Origin: Erythrobacteraceae bacterium Alg239-R51
Lineage (GTDB): Bacteria; Pseudomonadota; Alphaproteobacteria; Sphingomonadales; Sphingomonadaceae
Assembly: GCA_947331495.1 (NCBI GenBank)
Contig: CAMZOI010000001.1
Span: forward strand, 1,426,001-1,490,000
Direction of reading: 5' to 3'
Length of the DNA: 64,000 nucleotides
Below are positions 1 to 64,000 of this stretch, in pieces (position 1 is the first letter of the stretch; the number at the start of each line of letters is the position of its first letter). The notes under the pieces were generated by a model. The model was not told the DNA's origin. It did no database searches and saw only the letters and a list, made by a program, of their open reading frames with translations. A program made the translations under genes and the position numbers.

Positions 1-1475
1 TCCTCGTGCCCGACATGGATGATCGCGGAGAACTCGGCGAGATTGCCAAGAAGATCATCCAGATACTCTCGCAACCCTATTCGGTGGAAGAAGGCCGGGC
101 GATCATCGGATGCTCCGTAGGGATAGCGGTCGCGCCCTACGACGGGCTCGGATGCGACGAGCTGACCCGAGCGGCGGATCTTGCGCTTTACGCCTCCAAG
201 AATGGGGGCCGGGGGCAGTTCCGCTTCTATGCCGCCGATCTCGAGCATGAAGCCAATTTGCGCAAGCGAATGGAAGAAGACCTCGCTCAGGCGATGGATG
301 ATGGAAAGTTCACGCTGGAATATCAGCCCGTCGTATCCCTTTCAGACAACCGCGTCGTCGGTCTGGAAGCGCAGTATTGCTGGGACGACGAGGAGCGTGG
401 ACGGGTCACACCGGACACCTTCCTGCCGGTAGCGGAGGGCAGCCGCCTGATCATCCCGATTGGCGAGTGGGCAATTCGCAAGGTCTGCGAACAGGCACTA
501 GAATGGCCCGGGTCGCTTCGCGTTTCGCTGCACGTCAGCCCGTTGCAGTTCGAAGCGTCTGGTTTTGTCGAAAGTGTTGAGCAGTCGCTGAAAGATACCG
601 GTCTCGATCCCGCCCGGCTCGAACTTCGCCTGCCGGAATCGGTTCTGCTGGGCGATGCCGCCAAGATCGAAGCCGCTCTGGCAGCCTTGTTCAAGCTCGG
701 CGTGCGACTCACGCTCGATCAGTTCGGCAGCGGGCTTTCCTCGCTCAGCTATTTGAGGCGCGCACCGCTCGACGCCTTGCGCATCGGCGAAGGCTTCTTC
801 GAACCGATGATGGGTAGCGATCTGGGCGATATAGAGCTGGTCCGTGCAGTCGTCGCCCTTTCCGCGGCAATGGGAATGGAAACGCTCGCCTCGGGCGTTC
901 ATGCAATGGATCTGATGCGGGAACTCAAGGCGCTCGGGGTCGATCAGGTCACCGGCTTCGTCTATTCCGACGCGCTGTCGCCGGACCAGGTGCGCGAGGA
1001 ACTGGAGGAGGGCGAATGGACGCTGGCGCCTTCGGATAACGGTGCCCAGCGGGCCACCCGGCGAACCGTGTTTCGCAAGATCGGCGTCATTCACGAAGAT
1101 TGCTACTACGATGTCACCCTGCGCAATCTTTCGAGGTCCGGTGCGATGATCGAAGGGTTGGAGGACGTCCCGACGGGAACGTTGTTCGTGCTCGATTTCG
1201 GGCAGGGTCAGCTGGCGGTAAGCAGGGTCAAGCGTTCGATGAACGATACGCAGGGCGTGGAGTTCGAACAGGAACTCGTGGATGATGGCGCTGGTGGATT
1301 GTGCACGCGTCATCGCGTCAGCCCTTACGAACTGGCCGCGGCCGGCGCGCCGCTTCAGGCATTGCCGCCAGGCAAGTACGCGATGGCCCAGGGTCTGGCG
1401 AGCACCGAAGGCCTTGCCCAGTTCAAGCTGTCCGGCAATGCTCCCAAACAAAGCGGCAGGAAGGTTGCCGCTTAG
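1..1475 (+). CDS. Degenerate GGDEF-EAL protein with C-terminal PilZ domain (5' end outside window)
   Basis: The 5' end is cut by the window; the reading frame is open from base 3, so the first visible GTG is not the true start. In order one sees the tail of a GGDEF domain (SVGIAVAPYDG ... ADLALYASKNGGR), an EAL-like domain, and a C-terminal PilZ-like domain beginning near TRRTVFRKIG. The EAL domain is eroded at catalytic positions: the signature reads EAQ instead of EAL, the usual DDFG reads DQFG, the usual NLSP reads HVSP, and the usual EGVE reads SGVH. Metal binding and c-di-GMP hydrolysis are therefore unlikely. I infer a c-di-GMP-sensing or scaffold protein rather than a phosphodiesterase. 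It ends 49 bp before lepA. Confidence 0.85.
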   Translation, partial: LVPDMDDRGELGEIAKKIIQILSQPYSVEEGRAIIGCSVGIAVAPYDGLGCDELTRAADLALYASKNGGRGQFRFYAADLEHEANLRKRMEEDLAQAMDDGKFTLEYQPVVSLSDNRVVGLEAQYCWDDEERGRVTPDTFLPVAEGSRLIIPIGEWAIRKVCEQALEWPGSLRVSLHVSPLQFEASGFVESVEQSLKDTGLDPARLELRLPESVLLGDAAKIEAALAALFKLGVRLTLDQFGSGLSSLSYLRRAPLDALRIGEGFFEPMMGSDLGDIELVRAVVALSAAMGMETLASGVHAMDLMRELKALGVDQVTGFVYSDALSPDQVREELEEGEWTLAPSDNGAQRATRRTVFRKIGVIHEDCYYDVTLRNLSRSGAMIEGLEDVPTGTLFVLDFGQGQLAVSRVKRSMNDTQGVEFEQELVDDGAGGLCTRHRVSPYELAAAGAPLQALPPGKYAMAQGLASTEGLAQFKLSGNAPKQSGRKVAA

Positions 1476-1524
1476 GCTTTTGCCTGCTGACAGTGTCATG
1501 CAGCGCCGCTAAGGCGCAACCGCA

Positions 1525-3360
1525 ATGACCGACCTATCCAAGATCCGCAATTTTTCAATCATCGCCCATATCGACCATGGCAAGTCGACGTTGGCGGATC
1601 GGCTTATTCAGCGGTGCGGAGGGCTGACCGACCGCGAGATGTCCGAGCAAGTCCTTGATAACATGGACATAGAACGCGAACGCGGCATCACCATCAAGGC
1701 CCAGACCGTCCGCCTTAACTACACCGCCCAAGATGGCGAGACCTACGAGCTCAACCTCATGGACACGCCGGGCCATGTCGACTTCGCCTACGAGGTCTCG
1801 CGCAGCCTCGCCGCGTGCGAGGGCGCATTGCTGGTCGTCGACGCGGCGCAGGGCGTGGAGGCGCAGACCCTCGCCAATGTCTACCAGTCGATCGAGCACG
1901 ACCACGAAATCGTCCCCGTCATCAACAAGATCGACCTGCCCGCCGCCGAGCCGGAGCGCGTCGCGGAGGAGATCGAGGAAATCGTCGGCATCGAAGCCAC
2001 CGGTCCGTGGCAGAAGGGCGGCGCGGTCCTGACCAGCGCGAAATCGGGCATCGGCATCGAGGACGTGCTCGAAGCGCTCGTCGCCCGCATTCCCGCCCCC
2101 ACGGGCGACCGCGACGCGCCATTGAAAGCCATGCTGGTCGATAGCTGGTACGATCCCTATCTCGGCGTGGTCATCCTCGTGCGGGTGATGGACGGCGTGC
2201 TGAAGAAAGGCCTCAACGTCCGCTTCATGCAGGGCGGCACGCAGCACCTCGTTGACCGCGTCGGTGCCTTCACCCCCAAGAGGGTCGACCTGCCCGAGAT
2301 CGGCCCCGGCGAAATCGGCTTCATCACCGCGCAGATCAAGGAGGTCGAACAGGCCAAGGTCGGCGACACCATCACCACGGTGAAGGGCGGGGCGGAAAAG
2401 GCGCTGGCGGGCTACAAGGAAGTGCAGCCGGTGGTGTTCTGCGGCCTGTTCCCGGTCGACGCCGCCGATTTCGAGAAATTGCGCGAAAGCATCGGCAAGC
2501 TGCGGCTGAACGATGCCAGCTTCAGCTACGAGATGGAAAGCTCCGCCGCGCTGGGGTTCGGCTTTCGCGCCGGTTTCCTCGGCCTGCTCCACCTGGAGAT
2601 CATCCAGGAACGGCTGAGCCGCGAATACGATCTCGACCTTATCACCACGGCGCCGTCCGTGGTCTATCGCGTCCATCTCGGCCACACGAAGAACGAAGAC
2701 GCCAAGATCATCGAGATCCACAACCCCGCCGACTGGCCCGATGTGAACCGGATCGAGACGGTGGAAGAACCGTGGATCAAGGCGACCATCTACACGCCGG
2801 ACGAATATCTCGGCGCGATCCTGAAACTGTGCCAGGACCGGCGCGGCATCCAGACGAACCTGACCTATGTCGGCGGCCGGGCGCAGGTCAGCTACGAGTT
2901 GCCGCTCAACGAAGTGGTGTTCGATTTCTACGACCGCCTGAAATCGATCAGCCGCGGCTATGCCAGCTTCGATTACGAACAGATCGGCACGCGCGAGGGC
3001 GATCTGGTGAAAATGAACATCCTGGTCAATAACGAGCCGGTCGATGCGCTCAGTCTGATCGTCCATGCCAGCGTGGCGGAAGAGCGCGGGCGCGGCATGT
3101 GCGAGCGGCTGAAGGACCTGATCCCGCGCCACCTGTTCAAGATCCCCATCCAGGCCGCGATTGGCGGCAAGATCATCGCCCGCGAAACCATCGCCGCCCT
3201 GCGCAAGGACGTGACCGCCAAATGCTATGGCGGCGACATCAGCCGCAAGAAGAAGCTGCTGGAGAAGCAGAAGAAGGGCAAGGCCCGGATGCGCGAGTAT
3301 GGCAATGTGAGCATTCCGCAGGAGGCGTTTATTGCCGCGCTACGCATGGGTGAAGAGTAG
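1525..3360 (+). CDS. lepA: Elongation factor 4 (LepA), ribosome back-translocating GTPase
   Basis: This is a 611-residue translation GTPase of the normal LepA/EF4 length. EF4 binds stalled ribosomes and catalyses back-translocation using GTP. Visible motifs are G1 AHIDHGKS (residues 14-21), G3 DTPGH (80-84) and G4 NKID (134-137). The LepA-specific C-terminal domain is present and ends in a basic stretch ([21 protein letters not shown]). The start ATG has only a weak upstream AAGG. A small GCGCC/GGCGC hairpin lies just before it at 1503-1517. Its last ~195 bp are repeated twice downstream as broken copies (3835-4067 and 4559-4777). This copy is intact and presumably the functional one. Confidence 0.97.
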
Positions 3361-3363
3361 GGC

Positions 3364-3618
3364 GTGGCCAATACGCGCTATTTCGACGAACAAGTCCGGC
3401 GCAAGCGCACCTACCTCACCGTTGAAATGTGCCGCGCGGTGTTGTCCGACCCCATGCGAAGCGAAAGGCAGCGCGATAGGCGAATAAGGTTCTGGGGCCG
3501 CGTAACCTTGCCAGATGAGGATCGAGCGCGCATCTTGCGTGTCGTGACGCTCGAAGACGGCGAAACGATACACAACGCCTTTCTGGATCGCGGCTTTCGC
3601 GAGGATGAGGACCGATGA
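3364..3618 (+). CDS. Small uncharacterised protein, putative toxin-like partner of a DUF2283 protein
   Basis: This 84-residue basic protein starts at GTG only 3 bp after the lepA stop. Its last 4 bp overlap the next gene (ATGA), so the two are probably translated together. The C-terminal half (RFWGRVTLPDED ... LRVVTLEDGETIHNAF) has the look of small beta-rich proteins that are often encoded just before DUF2283 proteins. Such pairs resemble toxin-antitoxin modules, but no toxic activity can be read from this sequence. The gene lies between intact lepA and the first broken lepA tail, so it is probable inserted cargo. The toxin assignment is inference only. Confidence 0.6.
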   Translation: MANTRYFDEQVRRKRTYLTVEMCRAVLSDPMRSERQRDRRIRFWGRVTLPDEDRARILRVVTLEDGETIHNAFLDRGFREDEDR

Positions 3619-3830
3619 AACTGCATTATTACGCCGAGACCGACAGTCTCTATATTGAACTGCGCGACGCCCCATCCGCCGAAACGCGCGAAATCGCCGA
3701 GGGCCTGAATGTCGATTTCGACGCTGCGGGCAATGTCGTCGGCCTCGATATCGACGGCGCTTCGGGCAAGCTGGATCTCAGCCGACTGGAAACCACGGAC
3801 CTGCCGATCGCGTCGTTGAAGGCGGCCTAG
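3615..3830 (+). CDS. DUF2283 domain protein, putative antitoxin-like partner
   Basis: This 71-residue acidic protein begins [18 protein letters not shown] and continues [18 protein letters not shown], the typical DUF2283 pattern (YD.e.D.LYI ... D..G.vvGieI). The family is small, beta-rich and of unproven function. Members often lie beside small basic proteins, as here. It overlaps the preceding gene by 4 bp. The stop is followed 4 bp later by the start of the first broken lepA-tail copy. The family call is fairly secure; the antitoxin role is inferred from pairing, charge and size. Confidence 0.75.
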
Positions 3831-3834
3831 GGCC

Positions 3835-4067
<233 letters not shown>

Positions 4068-4070
4068 CGC

Positions 4071-4100
4071 CCGTTCGTCCTGAGCCTGTTGAAGGATGCG
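4071..4100 (+). repeat. Sphingomonad-type REP element
   Basis: CCGTTCGTCCTGAGCCTGTT followed by GAAGGATGCG matches the short palindromic element common in Sphingomonadales (core GTTCGTCCTGAGCCTGTCGA). It lies directly after tail copy 1. Related copies are at 4790-4813 and 42889-42980. Confidence 0.75.
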
Positions 4101-4190
4101 AATGGGGCAGGAGTTGGCCCCGCCTGCTTCCACCCTGCCACCCAATCCCGCCGGGCACGCCCCGGCCAAACAGAAAGAACGCCTGACCTT

Positions 4191-4520
4191 ATGGCTGGAT
4201 ACACAGACCCTACCTTCGAAGAACGCCAGGCACTCGCCGAAAAGGCCCGCGAAAAGGCGCTGAAGAAACTCGCCAACAAGCCCAAGATGGACGAGGCGAC
4301 CATTGCCAGGCGCAAGGCCGCGCAGGAAGCCCGCGAAGCCGCCGCCAGGGAAAAGAGCGCCGCCAAGCGCGAAGCGCGCGAGCAGGCCAAGGCCGAAAAG
4401 GTCGCCGCTGCGAAGGCGAAAGCCGAAGCTGAGGCCGTGCCCGAACCGACCGAGGAAGAATTGAAAGCTGCGCGCGATGCGAAATACGCAGCGCGCAAGA
4501 GGCGCAAGAAGAAGGGCTGA
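4191..4520 (+). CDS. DUF6481-like small charged protein
   Basis: This 109-residue, highly charged Ala/Lys/Glu-rich protein begins [20 protein letters not shown] and ends in RKRRKKKG. Almost the whole length is predicted helix or coiled coil. Small proteins of this type in sphingomonads are annotated as DUF6481; I recognise the pattern but cannot give a function. I chose the ATG at 4191 over an upstream in-frame ATG at 4089 because the upstream segment translates REP and non-coding sequence. The gene sits between the two broken lepA tails, so it may be cargo of the same duplication process. Confidence 0.7.
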
Positions 4521-4558
4521 GGCCATCGCGCTCGCATGGCTGAGACTCAGCCAAACGG

Positions 4559-4777
4559 GCGAAACCATCGCCGCCTTGTGCAAGAAGGTGACCGCCAAGT
4601 GCTATGGCGGCGACATCAGCCGCAAGAAGAAGCTGCTGGAAAAGCAGAGTGTGCCTTACGCTCGATCCGGGGGATCGAGCTGTCGCGCTCACGGGCAAGA
4701 CCGGGATGCGCCAACAAGGGAACGTGAGCATTCCGCAGGGGGCCTTCATTGCTGCTCTTTGCATGGGCGAAGAGTAG
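4559..4777 (+). pseudogene. Broken third copy of the lepA 3' end (tail copy 2)
   Basis: The sequence from GCGAAACCATCGCCGCCT to GAAGAGTAG again repeats the lepA tail, more diverged than copy 1 (TTGTGCAAGAAGG for CTGCGCAAGGACG; the GCGAGTATGGCAAT block is altered). It has the same palindrome-bearing insert at the same point. Sequence such as CAGAGTGTNCCTTACGCTCG and ATTGCTGCTCTT is shared with copy 1 but not with intact lepA. The two tails therefore share an ancestor that already carried the insert. Confidence 0.9.
4660..4680. repeat. Palindromic insert in lepA tail copy 2
   Basis: Identical 9-bp inverted repeat GCTCGATCC-GGG-GGATCGAGC to the one at 3950-3970, located at the same site within the duplicated lepA tail. 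Confidence 0.85.
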
Positions 4778-4789
4778 CTCCACTGATCC

Positions 4790-4813
4790 GCTCACCCTGA
4801 GCCTGTCGAAGGG
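4790..4813 (+). repeat. REP element fragment
   Basis: GCTCACCCTGAGCCTGTCGA followed by AGGG is a variant of the sphingomonad REP core. It ends where the truncated lipase-like gene begins on the other strand. This makes it a plausible recombination edge of the lepA-tail mosaic. Confidence 0.7.
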
Positions 4814-5497
4814 TTATCGCGGCGCTGGGATCGAGTGGAGTAGGGGGCAGCTTTTCGCTCCGATATCGGTCGTTCGGGTCGGTTCGACAAAATCCCGAAA
4901 CCTGCCTTCGATTCCTTCGACGACTTGTGCAACCGTATAATGGTCTAGGCCCAATGCACTCACTGCACGCCGGGTAGCTTCGAACAGCGCCTGACTCTTG
5001 GCTGCCAAGCCATAAGGCATATGATTGAAACCGACGGCATTGTTGTAGGAAAGCGCACCGACAAAACCGGCCAAACCCCCGCCCAGCGAATGGCCGGTAA
5101 GTGTGGCCGCACCATTGCCAAAATCGAATACCGACTTTTTGGTCACGTCCTCGTAGAACGCGATCGCCAAGCCCGCTTGCGAAGCTTGGTTGAAACCCGC
5201 ACCGACAGTCCACCCGTTCCAGATGTCCTTGACCAGCGGGCTGTCGAGCGCTGCATCGATCGTGTCGAACACGATCTCGAAATTGGACCCGCGGTAGGAA
5301 ATCACCGTCTCGCCGTTCCACTCATAGGCGATGGCGTAGAAGCCGGCATCTTGCCAACCGCTCTGCTCATCCGGTCGAAACGGGCGGATTTTCGCGGCTC
5401 CAATACGACCGGTTTCCCACAGACCGTCTACATTGGCACCGTAACCGCGATTGTATGAGTCCAGGGCAAGGAGAGAAAAGAATACTTCGCGGTTCAT
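4814..5497 (-). CDS. Lipase class 3-like alpha/beta hydrolase, probably 3'-truncated
   Basis: This 227-residue protein has the nucleophile elbow TGHSLGG (Ser137) and an upstream oxyanion-type segment VISYRGSNFE, as in lipase class 3/DUF2974 (Mbeg1-like) hydrolases. There is no signal peptide. Family members are usually longer, and no clear catalytic Asp/His follows before the stop. The last residues (AKSCPLLHSIPAPR) run into REP sequence, so the true C-terminus has probably been lost by rearrangement beside the lepA-tail repeats. Its ATG overlaps the stop of the upstream lipoprotein gene (ATGA), which indicates translational coupling. The activity and substrate are unknown. Confidence 0.65.
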   Translation of the reverse strand: MNREVFFSLLALDSYNRGYGANVDGLWETGRIGAAKIRPFRPDEQSGWQDAGFYAIAYEWNGETVISYRGSNFEIVFDTIDAALDSPLVKDIWNGWTVGAGFNQASQAGLAIAFYEDVTKKSVFDFGNGAATLTGHSLGGGLAGFVGALSYNNAVGFNHMPYGLAAKSQALFEATRRAVSALGLDHYTVAQVVEGIEGRFRDFVEPTRTTDIGAKSCPLLHSIPAPR

Positions 5498-6237
5498 CTT
5501 ATAGTCTCCTTCTTGAACATTCCTGAAAAGTCACCGACTGGTATGTCTGACGGAAAATCTTCACGTTCCAAGTTCATTTCGCGTATTTTCCCTAACCACC
5601 CCAACCGTTCTTCAATCCCGGTTGTTACCGGATCGTCGGTCATCTGCACGGTGATGCGTTCGAGGCGCACGCCCTCCCCGAAGGTCGCGGCGAGATCGTC
5701 GGGATCGACCTGCTCGACGCTGGTCGGATCGGACAGATCGCCGAAGGTCACCAGCATTGGATAGGCCGAGCGCGCATCCAGATGGCCTGCGCGAGGGAAA
5801 TAGCGTGGTAACGCCATCTCTGCGCGTTTGCGTAGCATGGCATCGAAGCGATTTTGAAACGCACCCTCGCCGGCATAGGCGGGCGCAAGCATGAACATCA
5901 CTCTCGATGCCCAATCGCTGTCGCTGTTCGAGCGCAGCAAGGCAAACAGAACCCGGCCGTCGCCCAAATCGACGGTCACGGCTTCCCCGCGTAACTCGTG
6001 ACTGACCCGCCCCGGCGTCGCAATCGCATAATCGCCCGCGACATCGGTCTCGACCTCGATCACGCTCGACCCGGTCTTGAGCCCCTCCGGCGTATCGACC
6101 TCTAAGGTCAGGCGATAGCGATAGGTCGGCGTATCATCTGCACCGCCACAGCCGGATAGCGCCAAAGCTGCGCCAAACGTCAATGCTGCACTTGCGACAA
6201 AACTGCGCCGCTTCAAGCGAAGATTCGACAAGCTCAT
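5494..6237 (-). CDS. Uncharacterised lipoprotein
   Basis: I chose the ATG at 6237 because GGAGGGGG lies just upstream. A signal peptide then follows immediately: MSLSNLRLKRR, a hydrophobic stretch, then the lipobox LALSGC. An earlier in-frame ATG (6318) would put 27 unlikely residues in front. The mature ~220-residue protein begins CGGADDTPTYRYRLTLEVDT and shows no domain I can name. It overlaps the lipase-like gene by 4 bp, so the two probably act together at the cell envelope. Confidence 0.7.
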   Translation of the reverse strand: MSLSNLRLKRRSFVASAALTFGAALALSGCGGADDTPTYRYRLTLEVDTPEGLKTGSSVIEVETDVAGDYAIATPGRVSHELRGEAVTVDLGDGRVLFALLRSNSDSDWASRVMFMLAPAYAGEGAFQNRFDAMLRKRAEMALPRYFPRAGHLDARSAYPMLVTFGDLSDPTSVEQVDPDDLAATFGEGVRLERITVQMTDDPVTTGIEERLGWLGKIREMNLEREDFPSDIPVGDFSGMFKKETIR

Positions 6238-6580
6238 ATTCGCCCCCTCCCTCACAAAAGACAGTGCATAACCGAGCGAGACTTCGCAGTTCGCAAGGGA
6301 CGCAACTGGTAAGGTCAACCTACCGAAAGAGTGCTACCGCTGGCGTGCTTAACAATTAGCGCTCGTGCACCATTTCCCCCGATTCCATCCAATCATGTTC
6401 TCGCGCGAACCAGAGTAACCGTGAACGCGGTAAGCAAAATGATCCAGCCAAGCTGGCAATCGGGACTATCGATAAGCGGCACCCCGGCATAAAACCGAAT
6501 CCAGGGTGAATTCAAAACGGTATGGAAACCAATAGCTGCCGTTCCACTCCTGGCCGAAGAGCGGGCGTTCGTCTTCGAGC
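6238..6580. other. Intergenic stretch without recognisable gene
   Basis: This 343-bp region holds the ribosome-binding site of the lipoprotein gene at its left end and the 3' flank of the HTH-like gene at its right end. A minus-strand frame here (6393-6560) contains a hydrophobic stretch but has no credible start. I see no RNA gene, terminator or repeat. Confidence 0.5.
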
Positions 6581-7375
6581 TTACTCCAGATCCCGCCAGT
6601 GGTCCTCGTCCTCGTTCCACTGGTCCAGTTCGTCCGCGACCTCGTTGATGTCTTCCAGTTCGCCCGCCGCCTTCCAATCCTTGTCGTGACCGAGCTGGAG
6701 GAAGGCTGCGTCGGCGTCGGCCTCGACCGGCCCGTCTTCCTCGGCGCGCTTGCGGCGGGCGATTTCAGCGAGCTGGGTCTGCATGTCCTCGATCTCCGCC
6801 AGGCTCATCGCCACCGGATCGAAATGCTCGACCATGGCGGCGTTCATGTCGTCCTTCTCCGCGCGGGTGAGGGCGGGCACGGTCATGCTCGCACCGGCCG
6901 GGCTTCCCGAGAGGCGTGCCGCGTCGCTGTCGAAATAGCTGGCCGAGAGGCGTTTGCCGCGCTCGTCGCGGGCGTTCATCCTCAGGCAGAACATCAGCAG
7001 GCGATCGTTGCGGATGCGGCGGAAGCCTTTCAGCTTGCCGCCGACGAAGACCGGGCTGAGCTGGCCATCGATCGCGCGTTCATAGGCGATGTCCTTCAGC
7101 CGCTGCACGCCGAGATCGAGCGCGGCCTCCCATGCGCGGCGGAAGCTTTCGGAACCGGGGCGACGGCGCAGGTAATAGGCGCCTTCGGGGCTCATATTGA
7201 CATAGCGCGCGGCGCGGCTGACGCTGCCCGTGTCGGCCAGCGCGCCGATGAACGCCTTCTGACGGGCCGGGGTCCAGCCGTCGTGGCGGTACTTGACGGG
7301 GACATGTTCAAAGGCGGGCAGGTCTTCGCGGGCGACGGGGGTGCGGGTTTCGGCGGGGTCCTTGCGGCGGGTCAT
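6581..7375 (-). CDS. Uncharacterised protein with HTH-like N-terminal domain (paralogue A)
   Basis: This is a 264-residue protein. Residues ~33-75 (WTPARQKAFIGALADTGSVS, RAARYVNMSPEGAYYLRRRP) look like a helix-turn-helix of the kind that recognises DNA in terminase-small-subunit-like or homeodomain-like proteins. The middle part carries ERAIDGQLSPVFVGGKLKGF, and the C-terminal half is acidic. The gene at 61254-62261 encodes a paralogue with the same N-terminal pattern (GWTP...F...LA..G....A.R.V..S...AY.LRRR). No family name is known to me. Two copies of a TGTAGG(G)AAA motif lie immediately upstream (7389-7436). Confidence 0.7.
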   Translation of the reverse strand: MTRRKDPAETRTPVAREDLPAFEHVPVKYRHDGWTPARQKAFIGALADTGSVSRAARYVNMSPEGAYYLRRRPGSESFRRAWEAALDLGVQRLKDIAYERAIDGQLSPVFVGGKLKGFRRIRNDRLLMFCLRMNARDERGKRLSASYFDSDAARLSGSPAGASMTVPALTRAEKDDMNAAMVEHFDPVAMSLAEIEDMQTQLAEIARRKRAEEDGPVEADADAAFLQLGHDKDWKAAGELEDINEVADELDQWNEDEDHWRDLE

Positions 7376-7388
7376 GCGGGGGCTCTCC

Positions 7389-7404
7389 TGTAGGGAAAAG
7401 CACG
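7389..7404 (+). promoter_or_regulatory. Recurrent motif TGTAGGGAAAAGCACG
   Basis: A 16-bp sequence that differs by one base from the one at 40902-40917. It lies 13 bp upstream of the ATG of paralogue A, next to that gene's GGAGAG ribosome-binding site. Function unknown. Confidence 0.45.
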
Positions 7405-7426
7405 GAGCATGGGCCGTCTGCGGGCC

Positions 7427-7436
7427 TGTAGGAAAG
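7427..7436 (+). promoter_or_regulatory. Recurrent motif TGTAGGAAAG
   Basis: Second, shorter copy of the motif, 38 bp further upstream of paralogue A in the same orientation. Both copies are preceded by CC. Confidence 0.4.
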
Positions 7437-7498
7437 CGAATAGGGTTTTCGCAGGCGCAGTCCTGCGCGGGGCGGGAAGGCGCGGGCGGGCGCCGGTC

Positions 7499-9316
7499 TC
7501 AGGCTGCGCGCAGGCTGCGCAATTCGCGACGTTCGATATTGATGCCAGTCGCGATTTCCACCCGGTTGCGACCGGCGGCCTTGGCGCGATAGAGCGGGCC
7601 ATCGGCAATCCGCAGGGCCTCGGTGGCGGAGACGGACGTGGCGATGCGGGCCAGTCCCACGCTGGCAGTCAGGCGGAAGCGCACGCCATCAGGCGTGACC
7701 AGGTCGAGTTCGCCCAGGGCACGGCGCACTTCCTCGCTCGCCGCGATCATGTCGGCCAGCGAGGCCTGTTCGATCAACACCGCGAATTCCTCTCCGCCCA
7801 GACGTGCGAAGAACCTGCCTGGACGGCTCAGCCTGCGCATGACCCGCGCCACTTCGCGCAAGGCCGTGTCGCCCGCCGGATGACCGTGCGTATCGTTGAT
7901 GGACTTGAAATGATCGAGATCGATGATCGCCATCCCGACCGGCCGCCGCTCCGCAGCTTCCAGCCGGGGCTCGGCATGGCGGATGAAGGCCCGGCGGTTT
8001 GGCAGGCCGGTAAGCGCATCGGTCTCAGCCTCGCGCACGGCGTTGAGTTCGGCATGCTTGCGCGCGGTGATGTCGCGAATGGTGACTGCGTAGCCGGCGA
8101 TGGCGCGACCGTCCTTGTGCGGCACGGCAGACAGCTTCGTCTCCAGCCAGACGACGTCTTCGTGATCGACAACGGCCCGCTCCAGCGTGCGCGTCTTGCC
8201 CGGGTTTTCGGCTGCTTTCAGAAGCGTGAGGTTCACCAGATGTTCGTCGAGCGGATCGAAGAACTCTGCCAGCCCGGTGCCGGTCGGATCGGTTTTTCCG
8301 CACAGCCGCCGGGCAGCTGCGGAACAATAGCGGACCTTCCCGTCGACATCGAGGTTCAGCAATGCATCGTCCGAATTGTCGAACACCAGTCGCTCGAGCG
8401 CTCTCTTCGCCTCGAGCTCGGCCAATACCAGGCGGTGCTGCTTGAGCGCAACCGACATCGGCAGGGCGAGCAGCAGCAGGATCGCGAGGTAGAACTGCAG
8501 AAACTGCACCTCGCTCGCCAAAGAGAGTTCGACCTGGTTGAAGAAACCGGCTTCGGCCTGGAGCGAGACCGCGCTGAACGCGGCGATGGTCAGGAGGCCT
8601 AGCGTCGCGCCGACCCGGCCGCAACGCCACGCAGCGTACATGAGCGGCACGATCGGCAGGAACAGCAAGGCCAGCGTCGTCTGGAAAAACGAAACCCAGC
8701 TTATGCATGCGATCAAGAGGCAATGACCGGCACACTCCAGAACCACCATCGAGGATCCCCGGGTGATCTTGTCGCGCATGACGCCGTTCAATATCAGCAA
8801 GGCCAACGGGAAGCAGAGAAGCGACCCAAGTGCGTGCGAAGCAAACCAGTCGAAGACATGCGACTGCCACTCGCCCGCCACGATCCACGCTGCCAGCAAT
8901 CCACCCGGAAGTGACGCGAGGACCGTTCCCGCCACGATGCCAAGGATCATGCGTTCAAGCCCGGGCACGCTTTCGAGCCAATCGCCCGAGGGTCGCAACC
9001 GGCGCAGTATCCAGGCCATTGCGAACCCTTCGAACACGTTGACCAGGGCGAGGGGGGCGGCAACCTTCGGACCAAATCCGAACAGGGCGGTCGCCATGCT
9101 GCTCAGGATAGCGAAGAACAGCATCGAACCGAACCAGCGGTCTCTGGGCAGCACGACCAGCAGAGCAGCGAGGATTGCGCTGCCGGGCCAGACGAGCGCC
9201 AGCCCACCACCGAAGCGGGACCATGCGATCGTCAGGCTGGTAATCACGAAGAAGGCCGCGCCCGCAGCCGCGATCTTCAGTCCGGGATGCAAGATTCTTT
9301 CACCGTCGTTATCCAT
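7499..9316 (-). CDS. Membrane diguanylate cyclase (MASE1-like sensor, PAS, GGDEF)
   Basis: In this 605-residue protein, residues ~12-290 form about eight membrane segments resembling a MASE1 sensor domain. A PAS domain follows (~300-420, ending VTIRDITARK), then a GGDEF domain (~430-590) with an intact active site RLGGEEF (507-511) and the ALTGLPNRR entry motif. It should make c-di-GMP from two GTP at the inner membrane in response to an unknown signal. The RxxD inhibitory site before GGEEF is absent (RPGR), so product inhibition through that site is unlikely. It is transcribed alone. Confidence 0.9.
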   Translation of the reverse strand: MDNDGERILHPGLKIAAAGAAFFVITSLTIAWSRFGGGLALVWPGSAILAALLVVLPRDRWFGSMLFFAILSSMATALFGFGPKVAAPLALVNVFEGFAMAWILRRLRPSGDWLESVPGLERMILGIVAGTVLASLPGGLLAAWIVAGEWQSHVFDWFASHALGSLLCFPLALLILNGVMRDKITRGSSMVVLECAGHCLLIACISWVSFFQTTLALLFLPIVPLMYAAWRCGRVGATLGLLTIAAFSAVSLQAEAGFFNQVELSLASEVQFLQFYLAILLLLALPMSVALKQHRLVLAELEAKRALERLVFDNSDDALLNLDVDGKVRYCSAAARRLCGKTDPTGTGLAEFFDPLDEHLVNLTLLKAAENPGKTRTLERAVVDHEDVVWLETKLSAVPHKDGRAIAGYAVTIRDITARKHAELNAVREAETDALTGLPNRRAFIRHAEPRLEAAERRPVGMAIIDLDHFKSINDTHGHPAGDTALREVARVMRRLSRPGRFFARLGGEEFAVLIEQASLADMIAASEEVRRALGELDLVTPDGVRFRLTASVGLARIATSVSATEALRIADGPLYRAKAAGRNRVEIATGINIERRELRSLRAA

Positions 9317-9467
9317 ACAGAGGCAGGTATCTGATGCGGGTTAGAGCGGGGTACGGGACGCTTACGCACAAACCCTTATGTCTCGGCACCCCCTGCCGTT
9401 TTACATGACATCGCAGATCGAACGCTGGCTAAATCGTCACCGCCCGGTTTGGCCTGACGCCCCAAAA

Positions 9468-10733
9468 TCAGGGCCGGGTCTGACCACTGCCATGCACCAG
9501 ATATTTGAAACTGGTCAGCTGTTCCAGACCCACGGGTCCGCGCGCATGCATCTTGCCCGTGGCGATACCGATTTCGGCACCCATGCCGAACTCTCCGCCA
9601 TCGGCGAACTGGGTAGACGCATTATGCATGACGATAGCGCTGTCTATCGCGGTCATGAACATTCTTGCCGCCTCGGCATCTTCGGCCATTATCGCGTCGG
9701 TGTGGTGGCTTGAATGCGTGTCGACCCAGGCGATCGCCTCGTCGAGTCCGTCGACGATCTTCACGCTGGCGATTGGGTCCAGATACTCGGTATCCCAGTC
9801 CTCTTCGCTGGCAGGCTTGATCCGATCGTCGATGGCGACAGCCTCGGCATCGCCGCGCAATTCGCAGTCCTTGCCCATGATCTCGGCGATTTTCGGCACG
9901 GCCTGCTGGGCCACGGCGCGATCGATCACGATGCTTTCGGTTGCGCCACATACGCCGGTGCGGCGCAGCTTGGCGTTGCGGATCACCTTGGCCGCTTTGT
10001 CCAGATCGGCCGAAGCATGAACATAGCTGTGACAATTCCCGTCGAGATGGAGGAGCGTGGGTACGCTGGCCTGGTCGCGTACCAGTTCCACCAACCCGCG
10101 ACCGCCGCGCGGAATGACGAGGTCGACGAACTGGTCAGCCTTGAGAAGCGCAGCAACGGCCTCGCGATCCGTGGTCTGGACCGTTTGAACCGCATCGGCG
10201 GGCAGTCCTGCCTCGGCCAGCCCGGTCTGCATGCATTCGACGATGACCCGCGTGGAATGACGGCTTTCGCTACCACCGCGCAGGATCACTGCGTTGCCCG
10301 ACTTGAGGCAAAGTGCGCTGGCATCGGCGCCTACATTGGGACGCGATTCGTAAATCATCCCGATCACGCCTATCGGGACGGCAACCCGTTCGATGTTCAG
10401 CCCGTTGGGACGTTCGAACGTTGCCAACCGGCGTCCCACCGGATCGGGCAGTTCGGCAATCTCCTCGAGCGCCGAGGCCATCGCTTCGATACGGTCCTCG
10501 GTAAGGCGCAGCCGGTCGATGAAGCTTTCCGGCTTCTTGCCTTCGACGCTGGCAACATCCTGCGCATTGGCTTCGAGCAATTCGCCCGAGCGATTGCGGA
10601 GCGCGCCTGCTGCTTTGCGCAGAGCGTTGTTCTTCTGATCGGTCGTCGCGGTGACGAGGCCGCGCGCCGCCTGTTTCGCGCGACTGCCAAGTTCGTGGAT
10701 ATGGATCTGCGGATCAAGGGTCTGGTCGTTCAT
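9468..10733 (-). CDS. proA: Gamma-glutamyl phosphate reductase (glutamate-5-semialdehyde dehydrogenase)
   Basis: This 421-residue enzyme matches full-length ProA, the second step of proline synthesis. It reduces gamma-glutamyl phosphate to glutamate-5-semialdehyde with NADPH. The catalytic cysteine lies in [13 protein letters not shown], and the ProA-typical segments [20 protein letters not shown] and [13 protein letters not shown] are present. It lies 45 bp downstream of proC on the same strand and is probably cotranscribed with it. The kinase gene proB is divergent, about 1 kb away. Confidence 0.97.
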
Positions 10734-10778
10734 GAGTATCTCTCGAATAGTATCAGTTGATTGCGGGAGGCTGCGTCT

Positions 10779-11567
10779 TCAGCGCAGCTCGACCGCGCGG
10801 TTGTAAGCGGCTTCGAGCGTTTCGCGAAGCCGATGCGAAATCTGTGCGTCGCCGTTCAGTGCTTCCAGTCCGGCGGCCGTCGTCCCGCCCTTGCTGGTTA
10901 CCGAATTGCGAAGTTCTTCCAATGCGGGCGCGTCCGGTTCGAGCGCCATTGCCGTCGCGCCTTCGATCGTTCCGAGAACCATTGCACGCGCTTCGTTTTC
11001 GTCAAAGCCGAGTTCCATCGCGGCGGCGATATAAGCCCGCATGATTTCAAAGACATAGCCCGGGCCGGAGCCTGCAATGGCGGTTACGCGGTCGATCCGG
11101 TCCTCGCTGTCCACGGTGATCGCGGTGCCGGCACGACGCATCATTTCTTCCGCATGAGTAAGTTGCGAACTTTCCGCACCCGGTCCGGCGCAGACGCCGC
11201 TTACGCCCTTTCCGACAGCTGCCGGAAGATTGGGCATCACGCGGATAACGGGCGCGCCGTTCATGAGTTTCGACATACGGTCAATCGAACAGCCCGCCGC
11301 AATTGAAATGACATACCCCCCCGGTGCCAGCATCGCTGCGTAATCCGGCAGGATATCGTCGACCATCTGCGGTTTGATGGCCACGATCACGACATCGAAG
11401 CGTTCATCGGCTATGGACTCGCGCGACGAAACCAGACGCGCTTTTTCAGGCGCAGTGTCGAGCATCGGATCGACAATGGTGAACTGTTCGTCACCTTGCA
11501 TCCAGTGGTCGAGCAAGGCGCCGCCCATTTTGCCACAACCGATCATGACTATTCTGGAGTAGGAAAT
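10779..11567 (-). CDS. proC: Pyrroline-5-carboxylate reductase, probable non-canonical start
   Basis: ProC reduces pyrroline-5-carboxylate to proline using NAD(P)H. The Rossmann motif is IGCGKMGG, and the C-terminal signature appears as RNSVTSKGGTTAAGL. The first ATG (11546) would begin at the end of the first beta strand (MIGCG). The frame continues upstream as SYSRIVMIGCG, which restores that strand. An ATT at 11567-11565 is preceded, 6 bases away, by GAGG (11577-11574), so I place the start there. The ATG at 11546 is the conservative alternative. The gene is upstream of proA in the same operon and divergent from proB. Confidence 0.93.
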   Translation of the reverse strand: MSYSRIVMIGCGKMGGALLDHWMQGDEQFTIVDPMLDTAPEKARLVSSRESIADERFDVVIVAIKPQMVDDILPDYAAMLAPGGYVISIAAGCSIDRMSKLMNGAPVIRVMPNLPAAVGKGVSGVCAGPGAESSQLTHAEEMMRRAGTAITVDSEDRIDRVTAIAGSGPGYVFEIMRAYIAAAMELGFDENEARAMVLGTIEGATAMALEPDAPALEELRNSVTSKGGTTAAGLEALNGDAQISHRLRETLEAAYNRAVELR

Positions 11568-11654
11568 AACAAACCTCGAAATACTATGTTAAGAATTAAA
11601 TTAAGAAAAGTTCAGCCAGTCGCTACATCCAAGAATATTCACCCTGACCTGAAT

Positions 11655-11672
11655 GGTGAAATTAAGTTCACC
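11655..11672. promoter_or_regulatory. 18-bp palindrome in the proC/proB divergent region
   Basis: GGTGAA-ATTAAG-TTCACC has perfect 6-bp arms. It lies in a clearly AT-rich ~200-bp region between divergent proC and proB, about 100 bp from proB and 90 bp from proC. The position suits an operator for a dimeric regulator. No regulator is identified. Confidence 0.45.
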
Positions 11673-11775
11673 TGAATATCCGGTCATGGGAAAAAATCGA
11701 ATTCCCCGGTTGTGCACTGCACCATTGATACCTACACTCCGTGACCAGTTTTTCAACCCGCACCGATTGTTTAAT

Positions 11776-12927
11776 ATGACCCAGAAACGCAAGATAGTTA
11801 TCAAAATTGGTTCGGCGCTCCTTGCCAATCAGGATCTGCTGACCCCGCGCTTCGGCTTTCTGCAGCGCCTCCTTGAAGATGCGGCGCGTCTGCGATCCGA
11901 AGGGAACGACGTCATCATTTGCTCTTCCGGCTCGGTCGCACTGGGCCTTCGTATAGTTGGGGAAACGCCCGAGACGGCAGGCGTTTCCGACAAACAGGCG
12001 GCCGCAGCCTGCGGAATGCCGTTGCTGCTCAACGCCTACAAGCAGGTCGGCCACGAATACGGGTTCGAGATCGCGCAGGTTCTCCTCACGCTCGGCGATT
12101 TCGAAGATCACCGGCGGTTCCTCAATACGCGTAACACCGTCCACCGCCTGCTCGAAGCGGGGGTGGTTCCGATCGTCAATGAAAACGATTCCATTACGAC
12201 CGAGGAAATTCGTGTCGGTGACAATGATCGCCTGGCTGCAAAGGTCGCCCAGATGGTCGGCGCGGAAGACCTGATCATCCTGACCGGGGTCGACGGGTTG
12301 TTCGATCGCAACCCCGACGATCCCGATGCGCAATTCGTGCCCGAGGTCGCCGATGTCGGTCCTTACATGGAAGCGACCAAGGGCAAGAGCACGCTGGGCA
12401 CGGGCGGCATGGAAACCAAGCTTCAGGCCGCGAACATGGCTCAGGAAGCCGGCTGCACGACCTGGATCGCGCAGGGTGAGGTGGATCGCCCGCTGACCAC
12501 GGTTCTTTCGGGCGAGCGCAGGGCAACGAAAATTCTTCCGCATCCCAATCCGCTGTCCGGATGGGACAGCTGGATTGCCAACCGGCTGCAGATGGCCGGA
12601 AGCCTCGTAGTGGCGGAGCAGATCGCCGACCAGATCGCGACGGGGGATCGCTCGATCTGTCGTCAGGATGTCGTCTCGGCGGATGGCGACTTTACCCGTG
12701 GCGACGTCCTCCATATCTACGACAGCAGGGGGATCGAGCGTGCTCGGGGCCTGAGTGATTTCACGTCCGAGGAATTGCGCGTTCTGATCAACAATCCCGA
12801 TACCGAAGCGGAACAATTGCTCGGCTATCGCACCAAGGGCGAAATCGTGCGCAGCGCGAACCTCGTACCGCTGGAAACGCGGCACCTGCTCTGGGATGTA
12901 CCAGCGGGCTTTGCGCTGGGCAAATAA
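11776..12927 (+). CDS. proB: Glutamate 5-kinase
   Basis: ProB phosphorylates glutamate to gamma-glutamyl phosphate, the committed step of proline synthesis. I chose the ATG at 11776 because MTQKRKIVIKIGSALLAN is the normal beginning; sequence upstream is AT-rich and non-coding despite being open. The amino-acid-kinase core includes NENDSITTEEIRVGDNDRLA and GTGGMETKLQAANMA. A PUA domain occupies the last ~100 residues. At 383 residues it is full length. It is divergent from proC-proA. Confidence 0.96.
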   Translation: MTQKRKIVIKIGSALLANQDLLTPRFGFLQRLLEDAARLRSEGNDVIICSSGSVALGLRIVGETPETAGVSDKQAAAACGMPLLLNAYKQVGHEYGFEIAQVLLTLGDFEDHRRFLNTRNTVHRLLEAGVVPIVNENDSITTEEIRVGDNDRLAAKVAQMVGAEDLIILTGVDGLFDRNPDDPDAQFVPEVADVGPYMEATKGKSTLGTGGMETKLQAANMAQEAGCTTWIAQGEVDRPLTTVLSGERRATKILPHPNPLSGWDSWIANRLQMAGSLVVAEQIADQIATGDRSICRQDVVSADGDFTRGDVLHIYDSRGIERARGLSDFTSEELRVLINNPDTEAEQLLGYRTKGEIVRSANLVPLETRHLLWDVPAGFALGK

Positions 12928-12990
12928 GCCGGGGCCGGGATGGCGAACTTCACTTGGCGTTCAGCGGCGCGCTGGTTATAGGCTGGCCCC

Positions 12991-13797
12991 ATGACCACGC
13001 GCTCCCGATCGACAAGCAAGATAGTTCTCGGCTCCCTAATCGCCGCGGCAAGTGTATTCACAGCCGGTTGCGCAAGTACGGGCGGCGGCGGCGTGGACGA
13101 CACCGCCTATGTCGCGCGCGATGTTGAATCGCTTTACTTCGAGGCGAAGCGACGCCTTGACCGCAACCAGGCGACCCTTGCCGCAGCCCTGTTCGACGAG
13201 GTCGAACGGCAACATCCCTATTCGCCCTGGGCACGCCGCGCGCAATTGATGAGCGCCTTCAGCTATTACGTTGCCGGAGATTACAACAAGGGCATCCAGT
13301 CGGCCCAGCGCTTCCTGCAAATCCATCCGGGCAACAAGGACGCGCCCTACGCCTATTACCTGATCGCGCTCAGCTATTACGAGCAGATCAGCGACGTTCA
13401 GCGTGACCAGAAGATCACCGAACAGGCGCTTACCGCGTTGAACGAGGTCAACCGGCGTTTCCCGGCAACCGAATATGCCGCCGATGCGCGCCTCAAGATC
13501 GACCTGGTCCAGGATCACCTGGCCGGGAAGGAAATGGAGATCGGGCGGTATTACGAACGCTCGGGGAAATGGATCGCGGCGCAAATCCGCTTCCAGAACG
13601 TCGTCGATAATTTCCAGACCACCAGTCACGCGCCCGAAGCGCTCTATCGGCTCACCGAAACCAGCCTGGCCCTCGGCATTCCTGAAGAAGCAGTGAAATA
13701 CGCCGCGGTTCTGGGAGCCAATTATCCGGGCAATGAATGGTACGAAAAGGCTTACGAACTGGTGCAGGACCACGCGGCGGGCGTCGCGGTAAGCTGA
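12991..13797 (+). CDS. bamD: Outer membrane protein assembly factor BamD
   Basis: This 268-residue lipoprotein has a signal peptide ending in the lipobox FTAGC (Cys27), followed by TPR-like helical pairs typical of BamD (ESLYFEAKRRLDRNQATLAA, FDEVERQHPYSPWARRAQLM, YYLIALSYYEQISDVQRDQK). BamD is the essential lipoprotein that works with BamA to insert beta-barrel proteins. Length and motif order are normal. In many relatives bamD is next to recN; here a minus-strand diguanylate cyclase gene lies between them. Confidence 0.95.
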   Translation: MTTRSRSTSKIVLGSLIAAASVFTAGCASTGGGGVDDTAYVARDVESLYFEAKRRLDRNQATLAAALFDEVERQHPYSPWARRAQLMSAFSYYVAGDYNKGIQSAQRFLQIHPGNKDAPYAYYLIALSYYEQISDVQRDQKITEQALTALNEVNRRFPATEYAADARLKIDLVQDHLAGKEMEIGRYYERSGKWIAAQIRFQNVVDNFQTTSHAPEALYRLTETSLALGIPEEAVKYAAVLGANYPGNEWYEKAYELVQDHAAGVAVS

Positions 13798-13821
13798 GAC
13801 CTGGCGCTCGAGTGTGGGTGT

Positions 13822-14988
13822 TCAGCCTCGTTTGAGCGCTTGCGAAAGCGCAGGGTCGGAATACCGGGCCGAATCGTTCGCGACATTGTCGATGACGACC
13901 CCGTTTCTTCCGCCTCGCTTGGCCCGGTAAAGCGCCTTGTCCGCTCTGCCGTAGAGACGGTTCCAATCCGATGAACTGTGCACCGGCATGTCGGCGATCC
14001 CCATGCTTGCGGTTACCTGATGACCATGCGGCATGGCGTGGTTGCGAATTTCCTCGAGGAGGCGGAGAGCCAGCGCCGGATCGAGTGCGTCGGCAGGCCC
14101 CAGCAGCGCGAATTCCTCGCCGCCCAGCCTTGCTGCATGAATCGTTCCGCGGGCGTGGCCGCTGAAGATAAGAGCGAATTGCCTCAGAACGCTGTCGCCC
14201 ATGTCATGGCCGAAGCGGTCGTTGACCGTCTTGAACCGATCGATGTCGATGACCATCAACCGGACATTGTTGTCCAGTTCGGCCAGTTTGGCGAAATGTT
14301 CGAGCAGGGCGCGACGGTTGGGCAGGCCGGTCAGAGGGTCGACCCGCGCAAGTTCGCGCGAGCGGTGGCGCTCTTCAACCAGCATCAGCAACAGATCCTG
14401 GTGGCGTTTCATCATGACGACCTGGAAGCCGATCGCGATGACCATCGCGCCGACGAGGGCCAGGTTCATCGGATCGCCTGTCAGAGCAAGTGCGACGCCT
14501 GTGGGAACAAGGGCAAGCAGCAATGTCGTCACCCCGACGGCGCGCACGGCAGTCAGGCAGTAACCCAATGTCAGTGCGCCAAGCGACATTATCGCCGGAT
14601 AATAGACTTTCGTTTCAGCGGGCGCTGCCGACCAGCTCAACAGTGCCCAGATGCCGCCAAACGCGGCGGTGAGCGCGCATAGAGTCCAGGCGCGCCCGAT
14701 CATCGACCTGGCGGCTTGCGGGGCGGTCTGCTCGGTAATCGTGGGTCGTACCACCCAAAGACCGGCCAGCGACAGGCACAGGATCAATAGGGGGAGACCC
14801 AGCCTGACCGGCCATTGCGCCCCGTCGCTGCCCACATACACCACGAGCGGCAGGCTGGCGATAAACCCGGTGAACATGAGTTGCGCCTGCGAGCGCATGT
14901 GACGCGCGGTAAGGACGACGTAATCGTCGCGGACACTGTCCGCCATGGCAGGTTCGAGCCAGCCGGTCGGTTTTTCGCCATCACCCAC
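13822..14988 (-). CDS. Membrane diguanylate cyclase (GGDEF)
   Basis: Residues ~38-195 hold about six hydrophobic segments that match no sensor domain I know. A GGDEF domain follows (~213-375) with ARVDPLTGLPNRR and an intact active site RLGGEEF (289-293). The inhibitory RxxD site is absent (RGTI). The farthest start is a GTG at 14988; an ATG at 14946 (MADSVRDD) is about equally likely, since neither has a good ribosome-binding site. It is inserted, on the opposite strand, between bamD and recN, and probably makes c-di-GMP. Confidence 0.87.
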   Translation of the reverse strand: MGDGEKPTGWLEPAMADSVRDDYVVLTARHMRSQAQLMFTGFIASLPLVVYVGSDGAQWPVRLGLPLLILCLSLAGLWVVRPTITEQTAPQAARSMIGRAWTLCALTAAFGGIWALLSWSAAPAETKVYYPAIMSLGALTLGYCLTAVRAVGVTTLLLALVPTGVALALTGDPMNLALVGAMVIAIGFQVVMMKRHQDLLLMLVEERHRSRELARVDPLTGLPNRRALLEHFAKLAELDNNVRLMVIDIDRFKTVNDRFGHDMGDSVLRQFALIFSGHARGTIHAARLGGEEFALLGPADALDPALALRLLEEIRNHAMPHGHQVTASMGIADMPVHSSSDWNRLYGRADKALYRAKRGGRNGVVIDNVANDSARYSDPALSQALKRG

Positions 14989-15117
14989 AACGTCCGGTTA
15001 GCCCGGAAACGATAATGAGGCGTTTACATCCGGTCATCGGGCTTTCGACAAAACTGTTCGCATGAGCCAAACCTATGCTGTTATCCTGGGCGAGCCTTCG
15101 CTAGGACAAGGCCAGCG

Positions 15118-19507
<4,390 letters not shown>

Positions 19508-19625
19508 GACGTGTTGCTCCTGGAAATCTGTTCATCTGGGCAGCGAGCGAACCGGTCACCCGTTCCCCTGGTGCCGGGATGAGCAACTTGTTGGAAACGC
19601 AAAGGCGCCCAGGCGTTAGGCTGGT

Positions 19626-20726
19626 GTGGCCGCACCCTTACGCTTTCTCGCTCTTTTTCTTCCTGTTCTCGTGCTTGCACTGGTTGTCACCTGGCTGCCC
19701 GGTTACCGGCAAGCGACCGATGAACCGCAGGACCCTGCGCCCCCGACGGCTGAGCGGGAAGCTTCCCTGACCGAGACACAGGCGCAGCTCGAGCGCAGAC
19801 TGATCGCCTTGGGAGTGACCTTCGATGGGCAGGTCGGCATTGCAGTGCGCGATGCCGAAGCCGGACGCACGTTTGGCTATCGCGAGAACGAGCTATTTCC
19901 GCAGCAAAGCGTGAGCAAGCTCTGGGTCGCGATGACTGCGCTGGACAAGGTAGATGAGGGAGAACTCGAACTCGACGAGCCGGTCACGATCCGGCGCGAG
20001 GATCTCACTGTTTTCCATCAGCCGATCCGGAATATCGTTCGATCGAAAGGAAGCTTCAGTTCGGATTTCGGGGATCTGCTGGCGCGGGCGATCACGCGCA
20101 GCGACAACACCGCCAACGACCGGCTGTTACGCCGCGCGGGCGGCGTTAAGGCGGTGGAGGAATTCTTCGACGACAACGAACTCGACGGCATCCGGTTCGG
20201 GGCCGATGAGCGAACCAAGCAGAGCGGCATCGCCGGCCTGACCTGGAAACAGAATTATGCCGTGGGCCGAGCCTTTTATGAAGCGCGCGACGAAGTCCCC
20301 GCTGCGGAACGCCGCGAAGCATTCGAAAGCTACCTGGCCGATCCGATCGACGGGGCGGCGCCCGCAGCGATCGCCGAAGCCCTCGTGCGTCTTGCCGAAG
20401 GGGACTTGCTTTCCGATTTGTCGACCGACCTGTTGCTGCGGACCCTCGAACTCACGCGCAGCGGGCCGCGACGGCTGAAGGGCGGGGTGCCGTCCGACTG
20501 GACGATCGGTCACAAGACAGGAACCGGCCAGTTCTACGGTGGCGAGCAGTCAGGTTACAACGATGTGGGCCTGCTGACCTCGCCCGACGGACGCAATTAC
20601 GGCGTGGCGGTCATGATCGGACGGACCAGCAGGCCGACGATAGCCCGCATGCAGTTGATGCAGCAGGTCGTGCGGGCCGTGGTGCGCTATGACCAGGCGA
20701 CTTACGGTTCCTCCGCTGCGTCCTGA
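19626..20726 (+). CDS. Beta-lactamase class A-like serine hydrolase, membrane anchored or secreted
   Basis: This 366-residue protein has an N-terminal hydrophobic segment (residues ~6-25), then a penicillin-recognising fold with SVSK (Ser95/Lys98), SDN (159-161) and KTG (297-299) in class A order. A clear omega-loop ExxLN, which carries the deacylating Glu of true class A enzymes, is not visible, and the domain contains extra sequence around 200-260. I therefore call it a serine hydrolase of the fold, not a proven resistance enzyme. The start is GTG. The last 25 bp overlap the convergent DUF2459 gene. Confidence 0.78.
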   Translation: MAAPLRFLALFLPVLVLALVVTWLPGYRQATDEPQDPAPPTAEREASLTETQAQLERRLIALGVTFDGQVGIAVRDAEAGRTFGYRENELFPQQSVSKLWVAMTALDKVDEGELELDEPVTIRREDLTVFHQPIRNIVRSKGSFSSDFGDLLARAITRSDNTANDRLLRRAGGVKAVEEFFDDNELDGIRFGADERTKQSGIAGLTWKQNYAVGRAFYEARDEVPAAERREAFESYLADPIDGAAPAAIAEALVRLAEGDLLSDLSTDLLLRTLELTRSGPRRLKGGVPSDWTIGHKTGTGQFYGGEQSGYNDVGLLTSPDGRNYGVAVMIGRTSRPTIARMQLMQQVVRAVVRYDQATYGSSAAS

Positions 20727-21445
20727 GCCGACGAGGGGGCGACCCATGTCTCTCCGCGGCGAGAGCCGGGCTCCGGTATCCATTTCATCACCCCGCCGGC
20801 CAGGGGTGTCCATAGGCCCATTTCGATCCCGGCAAAGGCCAGCACATCGCCGATCCACTGATTGCAGGTATTGGCAAGCGTATACCGACCCCGCGCGTCG
20901 TAACTGCGGGTACCCGGTTCAAAACTGTCGTAGCTGTGACGCATCGTGCCGGGCGCGAGCGGGGGCAAGGCCACTTCGATACGCTCAACCAGGCGGGCAT
21001 ATTCATGCGGACGCAAGCGGACGGGCCGGTGGTAGGTTGACGGCGCAGGGCGAACGTAATGCCCCACTTTCAGCAATCCTTCGCCACCCTGAAACGCGAT
21101 GCGAAGTGCGGTGCTGGCCTTGAGATCGGCCCAGGTCGGCGTGTTCAGAAAGACCTCCTTCTCGCCCCAGCCAACAGCGATATGTGTAGGCATCTGCCCA
21201 TCGGGCCTGGTTTCGCCTGCCGAGGGGAAGGTTTCGCGCCAGTCCTTCACCGCACTGGTTACCGGCATAACGATACCGGTGTGCACACCGTTGGTTTCGA
21301 CTATGATCGTGATACCCTCGGCGGGTTCGGTCCAGTCGGAATTGCGCGGGATCGAACTGCCGATCCAGGCGGCAAGAAAGAACAGCACCGTGGCAATGAA
21401 GGGCAGCGCCGCCAGTCCGACGAGCCAGCGCCGCCAGTGCTTCAC
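20702..21445 (-). CDS. DUF2459 (TIGR02117) family membrane-anchored protein
   Basis: This 247-residue protein has one N-terminal membrane segment (~8-28), then the family pattern ETNGVHTGIVMP, AVGWGEKEVFLNTPTW and NTCNQWIGDVLAFAGI. The conserved His and Cys suggest a papain-like (NlpC-type) arrangement, but function is unknown. The GTG start overlaps the prmA stop (GTGA), so it is the last gene of an SDR-prmA-DUF2459 operon. Confidence 0.87.
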   Translation of the reverse strand: MKHWRRWLVGLAALPFIATVLFFLAAWIGSSIPRNSDWTEPAEGITIIVETNGVHTGIVMPVTSAVKDWRETFPSAGETRPDGQMPTHIAVGWGEKEVFLNTPTWADLKASTALRIAFQGGEGLLKVGHYVRPAPSTYHRPVRLRPHEYARLVERIEVALPPLAPGTMRHSYDSFEPGTRSYDARGRYTLANTCNQWIGDVLAFAGIEMGLWTPLAGGVMKWIPEPGSRRGETWVAPSSAQDAAEEP

Positions 21446-22347
21446 CGTACCCGGCTCCGGCGCAGCCAGAGGATCGACCAGTCGCCCCTGACCAGACGCC
21501 GGGCGAGGCGGAAGCCTCGCGCCCGATAGGCGCGGCGCACGCGGGCCTCCTGCGTCTCGAGAAGTCCGGCCAGCAGGAGCGATCCGCCGGGTGACACCGA
21601 TGCGGCGAAATCGGATGCGAGTTCAACCAAGGGACCGGCGAGGATGTTGGCGATCAGCAGATCGTACGGCGCGCGTGCCTGCAGCAATTCGTCATTCATT
21701 CCGTCAGCGATGACCATGGTGAGAGCAGCCGGTCCCGCACCGATTTTTATTCCGTTCAACTCGCAATTCTCGCGTACGACGCCTCCGCAGACCGCATCGA
21801 TATCCGAAGCCGTGGTGGTCGCGCCGGGCCATAGATGCATGCCAGCCATGGCGAGCAGACCGGTTCCGGTTCCGATATCGGCCAGGTTGCGAACAACCAC
21901 CCCCTGGCTTTTCATCGTGTCGAGCATGGCAAGACAGCCTGCTGTCGTCTTGTGCTGTCCGGTTCCGAATGCCTGGCTTGCCGGAATGACGAAATCGACC
22001 ATCGTAGGATCGGCTTCGTGTTCGCGGGTACGCACATGGAACCGACCGGCACGGATCGGATCGACGCCTCTTTGGCTTTCCGTCACCCAGTCGCTGTCTG
22101 GTAGCCGCTCGATTGTGAAGGCGGGCGGCTTGCCTGCAAAAAGCCCCGCAACCCTTTTTACATCGGCGGAGGTGGGTTGGTGGTCGAGATAGACTTCGAC
22201 GGTCCAATCGTCGGGTAGATGATCGGCGACTTCCATTCCGGTGACGATCCATTCGGCAGGCCAGTCCGTTGCATCCTCGTGCGCGACCAAAGCTGCCGTC
22301 GCCACCGACTTGGAAACCTCGGCAAGGATTTTCCAGCTATCGGCCAT
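21442..22347 (-). CDS. prmA: Ribosomal protein L11 methyltransferase
   Basis: PrmA trimethylates ribosomal protein L11 using S-adenosylmethionine. The SAM motif is LADIGTGTGLLAMAG, and PASQAFGTGQHKTT before it is the PrmA signature, followed by DLLIANILAGPLV. The start is the ATG at 22347 (MADSWKILAEV). The frame stays open far upstream, but that part is antisense to the SDR gene and not coding. The protein is 301 residues. It follows the SDR gene after 14 bp. Confidence 0.94.
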   Translation of the reverse strand: MADSWKILAEVSKSVATAALVAHEDATDWPAEWIVTGMEVADHLPDDWTVEVYLDHQPTSADVKRVAGLFAGKPPAFTIERLPDSDWVTESQRGVDPIRAGRFHVRTREHEADPTMVDFVIPASQAFGTGQHKTTAGCLAMLDTMKSQGVVVRNLADIGTGTGLLAMAGMHLWPGATTTASDIDAVCGGVVRENCELNGIKIGAGPAALTMVIADGMNDELLQARAPYDLLIANILAGPLVELASDFAASVSPGGSLLLAGLLETQEARVRRAYRARGFRLARRLVRGDWSILWLRRSRVR

Positions 22348-22361
22348 CGCCGGACCATGAC

Positions 22362-23072
22362 CTAGCGAACATAGCTCGCCCCGTTTGCGTCCAGTGTCGC
22401 GCCGGTCATGCTCGGTGGAGCATCGAGGGCGCAGAACTCGATCAGTCTTGCGATTTCTTCCGGCTCCGCAACCCGGCCCAGGGGAATATCCGCCAGCAGG
22501 CCGGGTCCGCCCCGGCTGTCGAGATAATCGCCCGCCATCGCCGTATCGGTAAAGCCCGGCGTGATGGCGAAGCTGAGAATACCCTCGCTCGCATGTGCGC
22601 GCGCGATGCTTTTGTGCATGGCAAGCATACCGCCCTTGCTCGCCGCGTAATGCCAGTGCGCGGGCGAATCGCCGCGATGGCCGGCGCGGCTGGCCACATG
22701 GACGATCCTTCCGCCGACGCCTCTTTCCTGCCAGTGCCTGATGGCGAACCGGCTGAGCTGCGCCGCAGCGGTCAAATTGATCCGCATGGTGTCTTCCCAA
22801 GCATCGAGCCATTCGATGTCCGAGCGTTCGACCGGATTGGCATCGAACAGGCCGGCATTGTTGACCAGGACATCGAGTTCGCCGCCTGCGCGGGCGAGGG
22901 CTGCCTGCCACAATTCATGCGGAGCGCCGGGCTCTCGAAAGTCGGCAGGGACGGTATCGATCCGGTCGCTGCTCGTCGCCTGACCGACGGTTTTCGCTCC
23001 ACGCGCTTCGAGTGCGGCTTTCGCTGTGGCACCGATCCCGCGTGAGCTTCCGGTAAGAAGAATGCAAACCAT
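22362..23072 (-). CDS. Short-chain dehydrogenase/reductase
   Basis: This 236-residue SDR has TGSSRGIG near the N-terminus, NNAG (VLVNNAGLF), the catalytic Ser in VASRAG, YAASKGG, and ITPGFTDT. It is FabG-like in pattern. The substrate is unknown. It is the first gene of a three-gene minus-strand operon with prmA and the DUF2459 gene, and divergent from sdhC with about 110 bp between. Confidence 0.87.
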   Translation of the reverse strand: MVCILLTGSSRGIGATAKAALEARGAKTVGQATSSDRIDTVPADFREPGAPHELWQAALARAGGELDVLVNNAGLFDANPVERSDIEWLDAWEDTMRINLTAAAQLSRFAIRHWQERGVGGRIVHVASRAGHRGDSPAHWHYAASKGGMLAMHKSIARAHASEGILSFAITPGFTDTAMAGDYLDSRGGPGLLADIPLGRVAEPEEIARLIEFCALDAPPSMTGATLDANGASYVR

Positions 23073-23180
23073 GCATCACGCTATTCGAAAATTTGCGACG
23101 CTTGTCGACCCCGCGCGGCTTGTCACACCCGGCTACTTCGCTAAGGGAGAGCCTTCCATTTCCTCAATCGGACGAAAGAT

Positions 23181-23561
23181 ATGGCTGGACGCCCGATCGC
23201 CCCGCACTTGCAAATCTGGAAATGGGGCCCGCATATGCTGGCCTCGATCCTCCACCGTATAACTGGCGATGGACTCGCACTTGTCGGCCTTGGCGTGCTT
23301 TTATGGTGGCTTGGCGCAATGGCGAGCGGGCCGGATGCCTATCAGACCTTCACCGCAGTCATGGGATCGCCGATCGGTCTGGTCGTGCTGGTCGGCCTGT
23401 CCTGGGCGTTCTTCAGCCACATGATGACCGGCCTGCGCCATTTCGTCATGGATATCGGGGCGGGTTACGATCTCGACACGAACAAGACTTGGGCGATGGT
23501 GGCCCCGGTTCTCGGCATTCTTCTTGCGGTGGGCTTCTGGGCCCTCGTTCTTCTCAAGTGA
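23181..23561 (+). CDS. sdhC: Succinate dehydrogenase cytochrome b556 subunit
   Basis: This 126-residue membrane subunit has three hydrophobic segments. The family signature PHLQIWKWGPHMLASILHRI is near the N-terminus, and SHMMTGLRHFVMD contains the probable haem-ligand histidine. It anchors complex II and, with SdhD, forms the quinone site. First gene of sdhC-sdhD-sdhA; sdhD starts 9 bp after its stop. Confidence 0.95.
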   Translation: MAGRPIAPHLQIWKWGPHMLASILHRITGDGLALVGLGVLLWWLGAMASGPDAYQTFTAVMGSPIGLVVLVGLSWAFFSHMMTGLRHFVMDIGAGYDLDTNKTWAMVAPVLGILLAVGFWALVLLK

Positions 23562-23570
23562 GTTTCAGCC

Positions 23571-23957
23571 ATGGATAAAGGTACATCCGTCGGGCGCGTG
23601 CGCGGGCTCGGGTCGGCGCATGCAGGCGCGCATCACTGGCTGCAGCAACGCTTCACGGCCATGGGCAATCTTGTGCTCATGCTGTTCCTCGCGATCAGCC
23701 TCGCCCTGTTGCCCTCCTATGATTACGTCACCGTTACAGGCTGGGCCTCCCAGACCCTTCCGGCCACGGCGCTGGCGCTGCTGATCGTCAGCGTGTTTTG
23801 GCATGCACGGCTGGGCCTGCAGGTGCTGATCGAGGACTATGTCCACACATCCGGCAACAAGTTCGCACTTGTCGCTCTGCTCAATCTGGCGACCGTAGGC
23901 GGTGCGGTTTTCGGTCTTGTTTCGATTGCGCGTATTGCGCTGGGAGGAATTTCCTGA
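23571..23957 (+). CDS. sdhD: Succinate dehydrogenase hydrophobic membrane anchor subunit
   Basis: This 128-residue protein has three membrane segments and the SdhD pattern [17 protein letters not shown] and [17 protein letters not shown]; the latter holds conserved His and Asp-Tyr residues near haem and quinone. It pairs with SdhC in the membrane domain. The stop overlaps the sdhA start by one base (TGATG). Confidence 0.95.
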
Positions 23958-25897
23958 TGGCATCCGGTTCGAAGGACACCTCGCCCCCGCACGGCGGACG
24001 CGACGATACGAACACGGGAAATGTGGGTGGCGACAACCAGTCTCCCACTACGGCACCCTCCACTCCCGGTTCTGCACCGGGAACTTCGCGCAAGAGCGGC
24101 AAAGCCTATCCGATAGTCGATCATACCTATGACGTCGTCGTGGTCGGTGCCGGCGGTTCGGGCCTACGCGCAACGATGGGTGCAGCCGAAAGTGGGCTGC
24201 GCACGGCTAACATCACCAAGGTCTTTCCGACGCGCTCGCACACGGTGGCGGCGCAGGGCGGTATCGCGGCAAGCCTAGGCAACAACACGCCCGATCACTG
24301 GTCGTGGCACATGTACGATACGGTCAAGGGATCGGACTGGCTCGGCGATCAGGATGCCATCGAATATCTTGTGCGCGAGGCACCGCAGGCGGTCTACGAA
24401 CTGGAACATGCCGGCGTACCGTTCAGCCGCAACAAGGACGGCACGATCTATCAGCGGCCCTTCGGCGGGCATATGCAGAACATGGGCGAAGGCCCACCCG
24501 TGCAGCGCACCTGCGCCGCGGCCGACCGTACCGGCCATGCGATGCTGCATGCGCTTTACCAGCAGAGCCTGAAATACGATGCGGATTTCTTCATCGAGTA
24601 TTTCGCGCTCGATCTGATCATGAACGGCGATACCTGCGTCGGCGTGATCGCGATGTGCCTCGACGACGGGACGATCCATCGTTTCCGCTCTAAGGCCGTG
24701 GTGCTGGCGACCGGAGGATATGGCCGCTGCTATTACACCGCCACTTCGGCCCATACCTGTACCGGAGACGGCGGCGGCATGGTGCTACGCGCAGGGCTGC
24801 CTATGCAGGACATGGAATTCGTCCAGTTCCATCCGACCGGTATCTACGGCGCGGGCGTGCTGATTACCGAAGGCGCACGGGGCGAGGGCGGATACCTCAC
24901 CAATTCCGAGGGCGAGCGTTTCATGGAACGCTATGCCCCTTCGGCTAAGGACCTCGCCAGTCGCGACGTCGTAAGCCGTTCCATGGCGCTCGAGATGCGC
25001 GAAGGGCGCGGGGTGGGGCCGGAAGGCGACCACATCTACCTCCACCTCGACCATATCGACCCGAAGATCCTCGCCGAGCGGCTTCCGGGCATTACCGAGA
25101 GCGGCAAGATCTTCGCCGGTGTCGACCTGACGCGCGAACCTTTGCCGGTAACGCCGACCGTGCATTACAACATGGGCGGCATTCCCTGTAACTACCACGG
25201 CGAAGTGGTGGCGGGCGATCGCTCCGATCCGGAAAAGGTCGTCCCCGGCCTGTTCGCGGTGGGGGAAGCGGCCTGTGTGTCGGTCCATGGCGCGAACCGT
25301 CTGGGCTCCAACTCGCTGATCGACCTCGTCGTGTTCGGCCGGGCCACCGGCCATCGGCTGAAGGAACTGATCACCCCCGGCACCAGTCATGACGAACTGC
25401 CCCAGGACAGCAGCGAGATGGCGCTTACCCGTCTGGACCATTTCCGTCACGCCGATGGCGGTTCGCCGACCGCGCAGATCCGGTCCGAGATGCAGAAGGC
25501 GATGACCCGGCACGCTGCCGTGTTCCGCGACAGTAAGCTGCTTTCCGAAGGGGTCGACGCGTTGAAGGCAGTCAACAAGCGGATGGAGGACATTCACGTT
25601 ACCGACCGCTCGTTGATCTGGAACAGCGATCTGGTCGAAACGCTGGAGCTCGACAATCTCATGGCGCAGGCCAACGTCACCATGGCGAGCGCGGAAAACC
25701 GCAAGGAAAGTCGCGGTGCCCATGCGCACGAGGACTATCCCGAGCGTGATGATGCCAACTGGATGAAACATACCATCGCCTGGTTCGAAGGCTGGGGCGG
25801 AAATGATGGCGGCGTGAAGATCGATTACCGTCCCGTGCACGAATATACGCTTACCGACGATATCGACTATATCGAGCCAAAGAAGCGGGTGTACTAA
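23957..25897 (+). CDS. sdhA: Succinate dehydrogenase flavoprotein subunit, with unusual N-terminal extension
   Basis: SdhA oxidises succinate to fumarate on covalently bound FAD. Visible are the dinucleotide motif [12 protein letters not shown], the FAD-linking [10 protein letters not shown], the active-site segments and [16 protein letters not shown]. The ATG at 23957 overlaps the sdhD stop and has GGAGG upstream. This start gives 646 residues, with about 45 low-complexity residues rich in Gly, Asp, Ser, Pro and Thr before the core ([14 protein letters not shown]). Such a tail is not usual for SdhA. The iron-sulphur subunit gene sdhB does not follow in this window. Confidence 0.96.
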
Positions 25898-25898
25898 A

Positions 25899-26759
25899 AT
25901 GAGAAGCCAGTGCGCGGTCTTGGCCGCACTGGCTCTCGCATCCTGTGTCACGCCGGGCGCGCTGCCTACCGATCTCGCTGCCAGTTCTTTCTACGCTAAA
26001 CATGTCGAGGCGAGGGGCATCCCGATCCTGGCATCTTCACTCGTCCCGGACGAAGCAATGCTGGCAGCCCGGGACATGGTGCGCGGGATGCTTGCTCACC
26101 GTCCCGAACTTGCCAGGTGGCTGGCCGCGAACGATTACCGCATCGCCATCATTGCCGCGGACGAGGCGCTGCTCGACTTGCCTGAAAACGCGCATTGGAC
26201 CAAGCCGTCGCGCGACGATCCGCGGCTGACACGGTGCGAGCGCAAGCATTACGATGCGCGGATCGGTGCGCTGACCGACCGGGAGTACTGGGACTATCGC
26301 GCGCGGGCCATAGGCGGCAAGCGCATGGCGGACGGTGCAGAGGACGTGCTCGGCCTACCGTCCAGCCGTTACTATGGCGAGACGATCTTCGTGCATGAGA
26401 TGGGACATCTGGTGCTCGATGCGGTGCAGGCGGTCGACCCGGCGCTCTACGCCAAGGTCGAAGCAGCCTATGCCAACGCACTGGCGAACGATCTCTGGCT
26501 TGACGAATACACCACCACCACGATCCAGGAATATTGGGCCGAGGGGACGCAGTTCTGGTTCAATTCGAACCGCGTTCAGGCGTTCGAAGGCCGCACCATC
26601 CTGAACCATACTGATCTCGCCGACTACGATCCGAAGCTCTACGCTGTCCTTCGCGAGGCCTATGGCGAGAGGCACAAGCTCGAAAGCGATCCTTTCTGGA
26701 TGAGCAGCGCGCGGATTCCGCCGGGCCCACTGCCGGAGAACACCGCAGAAGTGTGCTAG
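25899..26759 (+). CDS. Zincin-type lipoprotein of unknown function
   Basis: This 286-residue protein has a short signal peptide and the lipobox ALASC (Cys16). HEMGH (166-170) is a zinc-metalloprotease motif, and a Glu at ~215 (EYWAEGTQFW) is a plausible third ligand, as in gluzincins. I do not know a named family. It starts one base after the sdhA stop, in the position where sdhB might be expected, so it is probably expressed with complex II. A role in complex II is not implied by its sequence. The next gene is on the other strand. Confidence 0.72.
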   Translation: MRSQCAVLAALALASCVTPGALPTDLAASSFYAKHVEARGIPILASSLVPDEAMLAARDMVRGMLAHRPELARWLAANDYRIAIIAADEALLDLPENAHWTKPSRDDPRLTRCERKHYDARIGALTDREYWDYRARAIGGKRMADGAEDVLGLPSSRYYGETIFVHEMGHLVLDAVQAVDPALYAKVEAAYANALANDLWLDEYTTTTIQEYWAEGTQFWFNSNRVQAFEGRTILNHTDLADYDPKLYAVLREAYGERHKLESDPFWMSSARIPPGPLPENTAEVC

Positions 26760-26783
26760 AATGCTTCCGGGTCGCGATGCCGG

Positions 26784-27347
26784 TTAGATGACATCGGCGA
26801 TCAGACCGAACTCTTTCGCTTCTTCGCAAGTGACGTACCAGTTTTCCGGCGCGCGCCTGCGGACGGTTTCGAAATCGATCTTCGATCCCTCGACAATCGC
26901 CCGGAACCCTTCGTCCTCGATTTCTATCGAGTGTTCGATCTGGTGGAGAACCTGTTTCACCTTTGGCGGCAAACTGCGCAGCGGACCGTTCAGTTCGAGC
27001 GTCTTGTCGAGGCTGCGCTCGTGAATCATCAGGCGCGTGGCCTTGGTCAGGTAACGGTTGGCGATGGGAAAACCCGCCATGAACGTCGCTCCGGCGGAAT
27101 ATACCGCGACCTTGCCGACGAACAAAATTTCGCGCTCGTCGAACTCGCGCAGCAGCCGGACATCGTCGGCCATGGTACGGGCAATTTCGGGATCGCCGCC
27201 CAGCGTTGTAATCGCAATCGCCAGTGGTCCGTGCGAAGGTGCTTCGCACAGTTGGTCACGAAACACCTTGTACATCGCCTCGTCGACCAGTCCGATCAGA
27301 CGGATCTGCGGTTTGGCGATCAGCCCACGGCGGTCGGGCGGGATCAT
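26784..27347 (-). CDS. ClpP-like serine protease family protein
   Basis: This 187-residue protein has the ClpP/crotonase fold pattern. ITTLGGDPEIARTMAD resembles the ClpP stretch that contacts the substrate. VYSAGATFMAG carries the nucleophile Ser (84) and LMIHERS the His (109). It is close to ClpP in size but diverged. It is not next to clpX, so it is probably a paralogue with its own role rather than the main ClpP. It is convergent with the zincin lipoprotein gene and 9 bp from the gene upstream. Confidence 0.75.
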   Translation of the reverse strand: MIPPDRRGLIAKPQIRLIGLVDEAMYKVFRDQLCEAPSHGPLAIAITTLGGDPEIARTMADDVRLLREFDEREILFVGKVAVYSAGATFMAGFPIANRYLTKATRLMIHERSLDKTLELNGPLRSLPPKVKQVLHQIEHSIEIEDEGFRAIVEGSKIDFETVRRRAPENWYVTCEEAKEFGLIADVI

Positions 27348-27356
27348 CCCGATCGC

Positions 27357-27815
27357 TCAGATCACGCGGCCCGGACCAGGTACGTGATGGCGTGCGATCC
27401 ACCATCCCAGCACCGCGCCGAATACCAGATGCGCGACAATGGTAATCCATCCGCGCGCCATTTCGAACCATGGGAACACTGCTGTCATCCCGTAGAAATT
27501 AACCAGGTAGACAATCAGGCCGAAGACCGCGCCCACAAGGACCAGAGCGCCAGTCGAACTGGCGACGCGTGGCGCCACGAGAGCGAAGATTACGCCGAGC
27601 ACGGCGGACAGTATGAAATGAACGACCATCCCGGCGATGAAGATGCCAGGCTCAAACGTCGCGGGCGGGGGGAGGACCCCCTCACCCATGGCGATCGCAG
27701 CCATCATTCTCGGAGGCCCGAAAGCGCTGCCGCCGCCTACGGTGGGCACCAGGATCATCTCTACGATTACGAAAACCAGTCCTGCCACGAGGCCGCCGAT
27801 GATACCGTCTTTCAT
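27357..27815 (-). CDS. Small integral membrane protein of unknown function
   Basis: This 152-residue protein has four probable membrane segments (DGIIGGLVAGLVFVIVEMIL; IAGMVVHFILSAVLGVIFAL; GALVLVGAVFGLIVYLVNFY; TIVAHLVFGAVLGWWIA). I use the ATG before KDGIIGG because GAGGAG lies just upstream; an earlier ATG would add 15 polar residues. No named family. It precedes the ClpP-like gene on the same strand (9 bp apart) and is divergent from the blaI-like regulator gene. Confidence 0.7.
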   Translation of the reverse strand: MKDGIIGGLVAGLVFVIVEMILVPTVGGGSAFGPPRMMAAIAMGEGVLPPPATFEPGIFIAGMVVHFILSAVLGVIFALVAPRVASSTGALVLVGAVFGLIVYLVNFYGMTAVFPWFEMARGWITIVAHLVFGAVLGWWIARHHVPGPGRVI

Positions 27816-27917
27816 GTTGCTCTCCTCAACCGCAAAAGGGGCGTGTCTCGGCGCCCGCATCGCAATCTCAACGCGAACCGCGCTGAATAGTTCATCGGGA
27901 ACTTCGTGTTTACAAAC

Positions 27918-27934
27918 GTAGACGAATCGTCTAC
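27918..27934. promoter_or_regulatory. BlaI/MecI-type operator candidate
   Basis: GTAGACGA-A-TCGTCTAC is a perfect 8-bp inverted repeat 43 bp before the blaI-like start, in an otherwise AT-richer region (TTTACAAACG... CATACGTAGTCATAAC). BlaI-family repressors bind palindromes containing TACA/TGTA-type half sites, and GTAGAC/GTCTAC fits that style. It may also control the divergent membrane-protein gene. Confidence 0.6.
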
Positions 27935-27976
27935 ATACGTAGTCATAACGGAAAGCCAGCCGAGGCAGACACTATC

Positions 27977-28363
27977 ATGGCGCGACAAGACAACGCCGGC
28001 GACCGAATCAGCGAAGCCGAACATGCAGTGATGGAAGCGCTTTGGGAACGCAGCCCGCTTTCCGCCGCCGAGGTTTGCGACAGGGTCTGTGCGGAGCGGG
28101 ACTGGTCGATGCCGACCGTCAAGACCCTGCTAAGCCGCCTCGTCGCCAAGGAGGCGGTCGGGACGAAGCCGCACGGTCGCAAGTTTCTCTACCGCCCGTT
28201 GATCGAGCGCTCGGATTATGTCGGCGGCGAATCACGCCGTCTGGTCGATCGCCTTTTCGGCGGCCGCGCCGCGCCCCTTTTCGCGCATCTGGCACAGGAA
28301 GAAGCGCTGACCGATGACGATCTGGCGGAAATCGAGGCACTCTTGAGGGAGATGCGCAGATGA
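27977..28363 (+). CDS. BlaI/MecI/CopY-family transcriptional repressor
   Basis: This 128-residue winged-helix repressor has the family pattern ISEAEHAVMEALWERSPLSA and MPTVKTLLSRLVAKEAVG, then RKFLYRPLIERSDY. BlaI repressors leave DNA when cleaved after a membrane partner senses a signal. The last 4 bp overlap the downstream M56 peptidase gene (ATGA), the normal blaI-blaR layout. A palindrome 43 bp upstream is the likely operator, so the pair is probably autoregulated. The signal is unknown; no beta-lactamase gene is adjacent. Confidence 0.9.
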   Translation: MARQDNAGDRISEAEHAVMEALWERSPLSAAEVCDRVCAERDWSMPTVKTLLSRLVAKEAVGTKPHGRKFLYRPLIERSDYVGGESRRLVDRLFGGRAAPLFAHLAQEEALTDDDLAEIEALLREMRR

Positions 28364-30036
28364 TCGAACTGCTCCGTGAATCCTGGGACTGGTTCCTGTT
28401 CGATACCTTGCTGTGGACCGGCGCGCTGATCGCGTTCGTCCTGATCCTGCGGCGGCCGGTCGCGCGCTATTTCGGTTCGGGCGCAGCTTATGCGTTATGG
28501 TTCCTGCCACTCGCGCGCATGGCTTTTCCGCCGGTCATACTGCCTGCCTGGATGAGAGCGACCAATCCGGTCGAACGAAGCGCACTTGTCGAGACCACCC
28601 CGACGATGACCAGCGCGGCCGATACAGCGACGGCCCTGCCCGTCGTCGCGACCGTTTCGCCGCAGCTGGCGAGCGGGTTCGATGTCGCGACACCGCTGGC
28701 GATCGTCTGGTTGCTCGGCGCGGCGATTTTCCTCGGCCGGCGCTTCTGGCTGTACGGATCGCTGCGCAAGCAATTGCTGGCCAAGGCCAGGCCGGTAGGC
28801 GAAGCCGGGTCGATAAGGCTTGTGGAAACGCCAGCCATTTCCGGACCGATGGCGTTCGGCGTGTTCGACAAGGTCGTGGCGCTCCCCGAAGGGTTCATTG
28901 CCAGCCGCAACCGCCAGGCGCGCGATCTCGCGATCGAGCACGAACTCGCCCATCATCGCGGGCACGATCTGCTGGTCAATATTCTGGTCCAGCCTCTGTT
29001 CGCCGCACACTGGTTCAATCCGCTCGGCTGGATCGGATGGACGGCGCTTCGCCGCGACCAGGAGGCGGCGTGCGATGCACGAGTGGTCGCCGCCCGCCCG
29101 CGCGAGGAACGCGCCGCCTATGCGAATATTATCGCCGATTTCGCTCGCCGTCCGAATGTCGCGCCGCGCCTCGCGCTGGCTGCACCGATGGCCTGCCCGG
29201 TTCTGGGGGACAAGTCGATAATCCATCGTTTGAGGAGTTTATCCATGTCCGATATTTCATCGCGCCGCCGCTGGGCAGGGCGCACCGGCATTGCTGCGGC
29301 CATGTTCGCGCTGCCACTGACCGCATCGGTCTGCTATTCGCAGGCATCTGCAGCGCCTGAGCCGCCGGCTTTTCCGACCGCTCCGGAAGCGCCTTCTGCA
29401 CCTGGCCCCGTTGTGCCTGACGCACCGCCAGCGCCACCGCTTCCGCCCGAGGTTCCCGCGACCGATCACGCGCGTGCTATGGCCCATGCCGAAAACGCCC
29501 TTGAACGCGGTGAAGAAGAAATGGAACGAGCAGAGCATGCGTTTGAGAAAACCGAGCACAGGAAGGTCACGAGGAACCGGGTCGTCCGGCTCAACGGCGA
29601 GAACTGGAATGCGCTTTCTCCGGAAGAGCGCGATGAACTCAAGGCCGAACTGAGGGAATTGCGCGCGGAAATATCTGAGGACGGCGAACTTCACCGGGAA
29701 CTTGAGGAGCTGCGCCGCGAGTTGGGCGAGAATGGCGAGATGCGTCGTGAAATCGAAGTTGCTGTTGCAGAGGCAGTAGGCGCCCGCGCGGTTGCGTTGG
29801 CCAGTGCGCCTCGTGTGGTGATGAAATGCAAGGACAAGACGAACTACATAAGGACCGAACAGGATGCGCACGGCCGCATGACCATGTTCGTGTGCGAGGC
29901 AAATGCCGAAAAGCTTGCGCTGAACGCCTTGCGTAGCGCGCGGACCGCCATCGGGTCCGAACGCAATCTGACCGGATCGCAGCGAGCCGAAGCCCTGCGG
30001 TCCATCGATGAAGAAATCGCCAGCCTGAAGAACTGA
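28360..30036 (+). CDS. BlaR1/MecR1-type M56 membrane metallopeptidase without penicillin sensor
   Basis: This 558-residue protein starts with membrane segments (~10-30, 44-62, 108-128) and has the M56 zinc motif HELAHH (194-199). A further hydrophobic stretch is at ~310-330, followed by a Pro/Ala-rich linker and a long charged helical region (~370-480). The C-terminal penicillin-binding domain of classical BlaR1 is absent, so it probably senses another envelope signal through the coiled-coil part. It would cleave or trigger loss of the BlaI-like repressor encoded just upstream. A perfect terminator follows. Confidence 0.85.
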   Translation: MIELLRESWDWFLFDTLLWTGALIAFVLILRRPVARYFGSGAAYALWFLPLARMAFPPVILPAWMRATNPVERSALVETTPTMTSAADTATALPVVATVSPQLASGFDVATPLAIVWLLGAAIFLGRRFWLYGSLRKQLLAKARPVGEAGSIRLVETPAISGPMAFGVFDKVVALPEGFIASRNRQARDLAIEHELAHHRGHDLLVNILVQPLFAAHWFNPLGWIGWTALRRDQEAACDARVVAARPREERAAYANIIADFARRPNVAPRLALAAPMACPVLGDKSIIHRLRSLSMSDISSRRRWAGRTGIAAAMFALPLTASVCYSQASAAPEPPAFPTAPEAPSAPGPVVPDAPPAPPLPPEVPATDHARAMAHAENALERGEEEMERAEHAFEKTEHRKVTRNRVVRLNGENWNALSPEERDELKAELRELRAEISEDGELHRELEELRRELGENGEMRREIEVAVAEAVGARAVALASAPRVVMKCKDKTNYIRTEQDAHGRMTMFVCEANAEKLALNALRSARTAIGSERNLTGSQRAEALRSIDEEIASLKN

Positions 30037-30048
30037 CGCAATGCATTG

Positions 30049-30079
30049 AAAGGGCGCGACCGGGCGGTCGCGCCCTTGC
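30049..30079. terminator. Intrinsic terminator, possibly bidirectional
   Basis: GGGCGCGACC-GGGC-GGTCGCGCCC is a perfect 10-bp stem with a 4-base loop (30052-30075), with TGAAA before it and TTGC after. It lies between the convergent blaR1-like and zinc-peptidase genes and could serve both. Confidence 0.8.
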
Positions 30080-30086
30080 AAGAGTA

Positions 30087-30941
30087 TCAGCCTATATCCG
30101 TGATCCGGTCGCAAGCGCGGTCGTCACCCTGAAGGCCGAGTTGCAGGGCGGCGCTGCGTTGTTGGCTGGTGCCATGAGTGAAGTTCTCGCTCGATACGTT
30201 TCCGCCGGTCAATCGGTCGTCGCCAATCGCGGCGGCGGACTCCATGCCTTCTTCGATATCGCCCGGTTCGATGAGATTGCGGTTCTTGCCCGCCCAAACG
30301 CCCGCGTAACAATCGGCCTGCAACTCCATCAGGACATTGAGGCTGTTCGCCCGGCTCGGGTCATATTGCTGCGCGCTGCGGATCTGGTTGGATACGCCGG
30401 TCAGTGTCTGGATATGGTGGCCGTATTCGTGCGCGATGACATAGTAGCGAGCGAAATCGCCCGTATTGCCGCTCATCCGCGCCAGCTGATCGTAGAAACC
30501 GACGTCGATATAGATGGTCTGGTCGGCAGGGCAGTAGAAGGGCCCCATGCCGACCGAACCGGTCCCGCAAGCGGTGTCGAACCGCTGCGATGTGGCGAAC
30601 CGCAGGGTCGGTTGCTGGAAACGCTCGCCCAGACCCTGTTCCTGAAACGTGCTGGCCCAGGTCTGGTTGAGCGATTGCAGGGCGTTGCATGTTTCGGTTG
30701 CATATTCGTTCGAGGAACAGATCGCCTGTTCATCCTCGCTCTGGTTCGGAGCCTGTGAGACCTGGCCCTGCTGCTGCACGCTTTCGACCGTCGCCGCCGT
30801 CTGGAACGGGTCCATTCCGAACACGAAATATCCGATTGCTGCGATGACGATCGTTCCGCAACCCAGGCCGCCCGCCTTGCCTACGCCGCCGCCAGTGGTG
30901 CCAACCTTGATGTTCCCGGTGTCGAACGGATTGAGCCGCAT
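30087..30941 (-). CDS. Neutral zinc metallopeptidase, YpfJ family
   Basis: This 284-residue protein begins at the ATG at 30941 (MRLNPFDTGNIKVG). There is a single N-terminal membrane segment (~28-44), then a metallopeptidase domain with HEYGHH (171-176) and ELQADCYAGVWAG, which supplies the further ligand. This is the YpfJ/putative neutral zinc metallopeptidase family, whose substrate is unknown. An upstream in-frame ATG would add ~84 residues that read as antisense of the neighbouring gene. It is divergent from the 3-hydroxybutyrate dehydrogenase gene. Confidence 0.9.
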   Translation of the reverse strand: MRLNPFDTGNIKVGTTGGGVGKAGGLGCGTIVIAAIGYFVFGMDPFQTAATVESVQQQGQVSQAPNQSEDEQAICSSNEYATETCNALQSLNQTWASTFQEQGLGERFQQPTLRFATSQRFDTACGTGSVGMGPFYCPADQTIYIDVGFYDQLARMSGNTGDFARYYVIAHEYGHHIQTLTGVSNQIRSAQQYDPSRANSLNVLMELQADCYAGVWAGKNRNLIEPGDIEEGMESAAAIGDDRLTGGNVSSENFTHGTSQQRSAALQLGLQGDDRACDRITDIG

Positions 30942-31031
30942 TGTCTGCCCCCCTGTGCCTCGTTGCTTTACAGCATGGTTCGTCTGCGCGATGGACGCGC
31001 GCGATTGCAACCCAAACGTTCGGAGGGCGGA

Positions 31032-31787
31032 ATGTTTCTCAAAGGAAAGCGCGCGCTGGTGACCGGATCGACCAGCGGCATCGGTCTGGCCGTGGCGCGT
31101 GCGCTGCATGCGGAGGGCGCCGAAGTGGTGCTGAATGGTTTCGGTGACGAGGATGAGATTGCCGATCTGTGCAAGGAATTGTCCGCCGCGCATAGCGGCG
31201 CGGACCTAACGGATACTGGCCAGATCGAAACGATGATGGACGAGGCTGGCGAGATCGACATTCTCGTCAACAATGCCGGAATGCAGCATGTCGCTCCGGT
31301 GGAAGAGTTCCCGGTCGCCAAGTGGGACACGATCCTTTCACTGAACCTGACTGCCGCCTTCCACACCACCAGGCTTGCCGTACCGGCGATGAAGGCGAAG
31401 GGCTGGGGACGCATCGTCAACACCGCATCCGCCCATTCCAAGGTCGCAAGTCCATTCAAGTCCGCTTACAACGCAGCCAAGCATGGGCTCGACGGGTTCA
31501 CCAAGACCATTGCCCTGGAGTTGGCCGAACACGGTGTGACCGCAAACTGCATCAGTCCGGGATATGTCTGGACCCCGCTGGTGGAAAATCAGATTCCCGA
31601 TACCATGAAAGCGCGGGGGATGAGCCGTGAGCAGGTGATCAACGATGTCCTGCTGGTCAAACAGGCGACCAAGAAGTTCGTGCAACCCGAAGAGATCGGG
31701 GCGCTGGCGGTTTTCCTGTGCCGCAAGGAAGCCCAGAACGTGAACGGTGCCAATTGGAGCGTTGATGGTGGCTGGACGGCGGAATGA
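31032..31787 (+). CDS. 3-hydroxybutyrate dehydrogenase-like SDR
   Basis: This 251-residue SDR begins MFLKGKRALVTGSTSGIG, with CGGAGGG just upstream of the ATG. It has NNAGMQHVAPVEEFP, TASAHSKVASPFKSAYNAAK (Ser-Tyr-Lys catalytic set) and ANCISPGYVWTPLV, all characteristic of D-3-hydroxybutyrate dehydrogenases. The enzyme interconverts 3-hydroxybutyrate and acetoacetate with NAD+, linked to polyhydroxybutyrate turnover. Substrate assignment rests on pattern recognition only. Confidence 0.87.
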   Translation: MFLKGKRALVTGSTSGIGLAVARALHAEGAEVVLNGFGDEDEIADLCKELSAAHSGADLTDTGQIETMMDEAGEIDILVNNAGMQHVAPVEEFPVAKWDTILSLNLTAAFHTTRLAVPAMKAKGWGRIVNTASAHSKVASPFKSAYNAAKHGLDGFTKTIALELAEHGVTANCISPGYVWTPLVENQIPDTMKARGMSREQVINDVLLVKQATKKFVQPEEIGALAVFLCRKEAQNVNGANWSVDGGWTAE

Positions 31788-31810
31788 GGCAATATCCACA
31801 AGACTTTTTC

Positions 31811-31835
31811 GGAACGCCCTCCCGTATGCGGCATT
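31811..31835 (+). promoter_or_regulatory. EcfG-like promoter candidate
   Basis: GGAAC-N16-CATT lies 43 bp before the small lipoprotein ATG. The alphaproteobacterial general-stress sigma factor EcfG prefers GGAAC-N16/17-CGTT, so this differs at one base of the -10 element. An alternative TTGACG element overlaps it at 31834-31839. Weak evidence only. Confidence 0.3.
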
Positions 31836-31877
31836 GACGAGGTAAGATTCATACAGGGTTCACAAGGAGGACAACCC

Positions 31878-32156
31878 ATGAAAAAGCTTACAATTCTCGC
31901 AGCCGCCGCCGCCCCGCTGGCACTTGCCGCATGCGGCCCCGACAGTGCCGTTGAAGAGCGCGGCGATGCGCTTGAAGAGCGCGCTGACGCCATTGAAGAC
32001 GTCGGTAACGAACGGGCCGAGATGCTCGAAGAGCGTGCCGACGAAGCGGCAACCGATGTGCGCGAAGACGCACTGAACGCCCGCGCCGAGCAGGTCGACG
32101 ACATCGGCGACGATGCGGCGGAAGCCATGAACGAGCGCGCCGACGAAATGGAATAA
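31878..32156 (+). CDS. Small repetitive coiled-coil lipoprotein
   Basis: This 92-residue protein has a signal peptide ending in LALAAC (Cys19) and a good AAGGAGG ribosome-binding site. The mature part is almost entirely ERADA-type helical repeats (EERGDALEERADAIED, ERAEMLEERADEAATD, ALNARAEQVDDIGD, AMNERADEME), very acidic and coiled-coil forming. It recalls Lpp-like or stress-induced small lipoproteins but matches no family I can name. Tandem hairpins and a terminator follow, so it is a single-gene transcript. Confidence 0.82.
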   Translation: MKKLTILAAAAAPLALAACGPDSAVEERGDALEERADAIEDVGNERAEMLEERADEAATDVREDALNARAEQVDDIGDDAAEAMNERADEME

Positions 32157-33764
<1,608 letters not shown>

Positions 33765-33767
33765 GCC

Positions 33768-34949
33768 ATGACCCCTGCAGCGCGCGTTCAGACCTCGATC
33801 GAGTTGCTTGACGCGATCATCGGCTCGGCCCGGTCCCGGGGCGCGCCGGCGGATCGCATCTTGGCCGATTGGTTCAGGAACAACCGCTATGCCGGGTCAA
33901 AAGACCGGCGGGCCATTCGCGACCTGGTCTTTTCGGCGATCCGGGCTTGCGGCCCGGTGCCGCAAAACGGGCGGGAAGCCATGCTTCGGCTGGCCGAGAC
34001 CGACGCAGGCATAGCTGTCCTGTTCGATGGGTCGAAATATGGGCCGCCGGTCCTCGGGGAAGATGAACAGGCAGCGGCCGGGGGTATAGCGCCAGCCTGG
34101 CTGGTCTCGAAATTGGCGGCCTCGAGCATTGGCGGGTCCGAAGCGGAAGCTCTGCTGGACCGCGCGCCGCTCGATCTGCGGGTCAATGCGCTGAAAGCCG
34201 AGCGGTCCGGCCTGAATCCTCCGGAGACTGCCGAACCCATGGCCGCGCCGAGCGCACTGCGCCTGCCCACGGGCACCCAGGTTGGGCAGTGGCCAGCATT
34301 CCGCGAAGGCCAAATCGAGGTGCAGGACACCGGCTCGCAACTGGCCTGCCTCGCAGTCGGCGCGCAACCCGGTGAAACGGTCGTTGACCTGTGCGCCGGG
34401 GCCGGGGGCAAGACGCTCGCGCTGGCGGCGGCTATGGACAATCTTGGTCGGCTTGTAGCATCGGATACCGACCGGGGCCGCCTTTCCCGGCTGGAACCCC
34501 GCGCCGAGCGGGCCGGGGCGAACAATATCGAAAGTCGGCTACTCGATCCCAAGAGAGAAATGGAATCGCTTGCAGATCTGAAAGCGCAGGCAGACGCGGT
34601 GCTGGTCGACGCGCCCTGTTCGGGAACTGGAACGTGGCGGCGCAATCCGGAAGCCCGCTGGCGGTTGGACGAACCGGAGCTGGAACGACTCGGAGAGCTT
34701 CAAAGACATGTGCTGGAAATTGCCATGCAACTGGTGAAACCGGGCGGGCGGCTGATCTACGTGACCTGCTCTTTGCTCGACGAAGAAGGACCTGGCCAGA
34801 TCGATGCTTTTCTCGAACGCTATCCGGACTGGCACGAAAATGACCTGACACTTCCCCTCGGCCGCGCGCGCGGGAAAGGTATCCGCCTCACACCGTTCCA
34901 TGATGGCACGGACGGTTTTTTCATCGCCAGTTTATCCGCGCCGTGTTAG
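33768..34949 (+). CDS. RsmB/NOP2-type RNA m5C methyltransferase
   Basis: This 393-residue SAM-dependent RNA methyltransferase shows VVDLCAGAGGKTLALAAAMD (SAM site), DAPCSGTGTWRRNPEARW (motif IV with the conserved PC) and YVTCSLLDEEG (the second, catalytic TC Cys). These are the two-cysteine signature of m5C enzymes of the Sun/RsmB type. The N-terminal ~150 residues are NusB-like helical. It probably methylates 16S rRNA C967, but the exact target is inferred from family only. Confidence 0.9.
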   Translation: MTPAARVQTSIELLDAIIGSARSRGAPADRILADWFRNNRYAGSKDRRAIRDLVFSAIRACGPVPQNGREAMLRLAETDAGIAVLFDGSKYGPPVLGEDEQAAAGGIAPAWLVSKLAASSIGGSEAEALLDRAPLDLRVNALKAERSGLNPPETAEPMAAPSALRLPTGTQVGQWPAFREGQIEVQDTGSQLACLAVGAQPGETVVDLCAGAGGKTLALAAAMDNLGRLVASDTDRGRLSRLEPRAERAGANNIESRLLDPKREMESLADLKAQADAVLVDAPCSGTGTWRRNPEARWRLDEPELERLGELQRHVLEIAMQLVKPGGRLIYVTCSLLDEEGPGQIDAFLERYPDWHENDLTLPLGRARGKGIRLTPFHDGTDGFFIASLSAPC

Positions 34950-35008
34950 CCGTATAGCCTATGGCTTATACGCCGCTACCGAGACGCGCCCGCCCGCTGG
35001 AGACGATC

Positions 35009-35515
35009 ATGCGCTTTGCCCCTGCCGCCGCCGCCCTTTCGCTTGTTCTTGCGACGACTGCGAGCGTCGGCTGGAGTGCGGATCGCGATCCCTCGCCGCG
35101 TGCGGGCGTTCTGATTGCAGAAGGCCGCGCCGCACTTGAAGCCGGAGATACGCAGGCAGCCATCGATGCCTACGAGGCAGCGCTGGCCGTGGACCCGGGC
35201 TACACCCCGATCTTCATCATGCTCGCCGATGCGGCTCGGGCCGATCAGTTGCAGGGCAAGGCAATTCGCTATTATCGCGAGGCACTGGCCCGCGAACCAC
35301 GCAATCTCGCCGCCATCGCGGGCGAGGGCGCGGCACTGGTCGAAAAAGGGGCGATCGAAAAAGCCCGCGGCAATCTTGCCCGGTTGGAGTCTCTTTGCGG
35401 GGAAATCTGTCCCGAAACACAGGCCCTGTCCGCAACCATCGCCGCAGGTCCGCAGCCACGTATGGCCACGGCCGAAATTGTCCTGCCGGACGTGCAGGAG
35501 CCCCAATCCAACTAA
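35009..35515 (+). CDS. Exported TPR-containing protein
   Basis: This 168-residue protein has a cleavable signal peptide (MRFAPAAAALSLVLATTASV). I chose the ATG at 35009 because it has GGAG upstream and opens directly into the signal peptide; an earlier in-frame ATG (34961) adds 16 basic residues. TPR motifs follow (GRAALEAGDTQAAIDAYEAA; GKAIRYYREALAREPRNLAA). Conserved Cys residues in LCGEICPE may form a disulphide. It acts in the periplasm, with unknown partners. It lies 14 bp before the GST gene. Confidence 0.78.
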   Translation: MRFAPAAAALSLVLATTASVGWSADRDPSPRAGVLIAEGRAALEAGDTQAAIDAYEAALAVDPGYTPIFIMLADAARADQLQGKAIRYYREALAREPRNLAAIAGEGAALVEKGAIEKARGNLARLESLCGEICPETQALSATIAAGPQPRMATAEIVLPDVQEPQSN

Positions 35516-35529
35516 GGAAATCGCCCGGT

Positions 35530-36210
35530 ATGCTGACGCTCCATCATCTCGAATACTCGCAGAGTTTTCGTATCCTGTGGCTGCTGGAGGAGCTTGGGGC
35601 AAAGTATGACCTGAAAGTCTACGAGCGCGATCCGAAAACCCGCCTTGCTCCTGCCGACTACAAGGCAACCTCGCCGCTCGGCACCGCTCCGTTCATTTCC
35701 GACGGCGATCTCGTGCTGGCGGAAAGCAATGCGATCATCGACTATGTCCTCGACGGGCATCCCGACAGCACGTTGAGGCCCAAGCCCGGTGCGGCCGACC
35801 GCGCCCGGCATCTCTTCTGGTTTCACGCCGCTCCTGCTTCGCTGATGACGATCCAGTTCATGGATGGCATCATGACGATGCTGCAGACCCGCGCGCCGTT
35901 CTTTGCCCGCCCGCTGTTTCGCGCCGCCTTCAGCCAGGTTCGCAAGGCCTTGATAGAGCCTCGTCTGAAACGGATTTTCGATAAGGCGGAAGACGATTTG
36001 GGCGAGGCGCCATGGTTTGGCGGTCAGGAACTTGGCGCATCGGACATCGCGCTCGTCTACTCGCTTTATGCGGCGCGCGATCGCGATGCCTTCAAGGGTC
36101 GTTATCCGAATATCGAAGGCTGGTTCGACCGGGTCGAGCAGCGCGAGGCATTCCGGCGCGCGCGCGAAAAGGACGGCCGTGAATCGATTACCTTTTCGTT
36201 CGGTCGGTAG
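35530..36210 (+). CDS. Glutathione S-transferase family protein
   Basis: This 226-residue protein has an N-terminal thioredoxin-like domain (MLTLHHLEYSQSFRILWLLE; PLGTAPFISDG with the cis-Pro; LAESNAIIDYVL with the Glu-Ser glutathione contact) and an all-helical C-terminal domain (SDIALVYSLYAA). The usual N-terminal catalytic Ser/Tyr appears to be in EYSQSF. The substrate is unknown. It is the last gene of the guaB-rsmB-TPR-GST run and convergent with rppH (3 bp between stops). Confidence 0.88.
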   Translation: MLTLHHLEYSQSFRILWLLEELGAKYDLKVYERDPKTRLAPADYKATSPLGTAPFISDGDLVLAESNAIIDYVLDGHPDSTLRPKPGAADRARHLFWFHAAPASLMTIQFMDGIMTMLQTRAPFFARPLFRAAFSQVRKALIEPRLKRIFDKAEDDLGEAPWFGGQELGASDIALVYSLYAARDRDAFKGRYPNIEGWFDRVEQREAFRRAREKDGRESITFSFGR

Positions 36211-36213
36211 GGC

Positions 36214-36687
36214 TCAGACCAGTTCGCGAAATTCTTCCACCACCGCGCGGTAAACTCGTTTCTTGAACGGGACGATCAGGTCGGGAAGCTGGTACGGGTC
36301 GACCCATTTCCAGTCGCAGAATTCGGGCGGATCGTGCGCTTCGAGGTCGATATCCTCGTCCGATCCGTGAAACCGGGCAAGAAACCAGACCTGTTCCTGT
36401 CCGCGGTATCTCCCGCCCCACAACTTGCCGATCAACTCTTCCGGAAGGTCGTAACGTACCGGCTCTTCCATCGTGCGCAGGACCGTTACGTGTTCGGGAC
36501 GTGCGCCTGTTTCCTCGCCCAGTTCGCGTAACGCCGCATCGCGCAGATCCTCGCCCGGATCCACGCCGCCTTGCGGCATCTGCCACCAGTCGCCTTCCCT
36601 GTTGTCGATCCGGCGTCCGACGAACACCCGGCCTTCGTTGTTCACCAGCATCACCCCCACACAGGGGCGGTAACCGAGTTCTTTCAT
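36214..36687 (-). CDS. rppH: RNA pyrophosphohydrolase
   Basis: This 157-residue Nudix hydrolase has the box GGVDPGEDLRDAALRELGEE (40-59, continuing TGA) and the RppH hallmarks YRPCVGVMLVNNEGRVFVGR and WQMPQGG. It removes pyrophosphate from the 5' ends of transcripts and so starts mRNA decay. The length is right for the family. The ATG overlaps the stop of the esterase gene upstream (ATGA). Confidence 0.93.
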   Translation of the reverse strand: MKELGYRPCVGVMLVNNEGRVFVGRRIDNREGDWWQMPQGGVDPGEDLRDAALRELGEETGARPEHVTVLRTMEEPVRYDLPEELIGKLWGGRYRGQEQVWFLARFHGSDEDIDLEAHDPPEFCDWKWVDPYQLPDLIVPFKKRVYRAVVEEFRELV

Positions 36688-37634
36688 CCGTGACGCTCCA
36701 CCATCAGCGCGATCGCATCGAGAAATGCCTCAAGATCCTTCTGGCCACTGGGTATCGCTTTGCGCAGAGTTGTAAAGCCATGAATTATACCGGAAAATTC
36801 GAAGTAGGCGGTTTCGGTTCCCTGCTGGATCAGGTGTGCGGCATATTCACGGCCTGAATCGCGCAGGGGATCGAGCCCGGCGGTGCAGATAACCGTCGGC
36901 GGCGTATTGGAACAATCGCCCACCATCGGGGTATTGCGCGGATCGTCGGGATTGCCCGCGTACTGATCGGTAAACCATGCCATTGCCGCGCTGGTCAGCA
37001 GAAACCCCTCGCCGAACAGGCCGAAACTCTTGTGCTGCGAAACGTCGCTCGCCACTGGATAGATCGGGGCCTGGACCATTACCGGGACATCTGCGGGCTT
37101 GTTCACCAGTTGATTTGTGGTGACGATGGTAAGGTTTCCTCCCGCACTGTCGCCGGTGATGACGAGGCCGGTTATCTTGCGGCCCAGTTCATCGGGAGAC
37201 GTTGCGATCCAACGTGCGGCTGCTTCGCAATCGTCGGGTGCGGCGGGGAAGGGGTGTTCGGGCGCAAGCCTGTATTCGACCGAAACCACCGGCAGGTCGA
37301 GACGATGTGAAATCTCGGTGCAGAGCGAATTGTACACTTCGATATCGCCGATCACGAAACCGCCGCCATGAATGAAAACCACGCACGGGGAAGGGCCGCG
37401 TTCGGCCCTCACATCGTAGAAACGCAAGGGAATGTCGCCTGCCGGACCGGGGCAGGTAATATCCTTCTGCACGGCCATGTCGCGCGGGTTTGCCTCGGCG
37501 ATCGCGCCCAGGGCCCGCATCTGTTCGCGCCCCTCGACCGCCCCGACTTCCTCGACTCCCTTGCCGCCCATCTGTTCGAGCATGTCGAGAAATCCGCGTA
37601 CATCGTCGCGCACGTAATGTTCGCCCTTGGCCAT
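36684..37634 (-). CDS. Hormone-sensitive-lipase-type (family IV) esterase
   Basis: This 316-residue alpha/beta hydrolase has the family IV oxyanion motif HGGG (89-92), the nucleophile GDSAGG (Ser163), Asp255 in GLDPLRD and His285 in IIHGF. It is cytosolic with no signal peptide. It should hydrolyse short-chain acyl esters; the substrate is unknown. It is translationally coupled to rppH downstream. Confidence 0.9.
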   Translation of the reverse strand: MAKGEHYVRDDVRGFLDMLEQMGGKGVEEVGAVEGREQMRALGAIAEANPRDMAVQKDITCPGPAGDIPLRFYDVRAERGPSPCVVFIHGGGFVIGDIEVYNSLCTEISHRLDLPVVSVEYRLAPEHPFPAAPDDCEAAARWIATSPDELGRKITGLVITGDSAGGNLTIVTTNQLVNKPADVPVMVQAPIYPVASDVSQHKSFGLFGEGFLLTSAAMAWFTDQYAGNPDDPRNTPMVGDCSNTPPTVICTAGLDPLRDSGREYAAHLIQQGTETAYFEFSGIIHGFTTLRKAIPSGQKDLEAFLDAIALMVERHG

Positions 37635-37807
37635 CTTCGTCTCTCCCTATTCGTTGCTTTTCGGGACTTAGCCGGTTTGCAACGCTTTTCCATATCGCTT
37701 TTTGGGTCTAGCAGAGAAACTTCATTGCGAGAGGAAGGGGCGCCTCCTACGTGGCGAACCCCAAGGAACCGGCGCCGCAGATGGCGGCGCAGACAAGGAA
37801 TTACCGG

Positions 37808-39826
37808 ATGGCAACAGCCGCCACCGTGCCGCAGGACGGCCTGCCCCAGACACCCGACGCCATCGTGGTGCGCTTTGCCGGAGATTCCGGCGATGGGATG
37901 CAGCTGACCGGCGGACAGTTCACGCTTTCGACCGCATTGGCCGGAAACGATCTGGCCACTTTTCCTGATTTTCCGGCGGAAATTCGGGCTCCGCAGGGTA
38001 CCCTGTTCGGGGTATCGGCATTCCAGATCAACTTCGGCAGCCGCCAGATCAACACCGCTGGCGATGCGCCGGACGTGCTGGTGGCCATGAACCCGGCAGC
38101 GCTCAAGACGAACCTTTCCGCCCTCAAACCCGGCGGGCTGATCATCGCGGACACCGGTGCCTTTACGAAGCGCAACCTCGACAAGGCCAAGTACGATTCC
38201 AATCCGCTTGAGGACGACAGTCTTGCCAAGTTCGACGTCCTGGCCTTCGATATCAGCGAAAAGACGATCGAGGCGGTCAAGCCCTACGGCCTCGGCAACA
38301 AGGACGCGCTCAGGTCCAAGAACATGTGGACACTGGGTCTGGCGCTGTGGATGTTCGATCGCGACCGCGAACCGATCCACGACTGGCTGAAGGCGAAGTT
38401 CAAGTCCAAGCCCGATATCGCCGACGCCAATATCGCCGCGCTCGATGCGGGCCATGCCTATGGCGAGACGGCCGAACTGTCCGGTCCGATGAAGCAGATG
38501 GCGATGCCGCCGGTCGAGAGCGAGCCGGGGCTCTACCGCACGATTACCGGCGCAGAGGCCGTGTCGCTCGGCCTGGTGGCGGGGGCGCAGCTCGCCGAAT
38601 TGCCGATGTTCTTCGGCGGCTATCCGATCACGCCTGCCAGCGCGATCCTGCATCACCTCGCCAGGCTCAAGGAGTTCGGCGTCACCACCTTCCAGGCGGA
38701 AGACGAGATTGCCGCGGTGTGCGCCGCCATCGGCGCGAGCTATGCGGGACAATTGGGTGTAACCAGCTCTTCGGGGCCGGGGATTGCCCTGAAAACCGAA
38801 GCGATCGGTCTCGGCATCATGACCGAACTGCCGCTGGTGGTCGTCAATTCGCAGCGTGGGGGCCCGTCGACCGGCTTGCCGACCAAGACCGAGCAGAGCG
38901 ATCTCTATCAGGCCGTCTATGGCCGCAATGGCGATGCGCCCATGCCGGTCATCGCCGCGCGCAGCCCATCCGATGCGTTCGAAGTCGCAATCGAGGCATG
39001 CCGTATCGCGATCCAGTACATGACGCCGGTCATGCTGCTGACCGACGGCTATATCGCCAATGCTGCCGAGCCTTGGAAGGTGCCGAACCCGGCCGACTTC
39101 GCGCCGTTTCCTGCCAAGTTTCTCGAACAACCGCGCGGTGAGGAACTGCTTCCCTACAAGCGCGACGAGCGCGGCGGGCGGCCGTGGATCAAGCCCGGCA
39201 CGCCCGGCATGATGCACCGCATCGGCGGGATCGAGAAGCACGAGCAAACGGGCAATATCGATTATTCGCCCGACAACCACCAGCGCATGACCGATCTGCG
39301 CAAGGCCAAGGTCGAGAATATCGCCGTCCCCGATCAGGAGGTCGCGCTCGGCGAGAATACAGGCACGCTGGCCGTGGTCGGCTGGGGCAGCACCTATGGC
39401 CCGATCCTCCAGGCAGTCCGTCGTGCACAAGCGAAGGGTTGTTCGGTCAGCCACATTCATGTCCGCCATATCTGGCCCCTGCCGAAGAACCTGGGCGATC
39501 TGTTGCGCGGATTCGACCATGTGCTGGTGCCCGAAATGAACACCGGCCAGTTCAAGACCGTGCTGCGGGACCAGTTCCTCGTCGATGCGCAACCGCTTAC
39601 CAAGACCAGCGGCCAGCCCTTCCAGATCGCCGAGCTGGAAGCGGCGATCGCGAAGTATTTCGACGGGATCGAGGGCAATGAAGGGGGCGATGTCGCAGTG
39701 AACGATCAGCAGCTTCCCAATCTGGAAAGCGGTCATGACGACGGAAGCTATTCCGAAGCGCCCTTCCACGGGGACGGCGCAGTTCCCTCAGGCGAAGATA
39801 CCGATTCCGAGGTAGTGAACCAATGA
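37808..39826 (+). CDS. korA: 2-oxoacid:ferredoxin oxidoreductase, fused gamma-alpha subunit
   Basis: KorA with KorB oxidatively decarboxylates 2-oxoglutarate or a related 2-oxoacid to an acyl-CoA, reducing ferredoxin. The gamma domain comes first (AIVVRFAGDSGDGMQLTGGQ), then the alpha pyrimidine-binding domain (FFGGYPITPASAILHHLARL), then domain II. I use the ATG at 37808, preceded by AAGGA; a GTG at 37751 would add 19 residues. The last ~50 residues are an acidic low-complexity tail (EGNEGGDVAVND ... GEDTDSEVVNQ). It overlaps korB by 4 bp. Confidence 0.92.
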   Translation: MATAATVPQDGLPQTPDAIVVRFAGDSGDGMQLTGGQFTLSTALAGNDLATFPDFPAEIRAPQGTLFGVSAFQINFGSRQINTAGDAPDVLVAMNPAALKTNLSALKPGGLIIADTGAFTKRNLDKAKYDSNPLEDDSLAKFDVLAFDISEKTIEAVKPYGLGNKDALRSKNMWTLGLALWMFDRDREPIHDWLKAKFKSKPDIADANIAALDAGHAYGETAELSGPMKQMAMPPVESEPGLYRTITGAEAVSLGLVAGAQLAELPMFFGGYPITPASAILHHLARLKEFGVTTFQAEDEIAAVCAAIGASYAGQLGVTSSSGPGIALKTEAIGLGIMTELPLVVVNSQRGGPSTGLPTKTEQSDLYQAVYGRNGDAPMPVIAARSPSDAFEVAIEACRIAIQYMTPVMLLTDGYIANAAEPWKVPNPADFAPFPAKFLEQPRGEELLPYKRDERGGRPWIKPGTPGMMHRIGGIEKHEQTGNIDYSPDNHQRMTDLRKAKVENIAVPDQEVALGENTGTLAVVGWGSTYGPILQAVRRAQAKGCSVSHIHVRHIWPLPKNLGDLLRGFDHVLVPEMNTGQFKTVLRDQFLVDAQPLTKTSGQPFQIAELEAAIAKYFDGIEGNEGGDVAVNDQQLPNLESGHDDGSYSEAPFHGDGAVPSGEDTDSEVVNQ

Positions 39827-40857
39827 ACGCACCCGTTAAAATCGAAACCACGCTCAAGGACTGGGAAACCGATCAGGAGGTTCGCTGGTGCCCGGGTTGC
39901 GGGGACTATGCGATCTTGAAGGCGGTGCAACGCACGCTGCCGCAACTCGGGGCGGACCCGGCGAACACCGTGTTCATTTCCGGCATCGGCTGTTCGAGCC
40001 GCTTTCCCTATTACATGGAAACCTATGGCTTCCACACCATCCACGGCCGCGCGCCCGCGGTGGCGACGGGGGTTAAGCTCGCCAATCCGGACCTCGACAT
40101 CTGGCTGGTCACGGGCGATGGCGACGGATTGTCCATCGGCGGCAATCATCTGATGCATGTCCTGCGCCGGAACGTGAACATGCAGATCATGCTGTTCAAT
40201 AACGAGATCTACGGACTGACCAAGGGGCAGGCGTCGCCCACCAGCCGCGAGGGGACCAAATCGCCCTCCAGCCCGCTCGGCAGCGTCGATCATCCGGCGC
40301 GTCCCGCTGCTTTTGCCCTGGGCAGCGGTGCGCGCTTTATCGGGCGCGGGTTCGACGTTTCCAAGCACCTGCCCGAAGTGCTCAAGGCCGCCCATGCCCA
40401 TGAGGGCGCCGCCTTCATCGAGATTTTTCAGAACTGCATCGTCTACAACAAGGATGTGTTCGACGATTTCGCCGCGCCCAAGGGGGCGGAAGATCGCCAG
40501 CTCTGGCTCGAAGACGGCAAGCCGATGCTGTTCGCCAGCGACAGCAAGGGCATCGCGCTCGACCGGGATGCGCTGGCGCTCAAGGTCGTCGATGTGACCG
40601 ATGGCGATTGGGAAGGCGCGGGCGTAATCGTCCATGATGTTACCAATCGTTCGATTGCACACATGCTCATCGAAATGCCCTTCGGGCCGTTCCCGATGGC
40701 CCTGGGCGTGCTCTACGACGACCCGCGGCCGACCTTCGAGAGTGCCGTTCTTGCCGAGCGCGAGAAAGCGAGCGCGGGCAAGGAAGCCAACCTCGCCAAA
40801 CTGCTGGGCACGGGCCAGACATGGACCGTCAGCGGGACGGCGCAGGATCCGGTCTGA
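39823..40857 (+). CDS. korB: 2-oxoacid:ferredoxin oxidoreductase beta subunit
   Basis: This 344-residue beta subunit binds thiamine diphosphate through VTGDGDGLSIGGNHLMH and LFNNEIYGLTKGQ. Cysteines for the [4Fe-4S] cluster are in WCPGCGDYA, GIGCSSR and QNCIVYN. Its ATG overlaps the korA stop (ATGA). The absence of an adjacent delta (ferredoxin-like) subunit gene fits the two-gene KorAB type. Confidence 0.94.
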   Translation: MNAPVKIETTLKDWETDQEVRWCPGCGDYAILKAVQRTLPQLGADPANTVFISGIGCSSRFPYYMETYGFHTIHGRAPAVATGVKLANPDLDIWLVTGDGDGLSIGGNHLMHVLRRNVNMQIMLFNNEIYGLTKGQASPTSREGTKSPSSPLGSVDHPARPAAFALGSGARFIGRGFDVSKHLPEVLKAAHAHEGAAFIEIFQNCIVYNKDVFDDFAAPKGAEDRQLWLEDGKPMLFASDSKGIALDRDALALKVVDVTDGDWEGAGVIVHDVTNRSIAHMLIEMPFGPFPMALGVLYDDPRPTFESAVLAEREKASAGKEANLAKLLGTGQTWTVSGTAQDPV

Positions 40858-40901
40858 TGGATAGTGCGTTGAAATTGTGAACCATTACGCCGGTCGGTCA
40901 T

Positions 40902-40917
40902 TGTAGGGAAAAGAACG
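40902..40917 (+). promoter_or_regulatory. Recurrent motif TGTAGGGAAAAGAACG
   Basis: One base different from the 16-mer at 7389-7404. It lies 44 bp after korB and 33 bp before the EF-hand lipoprotein gene. Function unknown; the match is long for chance. Confidence 0.45.
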
Positions 40918-40950
40918 CTTACCCGGAAAAGACTACAGACTGGAGTTATC

Positions 40951-41622
40951 ATGAAACGTATTTCCCTGCTCGTCGCCCCGTCACTTCTGGCCCTTGCGGC
41001 CTGCGGTTCGGAGGATGTCGAGAATACGCCGGTAGACGATATCGACGAGATCGTTGACGCAGACACCGAATACGATCCCATGACGCGCGACTACACGCTT
41101 ACGGAAGATCAGCAGGCTCGCCGGGACGCGCTGGATAGCGATGCCACGTCGGCTGAATATGCCGGCTATCGCGATGAAGTCCGCGCGGAGCAGGACACCG
41201 AAGAAAGCATGGCTGCCGAGCGCGATGCGAACCGCATGGCTTCGAACGGTGGTTCGAATACGACGTCCGGTTCGGGTAATGGGGCCGGGGCCGATAGCAG
41301 CGGTTCGACGGATGCGTCGGCAGGCGATGACACCATGCCGACACGCGACGCGAATACCAACATGCGCCGCCGTTCGGAAATGACGTGGTCCTATCTTGAC
41401 CGCAATGACGATGGCCAGCTTTCGGTCGCCGAATATGCGATCTGGGCGATCCCGCTCGACCCGACCGAGCCGGAACCCAACGATGCACGTCCGCCCTATG
41501 TCGAGCAGGAAGAAATCAACAAAGCCGCGGACAGCTTCTTCTATTACGACCGCGATGGTGACACCTATCTCGACCAGCGCGAGTTCACCTCGGCACGGCG
41601 GGGCGAAAACTTCGACTCTTAA
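40951..41622 (+). CDS. EF-hand lipoprotein
   Basis: This 223-residue lipoprotein has the lipobox ALAAC (Cys18). A low-complexity Ser/Gly/Asp linker lies at ~95-135. Two EF-hand loops follow: DRNDDGQLSVAEY (from Asp150) and DRDGDTYLDQREF (from Asp200), both with the acidic spacing needed for calcium. It probably binds Ca2+ at the cell envelope. The function is unknown. A probable terminator follows. Confidence 0.85.
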   Translation: MKRISLLVAPSLLALAACGSEDVENTPVDDIDEIVDADTEYDPMTRDYTLTEDQQARRDALDSDATSAEYAGYRDEVRAEQDTEESMAAERDANRMASNGGSNTTSGSGNGAGADSSGSTDASAGDDTMPTRDANTNMRRRSEMTWSYLDRNDDGQLSVAEYAIWAIPLDPTEPEPNDARPPYVEQEEINKAADSFFYYDRDGDTYLDQREFTSARRGENFDS

Positions 41623-41658
41623 GCCGAAGCTTAAGTCCGCACTTTTCAAGCGACAATG

Positions 41659-41689
41659 GGGCGGCGGGGAAACTTGCCGCCCTCTTCTT
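41659..41689 (+). terminator. Intrinsic terminator of the EF-hand lipoprotein gene
   Basis: GGGCGGC-(10-base loop)-GCCGCCC followed by TCTTCTT, 37 bp after the stop codon. Confidence 0.7.
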
Positions 41690-41698
41690 ACACACCGC

Positions 41699-41707
41699 TT
41701 TCCTACA
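41699..41707 (-). promoter_or_regulatory. Recurrent motif TGTAGGAAA (minus strand)
   Basis: Reads TTTCCTACA on the plus strand within GCTTTCCTACACGCC. It lies in the gap before the YdjM-like gene, and is the same motif seen at 7389, 7427, 40902 and 62321. Confidence 0.35.
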
Positions 41708-41830
41708 CGCCGCGCGCAGGCTAACCATCGCAGCATGGCCTGCATGATCCCCATTCGAACCTTCGATTCCCGTTGGCATAACGCCACTGTCGACCGCATC
41801 TCACACGCCCGGGAATTTGAACTCCAGGAC

Positions 41831-41851
41831 TGTGTCAACCTGTCAACCTGG
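41831..41851 (+). repeat. Short tandem TGTCAACC repeat
   Basis: GTGTCAACCTGTCAACCTGG contains two adjacent TGTCAACC units about 40 bp before the next gene. A related spacing (TGTCAACTGTGTCAACCTG, minus strand) occurs near 61404-61422 inside paralogue B. Function unknown. Confidence 0.35.
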
Positions 41852-41881
41852 TTCAGCCTTTAGCGCGACAGGTTCGACGCG

Positions 41882-42886
41882 ATGGACAATCTCACGCACG
41901 GCCTCGTCGGGGCACTGATCGGGCAGGCTGGACTCAAGAAAAAGACCGGACTGGCCATGCCCGCGCTGATCGTCGGCGCGAATCTGCCGGATGTGGATGC
42001 GGCTTGCTTCCTGTGGCTGGACGGCGTGGAACATCTGGGGTTTCGCCGCGGTATCACCCACGGTCCGATTGCCTGGGTCGTTCTCCCGCTGATCCTCGCC
42101 GGTCTGCTCTCCGGCTTCGATCGCTGGCAGGCGAGGCGCGGCAAACGCCCGGCGGAGCGGCTGCCGGTCAATTTCAAATGGCTTTACCTGCTGAGCTTTA
42201 TCGCCTGCCTGACCCACCCGGCGCTCGACTGGCTGAATGTCTACGGGATCAGGCTGCTCGAACCGTTCAGCAGTGAATGGTTCTATGGCGACGTGCTGTT
42301 CATCATCGACGTGTGGTTGTGGGCGTTGTTGGGCCTTGCGACGTGGTTCTCGCTAAGGCGAGAGAAGCGGGGCGGGGAGTGGAAGCGGCCCGCGCGCGTC
42401 GCGTTGAGCGTGGCGCTGGCGTATATCGGGGTGAATGCGGGGATGACTTGGCGCGCCGAGACGACCTTCCCAACTAAATTCAATCCGGATCGGACGATCG
42501 CTAGTCCCATTCCAATTGCTTTCTGGACCAGGGAGATGATTGGATTTGATGTTCGTCAGAACAGTTATCTGGACGACGAGTTGTTGCTCGCCCGAACGTA
42601 CACGATCAGCCGTTGGTCGCTGCTCAGCGGGCATCAGTTGATTGGCGAATTGCCGAAGGTCGCTTGTGATGAGTTGGGCGGGGCAATCGATATCGACAGC
42701 GACAACTCACAGGTGAGAGAATTTCGCTTCTGGTCTCGTGCACCCTTCGCCGAGCGCGCACCCGATGGCTCCGTCCTGCTGCGCGATGCCCGTTTCTACG
42801 ACCCGCGCGCCCGCGACCGTTTCTCCGTCGCGCTGCCGGATGTGGAGTGCGAGGAACTTCCCGTCGAACAATACGGTTCTGATTAA
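41882..42886 (+). CDS. Membrane-bound metal-dependent hydrolase, YdjM-like
   Basis: This 334-residue protein begins MDNLTHGLVGALIGQAGLKK, with GANLPDVDAA and RRGITHGPIAW; the conserved His and Asp form the putative metal site of the YdjM family. About four membrane segments lie in residues ~65-195, and a C-terminal soluble domain follows. Codon use near residues 195-215 is distinctly less GC-rich than its surroundings. The enzyme activity of this family is unproven. A REP doublet begins 2 bp after its stop. Confidence 0.82.
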   Translation: MDNLTHGLVGALIGQAGLKKKTGLAMPALIVGANLPDVDAACFLWLDGVEHLGFRRGITHGPIAWVVLPLILAGLLSGFDRWQARRGKRPAERLPVNFKWLYLLSFIACLTHPALDWLNVYGIRLLEPFSSEWFYGDVLFIIDVWLWALLGLATWFSLRREKRGGEWKRPARVALSVALAYIGVNAGMTWRAETTFPTKFNPDRTIASPIPIAFWTREMIGFDVRQNSYLDDELLLARTYTISRWSLLSGHQLIGELPKVACDELGGAIDIDSDNSQVREFRFWSRAPFAERAPDGSVLLRDARFYDPRARDRFSVALPDVECEELPVEQYGSD

Positions 42887-42888
42887 AG

Positions 42889-42980
42889 CCCGTTCGTCCT
42901 GAGCCGGCCTAAGGACCTCTTGTGGCGTGGAGCGCGGGAAGTGAAGAACAGGGCTTCGACAGGCTCAGCCCGAACGGTGG
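42889..42980. repeat. Inverted pair of REP elements overlapping the photolyase start
   Basis: CCCGTTCGTCCTGAGCC (from 42889) and, inverted about 33 bp later, GCTTCGACAGGCTCAGCCCG (42954-42973, within 42951-42980) form a REP doublet. The right-hand copy lies within or just before the first codons of the photolyase gene. Confidence 0.8.
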
Positions 42981-44386
42981 AGGGTGGTATCCCAGAAAAT
43001 CAAATCGTCTGGCTGCGGCGCGATTTGCGCATGAAGGATCAGCCAGCACTTTACGCTGCCGCACAGGCGGGGCCCGTGGTGCCGGTCTTCGTCCTAGACG
43101 ACGATCGACCAAGAGAGCGCCAATATGGCGGCGCGCATCGCTGGTGGTTGCATCATTCGCTCGAGAGTCTCTCCAGGAGTTACGGCAAGCGGAATGGCAG
43201 TATCGTATTGCGACAAGGCGACAGCGTATCCGTTCTGGCTTCGCTCGCGGACCAGGTCGGGGCAAAAGCCGTCCATGCCAACCGCCATTACGAACCGTGG
43301 TGGCGCGAAGCCGAGGAGGATTTGCGCGACGCGCTGCCCGACGGGTGCGAACTGGTTCTGCATGACGGGAATTATCTGCTCCCGCCGGGCACCGCGAGGA
43401 CCGGCGGCGGCGATCCCTACAAGATCTACACGCCGTTCTCGAAAGCGGAACTGGAGTTGTTCCCACCGCGCGACGAATTGCCCGAACCGGAGACGATCTC
43501 GCAGCCATCCGACATGCCCGACAGCGACGATCTCTCCGACTGGGATCTGTTGCCCACCGAACCTGACTGGGCGGGGGGGCTCCGCGAGTTCTGGAACGTG
43601 GGCGAAGCCGCCGCATGGGACCGGCTCGATTGGTGGAAGGATCATGTCGACGATTACGAGGACGACCGGAACCTGCCGTCCGAGGATGGCTCCAGCAAGA
43701 TGAGCCCGCACCTGCATTGGGGTGAGATCAGCCCGATCAGTATCTGGCACACGTTCAAGGACAAACGCAGCCAGGGGTGGAAGACCTTCGAGAAGGAACT
43801 GATCTGGCGCGACTATGCGCAAAACATCATCATGCAGTTTCCGGACTATCCGCAGGAAAGCTACCGCGATTACGACGAACAGGTTCTATGGCGGAACCCC
43901 AATCGCGGACACTTGATCGAAGAAGATCTGAAAGCCTGGCAACAGGGCCGCACCGGCTATCCGATCGTGGATGCGGGCATGCGCCAGTTGTGGCAGACAG
44001 GCTGGATGCACAACCGCGTGCGGATGATCGCGGCAAGCTTCCTTATCAAGCATCTGCTGATCGACTGGCGCCATGGGGAACGCTGGTTCTGGGACACGCT
44101 GGTCGATGGCGATTACGCCAGCAACGGCACGAACTGGCAATGGGTCGCGGGAACGGGTGTCGACAGCAACATGTTTCCCCGCATCATGGCTCCGCTCAGC
44201 CAGAGCGAGAAGTTTGCAGCGGAAGACTATATCCGCGAATACGTGCCCGAACTTGCCGATTTGTCGGACGAGGACATCCACGATCCGTCCGAGGATGTGC
44301 GCCCGGACGACTATCCCGAAATGCTGATCGGCCACAGGCAAGCGAGGGAACGAGCGCTCGAAGCCTATCACGACAGCAAGAGCTAG
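42977..44386 (+). CDS. phrB: Class I deoxyribodipyrimidine photolyase
   Basis: The enzyme repairs UV pyrimidine dimers with blue light. The N-terminal antenna-binding domain starts QIVWLRRDLRMKDQPALYAA. The C-terminal FAD domain has SPHLHWGEISPISIW, GRTGYPIVDAGMRQLWQTGW, MHNRVRMIAASFLIKH and NWQWVAGTGVDSNMF. The start is uncertain: the frame is open through the REP element, with GTG codons at 42941 and 42977. I use 42977 because the residues before it (RASTGSART) are REP translation. It probably heads a transcript with cfa. Confidence 0.92.
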   Translation: MEGGIPENQIVWLRRDLRMKDQPALYAAAQAGPVVPVFVLDDDRPRERQYGGAHRWWLHHSLESLSRSYGKRNGSIVLRQGDSVSVLASLADQVGAKAVHANRHYEPWWREAEEDLRDALPDGCELVLHDGNYLLPPGTARTGGGDPYKIYTPFSKAELELFPPRDELPEPETISQPSDMPDSDDLSDWDLLPTEPDWAGGLREFWNVGEAAAWDRLDWWKDHVDDYEDDRNLPSEDGSSKMSPHLHWGEISPISIWHTFKDKRSQGWKTFEKELIWRDYAQNIIMQFPDYPQESYRDYDEQVLWRNPNRGHLIEEDLKAWQQGRTGYPIVDAGMRQLWQTGWMHNRVRMIAASFLIKHLLIDWRHGERWFWDTLVDGDYASNGTNWQWVAGTGVDSNMFPRIMAPLSQSEKFAAEDYIREYVPELADLSDEDIHDPSEDVRPDDYPEMLIGHRQARERALEAYHDSKS

Positions 44387-44424
44387 CTTGCCTCGACGCC
44401 GCACCCGCGCAATAGCGGCGCGCG

Positions 44425-45669
44425 ATGGATATGCAGAGCACCAGGCGGGGCCGCGAGCTCGTGGACGGCGCGCAGCGTTTCGCGCGCAAGCCTGGCCTGT
44501 TCGCTCGCGTGATCGCCCCCGGCTTCGAGGCCATTCTCGACCGGATCGACGAGGCACTGACCGAGGGCGCGATACATGGGCGGATGCCCGACGGCACGGT
44601 CCGCACCCTCGGGGGCCGCGAGCCGGGTTTCGAATGCACGGTTGAACTGCGTAGCTGGAATGCGCTCATCCGGCTTGCCAGCAACGGTTCGGTGGGCTGG
44701 TACCAGGCTTGGGAAGCTGGCGAATGGTGGAGCCCCGATCCGGTGCCGCTGTTCGCGTTGTTCATGCAGCACGCCGGACGATTGGGCGATACTGCCCGCG
44801 CCAAGGGGCCGTTCCGTCACGCGCTCAAGCTGGCGCATTTCATCAACCGCAACACCCACTCGGGCGCGCAGAAGAACATCGCTGCGCATTACGATCTCGG
44901 CAATGATTTCTACGAGGCCTGGCTCGACCCGACGATGAACTATTCCTCGGCGCTGGATTGCGGCGATGATGGGCTGGAAGCGGCGCAGCGGCGTAAATGG
45001 GAAGCGCTGGCGTCGCGTCTCGGCAATCCGGCCACCGTGCTAGAAATCGGGTGCGGATGGGGCGGGCTGGCCGACTATCTGGCGTCGCGAGGCAGCCGCG
45101 TGACCGCAATCAGCCTGTCGGAAGAGCAACTTGCCTGGGCGCGCACGCACCATGAAAGCAAAGTCGTGTACCGCAAGCAGGATTACCGCGACCTGGCTGG
45201 CGAATTCGATGCCATTGTCAGCGTCGAAATGGTCGAGGCCCTGGGTCGCGAATACTGGCCGAACTACCTGGATTGCATCGCGAGCAATCTGAAACCCGGT
45301 GGATGCGCGGCGATCCAGTTCATCTCCATGCGTGATGACCTGTTCGATGATTACGCAAAAAGTGCCGATTTCATCCAGGCCTATATTTTTCCCGGCGGTC
45401 TGTTGATGCGGACGAGCGAGTTCCGGCGTCTTGCGGAACAGCGAGGTCTTGCATGGGAAAACCAGGTCGATTTCGGGAGCGACTACGCGCAAACCTTGAA
45501 GATCTGGCGCGAAAGTTTCGATGCTGCAGAGCGTGAGGGGCGTTTGCCCGCCGGGTTCGACAGGCAGTTCTGCGATCTATGGCGCTATTACCTGATGTAT
45601 TGCGAAGGTGGATTTCGCGGCGGCGGGATCGACGTCCATCAAGTCAGTTTGTTGAAACGGGGAGAATGA
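44425..45669 (+). CDS. cfa: Cyclopropane-fatty-acyl-phospholipid synthase family protein
   Basis: This 414-residue SAM-dependent enzyme adds a methylene bridge to unsaturated phospholipid acyl chains. KNIAAHYDLGNDFYEAWLDP and MNYSSALD are family hallmarks, EIGCGWGGLADYLA is the SAM site, and SVEMVEALGREYWP and DFIQAYIFPGG complete the pattern. The length matches the family. Cyclopropane lipids protect membranes under stress. The stop overlaps the start region of the serine hydrolase gene. Confidence 0.92.
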   Translation: MDMQSTRRGRELVDGAQRFARKPGLFARVIAPGFEAILDRIDEALTEGAIHGRMPDGTVRTLGGREPGFECTVELRSWNALIRLASNGSVGWYQAWEAGEWWSPDPVPLFALFMQHAGRLGDTARAKGPFRHALKLAHFINRNTHSGAQKNIAAHYDLGNDFYEAWLDPTMNYSSALDCGDDGLEAAQRRKWEALASRLGNPATVLEIGCGWGGLADYLASRGSRVTAISLSEEQLAWARTHHESKVVYRKQDYRDLAGEFDAIVSVEMVEALGREYWPNYLDCIASNLKPGGCAAIQFISMRDDLFDDYAKSADFIQAYIFPGGLLMRTSEFRRLAEQRGLAWENQVDFGSDYAQTLKIWRESFDAAEREGRLPAGFDRQFCDLWRYYLMYCEGGFRGGGIDVHQVSLLKRGE

Positions 45670-45671
45670 AG

Positions 45672-46868
45672 ATGCGCACAGTAATGGCTAGTTGCTTGGT
45701 GTTGGCCCTTACGGCCTGCGCGGGTGTCAATAACCGCGCGGTTCCGGTACTCGCCGTTCCGGCGGTGACGCAAAGCCTGCCCGACGACGCCGCCAGCCTA
45801 GATCCAAGCGACTCGATCCTGTTCTGGAGCGACGAACGCCGTTCCGCCGGCTTCCGCGACATGGAGAGCCGGTTTCCCGGACTGGAAGTAGCGCCTGCCG
45901 CAACCCCGCGCCCTCTCGTCCGAGCAAGCGAATCGCTACCGGCCGCTTTGCAAGCCGATATTGACAGCTTCATTTCGCAAACGTCGGCAGCTGGATTGAT
46001 TGTTCTGGACGATAGCGAGATCGTCTTCGAGCAGTATGGGATCGGCTTCGGACCGGAAGACCGCTGGACCAGTTTCTCGGTCGCCAAAAGCTTCACGTCC
46101 ACCCTGCTCGGCGCGGCGATTGAAGATGGTCTGATCGACAGCATCGACACACCGGTCACCGACATCATCCCGGCCTTGTCCGGGACTGCCTATGACGGCG
46201 TCACCGTCGGCCAGATCGCGACGATGACTTCCGGTGTCCGCTGGAACGAGGATTATACCGATCCGAACAGCGACGTTGCCCGCATGCTCGCGATCGCGCC
46301 AGTGGCGGGCGAATCGCAGGCTGTCACCTATGCGCGAACCCTCAGCCGCGAGGCCCCCGCGGGCGAGAAGTGGGTGTACAAGACTCTCGAGACCAACCTT
46401 CTTGGACTGATCGTGGAGGAAGCGACGGGTCAGTCGCTCGCCGCCTACGCCGCTAAAAAGATCGTTGCGCCCGCTGGCTTTGCCGGTGGATTGTTCTGGA
46501 TGCAGGACCTCACAGGTGGGAATATCGGCGGATGCTGCCTTTCGCTGCGGCTGGCCGACTACGCGCGGTTCGGACAGTTCGTGCTTGAGGATGGCCGGGG
46601 CGTCGTACCGCAAGGATGGTTCGCGCGCGCCGGCGCACCGCTCGTCGATTTCGGGCCGCAGGCCCCGGGATTTGGCTACGGTTACCAGTGGTGGACCTAT
46701 CCCGGCGGGACCTACGGCGCACAGGGCATATTCGGACAGGCGATCACCATCGTTCCGTCGGACAATCTGGTGGTGGCGGTAGTCAGCAATTGGCCAACCG
46801 CAACGAGCAGCGCCAACCGCGATGCTTTTCGCGCACTTGTGGAACGCATAGCCCAAGCGGTCGAGTAA
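45672..46868 (+). CDS. Class C beta-lactamase-fold serine hydrolase lipoprotein
   Basis: This 398-residue protein has the lipobox LTAC (Cys16) and the nucleophile motif SVAKS (Ser136/Lys139). VYKTLETNLLGLIVEEATG supplies the Tyr-x-Asn-like region, and GYGYQWWTYPGG follows. It resembles class C-type esterases and 6-aminohexanoate-dimer-hydrolase relatives rather than resistance enzymes. ATGs lie at 45666 and 45672; I prefer 45672 because GGGGAG is seven bases upstream. It is the last gene of phr-cfa-hydrolase. Confidence 0.85.
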   Translation: MRTVMASCLVLALTACAGVNNRAVPVLAVPAVTQSLPDDAASLDPSDSILFWSDERRSAGFRDMESRFPGLEVAPAATPRPLVRASESLPAALQADIDSFISQTSAAGLIVLDDSEIVFEQYGIGFGPEDRWTSFSVAKSFTSTLLGAAIEDGLIDSIDTPVTDIIPALSGTAYDGVTVGQIATMTSGVRWNEDYTDPNSDVARMLAIAPVAGESQAVTYARTLSREAPAGEKWVYKTLETNLLGLIVEEATGQSLAAYAAKKIVAPAGFAGGLFWMQDLTGGNIGGCCLSLRLADYARFGQFVLEDGRGVVPQGWFARAGAPLVDFGPQAPGFGYGYQWWTYPGGTYGAQGIFGQAITIVPSDNLVVAVVSNWPTATSSANRDAFRALVERIAQAVE

Positions 46869-46879
46869 AGGGCCCGGAT

Positions 46880-46912
46880 GGTGACGGTGGCCGCCAAAGG
46901 CGCACCGTCACC
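46880..46912. other. Strong nested hairpin after the serine hydrolase gene
   Basis: GGTGACGGTG pairs perfectly with CACCGTCACC (10 bp). Inside, CGCC-AAA-GGCG adds a second stem with a 2-base bulge. There is no T-run after it, so it may be a processing or mRNA-stabilising structure, or a non-canonical terminator, between the convergent hydrolase and PilZ genes. Confidence 0.6.
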
Positions 46913-46992
46913 GGCGACGGCTCCTCGGAAACGGTTCAGGCCGGCTCGTCAGGCCATCGCCAAATCGGTATGCCGAGGCAGGAAACTGCAGT

Positions 46993-47340
46993 TCAATAGG
47001 GGCGGTAAACCCCTTCGCCGCTATAACGGGCGAGAATATTGTCATGCACGATCGGGCTCAACAGTTCGTTGAATGCGCACCCGACCATGCAATTTTCCCA
47101 CCAGATAACCTGCCCCTGGAGTGATTCGAGGCCCGGCAAAGTCAGCCAGCACAACTGACCTTCATGCATGCGGTTGATAGCCGCTGCGGAAAAACCCGAG
47201 ATCGACAGATCGTGGACAACGGTCTGGAATGCACGGCCGCCCGACGCCCGCAACTGTCCCGGAATGGTGAGTTTCGTGCGTGGCGAGCAGCGGTCCTCTT
47301 GCGCTGCGGTCAGGTACCGGTCTCGCATCTGCTGGATCAT
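46993..47340 (-). CDS. Stand-alone PilZ domain protein
   Basis: This 115-residue protein is a single PilZ domain: a basic N-terminal segment with SPRTKLTIPGQLR (Arg-rich c-di-GMP site) and VHDLSISGFSAAA (the D/NxSxxG motif), then GQVIWWENCMVGCAFNE. It should bind c-di-GMP and act on an unknown partner. Together with the two cyclases and the EAL-PilZ protein of this window it belongs to the c-di-GMP network. Confidence 0.8.
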   Translation of the reverse strand: MIQQMRDRYLTAAQEDRCSPRTKLTIPGQLRASGGRAFQTVVHDLSISGFSAAAINRMHEGQLCWLTLPGLESLQGQVIWWENCMVGCAFNELLSPIVHDNILARYSGEGVYRPY

Positions 47341-47450
47341 GGCTTGCCTCTTTGAATAACCTGTTTGTCAAAAGCCGACGCGATCCGCGCGGGCGGGACG
47401 CTGCAGTTTCTCGCGATAGGGTTTCAAATTGGTTGGCGGATTTGGTTAAC

Positions 47451-48161
47451 CTAGCTTTCGATACGCTCTCGGTGGAAGCCATCGAAATCGTTAACAAGCA
47501 GCTCGACGAGGCGTTCAGCGACATCTGAGGGAGGTTTGACGGTCGAAGGATCTTCGCCCGGATAAGCCTTGGTGCGCATGGATGTGCGGGTTGCCCCCGG
47601 ATCGATTAGCGCGACGCGGACATCCGAAACCTTCTCCACTTCCGCGGCATAGCATTCGAGCAAGTTGTCGAAGGCTGCCTTGGTCGAGCCGTAGGCTGAC
47701 CAGTAGGCGCGCGGATTGGCACCCACACTGCTGGTCAGGCCGACAACGCGGCCTGCATCAGAGCGCTTCAACAGCGGGTCGAAATTTGCCAGCAGGGCCT
47801 GGGTCGCCAGCAGGTTTACGGTGATCGCTCGACTGAATTGCTTACCGTCGATTTGCGACACCGGCGTCAGGTTCGGGAGGTAGGCAGCCGAAATCACGAG
47901 ATAATCCAGCTTGTCCCACCGTCCGGAAATGGCGGAAGCTAGTCGGGCAATGCCGTCGCCCTCCTCAAGGTCGACCGGAGCGATGGTCGACTGACCCTCC
48001 GCTTCGTGAACCGCGTCCTCGACCATCTCGAGAGCGCGAACGTCGCGACCCGTGAGGACGACATGCGCGCCGTCGCGAGCCAATGCCTGTGCGGTCGCCG
48101 CGCCAATGCCCTTGCTCGCACCTGTGACCAGAGCGAGCTTGCCGGAAAAGGGTTTGTTCAT
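47451..48161 (-). CDS. Short-chain dehydrogenase/reductase
   Basis: This 236-residue SDR starts MNKPFSGKLALVTGASKGIG. The start overlaps the purF stop by one base (TGATG), which fixes it. LVISAAYLPNL stands at the NNAG position, with a catalytic Ser in LTSSVG, YGSTKAAFDN, and IDPGATRT. The NNAG motif is replaced by ISAA, which is less common. The substrate is unknown. It is probably cotranscribed with purF. Confidence 0.88.
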   Translation of the reverse strand: MNKPFSGKLALVTGASKGIGAATAQALARDGAHVVLTGRDVRALEMVEDAVHEAEGQSTIAPVDLEEGDGIARLASAISGRWDKLDYLVISAAYLPNLTPVSQIDGKQFSRAITVNLLATQALLANFDPLLKRSDAGRVVGLTSSVGANPRAYWSAYGSTKAAFDNLLECYAAEVEKVSDVRVALIDPGATRTSMRTKAYPGEDPSTVKPPSDVAERLVELLVNDFDGFHRERIES

Positions 48162-49633
48162 CAGGCGACCTTGTTGGAAGGGAATGCGAGTTGCTGCTGC
48201 TTGTCTTCGCGTCGACGGATATCGGTAAGTGCGGTCGGATAGTCCCCGGTGAAACAGGCGTCGCAAAATTGCGGACAGCTTGCATCGCGCGGCTTTTCTC
48301 CGACAGCCCGGTAGAGGCCGTCGATGGAAACAAAGGCAAGACTGTCGGCCTTGATGAATTCGCGCATGGGTTCGACATCCATTTGCGCGGCCAGCAATTT
48401 GGATCGCTCCGGCGTATCGACGCCGTAGAAGCAGCTATGAGCAGTCGGCGGGCTGGCAACGCGGAAATGCACCTCGGCGGCCCCCGCGTCGCGCATCATT
48501 TCAACGATCTGAAGCGAAGTGGTGCCACGCACGATGCTGTCATCGATCAGGACGATCCGTTTTCCTTCGACCATTGCCCGGTTGGCGTTGTGCTTGCGCT
48601 TGACGCCGGCATGCCGGTCAGAATCCGAGGGCTGGATGAAGGTGCGCCCGACATAGTGAGAGCGGATGATTCCAAGCTCGAACGGAATGCCGGACTCCTG
48701 GGCATAACCGATTGCCGCAGGAACTCCGCTGTCGGGAACGGGAATGACCAGATCGGCCTCGACCGGGGTTTCGCGGGCTAGCTCGGCGCCAATCGCCTTT
48801 CGGCCTTCGTAAATGCTGCGTCCGTCCGAAATCGAATCCGGACGGCTGAAATAGACATGCTCGAAAATGCAGGGCCGGGGGCGGTGAGTGCCGAACGGAT
48901 GCAGCGAATCGACATTGCCATCGAAATCGACCCTGATGATCTCGCCCGGTTCGACCTGGCGAACGAAGTCGGCTCCCACAACGTCGAATGCGACTGTTTC
49001 CGAAGCAAACAATGTCGCGTCACCGATCTTGCCCATTTGCAGCGGCCGGATCCCCAGCGGATCGCGGCATGCAATCATGCCTTCCGGCGTCATCACGATC
49101 AGCGCATATGCTCCTTCGAGCAGGCGCAACGCATCTATGAGGCGATCCATTATCGTGGGGTAGCGACTGGTCGCCACGAGATGGATAATGACCTCGGTAT
49201 CGCTGGTGGACTGAAAGATCGCGCCGCGCCCGACCAGTTCTTCGCGCAAGGTGCCGGCGTTCGAGATATTGCCATTGTGGGCCACGGCAAACCCGCCACT
49301 CGCGAGGTCGGCATAGAGCGGCTGCACGTTGCGCAGACCCGCGCCTCCGGTCGTGGAATAGCGGACGTGTCCCGCCGCCATCATGCCAGGAAGTTCGGCG
49401 ATAGCTTCCTGACTAGAAAAATTCTCGACCACGTGGCCAAGCCCGCGACGGACGAAGAAATCGGCCCCATCGAAGCTCACGATCCCTGCCGCCTCCTGCC
49501 CGCGATGCTGGAGCGCATGGAGGCCAAGCGCCGTTGCAGCTGCGGCGTCGGTCGCGTTTACGGCACCGAACACGCCGCACTCTTCGCGCAGCTTGTCGCC
49601 GTCCGCATCGTAGAAGGGATGGGTGATAGTCAT
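48161..49633 (-). CDS. purF: Amidophosphoribosyltransferase
   Basis: PurF makes phosphoribosylamine from PRPP and glutamine, the first step of purine synthesis. The glutaminase nucleophile is Cys19 in REECGVFGAV, implying removal of an N-terminal propeptide. HRGQEAAGI and HNGNISN follow. The phosphoribosyl site is IVLIDDSIVRGTTS. I use the ATG at 49633; an alternative at 49654 adds 7 residues. Divergent from lolC. Confidence 0.97.
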   Translation of the reverse strand: MTITHPFYDADGDKLREECGVFGAVNATDAAAATALGLHALQHRGQEAAGIVSFDGADFFVRRGLGHVVENFSSQEAIAELPGMMAAGHVRYSTTGGAGLRNVQPLYADLASGGFAVAHNGNISNAGTLREELVGRGAIFQSTSDTEVIIHLVATSRYPTIMDRLIDALRLLEGAYALIVMTPEGMIACRDPLGIRPLQMGKIGDATLFASETVAFDVVGADFVRQVEPGEIIRVDFDGNVDSLHPFGTHRPRPCIFEHVYFSRPDSISDGRSIYEGRKAIGAELARETPVEADLVIPVPDSGVPAAIGYAQESGIPFELGIIRSHYVGRTFIQPSDSDRHAGVKRKHNANRAMVEGKRIVLIDDSIVRGTTSLQIVEMMRDAGAAEVHFRVASPPTAHSCFYGVDTPERSKLLAAQMDVEPMREFIKADSLAFVSIDGLYRAVGEKPRDASCPQFCDACFTGDYPTALTDIRRREDKQQQLAFPSNKVA

Positions 49634-49735
49634 GGGGTCTGTCCGCGCCTTCATGCCGGTGGCGCTCCAATGGCGATGTTACAGCGCGATTACAAGGCCA
49701 GTGCGACAAGCTACGCCAACCCGCGCACGATTTCA

Positions 49736-51037
49736 TTGCACGGCAAGCTTCGCCTGCTAAAGCGCCCCTACGCGATAATTTCAAACAAGAGCTCCATCAT
49801 ACTTTCTCCCTTCGAATGGACGATTGCCAAGCGCTACCTCCTGCCCGGCAGAGGGGAGGCCTTCATTGCGCTCGTCGCCAGCATCTCCATCGGCGTCGTC
49901 ATGCTCTCGGTTGCCATGCTGGTGATCGTGATGAGCGTGATGAACGGTTTCCGGGCCGAGCTGCTGGACAAGATCGTCGGCCTCAACGGGCATGCGATCG
50001 TCCAGGCGTATGGCGGGCGGCTCGATGACTGGGAAAACGTGCTTCAGGAAGTGCGCCAGACGCCGGGTGTCGTCGAGGCTTCGCCCCTTATCGAACAACC
50101 GCTTCTCACCAGTTTCAACGGGCGGGTCGAAGCTATTCTGGTGCGTGGCAACACGGCGGAGGATATTCGCGAACTTGGCGAGAAGGTCGTGAGCGGCAAT
50201 ATCGACCGGCTCGAACCGGGTTCGAGCCAGGTGGCGATCGGCGTCCGCCTGGCCGAGAATATCGGCGCGCGCGTGGGTGATACGATCACCATCATAAATC
50301 CGCAGGGCCGTTCTACTCCCTTCGGCACTGTGCCACGACAGATCGGGTACGAAGTCGCGGCGATCTTCGAAGTGGGTATCTACGACTATGATGGGGCGTT
50401 CGTCGTCATGCCAATGCAGGATGCCCAGACGCTGTTGCTGCTCGACAATACGATCGGCATGATCGAGGTGACGGTCAGCGATCCTGACGAGGTGGGCGAG
50501 ATCCTGGCGCCGGTTCAGCAGAAACTGGCCGGGCGGGCAGTCATAGCCGACTGGAAAACCATCAATTCCACCCTGTTCGAAGCACTCCAGGTCGAACGCG
50601 TTGCCATGGCCTTTGCCTTGAGTTTCATGGTTCTGGTCGCAGCGTTCAACATCCTGTCCAGCCTGGTCATGCTGGTGCGGGCAAAGACACGCGACATCGC
50701 CATCATGCGTACCATGGGGGCGACCCGGAAGAGCCTGGTCAAGATATTCGTGACGACCGGCTTTACTGTCGGCGCGATTGGAACGGTAGCCGGGCTGATA
50801 TTCGGGTTCATCGTCCTGTTTTTCCGCCAGCCTATCGTCGAGTTCATCAGCTGGGCGACCGGGCAGGATCTGTGGGATCCCCAGGTGCGGTTCCTTACCA
50901 CCCTGCCGGCCAAGACCGATCCGGTGGAGATTGCCCTGATTGTCACACTGGCGCTGGTGCTGAGTTTTCTTGCAACGCTATATCCCGCCCTCAAGGCGGC
51001 AAGCACCGATCCCGTGCAGGTCTTGCGTTATGAATAG
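49736..51037 (+). CDS. lolC: Lipoprotein-releasing ABC transporter permease LolC/LolE
   Basis: The protein has an N-terminal membrane segment and large periplasmic loop, then three C-terminal membrane segments, as in the LolCDE complex that extracts lipoproteins from the inner membrane. [20 protein letters not shown] and [18 protein letters not shown] are LolC/E signatures. There is no ATG where homologues begin ([20 protein letters not shown]). The nearest upstream usual start is TTG at 49736. ATC at 49796 or ATA at 49799 would match the family N-terminus better. It overlaps lolD by 8 bp. Confidence 0.92.
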
Positions 51038-51716
51038 TGTCGGCGTCCCTCCGGTCGTGGAACTTCGCCAGTTGACTCGCAGCTTCGAGCAGGGCGGTGT
51101 GCGCATCGACGTGCTGCGCGGCGTGGACCTTGCTATCCAACCGGGTGAAATCGTTGGCCTGCTCGGTCCGTCCGGCTCGGGCAAATCCACGATGCTTCAG
51201 GCCGTCGGCCTGCTGGAAGGTGGGTTCGGGGGCGAGATCGTGATCGGCGGACAGTCGGCAGAAAAAAGCGACGCACAGGCGCGCACCCGATTGCGCCGCG
51301 ATCACCTGGGCTTTGTTTACCAGTTTCATCATTTGCTCCCCGATTTCAACGCACGCGAGAATGTCGTCCTGCCGCAGCTGGTTGCCGACAAGCCACGCAG
51401 CAAAGCGGAAGAACGGGCAGAAGAACTGCTCGTGGCGCTCGGTCTCGAGCACAGGATGACCCATCGGCCCAGTCAGTTGTCGGGCGGTGAACAGCAGCGT
51501 GTCGCGGTTGCCCGCGGGCTCGCCAACAGGCCCGCCCTTGTGCTCGCCGATGAACCCACCGGAAATCTCGATGAGGCGACAAGCGACCGCGTTCTGGCGC
51601 AATTCCTTCAGCTTGTAAGGGGAGAAGGAAGTGCGGCTCTCGTCGCGACGCACAATGAGCGCCTTGCAAGCCGGATGGACCGGGTGGTCCGTCTGCACGA
51701 GGGTTTGCTCGAATAG
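51030..51716 (+). CDS. lolD: Lipoprotein-releasing ABC transporter ATP-binding protein LolD
   Basis: This 228-residue ABC ATPase has Walker A GPSGSGKS, the Q-loop in [17 protein letters not shown], the signature [16 protein letters not shown] and Walker [13 protein letters not shown]. These are standard for LolD, which powers the LolC/E permease. The start is the ATG at 51030, 8 bp inside the end of lolC. Confidence 0.96.
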
Positions 51717-51765
51717 CGGACCCGGATTGGCGCTCACCCGTTGAGGTTCAAAGGGAGAAATCCGA

Positions 51766-52044
51766 ATGACCGATCATCCAAGTACTTTCAAAGCCGAAGA
51801 TACCACGCAAACCGGCATCCAGTGGGACGACCGGGCCGAAATCCACCATTCCGACGATGGGCAGGGCCTGTTCGATGGTGGGAAGGGGCTGCGCGGAGGA
51901 ACCCTTGCGGAGATGATTTCGCAAGTCATGGCCTATCCGCCCGAGGAGCGGGACCGGTTCGTGATCCAGAAGGCAGGCGATCACCGCTTGACGCGTGGCG
52001 AAATAGAATCGCTCGCCGCGCGTGACGATTTCCCTCGCTCGTGA
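51766..52044 (+). CDS. Conserved small protein of unknown function
   Basis: This 92-residue soluble protein has a polar N-terminal half and a more ordered C-terminal half (RGGTLAEMISQVMAYPPEER, DRFVIQKAGDHRLTRGEIES). A GGGAGAAA ribosome-binding site precedes the ATG. I do not recognise a domain. It sits between lolD and the glutathione peroxidase gene in the same direction, so it is probably part of that long transcript. Confidence 0.7.
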   Translation: MTDHPSTFKAEDTTQTGIQWDDRAEIHHSDDGQGLFDGGKGLRGGTLAEMISQVMAYPPEERDRFVIQKAGDHRLTRGEIESLAARDDFPRS

Positions 52045-52077
52045 CCGGTCGAACCGACTGAACATGCGGAACAGACT

Positions 52078-52557
52078 GTGACAAACATCGCCGACTTCAC
52101 CGTCGCCACCAACGGGGGCGACACGCTTGATCTGCAGGACAAGCTCGGCAAGGTGCTGTTGGTGGTGAACACCGCCAGCAAATGCGGTTTTACTCCGCAA
52201 TATGAGGGGCTGGAAACCTTGCAGGAAACCTATGGCGGGCGCGGCTTCGAGGTACTCGCCTTTCCATGCAACCAGTTCGGCAATCAGGAACCGGGCGGTC
52301 CGGACGAAATTGCGGAGTTCTGCCAGGTCAATTTCGGGCTGACGTTGCCACTGATGGCCAAGGTGGACGTCAACGGAAAGGACGCCAGTCCGCTGTTCGA
52401 CTGGATGAAAAAGGAAGCGCCGGGTCTGATGGGTTCGCAGGCGATCAAGTGGAACTTCACGAAATTCCTGATCGATCGCAGCGGTAACGTGGTCAGGCGC
52501 TACGGCCCTGCCGACGCGCCCAAGAGTATCGCCAAAGATATCGAAAAGCTGCTTTAG
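52078..52557 (+). CDS. Glutathione peroxidase family peroxidase
   Basis: This 159-residue thiol peroxidase has the active-site Cys36 in NTASKCGFTP, then LAFPCNQFGNQEPG (Gln of the catalytic set) and KWNFTKFLID (Trp and Asn). The catalytic residue is Cys, not selenocysteine. It reduces hydrogen or lipid peroxides. The start is GTG. Cytosolic; no signal peptide. Confidence 0.93.
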   Translation: MTNIADFTVATNGGDTLDLQDKLGKVLLVVNTASKCGFTPQYEGLETLQETYGGRGFEVLAFPCNQFGNQEPGGPDEIAEFCQVNFGLTLPLMAKVDVNGKDASPLFDWMKKEAPGLMGSQAIKWNFTKFLIDRSGNVVRRYGPADAPKSIAKDIEKLL

Positions 52558-52566
52558 GCGGTTCGA

Positions 52567-52887
52567 ATGCTAGCAACTATCGACCAATGGTTCCTCTCGC
52601 TTGGCGAGCAATACGGCGTCAATCCGTATATTTTCGGCGCCATCTATGTGGGCGCGATACCGTTTTTTCTCGTTTCTATCGGGTGGCTGGTGAAATCCGC
52701 GCGAGCTGGCCGTTCGACCGTTCTTCCGACAATGCTGGCCGGCTTTTTCTTCGTTTCGGCCTATCTCTATCTTGCAGTCGCGGGTCGCAATATCCCGGTA
52801 TGGGTATGGATTTTCCTGGCTGCACTGATCACCTACGGCGCGTTCTCGACAATCCGCGACACAAGACGGAAAATTCATCGGGACTGA
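52567..52887 (+). CDS. Small membrane protein of unknown function
   Basis: This 106-residue protein has three membrane segments (about residues 20-42, 53-71 and 76-94) and a basic C-terminus. It begins 9 bp after the peroxidase stop. No family recognised. Confidence 0.68.
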   Translation: MLATIDQWFLSLGEQYGVNPYIFGAIYVGAIPFFLVSIGWLVKSARAGRSTVLPTMLAGFFFVSAYLYLAVAGRNIPVWVWIFLAALITYGAFSTIRDTRRKIHRD

Positions 52888-52957
52888 CCGGCTCGTCTGT
52901 GGAGAAAGACCTGCCGCGGGCTCTTCCGAATCCTGCCGAACTTCCTAATCTGCCAGC

Positions 52958-55900
52958 ATGTCCTACAAACCGTTCGTTCCCCTTCGCGTGCTGTCCGCCT
53001 ACACCATGCTCGAAGGTGCGATCGATCCCAAGGCAATGGCCAAACTTGCCAAGGAACGCGGATTTCCGGCGATTGCCCTGGCCGACCGGAACGGACTTTA
53101 CGGAGCCGTCATGTTCGCCAATGCCTGTAAGGCCGAGGGCATTCAGCCGATCGTCGGCACATTGCTCGGCGTCGCGCGTGATCGGGAAGGAAAACAGGTC
53201 GATTACCTGCCGCTCTATGCGCAGGACGAAGTCGGATACGACAATCTTTGTCATCTCGTGTCCCGGGCGCATCTCGACCGTCCGCTCGAACTTGAACCGC
53301 ATGTTGGCTTGAAGGACCTCGAGGGACGGACAGAGGGGCTGATCGCGCTCACCGGTGCCAGCGAGGGGGCTGTCACACGCCTGCTAGCCGAAGGACAGGG
53401 TAGCCACGCCGAAGCGCTGCTGGATAGGCTCGAGAAGATCTTTCCCGACCGGCTCTATATCGAACTCGCACGCCGGGGAAACGAGATCGAAGAACGCGCC
53501 GAGGCGGCGTTGATCGATCTTGCTTACGAGCGCGATCTGCCGCTCGTGGCAACAAACCCCGCCAATTACGCCGAGCCGCATATGCACAAGGCGCACGATG
53601 CCATGATGTGCATCGCCGGTTCGACCCACATCGATGCAGAAGAGCGACCACGCTCCAATCCCGAAAGCTACGTCAAGACCTTTCACATGATGGACGAGGC
53701 CTTTGACGATCTGCCCGAAGCGGTGATGAACAGTGTGGTGATTGCCCAGCGCTGTGCCTTCGCGCCTCCCTATCGCGATCCGATCCTGCCCAGTCTTGCC
53801 GGTGATCTGGCTGGCGAAGCCGCCATGCTCGAAGCCGATGCGCGTAAGGGCCTGGAGGTGCGGCTGGAGCCCTATGGCGAATTGTCCGACGACGAACGCA
53901 CGATGTATCTCGATCGGCTCGAATTTGAAGTCAACATCATCAACCAGATGGGCTTTCCCGGATACTTCCTGATCGTTGCCGACTTCATCAAATGGGCCAA
54001 GGATCACGACATTCCCGTGGGTCCGGGACGTGGTTCGGGCGCGGGCAGCCTCGTCGCCTGGGCGCTGACGATCACCGATCTCGACCCGATCCGCCTCGGC
54101 CTGCTGTTCGAGCGCTTCCTCAATCCCGAACGCGTATCGATGCCGGACTTCGACATCGATTTCTGCGAAACGCGGCGCGGCGAAGTGATCCGCTACGTGC
54201 AGGCAAAATATGGCCATGACCACGTTGCGCAGATCATCACGTTCGGAAAGATGAAAGCTCGCGCCGTGCTGCGCGATACGGGCCGTATTCTGCAGATGAG
54301 CTATGGCCATGTCGATCGGCTGTGCAAGATGGTGCCCAACCATCCAACCGATCCGTGGACGCTGCCGCGCGCGCTCAATGGCGCGGCCGATTTCAAACGT
54401 GAATACGACAATGACAACGAGGTAAAACGGCTCGTCGACCTGGCGATGCAGCTTGAAGGCTTCCCGCGCAACAGCTCTACCCACGCGGCAGGCGTCGTGA
54501 TCGGCGATCGTCCTCTGGCCCAGCTGGTTCCGCTCTACCGTGATCCGCGTTCGGACATGCCGGTGACCCAATACGACATGAAAAATGTCGAGAGCAGCGG
54601 ACTGGTCAAGTTCGACTTTCTCGGTCTCAAGACATTGTCCGTGCTCAAGAAAGCGGTCGATCTGCTCGCGCAGCGGGACATCGCCATCGATCTGGCTACT
54701 CTGCCGCTTGACGATGCCAAGGTCTACGAACTGATGAAGGCGGGCAACACGGTGGGTGTTTTCCAGCTCGAATCGGAAGGGATGCGGCGCACGCTGACCG
54801 CCGTGAAGCCCACCAATTTCGGCGACATCATCGCGCTCGTCTCGCTCTATCGGCCCGGTCCGATGGACAACATTCCCCTGTTCGGAAAACGCAAGGCTGG
54901 CGAGGTTGCGATCGAATATCCGCATGCCAGGCTCGAAGGCATACTTGCCGAAACCTACGGAATTTTCGTCTACCAGGAACAGGTCATGCAGGCCGCGCAG
55001 ATCCTGGCTGGATACTCCCTTGGTGATGCCGACCTCCTGCGGCGGGCGATGGGCAAGAAGGTGCAGGCGGAAATGGACGCGCAGCGCCAGCGTTTCGTCG
55101 ATGGATGCAGGAAAGTGTCGGGCATCGAAGCTGCCGAGGCCAATGCGCTGTTCGACTTGATCGACAAGTTCGCCGGGTATGGCTTCAACAAGTCGCACGC
55201 CGCCGCCTACGCGCTCCTCGCCTATCAGACTGCCTGGCTGAAGGCGCATTATCCGGAAGAATTCTTTGCCGCCTCGATGTGCTTCGACATGCACCAGTCG
55301 GAAAAACTGGCGGTGTTCGTCGACGATGCACGGCGTGCCGGGGTCAAGGTTCTGGCGCCAGCCATGAATGCGTCCCAGGCTGAGTTTGCCGTCGAGCAGA
55401 CCGACGAAGGCTATTCCGTGCGCTACGCGCTCGCAGGTATTCGCAATGTCGGCGGGCGCGCCATGGAATCAATCGCGGCCGAACGCGAAGCATCGGGCCG
55501 GTTCGATAGCTTGCAGGATCTGTTCGAGCGCATGCCCAAGGGCGCCATGAACTCGCGCCAGCTCGAGGCGCTGATCTGTGCAGGGGCGCTCGATGAATTC
55601 GATCCCGACCGGGCCAAACTGCTGGCGAATGTCGACATGCTGCTCGCGGTGGCGGACGCTGCCGAACGAGAGCGGTCGAGCGGCCAGAGCGCCTTGTTCG
55701 GGGGCGAGGATGCGGCGATCGAAGACACGTTGCGCCTGAAAGAGGCCGAGCCGTGGAGCCGGGCCGAGCAAATGGCGAGAGAGAAAGAAAACTTCGGGTT
55801 CTATTTCGCCGAACATCCCGTCGAGTCCTGGCGTCAGGTCGCCTCGGCCCAGGGCGCGCGTAGCTATGCCTCGTTGATGGCGGGCGGGGCTCCTCCTGGC

Positions 55901-56434
55901 GGGCGGACCGGTGCGGTGATGGCGGCGATGGTCGAGAAGGTGAACAAGGGCACGACGCGGCGCGGCAAGCCGTTCGTCCGCGCAGATTTTTCCGACAGTT
56001 CCGGCCAGTTCAGTGCCGCCTGTTTCGAAGAAGGCCTGGTCGAGAAGTTCCTGGCCTGGGCGGAGGATGGAACCTGTGTGAAACTCGACGTCGAACTCGA
56101 TGCTCCCTCACCCGACGAGCCTCCCCGGATAACCGTCCGCGGTGCCGTGCCGCTCGAAGCGGTCAAGGGCAGCATGGCAATGCTTCTGACGCTCGAAGTG
56201 CTGGAAGAAGCCGCGCTGACCCGGTTGGCACTGGAACTTGGCGAGAGCGGAACGGGACAGGACGAGGTGCTGGCCACACTGCTGACCGGGGCAGGAGCGC
56301 CACCGGTTGTTCGACTGGGACAGGCGTTTTCGATCGATGGAGAATTGGCGGAACGCTTGGCAAGCGTGCCCGGCCTTGCCAATGTGCAGTTGAACGCGCG
56401 ACGGGGAAAAGCAAAACTGCGCCTGGTCGCCTGA
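52958..56434 (+). CDS. dnaE: DNA polymerase III alpha subunit
   Basis: This 1158-residue replicative polymerase has, in order: an N-terminal PHP domain, the palm with the catalytic PDFDIDF and GPGRGSGAGSLVAWAL, the thumb/fingers, a helix-hairpin-helix (MNSRQLEALICAGALDEF) and an OB fold near residues 985-1070. In the PHP domain the usual HSAY/HSDY metal ligand reads LSAY, so PHP phosphoesterase activity is probably lost, as in many DnaE1 proteins with a separate proofreading subunit. It is probably transcribed with the upstream lol cluster. Confidence 0.97.
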   Translation: MSYKPFVPLRVLSAYTMLEGAIDPKAMAKLAKERGFPAIALADRNGLYGAVMFANACKAEGIQPIVGTLLGVARDREGKQVDYLPLYAQDEVGYDNLCHLVSRAHLDRPLELEPHVGLKDLEGRTEGLIALTGASEGAVTRLLAEGQGSHAEALLDRLEKIFPDRLYIELARRGNEIEERAEAALIDLAYERDLPLVATNPANYAEPHMHKAHDAMMCIAGSTHIDAEERPRSNPESYVKTFHMMDEAFDDLPEAVMNSVVIAQRCAFAPPYRDPILPSLAGDLAGEAAMLEADARKGLEVRLEPYGELSDDERTMYLDRLEFEVNIINQMGFPGYFLIVADFIKWAKDHDIPVGPGRGSGAGSLVAWALTITDLDPIRLGLLFERFLNPERVSMPDFDIDFCETRRGEVIRYVQAKYGHDHVAQIITFGKMKARAVLRDTGRILQMSYGHVDRLCKMVPNHPTDPWTLPRALNGAADFKREYDNDNEVKRLVDLAMQLEGFPRNSSTHAAGVVIGDRPLAQLVPLYRDPRSDMPVTQYDMKNVESSGLVKFDFLGLKTLSVLKKAVDLLAQRDIAIDLATLPLDDAKVYELMKAGNTVGVFQLESEGMRRTLTAVKPTNFGDIIALVSLYRPGPMDNIPLFGKRKAGEVAIEYPHARLEGILAETYGIFVYQEQVMQAAQILAGYSLGDADLLRRAMGKKVQAEMDAQRQRFVDGCRKVSGIEAAEANALFDLIDKFAGYGFNKSHAAAYALLAYQTAWLKAHYPEEFFAASMCFDMHQSEKLAVFVDDARRAGVKVLAPAMNASQAEFAVEQTDEGYSVRYALAGIRNVGGRAMESIAAEREASGRFDSLQDLFERMPKGAMNSRQLEALICAGALDEFDPDRAKLLANVDMLLAVADAAERERSSGQSALFGGEDAAIEDTLRLKEAEPWSRAEQMAREKENFGFYFAEHPVESWRQVASAQGARSYASLMAGGAPPGGRTGAVMAAMVEKVNKGTTRRGKPFVRADFSDSSGQFSAACFEEGLVEKFLAWAEDGTCVKLDVELDAPSPDEPPRITVRGAVPLEAVKGSMAMLLTLEVLEEAALTRLALELGESGTGQDEVLATLLTGAGAPPVVRLGQAFSIDGELAERLASVPGLANVQLNARRGKAKLRLVA

Positions 56435-56455
56435 CTTTGGGTTGAAGGAGAGGTT

Positions 56456-58066
56456 ATGTCTTTGGGTGCGATGCAGGACTGGAGCATGCGCGTTGCGCAT
56501 GTCATCGATCACGCGGCCCGCGAGGCGCCCGACCGTGAGATCGTGACGCATTGGGCCGACGGCAGCGAAACGCGCACCGACTGGGCCGGCATTCATCGCG
56601 ACGCGCGCAAGATGGCGCAGGCGCTCCAGGCGCTCGGGCTGAAGAAAGGCGACAAGGTCGCAAGCCTGGCGATGAACCATGCACGCCACCTGGTAAGCTG
56701 GTTCGGTGTCGCAGGGATGGGCGGGGTGCTCCATACCTGCAATCCGCGCCTCTTCGAGGACCAGCTCGAATATATCGTCAATCACGCCGAAGATCGCGTG
56801 ATGATCTACGATGCGGCGTTCCAGCCGATCATCGACAAGATGCGCGACAAGTGGCCCGGCGTGGAACACTATATCTGTTTCGATCCGCCCGAAGAGTTCG
56901 ATGGTGTCGGTTTCGAGGACTGGATCGGCGAGCAGGACGGCGACTTCGAATGGCTCGCTGTCGACGAGCGCGATCCCTGCATGATCTGTTACACCAGCGG
57001 GACCACCGGGCATCCCAAGGGTGTGCAGTACGAACATCGTTCGACTATGCTGCACGCGATCGCAGGATTGCAGCCAGCGGCTTTCAATTTCAGCGCATCG
57101 TCGGTGATGTTGCCGGTTGTCCCCATGTTCCACGCGGCGAGCTGGGGCTTGCCCTATGCAGGCGCGATGGCGGGCATCAAGTTCGTGTTCAGCGCCGTCA
57201 ACGATCCCGCCGTTCTCGACGATCTGATGAAGCGCGAAGGCGTGACCGACAGCGCCGGTGTCCCGACCGTATGGCTGGCGCATTTCCACTACGCCGACGC
57301 CAAGGGCATCGAGCTACCTAAACTCAGGGCCGCGACTATCGGCGGCTCGGCCGCGCCGCGCTTCATGATCGAACGGCTGATGAAGAACGGCACGCGTGTC
57401 CAGCATGCCTGGGGCATGACCGAGACATCGCCGATCGGCACTGTGGGCGGCCCGACGGCGGATTGGGACGACCTCACCTTTGAACAACAGGTCGACAAGA
57501 CGATGAAGCAGGGACGCCCCATTTTCGGCGTCGAACTGCGCACGGTCGATCTCGACGATCCGACCAAGGTTCTTCCGCGCGATGGGACAAGTTCGGGTGC
57601 GTTGCATATTCGCGGACCCTGGGTACTGAAACGCTACTTCAAGACGGACGAGGACGCGATCGATGCCGAGGGGTGGTTCAACACCGGCGACGTCGCCATC
57701 CTTCATCCCGACGGCACGATGCAGATAACCGATCGTACCAAGGACGTTATCAAGTCCGGTGGCGAATGGATCAGTTCGGTCGAGCTGGAGAACGCGGCGG
57801 TCGGACACCCGGCGGTGGCCGAAGCGGCTGCGATCGGGATGTATCACCCCAAATGGGACGAGCGCCCGGTCCTGTTCGTGGTCCGCAAGGAAGGCGCCGA
57901 ATGTTCCGCCGAAGAGGTCGTCAATTTCCTGTCGGATAAGGTCGCCAAATGGTGGCTGCCCGATGCCGTCGAGTTCGTTGACGACATCCCGCACACCGCG
58001 ACCGGCAAGATCAGCAAGAAGGATCTGCGCGACCGGTTCGGCGACTACAAGCTCGCCGACGCCTGA
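56456..58066 (+). CDS. Fatty acyl-CoA synthetase (AMP-forming)
   Basis: This 536-residue ANL-superfamily enzyme activates a fatty acid with ATP and CoA. The P-loop is [42 protein letters not shown] and [20 protein letters not shown] are A5, A7 and A8 motifs, and the catalytic lysine near the end is in [10 protein letters not shown]. The pattern is that of medium/long-chain acyl-CoA ligases; chain length cannot be told. It starts 21 bp after dnaE. Confidence 0.9.
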
Positions 58067-58072
58067 GACTGC

Positions 58073-58618
58073 GTGAGCCGTCTCCTCCTGCTCAACAAGC
58101 CGTTCGGGGTGCTGTCGCAGTTCACTGGAGGCAAGGAAGGTGCGGCAGACACGCTGTCGCATCTGGTCGATGTGCCCGGCGTCTATCCCGCCGGTCGTCT
58201 CGACAAGGATAGCGAGGGGTTGCTGCTGTTGACCGATGACGGGCGGTTGCAAGCACGCATCGCGGAACCAAGACACAAGATGGCCAAGACCTACCTCGTG
58301 CAGGTCGAGGGCGAAGCCGGCGATGAACAGATCGACGCTCTGCGAAGAGGCGTGTGCTTGAAGGATGGCGCGACCCGTCCGGCGCAGGCACGGCGCGTCG
58401 ACCCGCCCGTACTGTGGCCACGCGATCCCCCGGTCCGGTACCGCAAGAGCGTTCCTGACAGCTGGATCGAACTGAGCATTACCGAGGGCCGCAATCGCCA
58501 GGTGCGCCGGATGACGGCGGCGGTCGGTCTGCCGACGCTGCGGCTCGTCCGCTGGCGGATCGGGGAGTGGAGTGTGGACGGGCTGGCGCCGGGCGAATAT
58601 CGTGAGCTGCAAGTTTGA
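58073..58618 (+). CDS. Ribosomal large subunit pseudouridine synthase, RluE type
   Basis: This 181-residue RsuA-family synthase lacks an S4 domain. The catalytic Asp is in PAGRLDKDSEGLLLLT, and EGRNRQVRRMTAAVG is the C-terminal motif. It is the length of RluE, which modifies U2457 of 23S rRNA; the exact target is inferred. The start is GTG, 6 bp after the acyl-CoA synthetase stop. Confidence 0.9.
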   Translation: MSRLLLLNKPFGVLSQFTGGKEGAADTLSHLVDVPGVYPAGRLDKDSEGLLLLTDDGRLQARIAEPRHKMAKTYLVQVEGEAGDEQIDALRRGVCLKDGATRPAQARRVDPPVLWPRDPPVRYRKSVPDSWIELSITEGRNRQVRRMTAAVGLPTLRLVRWRIGEWSVDGLAPGEYRELQV

Positions 58619-58628
58619 GGAGAGACCT

Positions 58629-59060
58629 GTGACCGAGACCTATATCGACCCGAGCCGGGCGAATTTCGATGCGTTCAAGGATCTGCCGCGCGACGAGCCG
58701 ATCCACATGCTCAACCTGCTGCAATATCGCGACGAGGCGGAGTATCCCGAGGGCCACGAACATGCCGGGAAGGGATGGAACGGACGGCGCGCTTACGAGG
58801 AATACGGCAAGACCAGCGGTCCGATCTTCCGCCGCGTGGGCGGCAGTATCGTCTGGCGCGGCGTGTTCCAGACGGTCGTGACCGGACCCGAATCGATGCA
58901 ATGGCACGATGGCTTCGTGGCTGAATATCCGAATTCGGGCGCCTTTTTCGAGATGATCAAGGATGCTGCATATCAAAAGGCGGTGGTGAACCGCACGGCG
59001 GCGCTGGTCGATAGCCGCCTGGTGCGCTTCAAGCCGGGCGAGGCGGGCGAAGGGTTCTAG
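58629..59060 (+). CDS. DUF1330-like dimeric alpha/beta-barrel protein
   Basis: This 143-residue protein has PIHMLNLLQYRDEAEYPEGH, RAYEEYGKTSGPIFRRVGG and FFEMIKDAAYQKAVVNRTAA, a pattern typical of DUF1330/ferredoxin-like dimeric barrels. Function unknown. The start is GTG with GGAG upstream. Last gene of the plus-strand run from lolC; convergent with the radical SAM gene. Confidence 0.78.
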   Translation: MTETYIDPSRANFDAFKDLPRDEPIHMLNLLQYRDEAEYPEGHEHAGKGWNGRRAYEEYGKTSGPIFRRVGGSIVWRGVFQTVVTGPESMQWHDGFVAEYPNSGAFFEMIKDAAYQKAVVNRTAALVDSRLVRFKPGEAGEGF

Positions 59061-59081
59061 GCTTTCCGAACGGGCGCCATG

Positions 59082-60194
59082 TCATAGCAACCGCATCTGC
59101 CCACCTATCGCAGGCGGCCTGAATTGCGTGCAGTCCAGCTCGAACTTCGATTTGCCCAATCCGGCGCGCTTGCAGGCGAGGCGGAAGCGGGCGCGGAACA
59201 GGTCGGCCCAGACGCCGCTCGGCTTCAGCCGGGTGAAAAAATCGGGATCGTTGTCCTTGCCGCCGCGGATCGAGCGGACGATGCTCATCACCTTGTCGCC
59301 GCGTTCGGGATAATGCACCGAAAGCCATTCGCGAAACAGCGGCGCGACCTCGTGCGGCAGGCGCAGCGGTATCCAGCCGACGCTGTCCACCCCGATCGCG
59401 GCGGCGCGCTGGACGATCTCCTCCATGAATTCATCGGTAATGGCCGGAATGACGGGCGCGACCGAACAGTGTGTCGGCACTCCTGCCGAGGCCAGTTTCT
59501 GCAATGCCACGAGGCGTTTGGCGGGCGAAGCTGCGCGCGGTTCGAGCTTTCCCGAAAGCTTGGGATCGAGGCTGGTCACCGATATCGCCACCGCGACCAG
59601 ACGGCGCTCTCCCAGTTCGGCAAGCAGGTCGAGATCGTCGAGAACCCTGTCCGACTTGGTGGTGATCGTCACCGGGTGGCGGGCATCGAGGCATACTTCG
59701 AGTACGGACCTTGTGATGCGATAGCGGCGTTCGATGGGTTGGTAGGGGTCGGTGTTGGTCCCCATCGCGATCGGTCGGGGCCGGTACTTCGGCTTCGCCA
59801 GAGTGGCCCGCAGGATTTCCGCCGCGTTCGGCTTGGCGAACAGCTGCGTTTCGAAATCGAGGCCGGGCGACAGGTCGTGATAGGCATGGGTGGGGCGCGC
59901 GAAGCAATAGACGCAACCATGTTCGCATCCTCGATAGGCATTGATCGACCGGTCGAAGAAGATGTCTGGCGACTGGTTGAAGCTGAGGATCGTCCTTGGA
60001 TGTTCTTCCGTGACATGCGTGCGAAGCTTTGCAGGCGGGCCGCCTTCCATCCGCGCAAGCGCTTCCATGTGGTCGCGCCAGTCGCCATCGGTCTCGCGCG
60101 TGGCCAGTCCGAAGCGCGTGGGTGCTGCGTCCGATTGCGCGCCGCGCCCGGCAATGGGCGGTTCGAGTCGCTGTTTCATGACCGGAACATACAT
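59082..60194 (-). CDS. Radical SAM protein, PA0069 family
   Basis: This 370-residue protein has the radical-SAM cluster motif CEHGCVYC (Cys90, 94, 97). NPD.. YRGCEHGC plus THAYHDLSPGLDFETQLF are the PA0069/spore-photoproduct-lyase-like pattern. The function of this family is unknown. ATGs at 60194 and 60179 both fit. It follows the exchanger gene by 24 bp. Confidence 0.87.
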   Translation of the reverse strand: MYVPVMKQRLEPPIAGRGAQSDAAPTRFGLATRETDGDWRDHMEALARMEGGPPAKLRTHVTEEHPRTILSFNQSPDIFFDRSINAYRGCEHGCVYCFARPTHAYHDLSPGLDFETQLFAKPNAAEILRATLAKPKYRPRPIAMGTNTDPYQPIERRYRITRSVLEVCLDARHPVTITTKSDRVLDDLDLLAELGERRLVAVAISVTSLDPKLSGKLEPRAASPAKRLVALQKLASAGVPTHCSVAPVIPAITDEFMEEIVQRAAAIGVDSVGWIPLRLPHEVAPLFREWLSVHYPERGDKVMSIVRSIRGGKDNDPDFFTRLKPSGVWADLFRARFRLACKRAGLGKSKFELDCTQFRPPAIGGQMRLL

Positions 60195-60218
60195 AGAACA
60201 TGGGCGGTGGTCGAGAAC

Positions 60219-61253
60219 TCAGCCCAAGGTGATCTGCAGTGCTGCGCCGCCCGTCCACAGGCCGATAAGCAGCACCGATTCCCAGCCGATGCCCGCCGGT
60301 CCCTGCCGCTCGCGGCGCAGCAGGCCGAGCAGCAGGATCGCCGTCATCAGGATCGCCAGCGCCATCCAGAACACCGTCCGGTCGCTGATCGCATTGTAGA
60401 TGCTGCCTTCGCGATAGGCGACATCGCTGGCGGCGACGAAAAGCGCGTCGAACATGTTGCCGCCGATGATTCCGCCGACCGCCAGTTGCAGCGCGCCGCG
60501 CCGGACGGCGGCGATGGTGGTCACGAGTTCGGGCAGGGACGTGACGACAGCCGTGCCCAGCGCGCCGACCACGTTCTGGGAAATGCCGAAGCGGCGCGAC
60601 AATTCGAGCCCGGTTTCACCGACCAGCCAGCCGCACAGCCCGACGAGACTGACCATTCCCATGAAGATCGCGAACAGCAGCCAGACCGAACGCTGATCGG
60701 TGGTTTCGTCGTCGGCCTCGTCACGGGTGGCGTTGGTCTGGCGCGGGAGCCACATCGGCTGTTGCTTGATCCGATGGGCATTGTGCAGACCGACCAGATA
60801 GGCGGCGACCAGGATCGGGGTAAGCGGATTGACCCCCCATATCGCGAAGGGCGGGGCGGCCCAGGCCATGACGGGAAGGATCAGCAGTATGATGAGCACC
60901 GTCGCCTGGCCCAGATTGACCGGGCTGGCCGCGGCATGCTCCAGATTGACCTTGCGATAGGCGACATCGGCAATGGCGAGAAACATGGTCTGCGCCGCTA
61001 TGCCGCCCAGCGCGTTGGACACCGCCAGATCGGGCGCCCCGCTTGCCGCCGTGCTGGCCGAGGTGACGATGCCGGCAATGCTGGTGCCCGCGCCAAGGAG
61101 AACCGAGCCGACCAGCGCCTCGCCGAAGCCGGTCCGGTCGGCCAGCGTATCGGCGAGACCTGCCATCCGGGTGCCGACCAGCGCGATGACCAACGCCGTC
61201 CCGGCGAAGACCAACAGCACGCTTGTCGTGGAAAAGAGCGCCAGGTCCAGCAC
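60219..61253 (-). CDS. Sodium/calcium exchanger family membrane protein
   Basis: This 344-residue protein has ~10 membrane segments in two halves. The alpha repeats are GFGEALVGSVLLGAGTSIAG and GTAVVTSLPELVTTIAAVRR followed by GGIIGGNMFDA, as in CaCA-family Na+/Ca2+ or cation/H+ exchangers. The acidic loop between the halves (EADDETTD) may be regulatory. The ion is not determined. The GTG start abuts the stop of paralogue B. Confidence 0.85.
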   Translation of the reverse strand: MLDLALFSTTSVLLVFAGTALVIALVGTRMAGLADTLADRTGFGEALVGSVLLGAGTSIAGIVTSASTAASGAPDLAVSNALGGIAAQTMFLAIADVAYRKVNLEHAAASPVNLGQATVLIILLILPVMAWAAPPFAIWGVNPLTPILVAAYLVGLHNAHRIKQQPMWLPRQTNATRDEADDETTDQRSVWLLFAIFMGMVSLVGLCGWLVGETGLELSRRFGISQNVVGALGTAVVTSLPELVTTIAAVRRGALQLAVGGIIGGNMFDALFVAASDVAYREGSIYNAISDRTVFWMALAILMTAILLLGLLRRERQGPAGIGWESVLLIGLWTGGAALQITLG

Positions 61254-62261
61254 TTACCCCCTCATGTGACCTTGCGGTATGGACGGTCGAGGAAGGGAGC
61301 GGTTCCTGCGCCCGATCACGCGTGGCGCATCCTGCGGCGAGTGCGAAATAACGAATTCGTCCGGACCAGGGCCATCTGCCAGGGCGCGGGAAAGGGCGCA
61401 GGTTGACACAGTTGACAGTGTCCTGGGAAATGAAAGCGCGTGCCCGATAGCGGGCTCTTCTGCGGGCTTGCGACAGGCTGCGGCAAGCGCGGCTGCAAGG
61501 GTGGCAGGGTCGGGCTGGTCGGGCGTGGCGTAGAGCGCATCGAGCGCCTCCAGCGCCAGAGAAGCGTTCCGGTTGCGCCGATCCCATTCCTCACCCGCCT
61601 CGATCCGGGCGCGTTCGGCCACTTTGCTGCATTCGTGTTCGATCGCCTCGGCATTATCGAGATAGCCGTCTTCATCATAGGCATCCTCGTCTTCGGGATC
61701 GCCCAAGTCGAAGTCCCAACCGTCATGGCAGGATTTTTCGTCGTCATGATCGCCCATCGCCTCGGTGCGGAAGCTGTCGGCTGCCTGGTCCGCCGCAGTC
61801 GCCACGAATTCCTCGCGTTCGGGAAGCGGGCCGTCTTCGCACTCTTCGATGACGCAGGCGAGCAGCGCGTCGAACTGGCCCGCATCTTCATCCGTTGCCC
61901 GATCGTTCGCCAGCTTGTCGAGCCGGGCGAGATGCGCCAGCAGCAGGCGCGAATCGAACCGGCGGCGCGTGCCGACCAGCTCGCCGCGATAGTAGATCTG
62001 TTCCTCGACACCCTCGATGGCCCGTTCGCCCAGCACTTGCTGTCCGTTCTCGCGCGCCAGCACCAGGGCCGCGGCCCAGCCGCGTGCGAAAAGCATATCG
62101 CGGCGGCGCAGACGATAGGCAGCCTCGGCGGACAGGCCGACATTGCGGCAAGCGGCCCGGGCGTTGCCGTGCGATGCCAACCGGTCGAGAAAGCGTGCCT
62201 TGAGCTCGGGGGTCCAGCCACGGGCGGGCGTATGGGCAAGGGGCTCGGCAATGTCGGACAT
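61254..62261 (-). CDS. Uncharacterised protein with HTH-like N-terminal domain (paralogue B)
   Basis: This is a 335-residue protein. Its N-terminal ~110 residues match paralogue A (6581-7375): RGWTPELKARFLDRLASHGN, AACRNVGLSAEAAYRLRRRD, ERAIEGVEEQIYYRGELVGT. The middle is acidic (DFDLGDPEDEDAYDEDG). The C-terminus carries a TGTCAAC-type repeat in its DNA and a disordered tail, and is probably poorly conserved. No named family. Its stop abuts the exchanger gene. Confidence 0.7.
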   Translation of the reverse strand: MSDIAEPLAHTPARGWTPELKARFLDRLASHGNARAACRNVGLSAEAAYRLRRRDMLFARGWAAALVLARENGQQVLGERAIEGVEEQIYYRGELVGTRRRFDSRLLLAHLARLDKLANDRATDEDAGQFDALLACVIEECEDGPLPEREEFVATAADQAADSFRTEAMGDHDDEKSCHDGWDFDLGDPEDEDAYDEDGYLDNAEAIEHECSKVAERARIEAGEEWDRRNRNASLALEALDALYATPDQPDPATLAAALAAACRKPAEEPAIGHALSFPRTLSTVSTCALSRALADGPGPDEFVISHSPQDAPRVIGRRNRSLPRPSIPQGHMRG

Positions 62262-62320
62262 GATCCGCGTCTCCTGATGAGGAATTGAAGCGAATCGTGT
62301 CCTTTATGCACGAAGGGGCG

Positions 62321-62330
62321 TGTAGGAAAA
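62321..62330 (+). promoter_or_regulatory. Recurrent motif TGTAGGAAAA
   Basis: Lies 59 bp upstream of paralogue B, in the same orientation relative to that gene as the two copies before paralogue A. Confidence 0.4.
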
Positions 62331-62357
62331 TGTAATCCCCTTCCCGAAGGGAGAGGA

Positions 62358-62882
62358 TTACTCCCTCAACCGCGGCATCAGCTCGACGAAGTTGCAGGGG
62401 CGATAACGACTGTCGAGCTGGTGGACGAGGATCCTGTCCCACCCGTCCTTCACCGCGCCGTTCGATCCGGGGAGGGCGAATATATAGGTTCCGCGGGCGA
62501 CGACGGCGCAGGCACGGCTCTGGATCGTGCTGGTGCCGATTGTCTCGTAGCTGATCCAGCGGAACAGCTCGCCGAAGCCGGGAACATCCTTTTCCTTCAC
62601 GCGGTCGAGCGCTTCGGGCGTCACGTCGCGCCCGGTCAGCCCGGTGCCGCCGGTGGTGATGACGGCGTCGACCTGTTCGTCGTCTATCCAGCGGCGAAGC
62701 TGGCCGACGATTTCGTCCGCGTCGTCCCGGATGATTTCGCGCGCTGCGAGTTCATGCCCTGCCGCCGCAATCCGTTCTGCCAGGATATCGCCCGAACTGT
62801 CGCTGGCCAAGCTGCGCGTGTCGGAGACCGTCAGCAGCGCGATATTCACTGGCCTGAACGCACGGGTTTCGTCCAGTGGCAT
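62358..62882 (-). CDS. moaB: Molybdenum cofactor biosynthesis protein B
   Basis: This 174-residue MoaB/MogA-fold protein has VNIALLTVSDTRSLASDSSG, VDAVITTGGTGLTGRDVTPE and FALPGSNGAVKDGW. It probably adenylylates molybdopterin. The ATG at 62882 overlaps the transglycosylase stop by one base (TGATG), which fixes the start. Confidence 0.93.
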   Translation of the reverse strand: MPLDETRAFRPVNIALLTVSDTRSLASDSSGDILAERIAAAGHELAAREIIRDDADEIVGQLRRWIDDEQVDAVITTGGTGLTGRDVTPEALDRVKEKDVPGFGELFRWISYETIGTSTIQSRACAVVARGTYIFALPGSNGAVKDGWDRILVHQLDSRYRPCNFVELMPRLRE

Positions 62883-64000
62883 CAGTTTGCCCGGGGAAAG
62901 AGCGGCCAGTCGTTTTCGGCCAGTTCTACCCGGCTTGGCGCGGGGGCATCGGCCTGACGCAGATACATCCAGTAATTGCGCATCACGATGGCGACATAGC
63001 CGCGCGTTTCCCAATACGGGATGCTTTCCATGTAGAGCAGCGGATCGTCCTGGTCGCGTATCTCGGCTTCCCAACGCGCGACGGGCGTCGGCCCGGCATT
63101 GTAGGCCGCCATGATCTTGGGCAGGCGGCCTTGCGTGTAGCCGGCGGCGTTGAGAGCTTCGAGCGTACGCTGCCCGAAGGCGAGATTGATACGCGGATCC
63201 TTGAGGTCGGCTGCGGCGCTCATATTGAGCGAAGCGGCGTATTCGCGCTGGGTAATAGGCATGATCTGCATCAGCCCGATCGCGCCGGCCGGGCTGACCA
63301 CCCGCTCGCGAAAGTTCGATTCCTGCAACGCGTGGGCATGGGCGAGGGCGGGGTCGATCCGCCAGCCGCCCACCGGCTCCTGAAAGGTGACCGGATAGCG
63401 CAAGGATGGGTGCGAACCCGTGCCGCTGGGCGCGTTATAGGCCATGTAGGTCTGCGCTCCCGGCAGGCCCAGCGCGCGGGCAAGGCGGGTTACGGCCTGG
63501 AAATCCTCGCCACCCGTGCGTTGCGCCAGCCAGCGCAGGGCATCTTCGGATTCCTCGCGACGATTGACCTCGGCCAGCATGACCGCCTGGCGCGCGCCCG
63601 GGTCGCTTTCGAGGCGGCGCCAGTCCTGCGCGGTAAGATCGGGCGTCGCGTGTGTATCGGGAAGATCGCGGCCCAGCTGTTCGTAGGCCAGCATGCCGTA
63701 AAGCGTATCGGGAAAGCGCACCGCGCCGCGCAGCTGTTCGGCGGCGCGTTCGGGGAAGCGGCAGCGTATCAATGCGCGGCTTGCCCAGTAATGCGCGGCG
63801 GCGGTCAGGTTCGGGCTGGCAGCATTGGCGGCGCTGCGCTGAAACGCTGCGGCGGCCCGGTCGCAATCGCCGAGGCGCCAGGCGGCGAGCCCGGCAGTGA
63901 AATCGCCTTCCGCGACCCACGCGCCGCTGCCGCCCATGCCGACGGTCTCGGCCATGGCAAGCGCCTGCGCGTCGCGGTTCTCGATGTAATAGCTGAAAGC
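62882..64000 (-). CDS. Soluble lytic murein transglycosylase (5' end outside window)
   Basis: The frame is open to the window edge, so the protein is longer than the ~373 residues visible. The N-terminal visible part is helical-repeat (superhelical U-domain: AAWRLGDCDRAAAAFQRSAA, HYWASRALIRCRFPERAAEQ). The SLT domain near the C-terminus has HALQESNFRERVVSPAGAIG (catalytic Glu) and AYNAGPTPVARWEAE. It cleaves peptidoglycan glycan strands in the periplasm. It is translationally coupled to moaB. Confidence 0.92.
   Translation of the reverse strand, partial: AFSYYIENRDAQALAMAETVGMGGSGAWVAEGDFTAGLAAWRLGDCDRAAAAFQRSAANAASPNLTAAAHYWASRALIRCRFPERAAEQLRGAVRFPDTLYGMLAYEQLGRDLPDTHATPDLTAQDWRRLESDPGARQAVMLAEVNRREESEDALRWLAQRTGGEDFQAVTRLARALGLPGAQTYMAYNAPSGTGSHPSLRYPVTFQEPVGGWRIDPALAHAHALQESNFRERVVSPAGAIGLMQIMPITQREYAASLNMSAAADLKDPRINLAFGQRTLEALNAAGYTQGRLPKIMAAYNAGPTPVARWEAEIRDQDDPLLYMESIPYWETRGYVAIVMRNYWMYLRQADAPAPSRVELAENDWPLFPRAN

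Follow-up and report, generated by a model that had tools for sequence, protein, structure and literature searches.

Unlinked small-terminase-like proteins of Sphingomonadaceae lie behind a promoter element shared with the GTA-type holin

Two proteins of Erythrobacteraceae bacterium Alg239-R51, P0001 and P0002, are encoded within the same stretch of 64,000 nucleotides (hereafter the window) and are, as judged from sequence profiles, homologues of the small terminase subunit (TerS) of phages and gene transfer agents (GTAs). Our main finding is that family genes standing alone on the chromosome are preceded by a short element that also precedes the GTA holin gene; this shared element ties the TerS-like family to the GTA lysis genes, a link unseen in the earlier note on this DNA. 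With a confidence somewhat above even, we consider these genes to encode stand-alone TerS-like DNA-binding proteins that have expanded in the Sphingomonadaceae (GTDB) and that, by their promoter, belong to the regulon of the GTA-type holin.

The earlier note had described two open reading frames with a common N-terminal pattern; both are present as stated, both on the minus strand (Table 1), and their homology is statistically supported (a single BLASTP comparison aligns 38 identical residues in 97 columns, that is, 39%, E 3e-15). Its suggestion that the N terminus is of the terminase-small-subunit type is borne out by the profile phrog_4044, which matches P0001 at E 2.4e-14 and P0002 at E 1.8e-17, and by Sf6 TerS heading the matches of the P0001 model, while neither Pfam nor NCBIfam gave a confident match to a non-DNA-binding family. 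The remark that phage genes are missing nearby also holds: none of eight window neighbours matches a phage structural family in PHROGs (four are without match, three have matches of unknown function only, and the 62882-63955 gene matches lytic-transglycosylase or endolysin-domain families, as a host Slt-like enzyme would), and a GTA-type large terminase (TerL) is absent from 20 P0001-type loci (L105-L124), most of about 10 kb. As for the two copies said to be retained in the lineage, the expansion is real and the count was too low, since the genome holds ten unlinked members; the regulatory or chromosomal role that it deduced may apply.

Table 1. Positions of the TerS-like genes, their domains and upstream elements in the window, with the unlinked members of the whole genome
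Feature	Position	Strand	Basis or remark
P0001, 264-aa orphan small-terminase-like protein	6581..7375	-	ORF; acidic variable tail past about residue 137
P0001 core, HTH - long helix - beta hairpin - helix, residues 31-134	6974..7285	-	AlphaFold model
Sf6 TerS	P0001 core 6974..7285	-	Top PDB match of the model
P0002, 335-aa orphan small-terminase-like paralogue	61254..62261	-	ORF, BLASTP
P0002 residues 8-112, small-terminase profile match	61926..62240	-	phrog_4044, E 1.8e-17
TTTCCTAC element of P0001, ATG 60 nt on	7428..7435	-	Within the span of the earlier note (end 7436)
TTTCCTAC element of P0002, ATG 68 nt on	62322..62329	-	
proA (name from sequence), upstream neighbour recurrent for P0001 orthologues	9468..10733	-	Context only
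Unlinked members, part 1	P0001, P0002, C4:39622, C4:34636, C1:2003103		
Unlinked members, part 2	C2:292740, C1:1026022, C1:1942413, C1:2035953, C2:80313		C2:80313 weak (37.7 bits)

All ten proteins scanned, nine unlinked members (the weak C2:80313 was left out) and one GTA-linked copy, match phrog_4044, the best of them at E 9e-19. Pfam returned HTH-type matches, those of both window proteins all under the cut-offs (HTH_1 (LysR), 15.0 bits against 26.6, for P0001; HTH_28, 15.6 bits against 25, for P0002). Structure prediction, which the earlier note had proposed, gave a usable model for one of the two: the P0001 model, built with 17 relatives, has a mean pLDDT of 58.6 and is confident solely at the core (about residues 31-134), where a three-helix HTH is followed by a long helix (76-103), a beta hairpin (105-121) and a further helix (124-134); that of P0002 (mean pLDDT 48) is of low confidence and was left unused. 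Searched against the PDB with Foldseek, the P0001 model finds the Sf6 small terminase first (E 0.24, probability 0.95); a second aligner gives Z 6.5 for this pair over 92 residues at 3.5 A, with the next unrelated entry at 4.9, a score below the safe level, as Z under 8 may reflect a mere common arrangement. The HTH part is weakly similar in fold (Z 4.3) to a phBC6A51-type phage protein (2ao9), a score lower than that of Sf6 TerS and on a par with those of unrelated SANT and TetR-type entries. Viral models gave better matches, the best named one being again a TerS, that of phage Ab18 (E 8e-7). A PDB sequence search with two family profiles gave nothing meaningful, an IMG/VR search with P0001 gave no relative, and the phage relatives that were found are about 29-38% identical. 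Structural support is thus modest, and the identification as TerS-type rests on the sequence profile. The tails vary between orphans, differ from the GTA TerS tail and are modelled with low confidence in P0001.

Searching the genome of the window (2.9 Mb, four contigs) with P0001 gave 12 places at E up to 1: the ten unlinked members, one GTA-linked copy at C1:282308, and a match at C1:1180850 (E 0.05, one internal stop) that was left out of the count. At its end, the C1:282308 gene runs into the beginning of a gene for a GTA-type large terminase, the only TerL found in this genome. By eye, this GTA-linked gene (L019:9054-9845, minus strand; G000:C1 about 282053-282844) has an apparent frame break between two HTH units, and a relative (L199) reads through; possible readings are an impaired GTA in this strain or a later gene start. 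Adjacent to the C4:34636 member lies a degenerate duplicate (C4:36054, locus L159) that has kept promoter and start and lost the domain.

A profile search across Sphingomonadales, as the earlier note had proposed, shows the family to be expanded in the bacterial family of the window. The profile matches in 57 of 61 genomes, 11 times in the genome of the window and 1-9 times in 36 other genomes of the genus; in 24 genomes from the order's other families a single copy is usual (18 genomes), two copies occur in two and no copy in four. Seventeen of these other-family copies, all detected with the family profile itself, were read: 16 stand immediately 5' of a GTA-type TerL (42-50% identity to that of the strain), and one, the G038 second copy (L102), is on a 7.7-kb contig that has no TerL. 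When GTA clusters of the window's family were found through TerL instead, a weaker relative (34-51 bits) lay 5' of TerL in all 20, several of these relatives carrying two HTH units (GTA TerS with one or two units were noted at L199-L216, L218 and L019). Named relatives of P0001 come from Qipengyuania, Erythrobacter, Tsuneonella, Altererythrobacter, Sphingorhabdus and Sphingomonas. In six of eight named Qipengyuania or Erythrobacter loci, proA lies upstream of the P0001 orthologue on the same strand, at a distance of 0.1 to about 6 kb; as no flank exceeded 6 kb, proA may be further away in the other two.

In a tree of 71 domain sequences, computed by a quick method on 118 columns, one branch (SH-aLRT 97) separates the 32 unlinked sequences and a second (98) the 20 GTA TerS from the window's family, the remaining GTA TerS not forming one group; the alignment is short, the tree unrooted, and one unlinked sequence sits on a very long branch. 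From these sequences, the unlinked group would fit an old duplication of GTA TerS and a separate phage origin alike. Compared pairwise with six orthologues, P0001 has dN/dS values of 0.08-0.22 over residues 1-137 and of 0.28-0.39 in the tail, which shows that it is under purifying selection.

In the DNA upstream of the paralogues, TTTCCTACA stands before most. In the form finally used, the element (TTTCCTAC or TGTCCTAC) lies at most 450 nt 5' of the domain in all 66 distinct unlinked members, which are the best-scoring ones, include close relatives and are not independent events. The remainder of 20 such loci contains 8 occurrences in 415,012 nt, giving 0.57 expected in 66 upstream regions. 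As the final form was recognised on the same 66 members, these are no independent test of it; such a test is provided by the background and by the holin loci. A further set of 19 named loci, which overlaps in part with the first and at least six of which apparently repeat earlier ones, has the element in 18 (the Sphingomonas locus L269 is without it). By the same 450-nt rule it is missing from all 36 TerL-linked copies (16 outgroup loci and 20 clusters from the window's family), and TTTCCTAC is likewise absent within 450 nt at the GTA head-tail cluster promoter (0 of 36); within 1 kb one of the 36 copies has it, L205, with two sites 573 and 807 nt away. The element starts exactly 36 nt before the rule-picked ATG in 21 of the 66 members, and this exact spacing would fit a leaderless-type promoter with TTTCCT near -35. 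The window has six TTTCCTAC in total against 0.54 expected; besides those of P0001 and P0002, two lie inside the ORF at 4814-5497, one 5' of the ORF at 10779-11546 and one at 41699.

Most orphan promoters combine TTTCCTAC with, at best, a TGnTYCA-like right half and lack the whole palindrome. On its own, TTTTCCTAC is not enriched in the genome of the window (25 matches against 17 in the control) and several sites are inside genes, so many single sites would be due to chance. The stricter WTTTTCCTACAYNCGC was too narrow, with 7 matches in 41 genomes. A search of 61 genomes for TTTCCTAC-N(9-14)-TGNYYCA, with 30 loci read, led to 13 family genes, 3 holins and 14 places elsewhere (8 in other families, 3 representing one rplJ-like site in related species, and one DUF6437 gene among them); this pattern is not exclusive to the family. 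At gathering thresholds, Rfam matches neither the window nor any of six loci surrounding the element. The site of CtrA is TTAA-N7-TTAA, and CtrA was dropped as reader of the palindrome because the spacing is unlike this.

Other repeated sequences were observed in these genomes. A long, GC-rich, REP-like repeat (GGCGACCGCCCGCCCGCAGCGGGTGC... and variants) occurs upstream of family genes in same-genus genomes (L035, L036, L040, L044, L049, L054 and L080). TTTTCCTACA stands about 55 nt before the gene of a 163-aa HTH_31-like protein (L137, G000:C1:482249; under cut-off), which is a candidate regulator of the element's regulon. At L149, L151 and L154 (G000:C1 1690805, 1938351 and 2162476), TTTTCCTACA is followed by GCTAGGCT or GCTAATCC and then by ATCGGCTCTTT; these three similar stretches, without match in Rfam, are possibly small RNA or tiny-ORF units. 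An inverted repeat, GGAC..TGTAACA..GGTCC, recurs by L139, L142, L151 and L154 in the same genome and is absent from the window.

The 137-residue protein encoded behind the element is the GTA holin (PF11351, E 3e-27), found in 58 of 61 genomes. TTTCCTAC or TGTCCTAC lies 5' of the holin in 27 of 30 loci, all from the same genus or the strain itself (L232, L238 and L240 are without the strict element). An exact AACC-N5-GGTT is present at 17 of the 30; in a subset of the holin loci, wherever both occur, it begins 11 nt beyond the first base of TTTCCTAC. The strain's own holin (C1:1200302) carries TTTCCTACACGAACCAATATGGTC. Across 119 genomes of the window's family, the combined element TCCTAC-N3-AACC-N5-GGT occurs at 54 places against 13 in the control. 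The holin follows at 56-66 nt in 24 of 30 such loci read. Of the other six, L274 carries a GH108 endolysin (PF05838, E 5.5e-27) and, at 653 nt from the element, a holin; L283 carries a family member, and L270, L284, L293 and L299 look like chance. The complete holin-type element is also borne by the P0001 orthologues L263 and L265-L268, and two TTTTCCTACA copies precede a phage-lysozyme gene (PF00959, E 4e-8) in the genome of the window.

At the GTA head-tail cluster promoter, an AACC-N5-GG-like sequence just upstream of TTGACA was seen by eye in many of the clusters from the window's family and in several from other families. In clusters L019 and L199-L216 a conserved AACC-N5-GGTT-like sequence precedes TTGACA, and a GAACATCGCGATAGTGTGATTCG-like stretch lies downstream.

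The strain's own GTA capsid protein was matched in 33 of 60 same-genus genomes (E 1e-10), at full strength in 27, the remaining matches being split, fragmentary or about 46-48% identical. Among genomes of adequate quality, the mean family count is 5.6 in 16 capsid-positive and 5.8 in 15 capsid-negative ones, a comparison that leaves out G001, G015 and G035 (split or fragmentary capsid) and G005, G012 and G028 (fragmented or less complete), and whose capsid-negative genomes include two still with a GTA-like TerL (G018, G036) and one with a 48% capsid match (G029). Keeping G005, G012 and G028 brings the capsid-negative mean to 5.1; subtracting one GTA TerS per capsid-positive genome brings that mean to 4.6, with p 0.08 against 0.61 unsubtracted. 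Dependence of the orphans on the GTA was not upheld, as the counts do not follow capsid presence, and a loss of unlinked copies along with the GTA particle genes was not seen. Seven genomes (G013, G021, G027, G029, G030, G033 and G034) have neither a GTA-grade TerL (E <1e-75) nor a full-strength capsid match; each has 4-6 family-profile matches, a part of which may belong to prophages or be leftover GTA TerS, all keep the holin, and six keep its strict element. Since holin, element and unlinked TerS-like genes are kept in these GTA-poor genomes, the set looks to outlive the particle genes, and the unlinked TerS-like genes are not GTA genes in the strict sense.

How the orphans act can be read in several ways. 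They might be alternative small terminases, each docking on the GTA TerL and selecting its own chromosomal region for packaging. The retention of the full TerS core, including the beta hairpin and the next helix, would suit this, as would the same HTH core in the GTA TerS of the order and an upstream element common with the GTA lysis genes; we nevertheless find it unlikely, given that the orphan tails vary and differ from that of GTA TerS, that no TerL is linked in the loci read, and that the seven GTA-poor genomes keep their profile matches, even if some are prophage or leftover genes. Ordinary transcription factors, for which the TerS-type HTH would have been recruited with TTTCCTAC as their own operator for auto- or cross-regulation, are a possibility to which we give limited credit. 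The position of the element as a promoter before nearly every member read speaks for them, together with the core being the most conserved part and with the chromosomal location of the genes, P0001 having a recurrent neighbour. Yet the combined element precedes the holin in 24 of 30 loci and a family gene in one, and an nnCC-N5-GGnn-like sequence, seen by eye, marks GTA cluster promoters where mostly the GTA-linked copy alone was found. That a similar palindrome stands at the GTA promoters of other families lowers the idea that the family reads it; an older regulator may read that half.

Orphans made together with the holin might also be decoys that poison the packaging of infecting phages, a role compatible with their relationship to phage TerS, with copy numbers varying between genomes and with the retention of the holin without GTA. 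We hold it to be quite improbable: PADLOC gave no match for P0001 or P0002 at E up to 1, the P0001 neighbourhood is recurrent, selection on P0001 is purifying and not diversifying, and the phage relatives are distant in sequence. Finally, functionless prophage debris, of which the degenerate copy beside C4:34636 could be an example, seems most improbable, as the upstream element is conserved, P0001 orthologues have no GTA-type TerL nearby and dN/dS of P0001 is well under 1; for P0001 the selection and promoter results already contradict it.

Returning to the reading that we favour, stand-alone DNA-binding proteins of the holin regulon, the orphans would be produced alongside the holin once the lysis (GTA) programme is induced. 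They would bind chromosomal DNA through the TerS-type HTH core, probably as oligomers like phage TerS, and the acidic variable tail, taking the place of the terminase-docking segment, would carry a new activity. We prefer a role as effector or regulator on host DNA to one as spare GTA packaging adaptor, since the genes are kept in the absence of the motor. More tentatively, and at less than even confidence, we propose that holin and orphan TerS, under one promoter element and retained after loss of capsid and motor, may form a particle-independent lysis regulon made of GTA parts, in which the orphans would have a non-packaging role on host DNA at programmed lysis.

Going by the P0001 model, with its modest structural scores, the family would share with the Sf6-type TerS of phrog_4044 an N-terminal HTH, a long helix, a beta hairpin and a following helix; unlike it, the family consists of chromosomal single genes with no linked TerL and with lineage-specific acidic tails, and 21 of the 66 members have the leaderless-looking promoter element at 36 nt. 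Homologues occupy the position of gp1, directly 5' of the GTA TerL, as TerS of the RcGTA gp1 kind do, whereas the window proteins themselves are not GTA-linked. RcGTA gp1 is reported to have no HTH domain in the available portion of PMC6854486; on that account the Sphingomonadales GTA TerS, with one or two HTH units, differ. In Caulobacter, according to PMC11150451, the promoters of about 18 GTA accessory genes are bound by GafY and IHF, with a palindrome attributed to GafZ situated between the -10 and -35 positions. The scattering of chromosomal genes under one GTA-type control resembles, as far as these sources go, the accessory genes controlled by GafA or GafYZ in Rhodobacter and Caulobacter, the sequence element being different. 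Among the accessory genes named in the portions at hand of PMC11150451 and PMC9632790, none is small-terminase-like. More broadly, the open-licence literature searched describes neither the TerS-like family nor the element. TerS-like proteins and GTA regulons were known already; as far as we have seen, the multiplication of unlinked TerS under a holin-type element is new.

Alphaproteobacterial GTA genetics is largely based on Rhodobacter and Caulobacter. The Sphingomonadales gain here a candidate promoter signature for GTA-type lysis genes and a set of putatively co-regulated genes, none of which we found described in the open-licence literature; both signature and co-regulation are open to test in culturable Qipengyuania or Erythrobacter. 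The GTA-linked TerS of the order are seen to have HTH domains, unlike RcGTA gp1 as described in what is available of PMC6854486. The family as a whole offers a case of a packaging protein multiplied and retained without its motor, and the element shared with the holin suggests that sphingomonads reuse phage packaging parts in a lysis programme.
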